Source of the DNA: a virus
IMG/VR virus record: IMGVR_UViG_3300027896_000162
Coordinates: 1 to 29,012 of that record
Reading direction: 5' to 3' (one strand)
DNA length: 29,012 nucleotides
Part shown: positions 1 to 29,012 of the stretch, one piece after another
Layout of the letters: each line of letters starts with the position of its first letter
Position numbering within the stretch: position 1 is the first letter of the stretch
Position numbers and translations under genes: made by a program
Notes under the pieces: generated by a model
Told to the model about the DNA's origin: nothing
What the model saw: only the letters and a program-made list of their open reading frames with translations
Database searches by the model: none

Positions 1-423
1 GGTGCTCCAGGACAAAAAGGTGACCAGGGAACACAAGGCACAGGCCCACAAGGCGCAACTGGTCCACAGGGTGCTACTGGTACATTTAGTGCTACTTATA
101 CTGGTATGGTCGAAGCAATAGGATTTGAAGATGCCGCATCTGGTATAACAGCAACTACTTATACATTAGATTTATATGCACAATATAACTATACAATAAA
201 CGGCATATGGTTACAAACTGGTACTGGTAGTTGTAATGCTACTATGTATATTGGTAGTGTAACAGTCAGTGGTATAAGTGGGGTTACAGCAAACTCTGGT
301 CTATTGAGCTATACTGCTACCTCTGCCAATACAGTAAATATTGGTAGTAAAGTTACATTAACAACATCAGGAGTATCAGGATTAGGAAACCTTCAAGCAT
401 CTATAAAAATTACAAGATTATAA
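1..423 (+). CDS. Collagen-like tail fibre/adhesin, 3' part only
   Basis: The reading frame is open from base 1, so the gene begins upstream of the window. The first ~27 codons read as Gly-X-Y triplets (GAPGQKGDQGTQG, then GPQGATGPQGATG) with one interruption, a collagen-like triple-helix segment. A beta-rich, Gly/Ser/Thr-rich C-terminal domain of about 110 residues follows. Collagen-like stalks with a small globular tip are common in phage tail fibres and head fibres. The two genes downstream also look like surface proteins. A second collagen-like gene starts at the other end of the window. The Met at 106 is internal to the frame and is unlikely to be the true start. The exact receptor or partner cannot be told from sequence. 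Confidence 0.75.
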   Translation, partial: GAPGQKGDQGTQGTGPQGATGPQGATGTFSATYTGMVEAIGFEDAASGITATTYTLDLYAQYNYTINGIWLQTGTGSCNATMYIGSVTVSGISGVTANSGLLSYTATSANTVNIGSKVTLTTSGVSGLGNLQASIKITRL

Positions 424-442
424 AATAAAAAAACTTAATCTA

Positions 443-1063
443 ATGAGAAGAACTATATTTACAAGGTCACAGCCTATAACACCACCAGGTCAAATGTGGG
501 ATTCAACTAAAATGAATTCACATTTAAGTTTATCAGCAGATAATTTAACTGTTTATGGTGATTTGTCTACCAGCTATTATAATGTTGCTGGATTAAAAGG
601 GTATTCAACCAATGCAATATATTATTTTGAAGTTGCTAAAAACTTTGCGGGTTATGGTCAGATTGGTATATGTACATCAGCTTCCGTAGCTGCCATTTTA
701 GCAGGTACATTTTTTCTAGGACAAGATACTACGTCTGTTTCTTATTTTGACTATCAATCTGCTGGTTATCAAAATGGTGGATTTGTTGCAAATGGTGGTA
801 GTGCAACAACCGCTGGAACTATGATGTGTGCTTTTAATCCTGTTACTGGTAGAGTTTGGTTTGGATTTAATGGAACTTGGTTCACAGGCAATCCATCAAC
901 TAATACATCACCATACTTAACAAGCTGTCCTACTGGAACAGTTTATCCAGCAATGGGACAGTTTGATGCAACAGCTACATATCCACAAACATGCATAGCT
1001 CATTTTGCTGCATCGAGTTGGACACCTGGATATCCATATACAGGTTGTATAGCAATGACTTAA
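443..1063 (+). CDS. SPRY/concanavalin-like phage surface protein
   Basis: A 206-residue protein. The pattern WDSTKMNSHLSLS, a central YYFEV strand, GQIGI, FLGQDTTSVSY and late GRVWFGFNGTWFTGNP followed by VYPAMGQFD matches the layout of SPRY (B30.2) beta-sandwich domains, in which a 'vWfGvNG.W..GnP' signature is typical. Phages use such domains in tail-fibre or baseplate-associated binding proteins. It lies 19 bases after the collagen-like fibre gene, with an A-rich leader and no Shine-Dalgarno sequence, so it is probably co-transcribed. No signal peptide or membrane segment is seen. Role in host or surface glycan binding is inferred from the fold and position. Confidence 0.65.
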   Translation: MRRTIFTRSQPITPPGQMWDSTKMNSHLSLSADNLTVYGDLSTSYYNVAGLKGYSTNAIYYFEVAKNFAGYGQIGICTSASVAAILAGTFFLGQDTTSVSYFDYQSAGYQNGGFVANGGSATTAGTMMCAFNPVTGRVWFGFNGTWFTGNPSTNTSPYLTSCPTGTVYPAMGQFDATATYPQTCIAHFAASSWTPGYPYTGCIAMT

Positions 1064-1087
1064 AATAATAAAAATAAAATAAATAAA

Positions 1088-1306
1088 ATGGATTTAACAA
1101 CATTAACACAATTAAGAGACGATTCTCTAAATACAAGAGACACATTAGTATTCTTCAATAATGGAGAAGATGTTATAAAAGTAAAATTATTAGATACGCA
1201 TATTTATATAGGAGATGATAATCTTAAATATCTTAAAATTGTATCTACTGATACAGTATATCAGGTAAATGATAATTTAATCTGTATAACCGCATACCCT
1301 GGTTAA
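1088..1306 (+). CDS. Small hypothetical protein after the fibre genes
   Basis: A 72-residue protein preceded by an A-rich leader (AAAATAAAATAAATAAA) typical of this genome. The sequence is acidic and mixed alpha/beta, and no family is recognised. Its end is odd: the stop lies inside GGTTAAG, and the DNA immediately downstream continues as an open, start-less reading frame of different composition (1290-1451). This suggests that the natural 3' end was altered by recombination. It may be a small accessory of the fibre genes. Confidence 0.5.
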   Translation: MDLTTLTQLRDDSLNTRDTLVFFNNGEDVIKVKLLDTHIYIGDDNLKYLKIVSTDTVYQVNDNLICITAYPG

Positions 1307-1451
1307 GAAATACGCATCAGACCTGGACAGCAAAATCAATGAAATCAAGGGGGATCTGATCAAGGAAGGACGAGGAGTAGATGAAAAATCAGGAGATGTA
1401 GTGGCAAGAGCAGACATTGACATTTCTCCAAGGATGATGGTATCTAAATAA
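1290..1451 (+). pseudogene. Start-less coding remnant of foreign-looking composition
   Basis: The frame ending at the TAA at 1449-1451 reads as a hydrophilic, helical C-terminus: KKYASDLDSKINEIKGDLIK, then EGRGVDEKSGDVVARADIDI, then SPRMMVSK. It overlaps the 3' end of the previous gene and has no ATG/GTG/TTG at its head; a TAA at 1287 closes it upstream. Codons such as CTG, GAC, ATC and GGG and the runs of G are unlike the AT-rich neighbours. It reads as the tail end of a gene whose front was lost. Which gene is unknown. Confidence 0.45.
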
Positions 1452-1483
1452 ATTTTAAAAACTAAATAAGTTTTTTAATTAAT

Positions 1484-1631
1484 ATGTGCTACTTCTTATA
1501 TAAACGAACAATATATAGAAATACATTTTGGTGATGTATTTTCTTATGACGAAGAAACAAATACTATGACTTTATTGGATAAAACAGAATATATTATACC
1601 AAAAAGTGAGATAACAATTATATTTAAATAA
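1484..1631 (+). pseudogene. Small decayed or frameshifted ORF
   Basis: An ATG at 1484 runs into a stop after 16 codons. In the next frame, 1488-1631 is open for 47 codons (ATSYINEQYIEIHFGDVFSY, then DEETNTMTLLDKTEYIIPKS, then EITIIFK) with no start codon. The simplest reading is a small gene broken by an early frameshift. The 1632-1733 stretch after it holds a promoter-like box at 1654 followed by a seven-codon ORF (ATG 1681), another apparent remnant. Nothing else is seen there. Confidence 0.35.
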
Positions 1632-1653
1632 TTTTTAAGCAAACACAAGATTA

Positions 1654-1665
1654 TTTAATATATAA
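1654..1665 (+). promoter_or_regulatory. Putative late promoter box TTTAATATATAA
   Basis: Exact match to the box found before most genes here, preceded by AAGATTA as at 6755. It faces only a seven-codon remnant ORF, so it may be an orphan promoter left after gene loss. Confidence 0.5.
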
Positions 1666-1734
1666 AATAAACAATTAAATATGCCTTATTATAAAGTGTT
1701 ATAGGGGATATAATATTGATAACAAAAAATTAAT

Positions 1735-2256
1735 CTACAACTGTTTCTTATTGATAACATCAATAATGGTTACTTTAATTTTGAATTTAGATTCAATTTC
1801 TTCCGCCCATGAAACAAAGTTAACCAAATGTTCGTGTCTGTCATCGTACATTACGAATTCTTTTGCTGATGGGTTTTTCCTTATTATTTGTTCGAATAAT
1901 CTTGTCTTAAATCGGAATGTTTCACCACCCCAATTACAAAATACATCATCGAAAACTAATCCATGGAAATCTAACACACCTTGTACTTCTTTTTGTAATC
2001 GTTCAAGACGACCGGTTGCCATGAACACATAGTTATTTTCATCACTAATTGCTTCCAAATAGTGTTTGTATGTCCAACCATTTATAGCTGGATAAAAAAC
2101 ATCTAAATCCAAAGATTCGGGTTTACTCCACCATCCTGTCGGATGAGGAAAATTTTCGCCCTTTTCCCTGTGCCATATTTTACGACCTTCTTCTGGTTCT
2201 TGTGTGTGAACTAGTGTCTGATCAAAGTCAAAACATATAAGTTTATGTGGTCCCAT
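1735..2256 (-). CDS. HAD-superfamily phosphatase (Swiss Army Knife RNA-repair type)
   Basis: A 173-residue HAD-fold protein. Motif I is FDFDQT (D10 and D12), motif II is MATGR (T81), K117 is a candidate motif III lysine, and MYDDR (D138/D139) is motif IV. The WW-x-PESL segment at 42-49 is typical of the HAD domain of Swiss Army Knife RNA-repair proteins. Expected activity is phosphate removal from a nucleic acid or nucleotide, possibly 3'-end repair after host tRNA cleavage. The gene has its own host-like promoter on the minus strand (2298-2329), consistent with early expression. A 2H phosphoesterase at 26521-27153 has a closely related promoter. The substrate is inferred from family, not visible. 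Confidence 0.7.
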   Translation of the reverse strand: MGPHKLICFDFDQTLVHTQEPEEGRKIWHREKGENFPHPTGWWSKPESLDLDVFYPAINGWTYKHYLEAISDENNYVFMATGRLERLQKEVQGVLDFHGLVFDDVFCNWGGETFRFKTRLFEQIIRKNPSAKEFVMYDDRHEHLVNFVSWAEEIESKFKIKVTIIDVINKKQL

Positions 2257-2283
2257 ATTATTATTTTTAATGTAAGCAGTTAT

Positions 2284-2295
2284 TTTAATATATAA
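2284..2295 (+). promoter_or_regulatory. Putative late promoter box TTTAATATATAA
   Basis: Exact box, 48 bases before the ATG at 2344. It lies back-to-back with the host-like minus-strand promoter at 2298-2329, so this intergenic region carries two promoter classes firing in opposite directions. Confidence 0.6.
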
Positions 2296-2297
2296 TG

Positions 2298-2329
2298 CAA
2301 AGATACGATTTTTATTTCGTATTTACAAA
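2298..2329 (-). promoter_or_regulatory. Bacteroidota-type host promoter for the HAD gene
   Basis: Read on the minus strand: TTTG (2329-2326), a 20-base spacer, then TATCTTTG (2305-2298). This matches the TTTG-N19/20-TAnnTTTG form of primary-sigma promoters in Bacteroidota. About 40 bases separate it from the ATG at 2256. Confidence 0.75.
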
Positions 2330-2343
2330 AAAATAAAAAACTT

Positions 2344-2799
2344 ATGTATTACGCAGATGATATATTTTCTAAATTTGGAAAGAAATTTAATTTACAAACA
2401 ATTAAAAATGTGGTTATAATAGCTATATTAGTGATTTGTGTATTTTTTGTACTTAAAGGATGTGGACCTAAAGAAAATTTCAATAAGGAAAGAAAAGAAT
2501 TAAATGATAATATTAAGTCATTACAGGTAAAGTATGATAGTTTGGAGAGAGTTTCAACAAAACTCCAAACAGATTATATAGTTTACCAAAATAATTATAT
2601 AAAAGACTCAATTACTATAGATAGTTTAGGTTCTGAGATAGATTTGCAATCCGAAAAGGCTATCAAATCGGAAAATAAAGCAAATACTTATTATAAAAAG
2701 TATATGGCTAATAATAAAAAGATAAATTATTTAGAAAGTAACCCAACATTGAAAACTGGTGATAGTTTATTAAACTCACTTGGTAAAAAAATAAATTAA
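2344..2799 (+). CDS. N-terminally anchored coiled-coil protein (possible inner-membrane spanin)
   Basis: A 151-residue protein with one membrane segment at about residues 21-40 (VVIIAILVICVFFVLKG), followed by a long charged, heptad-rich region (KERKELNDNIKSLQVKYDSL onward) that should form a coiled coil outside the membrane. Short N-in, C-out coiled-coil proteins of this build are the classic i-spanin of Gram-negative phages. The next gene, 4 bases downstream, has an export signal and a C-terminal membrane anchor, which makes a lysis or envelope pair plausible. No holin or endolysin is next to it, so the lysis role is an inference; a structural role at the membrane is also possible. Confidence 0.55.
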   Translation: MYYADDIFSKFGKKFNLQTIKNVVIIAILVICVFFVLKGCGPKENFNKERKELNDNIKSLQVKYDSLERVSTKLQTDYIVYQNNYIKDSITIDSLGSEIDLQSEKAIKSENKANTYYKKYMANNKKINYLESNPTLKTGDSLLNSLGKKIN

Positions 2800-2803
2800 G
2801 AAT

Positions 2804-3358
2804 ATGAAAAAAATCCTCGTAACAATTTTATTGGCACTATGCTCATTAACTTCATTTACTCAAACAATGTATAAAAGTTATTCCGTTGTTGCAATAGATT
2901 CTACTGTAACAACACCTAGATATTTAGTAGGTAATAATGACAATGTTAAATCTGATACTTTAGGTATAGTAATAACTATAAAACAAGCACAAAAAATAGA
3001 TAACGATTTAGATCTTTTAGTTTTATATAAAAATATGCACGTTGATTGTGATTCTACTGTTAGTTTTTTAGTACAGGTAGTTGATGATTATAAAAAATTA
3101 AATGTATTAGCTGTTGCTAAATTTAAGGCTTATGAAATAGCATCGCTTGATCAGAAGAATCAAATAGATAATCTTAAACAACAAATAGATATTAAAAAAG
3201 GCGAAATTGTTGTACAGAAAAGTATAATAAGCGATAAAGATGGTATAATTGCTATTGATAAATTACAAATTAGACATTTAAAAAGAGAAGTAGTTGGAAT
3301 TACTGTGGGAGGTGTTGTAATAACTGGTACTTTATTATATCTTTTATTTAAAAAATAA
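2804..3358 (+). CDS. Exported coiled-coil protein with C-terminal membrane anchor
   Basis: A 184-residue protein. Residues 1-20 form a signal peptide (MKKILVTILLALCSLTSFTQ). A Cys lies in LLALCS, but the residue before it is Leu, so a lipobox is weak. The middle is followed by a coiled coil (about 120-155, LDQKNQIDNLKQQIDIKKGE) and a membrane segment at about 161-181 (VVGITVGGVVITGTLLYLLF). An export signal plus a C-terminal anchor recalls unimolecular spanins, or the partner of the preceding i-spanin-like protein. The genes are 4 bases apart and surely co-expressed. No family is recognised by direct similarity. Confidence 0.5.
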   Translation: MKKILVTILLALCSLTSFTQTMYKSYSVVAIDSTVTTPRYLVGNNDNVKSDTLGIVITIKQAQKIDNDLDLLVLYKNMHVDCDSTVSFLVQVVDDYKKLNVLAVAKFKAYEIASLDQKNQIDNLKQQIDIKKGEIVVQKSIISDKDGIIAIDKLQIRHLKREVVGITVGGVVITGTLLYLLFKK

Positions 3359-3367
3359 CATTTTATA

Positions 3368-3379
3368 TTTAATATATAA
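3368..3379 (+). promoter_or_regulatory. Putative late promoter box TTTAATATATAA
   Basis: Exact box, 24 bases before the ATG at 3404. Confidence 0.6.
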
Positions 3380-3403
3380 TTTACAAAAAGAAATTTTGAT
3401 TAA

Positions 3404-3865
3404 ATGAAAAAACACATAAAGAAGTTCGAAGGTTTTAGAACTGTAAAACCAGAAGTTGATCCAATTAATGAAACTGTATATCAGGTGGAAGATTTATTCC
3501 GTGTAAATATTATAGTTGATGTACCAATGAAGGTATTATCTGCATATTCTAAAAAAGTTGAACAAAATACACAGAAGAAATTAGTAGATCTTATGGGTAA
3601 TGCAATGTTAGCTGAGGAACTTGTTAAATGGGTTATAAAAGAAGGCTTAGATGCTGATAAAATACCAGCAACTGCTATCATTGGTGGTGCGCAAGGTCAA
3701 GCACAATCACAAGGTGGGCAGGCTCAGGTTCAAGTTCAGCCAGTAGCACAGTCACCACAAGGACAGGGACAAGTTCAAGCACAACCAGTTCAAGGACAGG
3801 GTGCTCCACAGAGTCAAAGCCAAGGTGGTTTCGAAGATGTGAAACAAGAAGATTTACCAATCTAA
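3404..3865 (+). CDS. Gln/Gly-rich virion-type protein with head-targeting-like N-terminus
   Basis: A 153-residue protein beginning MKKHIKKFEGF, a variant of the MKYIKxFxE leader found on several proteins in this window. Residues ~25-90 are a folded, mainly helical domain (YQVEDLFRVNIIVDVPMKVL and onward). Residues ~96-145 are a low-complexity Gln/Gly/Ala/Val/Ser tract, similar in style to the C-terminal tail of the portal protein. A palindromic terminator follows at 3881. No enzymatic motif is seen. It may be packaged or an internal head component, an inference from the shared leader only. Confidence 0.5.
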   Translation: MKKHIKKFEGFRTVKPEVDPINETVYQVEDLFRVNIIVDVPMKVLSAYSKKVEQNTQKKLVDLMGNAMLAEELVKWVIKEGLDADKIPATAIIGGAQGQAQSQGGQAQVQVQPVAQSPQGQGQVQAQPVQGQGAPQSQSQGGFEDVKQEDLPI

Positions 3866-3880
3866 ATTATATAAGAAATA

Positions 3881-3914
3881 AAAAAATCCATACAAATATT
3901 TGTATGGATTTTTT
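3881..3914. terminator. Perfect-palindrome bidirectional terminator
   Basis: A fully self-complementary 34-base sequence: A-run, TCCATACAAATA core and U-run. It ends the 3404 transcript. Confidence 0.8.
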
Positions 3915-3956
3915 GTTTGCAAATAAGTGGGAATATGAAAAACTTGGTGATTAATC

Positions 3957-3968
3957 TTTAATATATAA
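3957..3968 (+). promoter_or_regulatory. Putative late promoter box abutting the HNH gene
   Basis: Exact TTTAATATATAA ending one base before the ATG at 3969. If transcription starts about six bases after the box, the first ATG would not be on the mRNA, and the ATG at 3984 would be used. Confidence 0.55.
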
Positions 3969-4694
3969 ATGAAAACAAATAATATGAAAACTTGCAATAA
4001 GTGTAAACTAAATAAAGATTATAAAGAATTCAATTTGAGGAAAGACTCAAAAGATGGATATAGAAATGAATGTAAAGATTGTAAGAAAAATAGTATTAAT
4101 AAGGATAATGAGGTTATGAGAAATAAAAATTACTACATTAAAAATAAAGGTATTATTTTAAAGAAATCTAATGAAAGAGGAATTTCCAATAGAAATATGG
4201 ATGGTAAAAGAATAAAATTATCTATAATTAAAGAAACACTGGCTGTTTATGAAAAAATATGTACTAAATGTTTAGTTATTAAACCTAATATAGATTTTAA
4301 TAAAGATAAATCTAAAAAAGATGGTTTAAATAGTCACTGTATAACATGTAAAAATATATATTTTGTTAATAGGAGAAAAATAGATGTTTTATTTAAAATT
4401 ACATCTTATTTAAGATCCTCTTTATCGGATTCTATATCTAAAAATAAATTAGTTAGAAAACACAAAACTATGTATATTCTTGGATGTACTTTTATTTTTT
4501 TCAAGGAATACTTAGAATTAAAATTTATAGAAAATATGTCTTGGAATAATTATGGTGAATGGCACATGGATCATATAATACCAATTTCTCATGGTCATAC
4601 TGAAGATGAAATTTATAAATTAAGTCATTATACTAATTTCCAACCATTATGGAAATTAGATAATTTAAGTAAAGGCAACAGATATGTTGGTTGA
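3969..4694 (+). CDS. HNH homing endonuclease with two zinc-ribbon motifs
   Basis: A 241-residue protein. Two CxxC...CxxC zinc-binding modules precede the nuclease: CNKCKLNKDYKEF...CKDCKK at ~9-39 and CTKCLVIKPNIDF...CITCKN at ~97-128. The C-terminal HNH nuclease reads WHMDHIIPISHG (catalytic DH with a further H), then NFQPLWKLDNLSKGN. This is the usual architecture of free-standing phage HNH homing endonucleases, which cut cognate alleles and spread by repair. The true start may be the ATG at 3984 (MKTCNKCKL), because a promoter box directly abuts 3969. It lies between a terminator and the converging hydrolase gene, as an inserted selfish gene would. Confidence 0.85.
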   Translation: MKTNNMKTCNKCKLNKDYKEFNLRKDSKDGYRNECKDCKKNSINKDNEVMRNKNYYIKNKGIILKKSNERGISNRNMDGKRIKLSIIKETLAVYEKICTKCLVIKPNIDFNKDKSKKDGLNSHCITCKNIYFVNRRKIDVLFKITSYLRSSLSDSISKNKLVRKHKTMYILGCTFIFFKEYLELKFIENMSWNNYGEWHMDHIIPISHGHTEDEIYKLSHYTNFQPLWKLDNLSKGNRYVG

Positions 4695-4696
4695 AA

Positions 4697-5308
4697 TTAT
4701 TTAATAGGACAATTTGTGGCACTATACACATATTTATTATTTGTTGTGACAATAACACCTAATGCTTTTGCTGCTACTTCAATGTCCAAAATACATTCAT
4801 CTTTTGCCCCACCAACTATGATAACTTCTTTGCCATTTAAGTCTCTGAATAAATCATATAGTTTTTTCCCTACATGATACCATTTGTGATTATTACCTAT
4901 GAAAACTATAATAGTTTCTTCTGTTGTTACGAAAAAATCTCCTCTTTTTAGATTAGCTGCTTTTGATTTTATCTCATTATAAGTTTCTGTGCTTAAAATC
5001 TTTTCGTAAAAATCCACATCTACGTCATAGTTGTATCTTTTTTCGATTAGATCTACTTGATTATTGAATCTGTACAAATCATCTTTGTTTTCTATGTTTG
5101 GATCTTCTTCGTATAAGAAGTCTTTGTCAGGATTTTTACCATCTGAGTGGTTGTCCCATATTTGAAAAACTTTATCAAATTCTTTACAATAGTTATTTAA
5201 TGCTGCCAAATATTTATCATTAAAGAATTTCTTAAATGATTTTTGCACATCACATATAATTAGAATTTTCCCTTGTGAATAATCCTCAAATAGTTTTAAA
5301 TATTTCAT
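4697..5308 (-). CDS. Isochorismatase-like hydrolase with head-targeting-like leader
   Basis: A 203-residue protein. After the leader MKYLKLFED, strand 1 reads ILIICDVQKSF (D20, Q22), the catalytic Asp region of cysteine hydrolases of the isochorismatase/nicotinamidase type. Near the end, EVIIVGGAKDECILDIEVAA places a candidate nucleophile at C172, followed by the usual LGVIVTTNNKYVYSA strand. The middle lysine of the triad is not assigned. The family hydrolyses small amides or vinyl ethers such as nicotinamide, and the substrate here is unknown. LFE|D fits the [LI]xE rule for gp21-type prohead proteases. A late box (5312-5323) directly precedes it, inside the end of the gp25-like gene. Confidence 0.65.
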   Translation of the reverse strand: MKYLKLFEDYSQGKILIICDVQKSFKKFFNDKYLAALNNYCKEFDKVFQIWDNHSDGKNPDKDFLYEEDPNIENKDDLYRFNNQVDLIEKRYNYDVDVDFYEKILSTETYNEIKSKAANLKRGDFFVTTEETIIVFIGNNHKWYHVGKKLYDLFRDLNGKEVIIVGGAKDECILDIEVAAKALGVIVTTNNKYVYSATNCPIK

Positions 5309-5311
5309 TAA

Positions 5312-5323
5312 TTATATATTAAG
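5312..5323 (-). promoter_or_regulatory. Putative late promoter box CTTAATATATAA (minus)
   Basis: Read on the minus strand, four bases before the start of the 5308 gene. It overlaps the stop of the preceding gp25-like gene, so each gene in this run has its own box. Confidence 0.55.
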
Positions 5324-5702
5324 TGATAGATTTACCAAATTGTGCATATACCTCATAATCTGCGATTTTGAAATAAATAAACATCATGTCTTGATAATTA
5401 TTTGGATCTTGCATAAAAACTATTTGTAAACCGTAATTCATGTTTATTAATTCTGGAATATAAGTATTTATCTGTGAAATTATAGTAGTCTTAACATAAT
5501 CTTCCGACACTTTTGTTTGCCATAATAATAACTCAATGTCAGCACCAAAATCCGGATCTCCTAGTAAATCACCTTTGTTAGTGAACAATATTAATTTGTA
5601 TTTTTGAATTATTACATTAATTACATCATCTTCAACTATTTGACCATCTAGAAATCCGGGTTCTGTTGTACTCTTTATATAAAAATCTACAAAATCAATC
5701 AT
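5319..5702 (-). CDS. gp25-like baseplate wedge protein
   Basis: A 127-residue protein. The segment ILFTNKGDLLGDPDFGADIE followed by LLLW at about residues 38-61 matches the core of the GPW/gp25 family (Gly, a short acidic linker, then D-F-G). This family is related to the T4 baseplate wedge gp25 and to contractile injection-system sheath-initiator proteins. Length is close to T4 gp25 (132 residues). It would sit in the baseplate inner ring where sheath polymerisation starts. It lies next to the clamp-loader gene on the minus strand and has its own late box at 5706-5717. Confidence 0.75.
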   Translation of the reverse strand: MIDFVDFYIKSTTEPGFLDGQIVEDDVINVIIQKYKLILFTNKGDLLGDPDFGADIELLLWQTKVSEDYVKTTIISQINTYIPELINMNYGLQIVFMQDPNNYQDMMFIYFKIADYEVYAQFGKSIT

Positions 5703-5705
5703 AGA

Positions 5706-5717
5706 TTATATATTAAA
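5706..5717 (-). promoter_or_regulatory. Putative late promoter box TTTAATATATAA (minus)
   Basis: Exact box on the minus strand, beginning one base after the stop of the clamp-loader gene and ending four bases before the ATG of the gp25-like gene. Confidence 0.6.
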
Positions 5718-6710
5718 TTATTCTTTCCATCCAAATCCAAAAACATTACGAATTTTAGATAACACTGTTACACCTAATACTGTTGGGTCTGTATTTGTTT
5801 CTAATAATTTGGTATGATCTGTTATAATATAACAGACTTCAAATAATTTTTCAGATAAATCGGGGAAATTAGAGGAAACATATTCTATAAAAGGTCTACC
5901 TAAAAAAGAAATCATTTCATCGACCTTATCTGAACCAAAGTTATCCATTATATAGTGATAAATATCATTAAAGGTTTTATTATCACCCATTGCAATTTTA
6001 AATAGTTCTTCTCTAGCTTTTAAATCAACATTTGATGAATCATTTATTTGCCCATTTCTTCTAAAATGATCTATTGCTATTAATGTTTGCCTGAAATCTG
6101 GGAAATTTTTATTAATTATTTTTGCTAAATCTTCCTTTGTAATATCAAAACCTTCACTCGTTGCTATAACCTCTTGTACTCTTTTATAAAATAAAGTCTT
6201 TAAGGTTTTTTCTTCATTAGCATCTATACAATCAAAATTGATTACAGAAAATCTAGAAATTATTCCTTTGGAAACTTTATTAATATGATTTGTATTTAAT
6301 ATAAACCTTACATTCTTTGCTGAGTATTCCTCAATATATGCTTTTAATGCATCCTGATATTGTGCTGATGTTCTTTCGAACTCATCTAGAAATACATATT
6401 TCATAGCATCGGATTTAATATCGACTGTCATATCTAACCCCATATATACTGTGGAGCAAAATGAATCAATTTTAGATCTTAAAACGTCAATAGAAGTATA
6501 AAAAGAACTATTTAGTTCTAAATAAGGTTTATCTTTGGTATATCTACCTATTAATATTCTTGCTAGCGAAGTTTTACCTGTACCAAAATGTCCGTATAAT
6601 ATAACATTTTCTTGTAATCCATTCTCAAATATCTTTCTTATTCTTGGTAAGAGTACCATATCCTCTATTTTCCTTGGTCTAAACTTTTCTGATAATAACA
6701 ATTCTTTCAT
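5718..6710 (-). CDS. Clamp-loader large subunit (gp44-like AAA+ ATPase)
   Basis: A 330-residue AAA+ protein, close to T4 gp44 in length. Walker A is GHFGTGKT at residues 40-47, Walker B is YVFLDEFE at ~105-112, sensor 1 is FILNTN at ~137-141, and the arginine-finger SRF motif of clamp loaders is at 152-154. The N-terminal KFRPRKIEDMVL is the usual start of replication-factor-C-like subunits. It would load the sliding clamp onto primed DNA using ATP. In T4-like phages the clamp is also needed for late transcription with the gp55 sigma factor, a homolog of which is at 9631. The small subunit and the clamp are not in this window. Confidence 0.9.
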   Translation of the reverse strand: MKELLLSEKFRPRKIEDMVLLPRIRKIFENGLQENVILYGHFGTGKTSLARILIGRYTKDKPYLELNSSFYTSIDVLRSKIDSFCSTVYMGLDMTVDIKSDAMKYVFLDEFERTSAQYQDALKAYIEEYSAKNVRFILNTNHINKVSKGIISRFSVINFDCIDANEEKTLKTLFYKRVQEVIATSEGFDITKEDLAKIINKNFPDFRQTLIAIDHFRRNGQINDSSNVDLKAREELFKIAMGDNKTFNDIYHYIMDNFGSDKVDEMISFLGRPFIEYVSSNFPDLSEKLFEVCYIITDHTKLLETNTDPTVLGVTVLSKIRNVFGFGWKE

Positions 6711-6760
6711 TATTTTTTTATAATAAATAATTCAAAAGTTCAAAATAAGAACGAAGATTA

Positions 6761-6777
6761 TTTAATATGATATATAG
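6761..6777 (+). promoter_or_regulatory. Putative late promoter for the gp15-like gene
   Basis: TTTAATATGATATATAG, with upstream GAACGAAGATTA nearly identical to the sequence before the capsid promoter (20757). A degenerate AATAAATAATTC lies about 40 bases upstream, where the capsid promoters have AATAAACAATCC. Confidence 0.55.
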
Positions 6778-6780
6778 TGA

Positions 6781-7605
6781 ATGATAGGTGATAAACAAAA
6801 CTTTAGCGATGACTTTTTTAGAAGTCTAACCGTAGGAATACTTGATACATTGGAAGGTGAAATATATTGGACTTATAGATTTTCTTCTGGGGATAAAGAA
6901 GTAGTAGTTCCTTTTTATTATTCGATGACAGGTGAAGAGAAATTTTTATTAGACACCTTTGTGGATGATATAGTTTCCGATAACAGAAAAACAGAATTAA
7001 ACACTGATGTTATTCCAAGAGGTGTATTAACATATTTAGGACATGATATTTTGACGGACGAAATTGCTAATCCGAATGTTTGGATTAGAATGAGTATTGA
7101 AGATAAGGATGAAATAAAGAAAATAATGGTTAAATTGAAACCAATGCCCGTTTCAGTTAAATATGAATTATTTATAACTTTAAATTCGGAGAATGATATG
7201 TTCAAATGTTCAGCAGCACTTATGGATACAATTGGAATATACAGATATTTTGCTTTTCAATTTAACCAAATGAATATAACTGCTGTAATGCAATTACCAG
7301 ATTCTAACCAATTTGAAATTGTAAGACAAAAAGATATGGCTTCAAAAAATGAAATAATGATCAAAGTAAATTTTGAGGTAAAAACATATTATCCTGCTTA
7401 TAGGAGACCTAGATCGTTAAGTTTGAGAGCTAATGATCCCAATGATAATTGGTCTGACTCTTACACATATGATGGTTTCAAGAAGGATGACCCTAATATT
7501 ATTATAAACCCGAAACGAACAAAATGGTACTCAAATATCTTCAAATCTACAGGAAACCCTGATAGTAAAGGAAGTATAGACAGTACAAACGGTGATGGTG
7601 TGTAA
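6781..7605 (+). CDS. gp15-like tail terminator / sheath stabiliser
   Basis: A 274-residue protein; T4 gp15 is 272. The order of conserved segments follows gp15: an N-terminal 'F.R.L' helix, SGDKEVVVPFYYSMTGEEKF, DVIPRGVLTYLGHDI, then VKLKPMPVSVKYELFITLNS plus ENDMF, and a closing INFEVKTYYPAYRR-type segment (here VNFEVKTYYP). In T4, gp15 caps the tail and binds the neck and the last sheath ring. The assignment is from remembered family pattern, not an alignment, so it is moderately sure. A charged, Asn/Asp-rich tail (residues ~215-274) looks disordered. The start abuts a late promoter. Confidence 0.6.
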   Translation: MIGDKQNFSDDFFRSLTVGILDTLEGEIYWTYRFSSGDKEVVVPFYYSMTGEEKFLLDTFVDDIVSDNRKTELNTDVIPRGVLTYLGHDILTDEIANPNVWIRMSIEDKDEIKKIMVKLKPMPVSVKYELFITLNSENDMFKCSAALMDTIGIYRYFAFQFNQMNITAVMQLPDSNQFEIVRQKDMASKNEIMIKVNFEVKTYYPAYRRPRSLSLRANDPNDNWSDSYTYDGFKKDDPNIIINPKRTKWYSNIFKSTGNPDSKGSIDSTNGDGV

Positions 7606-7610
7606 ATAGA

Positions 7611-7634
7611 AATCCTGCCAAAAGGCGGTTTTTA
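7611..7634 (+). terminator. Weak hairpin-T terminator
   Basis: CTGCC-AAAA-GGCGG followed by TTTTTA, just after the gp15-like gene. The stem is short and includes a T-G pair. Confidence 0.4.
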
Positions 7635-7636
7635 TT

Positions 7637-7648
7637 TATAATATATAA
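7637..7648 (+). promoter_or_regulatory. Putative late promoter box TATAATATATAA
   Basis: Variant box 29 bases before the ATG at 7678. Confidence 0.55.
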
Positions 7649-7677
7649 TTAAACAATAAAAAAATTAATTTATAATT

Positions 7678-8958
7678 ATGAAGAATCTCAAACTAGAGCT
7701 TTTTAACTTTAAGAAGAATTTGTCTTACGAGCAGTCAGACATCGCTAATATAGTGGAAAGCCATTTAAATGCTTGTAATGTGGCATCTGAGAAGCAAATT
7801 ATATTGTCTCTAACCGAGAAGCTTAAAACATATACATATGATACTGATGTTAAAAACTTGCTAGAATCTCTATCAACGGATATGAGTCAGTACCAACTTT
7901 TATATGAATTAAAGAACCTATATAATGTGCTTAACAGCAAAAATCAAGGTGAAATGTACAGACAGCCTATTAATGTTGTGCTACAAACAATAAACCTTGA
8001 TTCAGATCAAGATAGAATGTCAAGAATTCTTAATGAATTGGCTGTATATGATTGGGTTCCTGAAATAAGATTATTCGTACATAATTTAACTAAATCTCCT
8101 GAACAAAGAAATAACTTATTATCTGGTGGTAAATCAGAATCAGTTTATACTATTGTTGATAGAGTTGAGGAAGGATTTATTTGTTTATTGGAAAATTCGT
8201 GGTTTTTACTTTCTGATAATAACATCGAAAAAACTTTGCTAGAAACACATATTACGGATTCAGAAAAATTGAAAACTTTACAGAACTTGCATACAGCAAT
8301 GACTTATGCAACAGTTGGTGAAGATAGAATTAATTTCAGAATCTCTGAAAACTTAACTATCGGTATTTCAGTTGCTAAGAAAGGTGTTATCTTTATAAAT
8401 GATGATGAAATGAAAGAGACAACTCTTGAAAGTTTATTTTCGTCTCCAATAATTCCTATTGTTAATAAAAATTTCTATCCATTATTGGTAGAAACTGCAA
8501 ATAACACAAACAAATTCGTAGAATTGGATGTTGTTAAAAGAGTTTCTAATTTAATCAATCCTTATTTGGAAGTATTTGCTTTCAATTATAAGAATGCTAT
8601 CTATCTTTATAGATGTGATGAGCGTTATGGTAATTCATTCTTCAAGTATGAGTCAGCTTTGGAATTAGTAAATGAGGTTAAGACAGAATTGAATTACGAT
8701 TTAACTTTCTTTTATGAAAACAAATTGGATAAAGAATTGATTGTTAAGAGAAAACTAGAAGATAAAGAAAGAGAAATCACTTTGAAAATTGAAGATTTAA
8801 CTTTTAATATTTCTAAACTAGAAACATCAGTTAAATATATTGGTGAATCAGAAGTTTTATCAACTGCAATTTCTAATTTATCTATTAGAAGAACATCTTT
8901 AAGTGCTGAATTACAGGCAGTAAAAGAATTACAATATAAGGAAAGAGTTAAATCTTAA
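7678..8958 (+). CDS. Unknown 426-residue protein, possibly structural
   Basis: No family recognised. Residues 1-110 are helical and polar, and the middle (about 150-330) is mixed alpha/beta. The last ~80 residues (LIVKRKLEDKEREITLKIED onward to ELQAVKELQYKERVKS) form a strongly charged coiled coil. There is no membrane segment or signal peptide. It has a single-gene transcription unit, with a late box upstream and a strong terminator at 8976. The 5' end uses GAG/AAG-rich codons, as in the capsid and protease genes, which suggests strong late expression. A head, tail or core component is plausible, but this is only inference. Confidence 0.55.
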   Translation: MKNLKLELFNFKKNLSYEQSDIANIVESHLNACNVASEKQIILSLTEKLKTYTYDTDVKNLLESLSTDMSQYQLLYELKNLYNVLNSKNQGEMYRQPINVVLQTINLDSDQDRMSRILNELAVYDWVPEIRLFVHNLTKSPEQRNNLLSGGKSESVYTIVDRVEEGFICLLENSWFLLSDNNIEKTLLETHITDSEKLKTLQNLHTAMTYATVGEDRINFRISENLTIGISVAKKGVIFINDDEMKETTLESLFSSPIIPIVNKNFYPLLVETANNTNKFVELDVVKRVSNLINPYLEVFAFNYKNAIYLYRCDERYGNSFFKYESALELVNEVKTELNYDLTFFYENKLDKELIVKRKLEDKEREITLKIEDLTFNISKLETSVKYIGESEVLSTAISNLSIRRTSLSAELQAVKELQYKERVKS

Positions 8959-8975
8959 TTGTTAATATTAAAAAT

Positions 8976-9003
8976 AAAAAAGCCTTCATATGAAGGCTTT
9001 TTT
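8976..9003. terminator. Bidirectional terminator between convergent genes
   Basis: Perfect palindrome AAAAAAGCCTTCAT and its complement. It serves the 7678 gene and the minus-strand gene ending at 9003. Confidence 0.85.
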
Positions 9004-9560
9004 TATTTGCTGTCGTAATACTTTTTGAACACCGGAATACTTAGTAAGAAATTCATATCTAATTCTATCATTCCGATAGTATCTGAAATCATATCTTTTG
9101 TGGTGAAATAATTTTCATCCTCATCTCCAAACATTTTATCTAATTGCTCGAAGTAGAATTGCTCACATTCTTCGTCACCTTGGAATTCCCATTCCAAAAT
9201 AGTTATATCATTTAGGTTAGTCATAGGTACTACAAGAATGTCAGAAAAGACTGCTCCGTCCAATATGTCTTTTACTAAATAATTCTTATTATCCCTTGCG
9301 GCTTCTATCATGGCTGTAGGCGGATGCCTACTATTTGATAGTGTTATGTTATTAATTGTTACTTTGGCTACAAAATATTCAGAATAAAATTCGGCATTTT
9401 CTTTACTTGAGGTGAAAAAGAATCCACCGTATTTTCTACCACCTGTGCTAACTGTTCCCATCCCGTCACAATTTTTACTGAATTCTTTATAAGGTAATTT
9501 GGATACGGTTCCATGGTAATAAATATTATTTAGATTATGATATTCCTTTATGTATTTCAT
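9003..9560 (-). CDS. Putative ADP-ribosyltransferase-like protein with head-targeting-like leader
   Basis: A 185-residue protein. After the leader MKYIKEYHN come YYHGT (residues 14-18) and GGFFFTSSKENAEFYS (45-60). A Y-H-G-T strand followed by a [FY]-x-[ST]-x-S segment with a helix is the NAD-binding pattern of small H-Y-E type ADP-ribosyltransferases, where HGT binds NAD. The final catalytic Glu is not assigned. T4 carries an ADP-ribosyltransferase (Alt) inside its head, so the leader shared with other proteins here fits an injected effector. It is not shown to be active; a non-enzymatic relative of the fold is the main alternative. Confidence 0.5.
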   Translation of the reverse strand: MKYIKEYHNLNNIYYHGTVSKLPYKEFSKNCDGMGTVSTGGRKYGGFFFTSSKENAEFYSEYFVAKVTINNITLSNSRHPPTAMIEAARDNKNYLVKDILDGAVFSDILVVPMTNLNDITILEWEFQGDEECEQFYFEQLDKMFGDEDENYFTTKDMISDTIGMIELDMNFLLSIPVFKKYYDSK

Positions 9561-9630
9561 AATTTATATATAATAAACTTAATGCCAATTATATAATATA
9601 TGTTAAAGGTAATATAAAATTAATCTAAAT

Positions 9631-10002
9631 ATGAACTATTTACATAACAAAGATCTCTATATAGAAATCGTAGTAAGCAAAGCACAAGGCAAATTAACTA
9701 GAGATGCTAAATTAATGCTTGAAATTCTTGCTAAAAGAACAATTAAAAAAATGAGATATTGGTCAAATGATGATCGTATGGATTGTTATCAGTCAGGTTT
9801 ACTTGATATGTTTGATAATTGGTATAATTTCAATGAAGAAAAATCAGATGGTAATGCATTCGCATATTTTACCGAAATCTTCAAAAGAGGATTAGCTAAA
9901 GGATTTAATCAACTCTATAAAAAGAAAGGTGATGCAGATCATAAAATTAAATTAATATCATTAGAAGGCTCTAATGATGGACAGGGATTGCATTCAATAT
10001 AA
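9631..10002 (+). CDS. gp55-like late sigma factor (paralog 1)
   Basis: A 123-residue protein matching the core of the T4 gp55 family. It opens NYLHNKDLYIEIVVSKAQGK, then has DDRMDCYQSGLLDMFDNWYN with FNEEK, then AFAYFTEIFKRGLAKGFNQL. T4 gp55 has the equivalent 'NNKELL...', 'E..ADGIEASIKGLHNFDETK' and 'AYITQACFNAF' segments and replaces the host sigma at late promoters. The C-terminus (HKIKLISLEGSNDGQGLHSI) is shared with the second paralog and may be the sliding-clamp contact, as the T4 gp55 C-terminus is. The expected target is the TTTAATATATAA box seen across the window. It is shorter than T4 gp55 (185 residues). Confidence 0.75.
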   Translation: MNYLHNKDLYIEIVVSKAQGKLTRDAKLMLEILAKRTIKKMRYWSNDDRMDCYQSGLLDMFDNWYNFNEEKSDGNAFAYFTEIFKRGLAKGFNQLYKKKGDADHKIKLISLEGSNDGQGLHSI

Positions 10003-10007
10003 TAAGA

Positions 10008-10039
10008 TTTGTTTTTCTGATAAAATTTAACTATATTTG
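10008..10039 (+). promoter_or_regulatory. Perfect Bacteroidota host promoter, leaderless
   Basis: TTTG (10008-10011), a 20-base spacer and TATATTTG (10032-10039). The ATG of the next gene is at 10043, about where transcription should start, so the mRNA has no or almost no leader. Confidence 0.8.
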
Positions 10040-10042
10040 CAT

Positions 10043-10360
10043 ATGACATATTTTAATAATAAAGATTTGTGTGCCGAATTAATAATAAGCAAAGCGCAGG
10101 GTAAGTTAACCGAACAAGCAATATTGATAATAAAGATTTTATGTAAAAGAATTGTACATAGTTTGAAAATTCCTTCTAATAATGATATATCTGATTCTTA
10201 TCAGTATTGTTTATATGATGTATTCAAATATTGGCAAAAATTTGATGTAGAAACTAATAATGATGCGTTCAGTTATTTTTCTTATTTGATAAAAAGGTCT
10301 CTTACTTGGGGATATCCAGTAAAAAAGATATTAATCTTAATAAAGCCAATAAGGAATTAA
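10043..10360 (+). CDS. gp55-like sigma paralog 2, zero-frame part
   Basis: Paralog of the 9631 gene: MTYFNNKDLCAELIISKAQG, then SDSYQYCLYDVFKYWQKFDV, then AFSYFSYLIKRSLTWGY. In the zero frame it ends at 10360 with an unrelated tail after PVKK. At GTA AAA AAG (10318-10326) the heptamer A AAA AAG allows a -1 slip. The -1 frame then runs on to 10506 and restores the conserved C-terminus, giving about 154 residues. It may be a programmed frameshift like that of bacterial dnaX, a recent one-base mutation, or a base-calling error in six As. It could act as a second sigma or a gp33-like co-activator. The ATG at 10043 is chosen because the upstream TTG (10037) lies inside the promoter. Confidence 0.65.
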   Translation: MTYFNNKDLCAELIISKAQGKLTEQAILIIKILCKRIVHSLKIPSNNDISDSYQYCLYDVFKYWQKFDVETNNDAFSYFSYLIKRSLTWGYPVKKILILIKPIRN

Positions 10361-10506
10361 TTGCGGTAAATAGGGAAAGAAAATTAAATTCAATATTGGA
10401 TAATATTCAATATGTGCCGTTTTTAATAGAGGAAACTTACGAATTTAATAAACACCAAATTAAATTAATATCATTGGAAGATTCTATGGGATTACATTCA
10501 ATATAA
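10306..10506 (+). CDS. -1 frame continuation of sigma paralog 2
   Basis: Open in the -1 frame without a stop through the slippery site to 10506. From the slip it reads DINLNKANKELIAVNRERKL and so on, and ends HQIKLISLEDSMGLHSI, almost the same C-terminus as paralog 1. There is no good independent start (only TTG at 10306), so it should be read as the second half of the 10043 gene. Its intactness over some 60 codons argues that the frame is still used or was lost only recently. Confidence 0.6.
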   Translation: MGISSKKDINLNKANKELIAVNRERKLNSILDNIQYVPFLIEETYEFNKHQIKLISLEDSMGLHSI

Positions 10507-10523
10507 AAATATATGAATTTTAT

Positions 10524-10554
10524 TTTGTTTTTTCAAATAATTTTAGTATATTTG
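10524..10554 (+). promoter_or_regulatory. Perfect Bacteroidota host promoter, leaderless
   Basis: TTTG (10524-10527), 19-base spacer, TATATTTG (10547-10554). The ATG is at 10558, again with almost no room for a leader. Confidence 0.8.
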
Positions 10555-10557
10555 TTT

Positions 10558-10785
10558 ATGCAAGAATTATATCCATTACCTGGTGAAACCTATCGTCACT
10601 ATAAAGGCGGCACTTATGAAATTATAAGTATGTGCGAACACACTGAAACTAAAGAAAAATTGGTTATTTGTAAATCATTAAATTTCGGTTCAATACATGC
10701 AAGACCTTATGATTTATTTATTTCGTTGGTTACAAGAGAACCATTTCAAACTGGTGCTTCATTGAGAAAATTTACTAAAATATGA
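10558..10785 (+). CDS. DUF1653-family protein
   Basis: A 75-residue protein: PLPGETYRHYKGGTYEIISM, CEHTETKEKLVICKSLN, then ARPYDLF. The Y-R-H-[YF]-K-G-G-x-Y-E opening, the H-[ST]-E-T-x-E-x-L-V centre and the W/R-P-x-x-x-F close are those of DUF1653, a small beta-barrel family of unknown function common in bacteria and phages. The start is set at 10558 because an in-frame ATG at 10513 lies upstream of the promoter elements. It is the first gene of a five-gene operon joined by overlapping stop/start codons, ending at the terminator at 11940. Confidence 0.7.
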   Translation: MQELYPLPGETYRHYKGGTYEIISMCEHTETKEKLVICKSLNFGSIHARPYDLFISLVTREPFQTGASLRKFTKI

Positions 10786-11069
10786 AAAGAGTTTTTTTAC
10801 AATACTGGGAAGAATCTGAAAGAGGATGGGGAGTTAGACCTGACGGTTGTTCATTACACTTAACGATGGGTGAACACAAAAAATATATAGAAAAGATATA
10901 TGAATCTAGGGATTCAAGAAATATTCCAGATGAATATGATCGAACTGTTGGTGAAGTAATAGATGTTTTTGTAAAAGATGATTTATACGATGCTATCAAA
11001 GGTTCTTTGAGATTGTGGAAACATGAGCTTAATAACCTTCTAAAATTAGAAGAGATAACAATTATATGA
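10782..11069 (+). CDS. Unknown small protein of the DUF1653 operon
   Basis: A 95-residue acidic protein. The N-terminus RVFLQYWEESERGWGVRPDG followed by CSLHLT is a pattern I associate with conserved hypothetical phage and bacterial proteins ('YWEE.E.GWG.RPDG.SLH'), but no function is known to me. Its ATG overlaps the preceding stop (ATGA at 10782-10785), which implies translational coupling. Conserved Trp, Arg, Asp and His residues cluster in the first 30 positions. Confidence 0.55.
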   Translation: MKRVFLQYWEESERGWGVRPDGCSLHLTMGEHKKYIEKIYESRDSRNIPDEYDRTVGEVIDVFVKDDLYDAIKGSLRLWKHELNNLLKLEEITII

Positions 11070-11374
11070 AATACTTAGGATTATTATTTGGGTGGATGAA
11101 GTTTTACCACATAACAAAGAACACTTCACTTTATAAAAAAATAAACGTGAATATAGTTAAATATTCATGGTTCTTTTATTTACTAAAACTTATTTATCCT
11201 ATTTGGTTAATTATAGGTTTATTTACTGGTGGTATAATATATCCTATACTATTCGCTCTAACCTTAGTTAGATATTTTATTTATCCATTAATTACCGGTA
11301 AATTATATAAATATTATGAATTAGCCGAAGCTTCTGTAAGTATTTTATTATACATAATATTATTATTTGTATAA
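11066..11374 (+). CDS. Small integral membrane protein
   Basis: A 102-residue protein with two or three hydrophobic segments at about 33-50 (FFYLLKLIYPIWLIIGLFTG), 51-73 and 85-101 (VSILLYIILLFV). It starts in an ATGA overlap with the previous gene. There is no recognisable family; a minor membrane-acting early protein is plausible. A holin cannot be excluded, but the early-type promoter of this operon argues against it. Confidence 0.5.
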   Translation: MKYLGLLFGWMKFYHITKNTSLYKKINVNIVKYSWFFYLLKLIYPIWLIIGLFTGGIIYPILFALTLVRYFIYPLITGKLYKYYELAEASVSILLYIILLFV

Positions 11375-11685
11375 TGTCTGGGTGGAATATTAGGATGGAT
11401 CCAGCAAAAGCTTGGAGGCACAATGGTACAGGAATGATATATCAATTTGATCCAAATGGAGTACATATTAAAATAATTTGCAAAACTATATCCGAAAAGG
11501 AAATGTTATATCAATATTATTATAACTGTACTACCTTAAATAAAGTCTACATTGCAAATGAATGGAATGATCAATATATTATTATAGATGATGCCGGCAA
11601 ATCTGGTAAATATCCTAAGTCAATGTTTGTAACACTGGCTGAATGTAGGGAAGATAGAATAAATAAAATTTTGGATGAGTATTAA
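11374..11685 (+). CDS. Small operon protein, paralog A
   Basis: A 103-residue protein starting in a TAATG overlap. Its second half, IIIDDAGKSGKYPKSMFVTL followed by AECREDRINKILDEY, matches the next gene (NLVDDRGFRQNFPKYCFTPL, AKFREERINKILN), so the two are tandem duplicates. The layout (cysteine near the start, a 'Y.v.DD.G....[YF]P...F...' centre, 'E.R..kIL' at the end) is common among small conserved phage proteins of unknown function. Confidence 0.5.
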   Translation: MSGWNIRMDPAKAWRHNGTGMIYQFDPNGVHIKIICKTISEKEMLYQYYYNCTTLNKVYIANEWNDQYIIIDDAGKSGKYPKSMFVTLAECREDRINKILDEY

Positions 11686-11941
11686 GGTAATTTGCACATC
11701 AACCATGTTTGTTGATGATGATTTATTATTTGTTACTGGAGTATTAGATAACTATTACAGTAATGTTATAACAATTGATAAAACATATGATGCAATAGAT
11801 ATGGAGTTTCAAGATCATGTTTTTAATTCCAAACATTATAATTTAGTTGATGATAGAGGATTTAGGCAAAATTTTCCTAAATATTGTTTTACTCCGTTGG
11901 CTAAATTTCGGGAAGAACGAATAAATAAAATATTAAATTAA
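11675..11941 (+). CDS. Small operon protein, paralog B
   Basis: An 88-residue protein, diverged duplicate of the preceding gene, overlapping it by 11 bases. It begins MSIKVICTSTMF, then repeats the D-N-Y-Y-S-N / T-I-D-K-T-Y segment and the VDDRGFRQNFPKYCF...FREERINKIL end of paralog A. Its stop runs straight into the operon terminator. Function unknown. Confidence 0.5.
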   Translation: MSIKVICTSTMFVDDDLLFVTGVLDNYYSNVITIDKTYDAIDMEFQDHVFNSKHYNLVDDRGFRQNFPKYCFTPLAKFREERINKILN

Positions 11942-11967
11942 AAAACCTGTCATTTGACAGGTTTTTT
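11940..11967. terminator. Bidirectional terminator
   Basis: AAAAAACCTGTCA, a short loop and TGACAGGTTTTTT. It lies between the convergent 11675 and 12294 genes. Confidence 0.85.
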
Positions 11968-11970
11968 AAT

Positions 11971-12294
11971 TTAATTGTTTTTAGCCCAATTATTCCAATC
12001 AAATGGATCAATTCCTTTCTTAAGTAAGAATTGTTTTGAATATACTATATAATTCCCCGGTATTTTTTCATCAGGAAACATATCCTTTAGATCACTTTTA
12101 CAATATTCTGCTCTGCTTTTGGCATCACAATCGCTTGAATACTCCCAACCATTTACTATTTTATTATCAGCCTTTCTTACAGCGAAAAAATTATAAGTTG
12201 GATCAACTGGGAAACTTGCAGTTTTTTCTTCTGGTTTAACCTCTTGTTCACCTTCTTGGAAAAAATATTCATTTATTTTCTTTATAAATTTCAT
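11971..12294 (-). CDS. Unknown protein with head-targeting-like leader
   Basis: A 107-residue protein starting MKFIKKINEYF, a variant of the shared leader with an INE|Y site fitting the [LI]xE protease rule. An acidic linker (QEGEQEVKPEEK) separates it from a compact domain: YNFFAVRKADNKIVNGWEYS, then SDCDAKSRAEYCKSD, then IDPFDWNNWAKNN. The domain pattern (AVRK, IVNGWEY, IDP...NW) recurs in hypothetical phage proteins but has no function known to me. The late-type box at 12312-12323 precedes it. Confidence 0.5.
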   Translation of the reverse strand: MKFIKKINEYFFQEGEQEVKPEEKTASFPVDPTYNFFAVRKADNKIVNGWEYSSDCDAKSRAEYCKSDLKDMFPDEKIPGNYIVYSKQFLLKKGIDPFDWNNWAKNN

Positions 12295-12311
12295 TGTAAG
12301 TATTTGTTTTT

Positions 12312-12323
12312 TTATATATTAAT
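12312..12323 (-). promoter_or_regulatory. Putative late promoter box ATTAATATATAA (minus)
   Basis: Minus-strand box 17 bases before the ATG at 12294, overlapping the stop of the GNAT-like gene. Confidence 0.5.
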
Positions 12324-12792
12324 TTGTAATTTTAGGTTTTCTTTCCATATTACCATTCACAATATTATCAAACCCGAATCTTAAATACCAATCTCTTAAT
12401 TGATGTGTTGTTAAACCTTTATTTTGTCCAAAAGCTTTGGGTGTTGTTGACATATAAACATTATGCTTATCTGCAATTTCGCATATTTTTCCTAAAACTA
12501 TAGAAGCTTCTCCCTTACCTCTTGCTCTTTCCGTAGTAAGAATATCATTTAGACATAGATGTCCACCAAAACAAGAAATGTCTATTACTACATTACCTAT
12601 CATGTAACTTCCCCTCATTAAAGGATGCAAAACACCTAAGCTATGAATCTCATCAATAGCTGCTTTTATATCATTATTAGAGCTTTTATGCCATTCTTCT
12701 CCAGTATCATCTATCCAATCAGGATCCTCATAATTATCATCATCATAATCGTCCTCATCAAAGTTTTCGTTAAATTTCTTTATGTATTTCAT
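12319..12792 (-). CDS. GNAT-like acetyltransferase with head-targeting-like leader
   Basis: A 157-residue protein starting MKYIKKFNENF. A very acidic stretch (DEDDYDDDNYEDPDW) follows, then a domain with LNDILTTERARGKGEASIVL (residues 81-100). The R-G-K-G-E-A acetyl-CoA loop followed by a helix, and the later LRDWYLRFGFDNI, are typical of GNAT N-acetyltransferases. The expected reaction is acetyl transfer to an amine on an unknown substrate. The start is the Met at 12792, one base after the stop of the gp4-like gene, because this begins the shared leader; an in-frame ATG at 12807 lies within that gene. Confidence 0.6.
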   Translation of the reverse strand: MKYIKKFNENFDEDDYDDDNYEDPDWIDDTGEEWHKSSNNDIKAAIDEIHSLGVLHPLMRGSYMIGNVVIDISCFGGHLCLNDILTTERARGKGEASIVLGKICEIADKHNVYMSTTPKAFGQNKGLTTHQLRDWYLRFGFDNIVNGNMERKPKITN

Positions 12793-12793
12793 A

Positions 12794-13309
12794 TTAGTTT
12801 CCCCCAAATGTTTTTTCTGTTATTATAATGAAATTATATCCTTTCATTTTACACCATTCAATGCAAAATTTCCACTTATCTAAATTTTTTGAATATTCTT
12901 TTAAGGCATATTCAAAGTTTTTTAATTGTTTAGCATTAGGTGAGGGATTTAATTTAGGTGCCTTAGTTTCCGCAAAAGGTTTTACTTCTGCTACCACTCT
13001 CGATATAGAACCATCTTCTCTTTTTAATTCGTAATAAAAATCCGGATAATAATTATGCTTTGTTAATTTCATTTCTAACAAATTATTATTCCACGCATTT
13101 TTTATATAAGGTACTTCTATAAGTTCTGTATTCCAATGTATGATACTATCGTTATTATCTAAGTATACCATTAGTTTCTGTTCTAAACCACTACGAAAAT
13201 ATAAACCACCTTGGTTATTAAGCTTAATTATCTTTTCTTTATTTTTAGGAATATATAATCCCTGTTTGTATTTAGTTGGTTTATTTGGTTGTGAATTTAA
13301 CATTCCCAT
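12794..13309 (-). CDS. gp4-like head completion protein
   Basis: A 171-residue protein. It follows T4 gp4 (gp50, head completion) in order: an early Y-x-P-K-N segment, GGLYFRSGLEQKLMVYLDNN, IIHWNTELIEVPY, then YYPDFYYEL with VVAEVKPFAET, then LDKWKFCIEWCKMKGYNFII and ITE. The E...PDF...E-V-K arrangement is that of the restriction-endonuclease-like (TnsA-type) fold. In T4 the protein is needed to complete filled heads before tail joining. It heads a minus-strand pair with the GNAT-like gene. Confidence 0.75.
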   Translation of the reverse strand: MGMLNSQPNKPTKYKQGLYIPKNKEKIIKLNNQGGLYFRSGLEQKLMVYLDNNDSIIHWNTELIEVPYIKNAWNNNLLEMKLTKHNYYPDFYYELKREDGSISRVVAEVKPFAETKAPKLNPSPNAKQLKNFEYALKEYSKNLDKWKFCIEWCKMKGYNFIIITEKTFGGN

Positions 13310-13329
13310 TTATTTAGTTTATTTATGGT

Positions 13330-13347
13330 ATATATTATAATATATAA
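13330..13347. promoter_or_regulatory. Divergent late-type promoter region
   Basis: ATATATTATAATATATAA contains the box in the plus orientation (TATAATATATAA, 13336-13347, three bases before the ATG at 13351) and a near mirror for the minus-strand gp4-like gene starting at 13309. Confidence 0.5.
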
Positions 13348-13350
13348 ATC

Positions 13351-14043
13351 ATGTGTGAACTAATTGAAAGAATTAACGAAAATAACAAATTAAATGGTGG
13401 TAGTATATCGGACAATTATAAGTCAAATACTATGTTTTTCTTCGAAAAGTACAAAACTAATACAAAAGAGGTATTAAATATACCTTTAACTAAAATTCAA
13501 TTCGGTGGATTTTATTTTTTTCAGTATCAAGATGATTCTAATTGGATGAAATATTCTCCTGTATTTGTCGCTGATTTCAAAAAATTTGATAATCAAATAA
13601 TTATAACTGCTATTAATTTTAATTTCCTTCCTTTGGAAATAAGAGCATCTTTATTTGATAAATTTATGATAAAAGATGATTTTGAAAAGAATAGATTATT
13701 AAAAGTAGATCATGAAGGAGCGTATAAAGCATTATTGGAATATGGTTATGAATATGCTTTGGTAGAATATAATTTAGCACAAGTTAAGCTAGTACATAAA
13801 ATAGATGTTGCTTTAGTTCCAAAATTCATATATTCAGGACATCCAATAAATAAATATGATCCTAAAAAATTATACGGTATTTGGAAAAAGAAATTAGAAA
13901 CAAGAGATGCAAGACACCAAGAAATGATGAACGCCGTTATAGCAGATTTTTATGACATTTCCAACGAGATATCGGAGAATTATAGTGTTTTGAAGGGGCA
14001 TGTGGATAGAATTCAGAAGAGTTATGAGAAGTACGGTAAATAA
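13351..14043 (+). CDS. Unknown 230-residue protein, probably virion-associated
   Basis: No firm family. The central part, FGGFYFFQYQDDSNWMKYSP followed by VFVADF and ITAINFNFLPLEIRASLFDK, resembles phage proteins in which a 'G..Y.F.Y......L..Y...P' strand pair precedes 'G.N..YLP...R'. I associate these with structural or DNA-packaging modules of T4-like phages. The C-terminus is a charged helix (KLETRDARHQEMMNAVIADF onward) likely to be a coiled coil. It lies divergently beside the gp4-like gene. It could be a neck or baseplate component; this is only inference. Confidence 0.5.
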   Translation: MCELIERINENNKLNGGSISDNYKSNTMFFFEKYKTNTKEVLNIPLTKIQFGGFYFFQYQDDSNWMKYSPVFVADFKKFDNQIIITAINFNFLPLEIRASLFDKFMIKDDFEKNRLLKVDHEGAYKALLEYGYEYALVEYNLAQVKLVHKIDVALVPKFIYSGHPINKYDPKKLYGIWKKKLETRDARHQEMMNAVIADFYDISNEISENYSVLKGHVDRIQKSYEKYGK

Positions 14044-14047
14044 GAAT

Positions 14048-15043
14048 CTATAACCTATATTTAGCCTCAAAAAAATTAAAACAGCTTTTATGAAATTTTT
14101 GAGGCTTATGATTTGGTTCAAACATATATTCAAATTCTTTAATCAATATTTTTTGATATTGTTTTGATAATTTTTGATAAAAAATTGGAGACAAAAAAAC
14201 ATTTTCACAATCTAATATCATAGTAGTCATAGCAATTTCTTTTTGTAAGGGGTATAATAATTTCAGTTCCTCCAAAAATTTAACAGCTTTTAAATTTTCT
14301 TTAAAAGCACAAATAATAACCACCGAGTAATCTAAATCAGGTATAATAGTTAACATCATTGTGGTAATAGGTGTTGATAAATCCATAAAATTGTTTACAC
14401 GTCTTCCTTTAAATGAAGTTTCGGGTTGCAATACAGAAGAAACTGCTAATGGAAATAATCCTTTTACTTTAAAAACAAAATATTCTAACTCATCGTATAT
14501 AGAATTTTCTATATACGATTCCATTTTTTTCTTCAAGTTTTCGAATTCAGAAATAGCTATGTTAGCTAATTTTTGAATTTCTTCTATGTCTTTTATGTCC
14601 TTTAAAACTGATTTTGTAATGTCTTGATTAGCTTGTTGCAATTTTCTATGATAAGAATGAGCTAAAGATCTATATGAATGTAGAAATAGATGTTTGTAAT
14701 TATTCGTATCTATTGGGTGGTTTTCTATTGGATCAAATAATATATTATCATGGTAATCACAGAATCCATAAAATGTAGAAGCTGAATTTTTACCAATAGG
14801 TACCCATTCTTTTTCGTCATTTTCGAGTAATTTATATTCTGTAGGAGTAAAAACCGACATTTGTCCTTTAACATTAGATTCAATTAAAGATAATCTTCCG
14901 TTTTTTTGGACGGAATGCGCATTTTTAATATCACCGCAGCATTCATTTTTATTATGATAAAAACACTCTTTAATTATTTGATTACGTCTGATATTTTTAA
15001 CTTCTTTTTTAAATGTTTGATTAAAATTTAATTCCGATTCCAT
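14048..15043 (-). CDS. Unknown Cys/His-rich protein with AHSVQ motif
   Basis: A 331-residue protein. The N-terminal third holds possible zinc ligands: C27, H30, C35, C36, H43 (in NAHSVQKNGRLSLIE) and C95/H98 (in ASTFYGFCDYHDNILFDPIE). The combination 'AH.[IV]Q....L..I' with 'ASTF.GFC..HD..LF.PIE' recurs in hypothetical proteins of bacteria and may be a treble-clef or HNH-like fold, but I know no proven function. A coiled coil (residues ~135-175) separates it from a C-terminal alpha/beta domain. It converges on the 13351 gene with a 4-base gap and no terminator. A nuclease or effector role is possible. Confidence 0.5.
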   Translation of the reverse strand: MESELNFNQTFKKEVKNIRRNQIIKECFYHNKNECCGDIKNAHSVQKNGRLSLIESNVKGQMSVFTPTEYKLLENDEKEWVPIGKNSASTFYGFCDYHDNILFDPIENHPIDTNNYKHLFLHSYRSLAHSYHRKLQQANQDITKSVLKDIKDIEEIQKLANIAISEFENLKKKMESYIENSIYDELEYFVFKVKGLFPLAVSSVLQPETSFKGRRVNNFMDLSTPITTMMLTIIPDLDYSVVIICAFKENLKAVKFLEELKLLYPLQKEIAMTTMILDCENVFLSPIFYQKLSKQYQKILIKEFEYMFEPNHKPQKFHKSCFNFFEAKYRL

Positions 15044-15102
15044 TACTGTTATACAAATTAAAATAAAAAAGTTTGGAATATAGTAAAATAGGAAATTGAA
15101 TT

Positions 15103-15115
15103 TTTATATATACTT
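15103..15115 (+). promoter_or_regulatory. AT-rich late-type promoter variant
   Basis: TTTTATATATACT directly before the ATG at 15118. It is identical to the arm of the inverted repeat at 23784-23819, so the mRNA is likely to be leaderless. Confidence 0.4.
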
Positions 15116-15117
15116 AT

Positions 15118-15258
15118 ATGAAAGCGAAAGAAGTAATGTTGAAATATAATATTTCCCGAAGGACCCTATGTAATTGGGTCAAAAAAGGAGTCATTAATTT
15201 TGAAAAAACTCCTACTGGTAGATATATTTATATAATAAAGGAAAAGGAAAGCAATTAA
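15118..15258 (+). CDS. Small MerR-type helix-turn-helix protein
   Basis: A 46-residue protein: MKAKEVMLKYNISRRTLCNW, VKKGVINFEKTPTGRYIYII, KEKESN. The pattern 'A.E....Y.IS..TL..W...G.I......TG.R.I' is that of MerR/excisionase-type winged helix DNA-binding domains, as found at the N-terminus of IS607-family serine recombinases. Its stop is one base before the ATG of the GIY-YIG gene, so the two are co-translated. It may be the detached DNA-binding part of a mobile endonuclease, or a small regulator controlling it. Confidence 0.65.
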   Translation: MKAKEVMLKYNISRRTLCNWVKKGVINFEKTPTGRYIYIIKEKESN

Positions 15259-15259
15259 T

Positions 15260-16069
15260 ATGGGATATTTATATAAACATATACGTTCAGATAAGAATGA
15301 AGTTTTTTATATAGGAATCGGTGGGTTTTCAAAGAGCGAAAAGGAGTTCTCTTATAAAAGAGCATATTGCAAATATAAAAGAAATAAAATTTGGAAAAGA
15401 ATAACATCAAAGACTAGTTATATAGTAGAGATTGTTAGCGATAATATTTCTTTTGAAGAAGCTTGTGTAAAAGAAAAGGAATATATTAAATTATATGGTA
15501 GAATTGATACAAAAACTGGGATTTTATCAAATTTAACTGATGGTGGTGAAGGCACAATTGGACTAATATTATCAAGAGAATCAATAGAAAGGGGTAGTAA
15601 AAAAAGAATTGGACTTAAAGTATCAGAAGAGGTAAAGGAGATACTAAAATTAGCTAATAAGATTAATAGTAAACCAGTTATTCAATATGATATTGAAAAT
15701 AATTTTATTAATGAATTTCAATCGTTGAATGAAGTTTATAGAAAAACAGGTATTCCTGTTTCAAACATTAGCAACGCTTGTAATGGTAAACTAAAACAAG
15801 TAAATGGATATATTTGGAGGTTCAAAGGAGATGAAATTAAAGTAAATATAAATAAAAAAGTATGTAGTCAACAAAGGCGTGTTATGCAAATGGATATATA
15901 TGAGAACGATATAATTATATATAATTCTATATTAGATGCCGCCGAAAAAACTGGCATCCCAAGAAAATCAATATCAAATTGTTGTTTCTTTAATATAAAC
16001 AAAGAAAAGGATTATAGCTCATCATATAAATATAAATGGAAATTTATTGATAAAGTCTATTATATCTAA
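15260..16069 (+). CDS. GIY-YIG homing endonuclease with two NUMOD1-like repeats
   Basis: A 269-residue protein. The GIY-YIG nuclease occupies ~1-100, with YLYKHIRSDKNEVFYIGIGG as the paired strands, an Arg-bearing helix, E in FEEACVKEKEYIKLYGRIDT and the closing LTDGGEG. Two DNA-binding repeats follow: PVIQYDIENNFINEFQSLNE...IWRF (~138-190) and RRVMQMDIYENDIIIYNSIL...KWKF (~206-265), both of NUMOD1 type. It is translationally linked to the MerR-like gene and precedes the portal gene by 21 bases, a typical place for a selfish nuclease targeting a conserved head gene. Confidence 0.85.
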   Translation: MGYLYKHIRSDKNEVFYIGIGGFSKSEKEFSYKRAYCKYKRNKIWKRITSKTSYIVEIVSDNISFEEACVKEKEYIKLYGRIDTKTGILSNLTDGGEGTIGLILSRESIERGSKKRIGLKVSEEVKEILKLANKINSKPVIQYDIENNFINEFQSLNEVYRKTGIPVSNISNACNGKLKQVNGYIWRFKGDEIKVNINKKVCSQQRRVMQMDIYENDIIIYNSILDAAEKTGIPRKSISNCCFFNINKEKDYSSSYKYKWKFIDKVYYI

Positions 16070-16090
16070 TTAAAAAATAAATAATGAAAT

Positions 16091-17827
16091 ATGCCCTCAT
16101 ATAACCCAACTGCGCAAAATAATCAAAACCTAGGTTCTTCTAATGAGAATAAAGGTTTATATAACCGTTTACTTAGAGGTCTTTCCAATTTTGGAATGAG
16201 ATATGATGATATGATCATTAGAAATACCGTTGGTATTGGAATGAATGAGGATCCATTAAGCCAGAAGAATAATAGTATGTACGACTTCTTCTCGCAACGA
16301 GCCGTAGCTAATGTCTTGAACAAAAAATCTATTCCTTATTTGGATAAATCGTATGCAGATAAAAGAAGAATATTAAGAGAATACTCCATTAAAGATGAAA
16401 TAAGAGATTATATTGCAACAATTGCGGATGAATGTATTATTTTTAACGGAAATGACTTTTGTCAACCAAAACCTTTATCTAATAATTATTCTAATGATAT
16501 TAAGGATAAGTATCAAGAATATTTTGAGAAATTATACAATAAATTCGGATTTTCGGATGGTATTACAGCTTGGAATATGATGAAAGATTTCTTAATAGAT
16601 GGATTTTTAGCATTAGAAATTATATGGGATGATAAAAAACAAAATATAATATCATTTAATAGATTACGCCCGGATACATTAGTTCCTGCATATGAACCAT
16701 CAATAGGTAATTTATGGATACAATTTCCAGAAGATCCACAATTAAGAAGAATATTTTTGGACTCTCAGTTAGTTTTCATATCATATTCTACACAAAACGA
16801 TTTTAGTGAAACTTCATATATTGAAGGTTTAATCAAGCCATATAATCAGTTAAAAATATTGGAGCAAACAAGAATAATGTTTAACATTATTAACGCTACA
16901 GTATACCAGAAATTTACAATACCTACAAAGGGATTATCTAAACACAAAGCAGAAGAGCAAATTGGTCAATTAATTGCTAATTATTCAGAACATGTGGATT
17001 GGGATGATTCGTTGGGTACATTACATATAAATGGTAGTAAGCACTTACCGTTTAATAAACAAGTTTGGTTCCCAGAGGGAGATTTTGGTACTCCAAATAT
17101 GGAATTAGTTTCCCCAACAGGAACAGATTTGAACGAAGAAACTACTTTGAAGTATTTCCTTAACGCCTTAAAAAGGGCATCACGTATACCACAGGGAAGA
17201 TTTGATCATGAAGCAGGTGGTGGTAGTGTATTAACAATGGAATCAAATGATGTTAATAATGATGAACAAAAATTTGGTAATTTTATTGGTAGAATAAGAG
17301 CTAATTTCAGAGAAATCTTAACAAAACCTATGAAACTTCAAATGTGTATGGAATTTCCTGAATTGAAAGATGATGATATATTTATTAATCAGGTAGATAT
17401 AGAATTTGCTAATAATCAAACAATCGAAGAATGGAAAAAAATTAGAACATATCAGAAGAAAATAGAGGCTGCTAATGCAATGCTATTATTTCTTAAAACT
17501 GATGGAACTCCTTATTTTCATCCAGAATTTTTAGTTAATACTGTATTGAAATTATCTCCATCTGAAATTGCCGAAAATAACAGCTATTGGTTAAAATCAA
17601 AAGAAGCAGGCGAAAAGGTTGTTAATGCGGCTGGAGAAAGTGTCGAGCCTGGTGGAATGGGTGGTGGTGAATCACAAGGCGGTGGTGCTGAAGGTCAAGG
17701 ACAAGCACCGGCACAGGGACAAGCAGGAGCAGCTGGACAAGGACAAGCAGGAGCAGCTGGACAGGGACAAGCAGGAGCACCCGCAGCAGGGCAGGAACAA
17801 GGACCAACAAAGGAATTTGAATTCTAA
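16091..17827 (+). CDS. Portal vertex protein (gp20-like)
   Basis: A 578-residue portal protein, a little longer than T4 gp20 (524). Conserved portal segments include SIKDEIRDYIATIADECIIF (stem side), AWNMMKDFLIDGFLALEIIW, then FNRLRPDTLVPAYEP, VFISYSTQNDFSETSYIEGL, and the region from VWFPEGDFGTPNMELVSPTG to KRASRIPQGRFDHEAGGGSV. It forms the dodecameric DNA channel at one capsid vertex and nucleates prohead assembly. Its last ~55 residues are a Gly/Gln/Ala-rich low-complexity tail (GQGQAGAAGQGQAGA) not typical of T4 gp20. A bidirectional terminator follows. Confidence 0.9.
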   Translation: MPSYNPTAQNNQNLGSSNENKGLYNRLLRGLSNFGMRYDDMIIRNTVGIGMNEDPLSQKNNSMYDFFSQRAVANVLNKKSIPYLDKSYADKRRILREYSIKDEIRDYIATIADECIIFNGNDFCQPKPLSNNYSNDIKDKYQEYFEKLYNKFGFSDGITAWNMMKDFLIDGFLALEIIWDDKKQNIISFNRLRPDTLVPAYEPSIGNLWIQFPEDPQLRRIFLDSQLVFISYSTQNDFSETSYIEGLIKPYNQLKILEQTRIMFNIINATVYQKFTIPTKGLSKHKAEEQIGQLIANYSEHVDWDDSLGTLHINGSKHLPFNKQVWFPEGDFGTPNMELVSPTGTDLNEETTLKYFLNALKRASRIPQGRFDHEAGGGSVLTMESNDVNNDEQKFGNFIGRIRANFREILTKPMKLQMCMEFPELKDDDIFINQVDIEFANNQTIEEWKKIRTYQKKIEAANAMLLFLKTDGTPYFHPEFLVNTVLKLSPSEIAENNSYWLKSKEAGEKVVNAAGESVEPGGMGGGESQGGGAEGQGQAPAQGQAGAAGQGQAGAAGQGQAGAPAAGQEQGPTKEFEF

Positions 17828-17829
17828 AT

Positions 17830-17861
17830 AAAAAAAAGAGAAACATTGTTTCTCTTTTTTT
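17830..17861. terminator. Bidirectional terminator after the portal gene
   Basis: AAAAGAGAAACA-TTGTTTCTCTTTT hairpin flanked by A and T runs. It separates the portal gene from the convergent 18258 gene. Confidence 0.8.
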
Positions 17862-18258
17862 ATTTCTTTTTCTTCTTAGGATTATCGACACCATATTTCT
17901 CTATTAAGGTATCTTTTATTTTCTCTCTTAGTTTAACATTCTGAATAGGATAATCTACTCCATAGTTTTCATTAAGAGATTTCTTTCTCTTATGCTCGGA
18001 ACATTTCCTGCAATTATAGTCACCCCAATTCTTATTATCATATTTTAGATAATTTTTGTACATAACTTCTTTTTCTAAGCCACAATCATCACATTTGCAT
18101 AAAATTTTGTAATGACTACCAGTAGATAACATACTCCATGGTATAGAGATAGTTTCTCCAATAGCTACATCAAATCCAGTTTCCTCGTAATAGGCGTAAT
18201 TTGATTCATTTATTCTAACAACAACTTCTTTAGTGATTACCATATTCTTATATATCAT
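17860..18258 (-). CDS. Homing-endonuclease-type fragment with zinc ribbon and YGVDxP repeats
   Basis: A 132-residue protein. The N-terminus has the CKCDDCG...CRKC zinc ribbon (about residues 73-105), followed by two units of the type 'NYGVDYPIQNVKLREKIKDT' and 'EKYGVDNP'. Such units precede the nuclease domain in many phage homing or Vsr-like endonucleases (DUF723 / DUF7487-type). Here the protein ends in PKKKKK right after the second unit, so the nuclease domain is absent and this is probably a truncated relic. It is inserted between the portal and protease genes, which are adjacent or nearly so in T4-like phages. Confidence 0.55.
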   Translation of the reverse strand: MIYKNMVITKEVVVRINESNYAYYEETGFDVAIGETISIPWSMLSTGSHYKILCKCDDCGLEKEVMYKNYLKYDNKNWGDYNCRKCSEHKRKKSLNENYGVDYPIQNVKLREKIKDTLIEKYGVDNPKKKKK

Positions 18259-18298
18259 TTATTATACCGTGTATTTTCCAAAAGTTTATTGGTTAACG

Positions 18299-18432
18299 AT
18301 AAACAATACATCACTATAGGTAAATTAGGCTATATCTGAAGTTATATCTATACTGGTGTTCAATCGGGAACAACATAAACAATCCGTGGTTTATAGAATA
18401 GGCTTCATGATGTTGATATATATACTATAAAA
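18299..18432 (+). promoter_or_regulatory. Doubled late promoter of the protease/scaffold gene
   Basis: Two copies of an element-plus-box unit: ATAAACAAT (18299) with GTTATATCTATACT (18341), and ATAAACAATCC (18375) with GTTGATATATATACT (18412). The 39-base distance from ATAAACAATCC to the box in the second copy equals that in both capsid-gene copies. Confidence 0.55.
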
Positions 18433-18445
18433 ATAAACAAAGCAA

Positions 18446-20590
18446 ATGAAACCAATAATGATTATTGAGAATAACAGCACTCCACTGAGTTTGTTCGAAG
18501 AATTGGTTATTAAAGAAAAGAAAGTCGTTGTAATAGGCGGTATATTCACAGAATTCGATGTTAAAAATCGTAACGAAAGAGTATATACATCTGGCAAATT
18601 CCTTCCTTGTCTAGAAGAACTAAATGATAGAATAAGTAAAATGGGTGTTTATGGTGAATTTGACCATCCAGATGTTTTTGACACATCTTTAGCCAGAGCT
18701 TCGCATCTAGTTAAGGAAGCTGTTTACAACAAGGAATTCAACAGAGTTGAAGGTAAAATTCAATTGTTATCTACGCATTGGGGTAAGGAAGCAAGGGCAT
18801 TACACGAAGATAATTGTCCTATATTCGTATCATCAAGAGCAGCAGGAGTTACCGAAAATGACGGTACTGTTACTCTAAAAAAATTATTCACTTATGACAT
18901 TGTAGCTGATCCAGGATTTTCCTCAGCAAGAATGGGATGTATAAATGAATCATTAGGTTACAAATCTAATGACAACACTAACTTTAGGATATACGAAATG
19001 TCCGATGAGTCAAAAATTAACGAACTTTTCAACATGAACAAGAACGATTTCGTTACCAAAGAGCAGATGACTGATTACTCTAACTATCTAGTTAAAGAAT
19101 TAGGAAAAACTAATAAATCTTTAACAGAAGCTCTTAAGAAAGGTAACATGGACCCTAAGAAATTAGAAAACCTTCTAGAGTATTATGAAGCATTAAACAA
19201 CACTAACGCTCAAATGGTTAAATATTTAGATTATTTGGCTGAAACAGTTCAGGTAGTTGTAAATGACAACAAAAATTTAAGAGAAGTATCAGAAAAATTG
19301 ATCGCTCACAATGACTACCTTGCGGAAAATCTTGAGAAGGCTATCAACTACACTGAATATCTTGCTGGAAGTGTTGATAAAACTATCGAATACACTGAAT
19401 ATATTGCAGAAAGCTTGGATAAAACTATTGCTTATGGTGAATATATCGCAGAACAATTAGATAAGAATATTGCTTATTCAGAATACATTGCTGAAAATCT
19501 AGATGCAACTATTGCTTATGGTGAATATATCGCAGAAAGCGTTGATAACACAATCGCTTATTCCGAGTATCTTGCTGAACATGTTGAAGGTAATATCGCT
19601 TATTCAGAGTACATTGCTGAACATTTGGATGAAAACATCGCTTATTCAGAATACATTGCAGAAAATCTAGATAAAAACATCGCCTATTCAGGTTTAATCT
19701 CTGAGAAATTAAATGGCAATAAGGTTAATGAAGAAGTTGCATCAGCAATACCAACACTTGAAGAGTGGGGATTCACTACCGAAGATGAAGTAGCTGAGGA
19801 AGAAGTTCCAGTAGCTGAAACTCCTGCTGACGAGACAACTCCAGTAGCGGAAACAGAAGAAACAACAGAAATACCAGTTGAAACTGAAATAGCTTCAATT
19901 GAAGATATTGCTGCCGAAGTTGATAACACACTTGATGCAATCACAGACATTCTTGATGCAGAAGTACCAGTTGAAGTTCCGGAATTTGTAGATACTGTTG
20001 ATGCTGCAATCGAAGCACCAGTTGAAACACCTGAATTTGTAGCTCCTACACTTGAAGCACCAGCTTTTGTTGGTGAATCTGAAACAGAATTGACTGCAAG
20101 CATTAATTTATTAATTGCTGAGGCAACTAAGCGTAAGATAGTAGAAACTAGTGACCTTCACTTCTTGAAATTCTTAAACAAATCTCAGGTTGATAGTTAT
20201 TATTCATTAACTAACGAAGAGCAAGAATTGGTTAAAATCCATATTAGTGAAAGAAGTTACTTCAATGCTAACGATGTATTAAGATTAATCCAAGAATCAT
20301 TAGCTGTTAAGAACGAAAGTTTGGAAAACAGAGTGGTTAGATTAATGCCTGATAGCGTTAAAGCAGCATGGGAGAACATGAACGAATCAGCTAAAAAATC
20401 TATATTGTCTCAAGCAAGATTAGGTTATGATTTAACTAATGAAGGTTCTATTGAGCATTTCTGGTATACTAGAAACTTAAACAAAGTAGAAACTAAGAAA
20501 TTAGTATCTCACGATTCTTTAATCCAAGAGGATAAGCTTTCTCAGAACGAGATTGACCTAATCATGGAAAGAATTAAAGGCTTAAAATAA
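18446..20590 (+). CDS. Prohead protease fused to scaffold (gp21 + gp22-like)
   Basis: A 714-residue protein. Residues ~25-175 are a gp21-type prohead serine protease: GGIFTEFDVKNRNERVYTSG, GEFDHP (H74) and PIFVSSRAAG (S129/S130), then YDIVADPGF. T4 gp21 is only about 212 residues; here the chain continues into a scaffold-like part. It has a coiled coil (~185-285), ten tandem 14-residue repeats of the form IAYSEYIAENLDKN (286-425), a Glu/Pro/Val/Thr-rich acidic stretch (~430-545) and a helical C-terminal domain. Nearly every repeat holds [IL]AE, the [LI]xE site cut by gp21-type proteases. It would build the prohead core, mature the head and digest itself. A doubled late promoter precedes it and a terminator follows. 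Confidence 0.8.
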   Translation: MKPIMIIENNSTPLSLFEELVIKEKKVVVIGGIFTEFDVKNRNERVYTSGKFLPCLEELNDRISKMGVYGEFDHPDVFDTSLARASHLVKEAVYNKEFNRVEGKIQLLSTHWGKEARALHEDNCPIFVSSRAAGVTENDGTVTLKKLFTYDIVADPGFSSARMGCINESLGYKSNDNTNFRIYEMSDESKINELFNMNKNDFVTKEQMTDYSNYLVKELGKTNKSLTEALKKGNMDPKKLENLLEYYEALNNTNAQMVKYLDYLAETVQVVVNDNKNLREVSEKLIAHNDYLAENLEKAINYTEYLAGSVDKTIEYTEYIAESLDKTIAYGEYIAEQLDKNIAYSEYIAENLDATIAYGEYIAESVDNTIAYSEYLAEHVEGNIAYSEYIAEHLDENIAYSEYIAENLDKNIAYSGLISEKLNGNKVNEEVASAIPTLEEWGFTTEDEVAEEEVPVAETPADETTPVAETEETTEIPVETEIASIEDIAAEVDNTLDAITDILDAEVPVEVPEFVDTVDAAIEAPVETPEFVAPTLEAPAFVGESETELTASINLLIAEATKRKIVETSDLHFLKFLNKSQVDSYYSLTNEEQELVKIHISERSYFNANDVLRLIQESLAVKNESLENRVVRLMPDSVKAAWENMNESAKKSILSQARLGYDLTNEGSIEHFWYTRNLNKVETKKLVSHDSLIQEDKLSQNEIDLIMERIKGLK
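19301..19720 (+). repeat. Ten in-frame 42-base repeats (14 residues each)
   Basis: Ten units, beginning at residue 286 of the protease/scaffold protein. The consensus is I-A-Y-S-E-Y-I-A-E-N-L-D-K-N, with the first two and last units most diverged. DNA copies differ at many third positions, so the array is old rather than freshly duplicated. Confidence 0.9.
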
Positions 20591-20602
20591 TTAAATTTTA
20601 TT

Positions 20603-20642
20603 TTAATTAAAAAAGGACTCATATGAGTCCTTTTTTAATTAA
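20603..20642. terminator. Strong terminator after the protease/scaffold gene
   Basis: Near-perfect palindrome TTAATTAAAAAAGGACTCAT and its complement, with a T run. Confidence 0.85.
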
Positions 20643-20650
20643 AATAAATT

Positions 20651-20790
20651 AATAAACAATCCTCCTTGATTTAATAAGCATTATTAATTATAATACATAT
20701 AGTAACAAATATGTAAGAGCAACACGGAACAATAAACAATCCGGAGGGCAAAAAGAAGAACGAAGTTATTTAATACATATAGTATAAAAA
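20651..20790 (+). promoter_or_regulatory. Tandem late promoters of the major capsid gene
   Basis: AATAAACAATCC occurs at 20651 and 20731 and TAATACATATAGTA at 20691 and 20771. Both pairs are exactly 80 bases apart, so an ~80-base promoter unit is duplicated. The distal copy is followed by CTCCTT, the proximal by GGAGGG. The second box lies 23 bases before the ATG at 20807. Confidence 0.6.
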
Positions 20791-20806
20791 AAAAACGAAA
20801 AAAATT

Positions 20807-22645
20807 ATGTCACACATTAGAATAGACAAAACAAAGGCGTTAAACAAATGGAGTCCAGTATTGGAAAATATGGGTATCCTAGACGCAGACAGACTTGATT
20901 GGATGTCAGAATATGCTGAGTTTCACTCAATAAATGAAAATGCTTACGCAAACGTATCTAATACCGCAGGTTTAGGTAACATCGTAGCTCCTTCACCATC
21001 AATCATCCCTGGTACTACAATCGGTACAAACTGGTCAAATACAGGTGTTGGTGGTTCTGGTGACTTAGGTCAAAACCTTTTACCAGTATCAATGAAAATT
21101 GCTGCTCAGACTATCGGTTTGGATTTAGTTGCTGTTAAGCCTTCTCCAGGTCCTAAGATGGACTTACTTTACATCGACTTCCAGTATGATGATTCTAACT
21201 TAGGTTCAACAGATGAAAGACCACAGATATTCAAGTTGGATTTCAGTGCAGGTTCTGCAGCTACTTACAGTCAGTTCACTACTGTTATTAATGCAGTATT
21301 GGCTACTTATTCAATCAACCTTACATCAGGTGGTTTAACTAAGAACGATGGTACTAACGCAAGAGTATTCACTACTATTAACGGTACATCATCTACAACA
21401 GTAAGTGCGCTTATGGCAGCACCTTATGCTACAGTAATCGGTGTAGCAGCTAACGCAGCTAACTCAGTTGGTGCTTACAAGTCAGTTGCATCTACAGTAG
21501 ATCCACTTACAGCAGGTACATCATTAGGAAACATAGTTGAGTTCTTAGGTTATTCAAGAATCGATGGTTACCCAATGTTTAGAGCTTTCAGACAAGCTAA
21601 CACAGCACAGACTAACTCATATCCTTACATTAACAATGCAACAGGAGCAGGTTCAGTATGGAGCTTTGACCAGACAAGAAATACATTCACATCAGTAGCT
21701 TCAATGGCTTCTCAGATAATCAGAGTTTTCGGACAAGATTTAGCTGGACAGTTCACAATATCATTGATTTCTGCTTTAGAAGATCACATCCCAGGATTTG
21801 TATCTAACTTCAGTGGTGGTGGTAAATATCCAATGGATAGAGCACAAGAAGAGAATGTTTACTCTGGACAAATCGGACCAAAGATTTCTTCTAAATCAAT
21901 CGCAGTAGGTACAATCGAAGTATCTTCAGCTCTTAGAAGGACTGAAATTGAAGACATCAAGGCTAACACAGGTATGGACATCGTTCAGAAAATGGAAAGT
22001 ATCCTTGTAAATGAATTGTCTCAAACAATTTCTAAACAAATCGTTTCAAAGATTTTTGAAATGGGTGGTATTAACAGAAACTCTGCACCTGCTTACGCTG
22101 GTACATTGACAAATATCGCTAACCAAACTATCTTCGACTTAGATACAGCTTACGTTGGTTCAGGTCCAGGTGGTGAAACTACACACGCAGTACAGAGAAA
22201 GTTGATCACTAAAATGGTTCACGCATCAAACTACCTTGCAACAGAAGGACGTGTTGGTCCAGCGCAGTTTGCTGTAACTAACGGAGCACTTGCTGCATCA
22301 TTGATGGACATAGCTGGTTACACAATTAACCCTCTTAAATCTAAAATGAACAGTTCAGGACAGCTTTATCCAGTAGGACAAATTGGTGATATTCAGATAT
22401 ATGTTGACCCATATATGAAGTATAACGATAACAGAATAGTTATTGGTAGAAAGAATAACCCAGACCAGCCAGGTATCATTTTCGTACCTTACTTAATGGC
22501 TCAGTCAATAAGCATCATTTCAGAAGCTACATTCGCACCACGTATGTTGTTAAGAAGTAGATATGCAGTTGCCGAGGTGGGTTGGTATCCGCAGAAACAG
22601 TATATGACAATAGTTGTCAACGATGCTGCACAATATCTTAACTAA
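20807..22645 (+). CDS. Major capsid protein (gp23-like)
   Basis: A 612-residue protein, longer than T4 gp23 (521). The order head protease, then capsid protein matches T4. Conserved gp23 features include the N-terminal helix LNKWSPVLENMGILDADRLD, GLGNIVAPSPSIIPGT, LLPVSMKIAAQTIGLDLVAV with KPSPGPKMDLLYIDF, KSIAVGTIEVSSALRRTEIE and the C-terminal YVDPYMKYNDNRIVIGRK / LLRSRYAVAEVGWYPQKQYM segments. The likely maturation cut is after E44 in SINE|NAYANV, which fits [LI]xE. An extra ~100-residue Ala/Thr/Ser-rich insertion (~140-240) may be a surface domain. Codon use is shifted to C-ending codons, consistent with very high expression. Confidence 0.92.
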   Translation: MSHIRIDKTKALNKWSPVLENMGILDADRLDWMSEYAEFHSINENAYANVSNTAGLGNIVAPSPSIIPGTTIGTNWSNTGVGGSGDLGQNLLPVSMKIAAQTIGLDLVAVKPSPGPKMDLLYIDFQYDDSNLGSTDERPQIFKLDFSAGSAATYSQFTTVINAVLATYSINLTSGGLTKNDGTNARVFTTINGTSSTTVSALMAAPYATVIGVAANAANSVGAYKSVASTVDPLTAGTSLGNIVEFLGYSRIDGYPMFRAFRQANTAQTNSYPYINNATGAGSVWSFDQTRNTFTSVASMASQIIRVFGQDLAGQFTISLISALEDHIPGFVSNFSGGGKYPMDRAQEENVYSGQIGPKISSKSIAVGTIEVSSALRRTEIEDIKANTGMDIVQKMESILVNELSQTISKQIVSKIFEMGGINRNSAPAYAGTLTNIANQTIFDLDTAYVGSGPGGETTHAVQRKLITKMVHASNYLATEGRVGPAQFAVTNGALAASLMDIAGYTINPLKSKMNSSGQLYPVGQIGDIQIYVDPYMKYNDNRIVIGRKNNPDQPGIIFVPYLMAQSISIISEATFAPRMLLRSRYAVAEVGWYPQKQYMTIVVNDAAQYLN

Positions 22646-22658
22646 TAAAAAGTTAAAT

Positions 22659-22700
22659 ATAATTAAAAAAGTTCTCCTTGTGGGAACTTTTTTAATTATA
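22659..22700. terminator. Terminator after the capsid gene
   Basis: AATTAAAAAAGTTC-stem, TCCTTGTGG loop region and GAACTTTTTTAATT. Confidence 0.85.
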
Positions 22701-22708
22701 TCTATATC

Positions 22709-23431
22709 ATGAATATGAAGGAATATTACGTTTATGCTATATTAGATCCAAGAAACAAAAAGGAAATTATATTCAAGAATTACAAATTTGAGTTTGTTCC
22801 TTTTTATATTGGATATGGTAAAAATAACCGAATAAATGAACATCTAAATCATAAAAGAGAATTAACCAGAAAATGTCATAAATCTAGTATGATTATATCT
22901 TTACTTAATATCGGATTAACACCAATATTATTTAAGATTGAGGAAAATCTATCGTTTGAAGAAGCTAATAATTTGGAAATTGAATTAATTAATATAATTG
23001 GTAGATTAGATAAAAATACAGGTATATTAACTAACCACACAGATGGTGGAATGGGAACAAAAAATAAAATTTTATCACAAGAATCCAAAGATAAAATGTC
23101 AGCTTCGCATATTGGTATTCTACATACAGATGAATCAAAATTAAAAATGAGATTAAATAGATTAGGAACAAAAATGTCTGATAAAACAAAAGACAAATTA
23201 TCTATAAGTAAATCAGGGAAAAGAAACGCTTTTTATGGTAAACATCATAATTTAGACACCTTATCCACTTGTAAGAAAGTTTATCAATTGGATAGAATTA
23301 CGGGTGAGATTATTAAGCAGTATCCGTCTGTTATGGAAGCAGAAAGGGTGAATAATTTTAAGCATATACATGATGTGTGTAATGGTAAAAGAAAATCATC
23401 AGGTGGATTTAACTGGAAATATGTTAATTAA
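22709..23431 (+). CDS. GIY-YIG homing endonuclease with NUMOD3 and NUMOD1-like domains
   Basis: A 240-residue protein. The GIY-YIG domain is at ~1-112: YYVYAILDPRNKKEIIFKNY, FVPFYIGYGKNNRINEHLNH, E in LSFEEANNLEIELINIIGRL, and THTDGGMGT-like closure (here NHTDGGMGT). Two NUMOD3-like segments follow (SQESKDKMSASHIGI and SDKTKDKLSISKSGKRNAFY), then a NUMOD1-like repeat (KKVYQLDRITGEIIKQYPSV to GGFNWKY). It is a free-standing selfish endonuclease directly after the capsid gene terminator. Its 3' end overlaps the converging 23424 gene by 8 bases, an insertion-like junction. Confidence 0.85.
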   Translation: MNMKEYYVYAILDPRNKKEIIFKNYKFEFVPFYIGYGKNNRINEHLNHKRELTRKCHKSSMIISLLNIGLTPILFKIEENLSFEEANNLEIELINIIGRLDKNTGILTNHTDGGMGTKNKILSQESKDKMSASHIGILHTDESKLKMRLNRLGTKMSDKTKDKLSISKSGKRNAFYGKHHNLDTLSTCKKVYQLDRITGEIIKQYPSVMEAERVNNFKHIHDVCNGKRKSSGGFNWKYVN

Positions 23432-23777
23432 CCTTATCTCTCCAGCGTATCATGCTAAATTGGCTTATTTGCCTTGGAAAATTACACCAACCATCTACTT
23501 TATTATGTGAAGCCATTTTCTTAAAAAAAGCAAATGCTAATGGATCATGGTTGTCGTTTTCCATTTCACCAATAATACGTGCTTGTTGTTCATCTATATC
23601 TTCGTCCACATATGTATAGATAACTTTTAATCTACCATTTGATTCTTCGTAGTTTATATCAGTTATTTTCCTTCTAGGAACTATACGTTTACTAGTAACT
23701 ATATCATCAATTTCATATATAGGTTTTTCTCTACTAACTTCCTCATTAAATACCACATATTCTTTTAAGTATACCAT
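23424..23777 (-). CDS. Unknown acidic protein with leader-like N-terminus
   Basis: A 117-residue protein. It starts MVYLKEYVVFNEE, which resembles but does not exactly match the shared MKYLKxFNE leader. The remainder (ISRFSMI-like end, here RQISQFSMIRWRDKVN) has no recognised family. The segment PLAFAFFKKMASHNKVDGWC contains a small hydrophobic helix. It shares the symmetrical promoter region 23784-23819 with the kinase-like gene on the other strand, which suggests that the two are expressed together. Confidence 0.5.
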   Translation of the reverse strand: MVYLKEYVVFNEEVSREKPIYEIDDIVTSKRIVPRRKITDINYEESNGRLKVIYTYVDEDIDEQQARIIGEMENDNHDPLAFAFFKKMASHNKVDGWCNFPRQISQFSMIRWRDKVN

Positions 23778-23783
23778 AATACA

Positions 23784-23819
23784 AGTATATATAAAATTAA
23801 AATTAATTTTATATATACT
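23784..23819. promoter_or_regulatory. Perfect inverted repeat acting as divergent promoter
   Basis: Two 17-base arms, AGTATATATAAAATTAA and its exact complement, around a 2-base centre. It ends six bases before the minus-strand ATG (23777) and three bases before the plus-strand ATG (23823). The outward arms carry TATATATA in T4-late-like position, implying leaderless mRNAs both ways. Confidence 0.55.
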
Positions 23820-23822
23820 TTA

Positions 23823-24488
23823 ATGAAATACCTAAAAAGATTTAATGAAGATATTGAAAGTATTTATCCTTATTTTAAGGCAGATACATTAAAGACATTA
23901 AATACCTTCAAAAAAAGGGAAAAATATTGTAATGATACGTTGAAAAGAATAAGTTCTGGATCTTCCAGAGCAGTTTATCAATTAAATGATACAATGGTTC
24001 TTAAATTGGCTAAAAATACTAAAGGGTTGGAACAAAATTGTAATGAACAAGAAGAATGGTTACAAAAACAATATGGAGCTATTTTAACTAAATTTTACTA
24101 TAAATATTATGATGAAACATTAGATGATTATATATGGATAATTTCCGAATATGCCAAAGGAATAACTAAACAAAGATTTCAGGAAATTATTGGAGTACCT
24201 TTTGATGATTATGTTCATTATATAAGTGAAAGATACTATGGTAACAGAGGCAACAGTGCCCTTGCTAAGACACATAAAAATTATTTATCACCAGAAATTA
24301 TTAAATCAATAGAGGCAGAATACGATAGAGACAATTTTATTGAAACTGTATGTGGTATTATCGCAGATAATGATTTACATGTTGGTGATTTATCCAGAAT
24401 TGGTAGTTATGGTGAAGTTATAAGAGAGGGTTATCCCACTGTAGTTATTAGAGATTATGGTGCAACTGATGGTTATTTTGAAAAATAA
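23823..24488 (+). CDS. Protein-kinase-like protein with head-targeting-like leader
   Basis: A 221-residue protein starting MKYLKRFNEDIE. Kinase-fold marks are a Gly/Ser loop (RISSGSSRAVYQL, 42-54), VLKLAKN with K61 as the candidate ATP lysine, a following Glu-rich helix, the WIISEYA hinge-like strand, NDLHVGDLS, and VVIRDYG (D211-Y-G) in the place of DFG. The family, small kinase-like proteins in phages of many hosts, has no proven substrate known to me. With the leader it may be carried in the head and injected, as some T4-type effectors are. The ATG lies three bases after an inverted repeat promoter. Confidence 0.55.
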   Translation: MKYLKRFNEDIESIYPYFKADTLKTLNTFKKREKYCNDTLKRISSGSSRAVYQLNDTMVLKLAKNTKGLEQNCNEQEEWLQKQYGAILTKFYYKYYDETLDDYIWIISEYAKGITKQRFQEIIGVPFDDYVHYISERYYGNRGNSALAKTHKNYLSPEIIKSIEAEYDRDNFIETVCGIIADNDLHVGDLSRIGSYGEVIREGYPTVVIRDYGATDGYFEK

Positions 24489-24500
24489 TTTAATATATAA
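24489..24500 (+). promoter_or_regulatory. Putative late promoter box TTTAATATATAA
   Basis: Exact box, 15 bases before the ATG at 24516. Confidence 0.6.
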
Positions 24501-24515
24501 TAAAAACAAATTAAG

Positions 24516-24917
24516 ATGGCTGTACCGTATTTACATATAAACTCAATGTCCTATACTTCTAGTGTAGTAACTATAAATTTAGACTATTCTTATTTAAGAG
24601 GTGGTGGATCATTCAGTATAGATGGATTTTCACAATCATTGTATTATTCTGCAACTAATTCATATGGTTCCAGAATTACTACTACATATTCTATTGGATT
24701 ATCAGCATCTACTACATATAATTTAGTATTTTCTTTTATAAAAGGACCTATGATAAATTATCCGTTAAATCAGCCTAGTATTACTGGTGTAACACAAGGA
24801 TCATATGCAGTTGGTGGATATGCTTATAATATCGGATTTCAACCAGTATCACCGGTTGTTATAGTTTATGAAACAAATAGACAATTATTAAAATATACTT
24901 TTACAACTACCTCTTAA
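24516..24917 (+). CDS. Beta-rich structural protein, paralog 1
   Basis: A 133-residue protein of Ser/Thr/Tyr/Gly-rich beta strands. Its N-terminus (PYLHINSMSYTSSVVTINLD, then LRGGGSFSIDGFSQSLYY) is closely matched by the next gene (PYININSASYACPTLSLNMT, LRGGGTMSITGFSNSISFY). The two are paralogs sharing an N-terminal domain of about 50 residues with different C-termini. Such composition is usual for phage head decoration, fibre or adhesin proteins, but no family is recognised. It has its own late box and A-rich leader. Confidence 0.55.
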   Translation: MAVPYLHINSMSYTSSVVTINLDYSYLRGGGSFSIDGFSQSLYYSATNSYGSRITTTYSIGLSASTTYNLVFSFIKGPMINYPLNQPSITGVTQGSYAVGGYAYNIGFQPVSPVVIVYETNRQLLKYTFTTTS

Positions 24918-24958
24918 ATTAAAAATAAACGAAGGTTTAATAAAAACCAATATTAAAA

Positions 24959-24970
24959 CTTAATATATAA
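24959..24970 (+). promoter_or_regulatory. Putative late promoter box CTTAATATATAA
   Basis: Box 22 bases before the ATG at 24993. Confidence 0.55.
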
Positions 24971-24992
24971 ATTATAAAATTAAAAAATAAAT

Positions 24993-25622
24993 ATGTCAAG
25001 ACCTTATATCAATATCAATTCTGCTAGTTATGCATGCCCAACTTTAAGCCTAAATATGACTTTCTATAAGTTAAGAGGTGGTGGAACAATGTCCATAACA
25101 GGATTTTCCAATTCTATTTCTTTTTATGAGAATCACAGCAATTCGGATGGTGTTGTAGGTTTGTCTTATGAAATAAATACAGTTACTACTGGTTCATTAG
25201 GAACTTCATCGACTACTACATTCACACAACCAACATTGGTAGTTACGTATGGTGGTACAGTTTCGACAACAACTAACGTAGCTTATCAGCTACAAGGACA
25301 GTATATAACTGCTGTATCTGGAGTTACTGCTGTTGGTCCAACATTGTCTGTTTATCTTTCATCTTTGGTATCTGCTTTCTCATTCACAGGTAGTAATTTA
25401 GGATTCTCTGCTGTTGCTAATGCAACTAAAATAACATTTACTGCTCCTACCAATACAGGTAACCAATACAATGGATACACAGTAAGTGGTCCAATAGCAA
25501 TTGGTGCTTCATCATTCACATATTCAACAGGTAATTTGTTCGCTGGTGGTGCAAATACATATGCTTTGGTATTAACTTATCCTAAATTAGGTGGATATGA
25601 TACATTATCATTCACTGTATAA
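24993..25622 (+). CDS. Beta-rich structural protein, paralog 2
   Basis: A 209-residue protein sharing its first ~50 residues with the preceding gene. The longer C-terminal part is a Thr/Gly/Val/Ser-rich beta domain (VVTYGGTVSTTTNVAYQLQG, FTGSNLGFSAVANATKITFT), much like Ig-like or tail-fibre-type modules. The shared N-terminus may be an attachment domain with different displayed tips. A strong terminator follows at 25639. No enzymatic motif is seen. Confidence 0.55.
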   Translation: MSRPYININSASYACPTLSLNMTFYKLRGGGTMSITGFSNSISFYENHSNSDGVVGLSYEINTVTTGSLGTSSTTTFTQPTLVVTYGGTVSTTTNVAYQLQGQYITAVSGVTAVGPTLSVYLSSLVSAFSFTGSNLGFSAVANATKITFTAPTNTGNQYNGYTVSGPIAIGASSFTYSTGNLFAGGANTYALVLTYPKLGGYDTLSFTV

Positions 25623-25638
25623 TAACTAATATAAAATT

Positions 25639-25670
25639 AAAAAACCTTCTCTGATAAGAGAAGGTTTTTT
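25639..25670. terminator. Terminator after the paralog pair
   Basis: AAAAAACCTTCTCT-GATA-AGAGAAGGTTTTTT. Confidence 0.85.
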
Positions 25671-25681
25671 AAGTAAATATA

Positions 25682-25693
25682 TTTAATATATAA
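25682..25693 (+). promoter_or_regulatory. Putative late promoter box TTTAATATATAA
   Basis: Exact box, 18 bases before the ATG at 25712. Confidence 0.6.
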
Positions 25694-25711
25694 TAAAAAT
25701 CGTTAAAACAC

Positions 25712-26203
25712 ATGAAATATATAAAAATATTTGAAAATGCGCCTGTTATAGGTAATAGTATGGTTCAATTTACTTCTAAAAACGAAAAATTAGATCAGGT
25801 TAGAAATGAAATTAATGCTATGCTATCTAGTATGTCTGATAAACAAATTGGTTATAACTACGCTACGGGTAGCAAAGGAATATATTTTACTAATGCTGCG
25901 GGTGAATTAGTAGACGAAAGTGGATATGGTTGTACTACATATAGTGAATTATTATCAAATCTAGAGTCTATATTATATACTATTAAGAATATTAATAATC
26001 CAATGGGAACAACAGAAGCTCCAATAGAAGTTTTGCCTGCTGAACAGCCTACTAATGATATAGTACCTGCTCCACAACCTCCTCAACCACAGATTCCAGA
26101 GGCAGTACCTACTGCAGGACCGGTTGCACAGGGACCGAGATTGCCTCAAGCACAAGAAGAACTTTCTGTTTCTAGTTTTGAAAGTTTCAGGAAATCACTC
26201 TAA
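25712..26203 (+). CDS. Pro/Gln-rich protein with head-targeting-like leader
   Basis: A 163-residue protein starting MKYIKIFENAP, where IFE|N fits the [LI]xE cleavage rule. A small domain (about 20-95) contains NEINAMLSSMSDKQIGYNYA and the ring-like ESGYGCTTYSELLSNLESIL. Residues ~100-150 are a Pro/Gln/Ala/Val tract. The last residues, SVSSFESFRKSL, again show an F-E-S-F pattern. The build parallels the 3404 protein: leader, small folded part, low-complexity tail. Function unknown. Confidence 0.5.
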   Translation: MKYIKIFENAPVIGNSMVQFTSKNEKLDQVRNEINAMLSSMSDKQIGYNYATGSKGIYFTNAAGELVDESGYGCTTYSELLSNLESILYTIKNINNPMGTTEAPIEVLPAEQPTNDIVPAPQPPQPQIPEAVPTAGPVAQGPRLPQAQEELSVSSFESFRKSL

Positions 26204-26524
26204 GATTTTATCTATCCTTATTTGACGAAGCCAAGGTTTGGCGGACTTTAGTAAGAAATCATATACTCTATGTTGAGAATTATTATGTGTATTTGATCTA
26301 GATGTGATAAATACTGGCTGTATATCGGTATTAAATAAATACGAATAATCTATATCAGTTACAAAAGCTCCTTTATTTACTCTATTCATGTATATTTTTT
26401 CATGGGTAGAGTAACTTATATAACCCCATTTAGGTTTTACTTTCTCTTTCTTGATTTCTTTAACCCAATTAAGTGAATAATCACCTGTTATGCCAGATAC
26501 AGTATAATTTATCTTCAATATCAT
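26195..26524 (-). CDS. Unknown protein of the 2H phosphoesterase operon
   Basis: A 109-residue basic protein, no recognised family. It is rich in Tyr, Lys and Ser and appears to be beta-rich (KINYTVSGITGDYSLNWVKE, then PKWGYISYSTHEKIYM). Its ATG overlaps the stop of the 2H phosphoesterase gene by four bases, so the two are translationally coupled and probably share the host-like promoter at 27185. Its 3' end overlaps the convergent 25712 gene by nine bases. Confidence 0.5.
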   Translation of the reverse strand: MILKINYTVSGITGDYSLNWVKEIKKEKVKPKWGYISYSTHEKIYMNRVNKGAFVTDIDYSYLFNTDIQPVFITSRSNTHNNSQHRVYDFLLKSAKPWLRQIRIDKILE

Positions 26525-27153
26525 TTTATAACTTGGTTTTTAATAGAAGTATAACTACCATTTCGGTAGAATACTTCCTTTTTGTTATATACAAAATTAT
26601 CTTGTGTTAAATCCGTCTTTATAGGTACGGCTTTACTGAAATCTACGACACTATGTTTAGATAAATCTTTCCGTGGTTCACTACTTAGTATCTTATGTTT
26701 CTTAATTAGCCCATAAACGTATTCTGAGTGCCCTAAATTCAATTCATTTACATATCCAATAGTCATATGAAACCCAAAATAGGGTTCTTTGGTAAGTCCC
26801 AAACTCTGTCTAATCAACTCTGCTTCAGGACAATGCACTCTTAACCACCAGTGTTTAGTATTTGTTCTTGGTTCTAATTCGTAATAGAAAATTATTTCTT
26901 TATTTTCGAATAATTTAGAAGCTTCCTCAAACATTTCAGTATTAACTCTATCTGATATTATTGTAATATGCGCGCCTCTTAATACATTTTTAACAAAATT
27001 AAGTCCAAATCTATTTGTTAGAAACCAGGCATAGTATTCATCAAGATCACATTTTAATGTAATCATTGCAACTTTTTTCCAATCTTGGACTTCGTGTTTT
27101 TTAGTTTTATTTTCAGGCTGAAATTTAAGTCTGCCTTTCATTTTTATAACCAT
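26521..27153 (-). CDS. 2H phosphoesterase (RNA-repair or Acb1-type)
   Basis: A 210-residue protein with the two His-x-Thr motifs of the 2H phosphoesterase superfamily: GAHITII (H62, T64) and GFHMTIGY (H129, T131), about 65 residues apart. Members hydrolyse 2',3'-cyclic phosphates in RNA or cyclic nucleotides. T4 Acb1, which destroys CBASS signalling nucleotides, is a 2H protein; others act in tRNA repair. Which substrate applies is not visible. The related host-like promoter shared with the HAD phosphatase gene suggests early expression, when anti-defence functions are needed. The start could instead be Met5 (27141). Confidence 0.7.
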   Translation of the reverse strand: MVIKMKGRLKFQPENKTKKHEVQDWKKVAMITLKCDLDEYYAWFLTNRFGLNFVKNVLRGAHITIISDRVNTEMFEEASKLFENKEIIFYYELEPRTNTKHWWLRVHCPEAELIRQSLGLTKEPYFGFHMTIGYVNELNLGHSEYVYGLIKKHKILSSEPRKDLSKHSVVDFSKAVPIKTDLTQDNFVYNKKEVFYRNGSYTSIKNQVIK

Positions 27154-27184
27154 TTCAGATTGTTCGTTTGTTTAATAAGAGTTA

Positions 27185-27216
27185 CAAAGATACGACTTTT
27201 TATTGAAAATAAGAAA
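27185..27216 (-). promoter_or_regulatory. Host-like promoter for the 2H phosphoesterase operon
   Basis: On the minus strand, TATCTTTG (27192-27185) fits TAnnTTTG. The upstream element is TTTC (27216-27213) rather than TTTG, 20 bases away. The CAAAGATACGA block is shared with the HAD-gene promoter at 2298. Confidence 0.6.
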
Positions 27217-27236
27217 TAATATTTTTAATAATTTAT

Positions 27237-27248
27237 TTTAATATATAT
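27237..27248 (+). promoter_or_regulatory. Putative late promoter box TTTAATATATAT
   Basis: Near-exact box, 22 bases before the ATG at 27271. It is divergent from the host-like promoter at 27185, the same arrangement as at 2284/2298. Confidence 0.5.
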
Positions 27249-27270
27249 TCTTACAAAAAAAATAAGAAAT

Positions 27271-27453
27271 ATGGAAAATTTAATTAAAAACACGAATAAT
27301 TTAGCAAAGGAAGATATTGCTGCTTTAAGAGAAAAATTTATTACAGAATATTCACGTAATAAAGGATGGAATTGTACAAAATTAACACCTAACCAAATGA
27401 TTGAAATTGTAGAACAATCAGGTTATAGGAGTCCGGGAATCATATTGGGATAA
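27271..27453 (+). CDS. Small conserved-type hypothetical protein
   Basis: A 60-residue protein. FITEYSRNKGWNCTKLTPNQ, then MIEIVEQSGYRSPGIILG gives a pattern (KGWN..[KQ]LT..Q...I..Q.GY..PG.I.G) that I associate with short helical phage proteins of unknown role. It has an A-rich leader with AAATATG at the start and sits 46 bases before the glycosyltransferase gene. Confidence 0.6.
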   Translation: MENLIKNTNNLAKEDIAALREKFITEYSRNKGWNCTKLTPNQMIEIVEQSGYRSPGIILG

Positions 27454-27499
27454 TAACTTGAAACTTTTGTATTTTTATTTGTATAAAAATAAAAATCGA

Positions 27500-28270
27500 A
27501 TGGATTTACAAAATATTCCTAAAATAACATATGTTATTGCATACAAACACAAACCAGATAGACTAGCTAATTTAAGAAGAGTACTAGAATGGTTAGCCCC
27601 CTTTCAGGGCTTGGAAATTGTTCTTGTTGAGCAAGATTCCGTATCAAAAATATCAGAATTGAATTTAAGATTAAAGCACATCTTTATTAAGAGCGATATG
27701 CCTTTTAATAAAGCATGGGCTTTTAATGTTGCTACTAAATACATAACAACACCAGTAATTATATTTGGCGATTCGGATTTAATAATGAATCCAAATGATT
27801 TTATACGTTGTGTGCAATTATTAGACAATTATGATGTTGTTAATCCTTATAATTCAGTTATAGATTTAACTGCTCAAGAATCACAGATGGATATTAATTC
27901 TATTCTTAATATCAATAGAATTGGTCGTGGAGATGCAGCAGATGATATTCAAAAAGTACCATTGTGTGGTGGTATAATTATGTTTAAGAAAGAAGCTTTA
28001 ATTAAAATTGGTGGATGGAATGAAGACTTTATAGGATGGGGAGCGGAAGATGATATGCAATCACTAAAAGTAAAAATGTTACTAACTTATACTACAATTC
28101 CAAGTAAATGTTATCATTTATATCATGAAAAGGCACAACTTGATATGAAATTGTATAAAAGGAATTTAGACATTTTTAATCATTTTAAGAATGTGAATAG
28201 TGATCAAATGCAAAATCACATAAACATGTCACTGCCTAAAATTGGCGCCATAAATAAATACACAGTATAA
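27500..28270 (+). CDS. Glycosyltransferase, GT-A fold with GT7-type C-terminus
   Basis: A 256-residue protein from the ATG at 27500. The N-terminal strand ITYVIAYKHKPDRLANLRRV starts a GT-A nucleotide-sugar domain. The DxD-type motif is FGDSDLIM. The segment CGGIIMFKKEALIKIGGWNE, then DFIGWGAEDDM, is the galactosyltransferase C-terminal (Glyco_transf_7C) signature, which binds acceptor and metal. It should transfer a sugar from a nucleotide-sugar to a glycan, protein or modified base. In phages this may decorate virion proteins or DNA. A TTG at 27458 would add 14 residues, but the ATG has the A-rich leader. A terminator follows. Confidence 0.8.
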   Translation: MDLQNIPKITYVIAYKHKPDRLANLRRVLEWLAPFQGLEIVLVEQDSVSKISELNLRLKHIFIKSDMPFNKAWAFNVATKYITTPVIIFGDSDLIMNPNDFIRCVQLLDNYDVVNPYNSVIDLTAQESQMDINSILNINRIGRGDAADDIQKVPLCGGIIMFKKEALIKIGGWNEDFIGWGAEDDMQSLKVKMLLTYTTIPSKCYHLYHEKAQLDMKLYKRNLDIFNHFKNVNSDQMQNHINMSLPKIGAINKYTV

Positions 28271-28271
28271 T

Positions 28272-28308
28272 AAAAAAAAGGAAGCAAATTTGCTTCCTTT
28301 TTTTTTTT
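28272..28308. terminator. Bidirectional terminator
   Basis: AAAAAAAAGGAAGCAAA and complementary TTTGCTTCCTTTTTTTT, between the convergent 27500 and 28738 genes. Confidence 0.85.
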
Positions 28309-28309
28309 A

Positions 28310-28738
28310 TTAAAAATCGTTAAATCTTTTTAAGTATTTTAGGCTTTCCGCCAATGATTTTTCTTGATCTAATTTAGCATTAGAAGGATCTGATTTAGTT
28401 CCTTTCTTTTGATTCATATTATCCGCTAAATCACTTTCGGGTTCTAATTTCTTATTAGTTCCTTTTAATTTAGTAGTAGTAGACATATCATTTGATAAAG
28501 ATTTCTCTCCGTCCATTTTCTTTTTAGCTGATCCTTTAGTATTCTTAACAGGCATATCAGCTAAAAAATCTTCGCCGTCTAATTTCTTATTAGATGGGTC
28601 AGTATTTGCTTTTTTGAACTTTGGATCTTCTGATAATGAATTTTCAGCATCCAGAGCTTTACTTTTTTTTGGTTGAATTATTTCCTGTTTCTTTAATTTA
28701 GAAAGATTCTGTTGCTTATTTAATGGTAAATGTTTCAT
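28310..28738 (-). CDS. Repeat protein with the leader motif at its C-terminus
   Basis: A 142-residue very charged, Lys/Ser/Asp-rich, probably disordered protein. It has five imperfect units of about 20-25 residues around K-x-[LM]-[DE]-x-E-x-x-L-[AS]-[DE]: KALDAENSLSED, KKLDGEDFLADM, KKMDGEKSLSND, KKLEPESDLADN and AKLDQEKSLAES. The last unit runs into LKYLKRFNDF, the motif that begins the kinase-like (MKYLKRFNED) and other proteins, here at the C-terminus. The composition suits a DNA-condensing or core protein in the head. The late-type box 28744-28755 precedes it. Confidence 0.55.
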   Translation of the reverse strand: MKHLPLNKQQNLSKLKKQEIIQPKKSKALDAENSLSEDPKFKKANTDPSNKKLDGEDFLADMPVKNTKGSAKKKMDGEKSLSNDMSTTTKLKGTNKKLEPESDLADNMNQKKGTKSDPSNAKLDQEKSLAESLKYLKRFNDF

Positions 28739-28743
28739 ATAAT

Positions 28744-28755
28744 TTATATATTAAT
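28744..28755 (-). promoter_or_regulatory. Putative late promoter box ATTAATATATAA (minus)
   Basis: Minus-strand box five bases before the ATG at 28738. Confidence 0.5.
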
Positions 28756-28786
28756 AAAAAAATCCATGTTTTGTACTACACCTATT

Positions 28787-28798
28787 TTTAATATATAC
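28787..28798 (+). promoter_or_regulatory. Putative late promoter box TTTAATATATAC
   Basis: Near-exact box 20 bases before the GTG start at 28819. Confidence 0.5.
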
Positions 28799-28818
28799 AT
28801 AAATCTTAATTATACACT

Positions 28819-29012
28819 GTGGCTGATAAAAAATACAAAATATATCAAATTGTTCCCGAAATAATTCCTAGAATGGTACAAACTGTTGCAGGTTCTCTTT
28901 ATGACGGAAATGGTAATCTATTAAGTGTTATAGGAACTGGTGGTGGCACTGGAAGTGGTGGTGCTGCTTCCGGACCTCAAGGTTCTCAAGGCTCTCCTGG
29001 CTCGCCAGGATC
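28819..29012 (+). CDS. Collagen-like fibre protein, 5' part only
   Basis: Open from a GTG at 28819 to the window end (64 codons seen). The N-terminus ADKKYKIYQIVPEIIPRMVQ is followed by a Gly-rich linker and then Gly-X-Y triplets (SGPQGSQGSPGSPGS). The only start in frame between the upstream TAA (28807) and residue 19 is GTG, so this is chosen. It has the same architecture class as the gene cut off at position 1. The N-terminal ~40 residues may be the virion attachment domain, the triplets a triple-helical stalk. Confidence 0.7.
   Translation, partial: MADKKYKIYQIVPEIIPRMVQTVAGSLYDGNGNLLSVIGTGGGTGSGGAASGPQGSQGSPGSPG

Follow-up and report, generated by a model that had tools for sequence, protein, structure and literature searches.

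Frame break at an A AAA AAG site in a module-carrying late sigma factor paralog of a Mahaphage-related virus

A split sigma factor gene in tandem with an intact one

Analysis of a 29 kb IMG/VR virus record (29,012 nucleotides, the whole of which is called here the window) revealed an intact gene for a gp55-like late sigma factor (p1) and, in tandem with it, a second sigma gene (p2) whose reading frame is broken at an A AAA AAG heptamer. Beyond this site, frame -1 encodes a ~40-residue module that recurs in fragments of other phage proteins, followed by a tail like the p1 C-terminus. The reading towards which we lean is that p2 is a lineage-specific, diverged, module-carrying sigma paralog that was recently split by the loss of a single A.

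The window carries T4-like phage genes, including those for a major capsid protein of the Gp23 type and a clamp loader of the gp44 type, and its closest named relatives at the DNA level are uncultured Mahaphages of 634-642 kb, whose clade has Bacteroidetes as its predicted hosts (PMC7162821). Several capsid-derived partial ORFs per record were observed beside one intact capsid gene in W01, W02, G006, G023, G036, G051, and G052, and a ~250-aa partial ORF of this set matches capsid residues of about 487-583. In addition, window ORFs at 4697-5308, 9003-9560, 11971-12294, and 12319-12807 (all on the minus strand), 23823-24488, and 25712-26203 start with MK[YF][IL]K and continue with an F/E-rich stretch (e.g., MKYLKRFNE); presumably, these N-termini may resemble the capsid-targeting N-terminus of T4.

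The AlphaFold model of p1 had T4 gp55 (7d7c_F) as its top PDB match, with probability 1.00 and a TM of 0.72 by query length, and a Foldseek E value of just 0.011. The match of p2 to the late sigma factor family PHROG 234 was weak (E 0.012) compared with that of p1 (E 2.3e-6). The original prediction of p2 as a sigma paralog was supported by direct comparison, as its core, with homology to sigma region 2, shares 45% identity with p1 over 92 aa (E 1.5e-21). Because p2 retains just 25 of the 52 p1-invariant residues, against 43 of 52 in the most distant p1 (LR756504), it was classed as a diverged paralog and not placed among the functional late sigma factors; judged by its sequence, it is a diverged gp55-like paralog rather than a fresh copy.

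A promoter-like TTTG-N19/20-TATATTTG pattern precedes the p2 ATG by 3 nt, and a second one is located at 10524-10557, also 3 nt ahead of the ATG of the next gene. If these were promoters, they would yield near-leaderless mRNAs. The TTTG-N-TATATTTG pattern has four sites in the window against 1.97 expected by chance, so it is weak taken alone. The coordinates of all the features are collected in Table 1.

Table 1. Features of the p1-p2 region, in window coordinates.
Feature	Position	Strand	Basis
p1, intact gp55-like late sigma factor, 123 aa	9631..10002	+	PHROG 234, E 2.3e-6; Foldseek vs. PDB
p2-bearing segment, missing from all relatives	10003..10560	+	blastn of flanks; L008 sequence
Promoter-like TTTG-N20-TATATTTG before p2	10008..10039 (10042 with spacer)	+	pattern search
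p2 frame 0 ORF, sigma core followed by 10 unrelated codons, 105 aa	10043..10360	+	similarity to p1; coding score
Frame -1 open stretch, stop at 10504-10506	10264..10506	+	ORF reading; codon scores
GGGGA, Shine-Dalgarno-like, 8 nt before the heptamer	10308..10312	+	read from sequence; function doubtful in Bacteroidia
A AAA AAG heptamer, frame 0	10321..10327	+	read from sequence
Shared ~40-aa module, core AxNR[DE]RK[IL][DN]SIL then acidic stretch, frame -1	10333..10452	+	HMM built without p2, E 1.9e-14
Tail HQIKLISLEDSMGLHSI, equal to the p1 C-terminus, frame -1	10453..10506	+	codon alignment with p1

The change of frame at the heptamer

Frame 0 of p2 reads GTA (10319-10321), AAA, AAG at the site, with six As at 10321-10326, and stops at TAA 10358-10360, the 11th codon past AAG; the dnaX-type heptamer in the zero frame and the early stop behind an unrelated tail were thus just as had been predicted. 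Frame -1 is open along 10264-10503, with 59 codons past the slip point, and its C-terminal end reads IKLISLEDSMGLHSI against IKLISLEGSNDGQGLHSI in p1, the same residue being found at 15 of 18 aligned codons of the tail (stop included). Codon scores favoured frame 0 up to ~10320 and frame -1 past the heptamer and, together with the p1-like tail, they agree with the proposal that the two frames belong together and that the switch between them takes place at the A run. The accompanying claim, a -1 frame of 60 codons ending in a conserved, putatively clamp-like C-terminus, stood in part: the frame is open and its tail is p1-like, but about 40 of the 59 codons are non-sigma sequence.

A chance opening of frame -1 was ruled out by the stop statistics (off-frame stops occur at ~1 per 9 codons, and the probability of 80 open codons is 6e-5), by the coding score, and by the match to a module profile (E 1.9e-14). 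The core, module, and tail frames of p2 are clean apart from the single break.

Regarding the heptamer, no other frame 0 copy was found in the 8,530 codons of the rest of the window, and in relatives 31 copies in 93,947 codons were counted against 55 expected, an under-representation. At least 50 open frame -1 codons were present at 5 of 71 distinct in-frame A AAA AAG sites, the window's site included. By itself, the heptamer is weaker evidence than the open frame, the coding score, and the profile match. A second slippery candidate, in L011 with a 149-codon -1 opening, turned out to be a terminator stem running into p1 and was discarded as a coincidence.

A shared module in frame -1

The loop that connects the lysine run with the tail has just 4 residues in p1, whereas in p2 this interval holds ~40 (with module peptides such as LNSILDNIQYVPFLIEETYEFNK). 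A profile built from twelve copies of the module, p2 excluded, matched the frame -1 segment with the E value given above, and no other match was better than 0.36; p2 frame -1 thus belongs to the NR[DE]RKIDSIL module. Copies were found in L063, L066, L067, L070, L073, L074, L163-L165, L168, and L169, with weaker matches in L068, L069, and L170, and in no gp55 relative other than p2. When the joined p2 protein was used as a whole-record query, the linker, unaccompanied by the sigma core, was found in the L011 contig. The module recurs there in several small genes, beside and inside major capsid protein pieces, and also in a small gene after DNA polymerase with an end similar to the AYSEYI repeats that window gene 18446-20590 encodes. 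A conserved gene consisting of a capsid N-terminal fragment with the module was present in LR745206, LR756502, a 508 kb record, and further contigs; in L163, the module lies within another small gene, and L081 has the capsid N-terminal fragment without the module.

Genes of the capsid N-terminal-fragment type with the module were located at 1208-1681 in L066, 1274-1771 in L067, 936-1289 (minus strand) in L070, and 2237-2680 in L165. In L067 and L165, the genes that come next resemble, by eye, an N-terminal fragment of a tail sheath protein and a GIY-YIG gene, and L067 additionally has a portal-like fragment. In L063 (5237-6302, minus strand) and L164 (2020-2707), capsid middle or N-terminal fragments with the module are found directly 3' of a sliding-clamp-like gene, and the stop and start codons of the L063 module genes overlap. 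A further copy in L063 (about 6290-6470, minus strand) has decayed via in-frame stops. In addition, an R..RI[DN]KIL end like the module core was observed on unrelated small window ORFs (11374-11685, 11675-11941, and 26195-26524, the last on the minus strand), as well as in L066 (2590-2817), L068, L069, L006, and L008, possibly representing a shared C-terminal tag.

The module is conserved as protein: the window and one L063 copy share 17 residues but 8 codons. As codons for conserved residues have turned over, selection has acted on the module protein and, given this conservation and the profile match, frame -1 was translated for most of its history and until recently. An RNA or palindromic DNA element was discarded on the same synonymous turnover and on fold z values of +0.45 to -2.94, mostly near 0; no Rfam family was found in window 9500-11400. 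Searches of Pfam, PHROGs, and NCBIfam gave no family above chance for the module, and no copy was found in bacterial genomes. The structure model of a capsid fragment plus module was of low confidence (pLDDT 56), its sole feature being a helix over the module core.

The p1 family and the search for other p2 genes

The A run at the p2 break corresponds to a lysine run common to the p1 family, for which 85 distinct p1 ORFs were compared. In 84 of them, the tail is reached in one frame (in 39 codons in 81 and in 40 in 3), and the remaining one is at a contig end. The run is A6 in 25 of the 85 and A8 in two of them (L035 and L057), and these last two have A AAA AAG in frame 0 within an intact gene, the -1 frame closing after 1-3 codons. 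Since deleting one A in a lysine run before G yields both the same heptamer and the break, the heptamer cannot discriminate mutation from recoding.

No p2 was found beside p1 in 57 p1 relatives from IMG/VR. Scans of IMG/VR, of public phages, and of 74 whole related records likewise gave p1 only and no p2 ortholog. The whole-record searches (49 + 25 records) gave at most one sigma core per record, and a scan with a p2-derived profile returned nothing but p1 genes among its best 80 matches. Weak second matches (G051:147068, G055:107479, and G057:68562) were checked and are not sigma genes. As far as sequence searches reach, p2 is unique to the window's record within these data, and the distance from p1 to the next shared sequence is 78 bp in L008 against about 568 bp in the window. 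A recent p1-p2 gene conversion of the tail was also considered from the identical codons (12 of 15 in the tail vs. 25 of 41 in the core), which were not decisive.

Origin of the break

If a paralog that was intact until recently lost one base in its lysine run, all these data are accounted for by known processes. In this sequence of events, p2 would have arisen as a fast-diverging, lineage-specific paralog of the phage's own gp55-like late sigma factor, in which the module replaced the loop ahead of the C-terminal tail. The gene would have stayed open in one frame until recently, when one A was lost from the lysine-coding run at the module edge and p2 was split. Its main product would now be the sigma core ending in a short stretch of unrelated residues, and rare unprogrammed slippage, which we take to be negligible, may leave traces of the full-length protein. 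In line with this, one module copy in L063 has decayed by in-frame stops, and genes split between frames that occur singly, outside any conserved cluster, result in most cases from indels or errors (PMC3711429). What counts against an indel is that the heptamer is a standard bacterial slippery sequence, under-represented in the genes of these phages, that GGGGA lies at dnaX-like spacing, and that there is no damage beyond the break; moreover, without a p2 ortholog, a recent loss is inseparable from a new regulatory use.

These same observations are what speaks for functional -1 frameshifting at A AAA AAG, which would make a sigma core with a short tail plus a core-module-tail fusion, and which we consider unlikely. 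The heptamer is of the X XXY YYZ type, its phase and direction are correct, and the frame -1 that it would open holds the conserved module and the tail; the GGGGA, absent from the original prediction, adds to this. Nevertheless, slippage as a programmed event was not supported, as no stimulator, no p2 ortholog showing conservation, and no sign of selection on the heptamer were found. The lack of a strong downstream stem, already pointed out in the prediction, was corroborated (fold z -0.03 and +0.87), and the GGGGA is unlikely to aid slippage because Bacteroidia ribosomes hide the anti-Shine-Dalgarno and make no use of Shine-Dalgarno sequences (PMC9976891). Without a stimulator, A AAA AAG slips at ~0.3% in E. 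coli (PMC4066793). In addition, the identical heptamer occurs within intact p1 genes and arises equally from a one-base loss, and a conserved split was not found in relatives. Regarding the suggestion that two forms would set the amount of active factor, T4 gp55 lacking its clamp motif is still able to drive basal transcription (PMC7892883), in line with it, but the part joined by a slip in p2 would be mainly the module known from capsid-gene fragments and not a sigma C-terminus.

It is similarly improbable that the break is a base-call or assembly error and that p2 is in one frame in the true genome, even if it falls within a homopolymer of a metagenome contig and errors are a frequent cause of singleton frameshifts that have database support (PMC3711429). 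No second frame-split ORF was apparent in the window's ORF list. Short-read platforms usually read short A6/A7 runs well, which would also argue against an error if such a platform was used. Two separate overlapping genes, the core ending at 10360 and the module-tail being started by coupling at TTG 10306 or another non-ATG codon, seem highly improbable to us: such a TTG exists in the -1 ORF and module genes overlap stop-to-ATG in L063, but no ATG occurs in frame -1 either ahead of the module or inside it, and both the tail and the flank of the module align with an otherwise continuous p1-like protein into which the module is inserted.

Under the favoured one-base loss, p2 would be an example of a decaying paralog in a phage from a metagenome; if frameshifting were proven, it would be an uncommon instance of recoding within a transcription factor of a phage. 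The module weighs more than the break, as it recurs inside capsid, sigma, and other protein fragments of the largest known phages, and its role, once known, could explain the many partial virion-gene copies kept in these genomes. It might mark decoy or interfering copies of core proteins. A more far-reaching scenario, which we regard as quite doubtful, is that huge Bacteroidota phages tag partial or altered core-protein copies (capsid, scaffold-like, late sigma) with this transferable helical module, perhaps as decoys or for interference, and that in the window's phage slippage sets the share of the sigma copy gaining module and tail.

Comparison with known systems

As in T4 gp55, the core of p1 and p2 has a sigma region-2-like helical fold, with the C-terminal tail on a linker. 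Unlike T4 gp55, both proteins are shorter and their tail, conserved among p1 relatives, has no T4-type clamp motif recognisable by eye, and in p2 the linker holds the module and the frame is broken. With dnaX, p2 shares the heptamer, its phase, and a G-rich stretch at a similar upstream distance, but it has no downstream stem, no ortholog showing conservation, and a host group without Shine-Dalgarno use; furthermore, the dnaX slip truncates the product, whereas a slip in p2 would extend it. The gp23 fragment genes of Mahaphages resemble p2 in the module core (NR[DE].KIDSI) and in its placement at a loop between conserved blocks, although there the host of the module is an N-terminal, middle, or C-terminal piece of the capsid protein, and the frames are intact in L066, L067, L070, L073, L074, L164, and L165. 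Finally, Rickettsia palindromic elements are short in-frame coding inserts that recur in unrelated genes; the p2 module differs from them in having no consistent palindrome and a similarity at the protein rather than the DNA level, but it is, like them, a short protein-coding insert recurring across unrelated genes.
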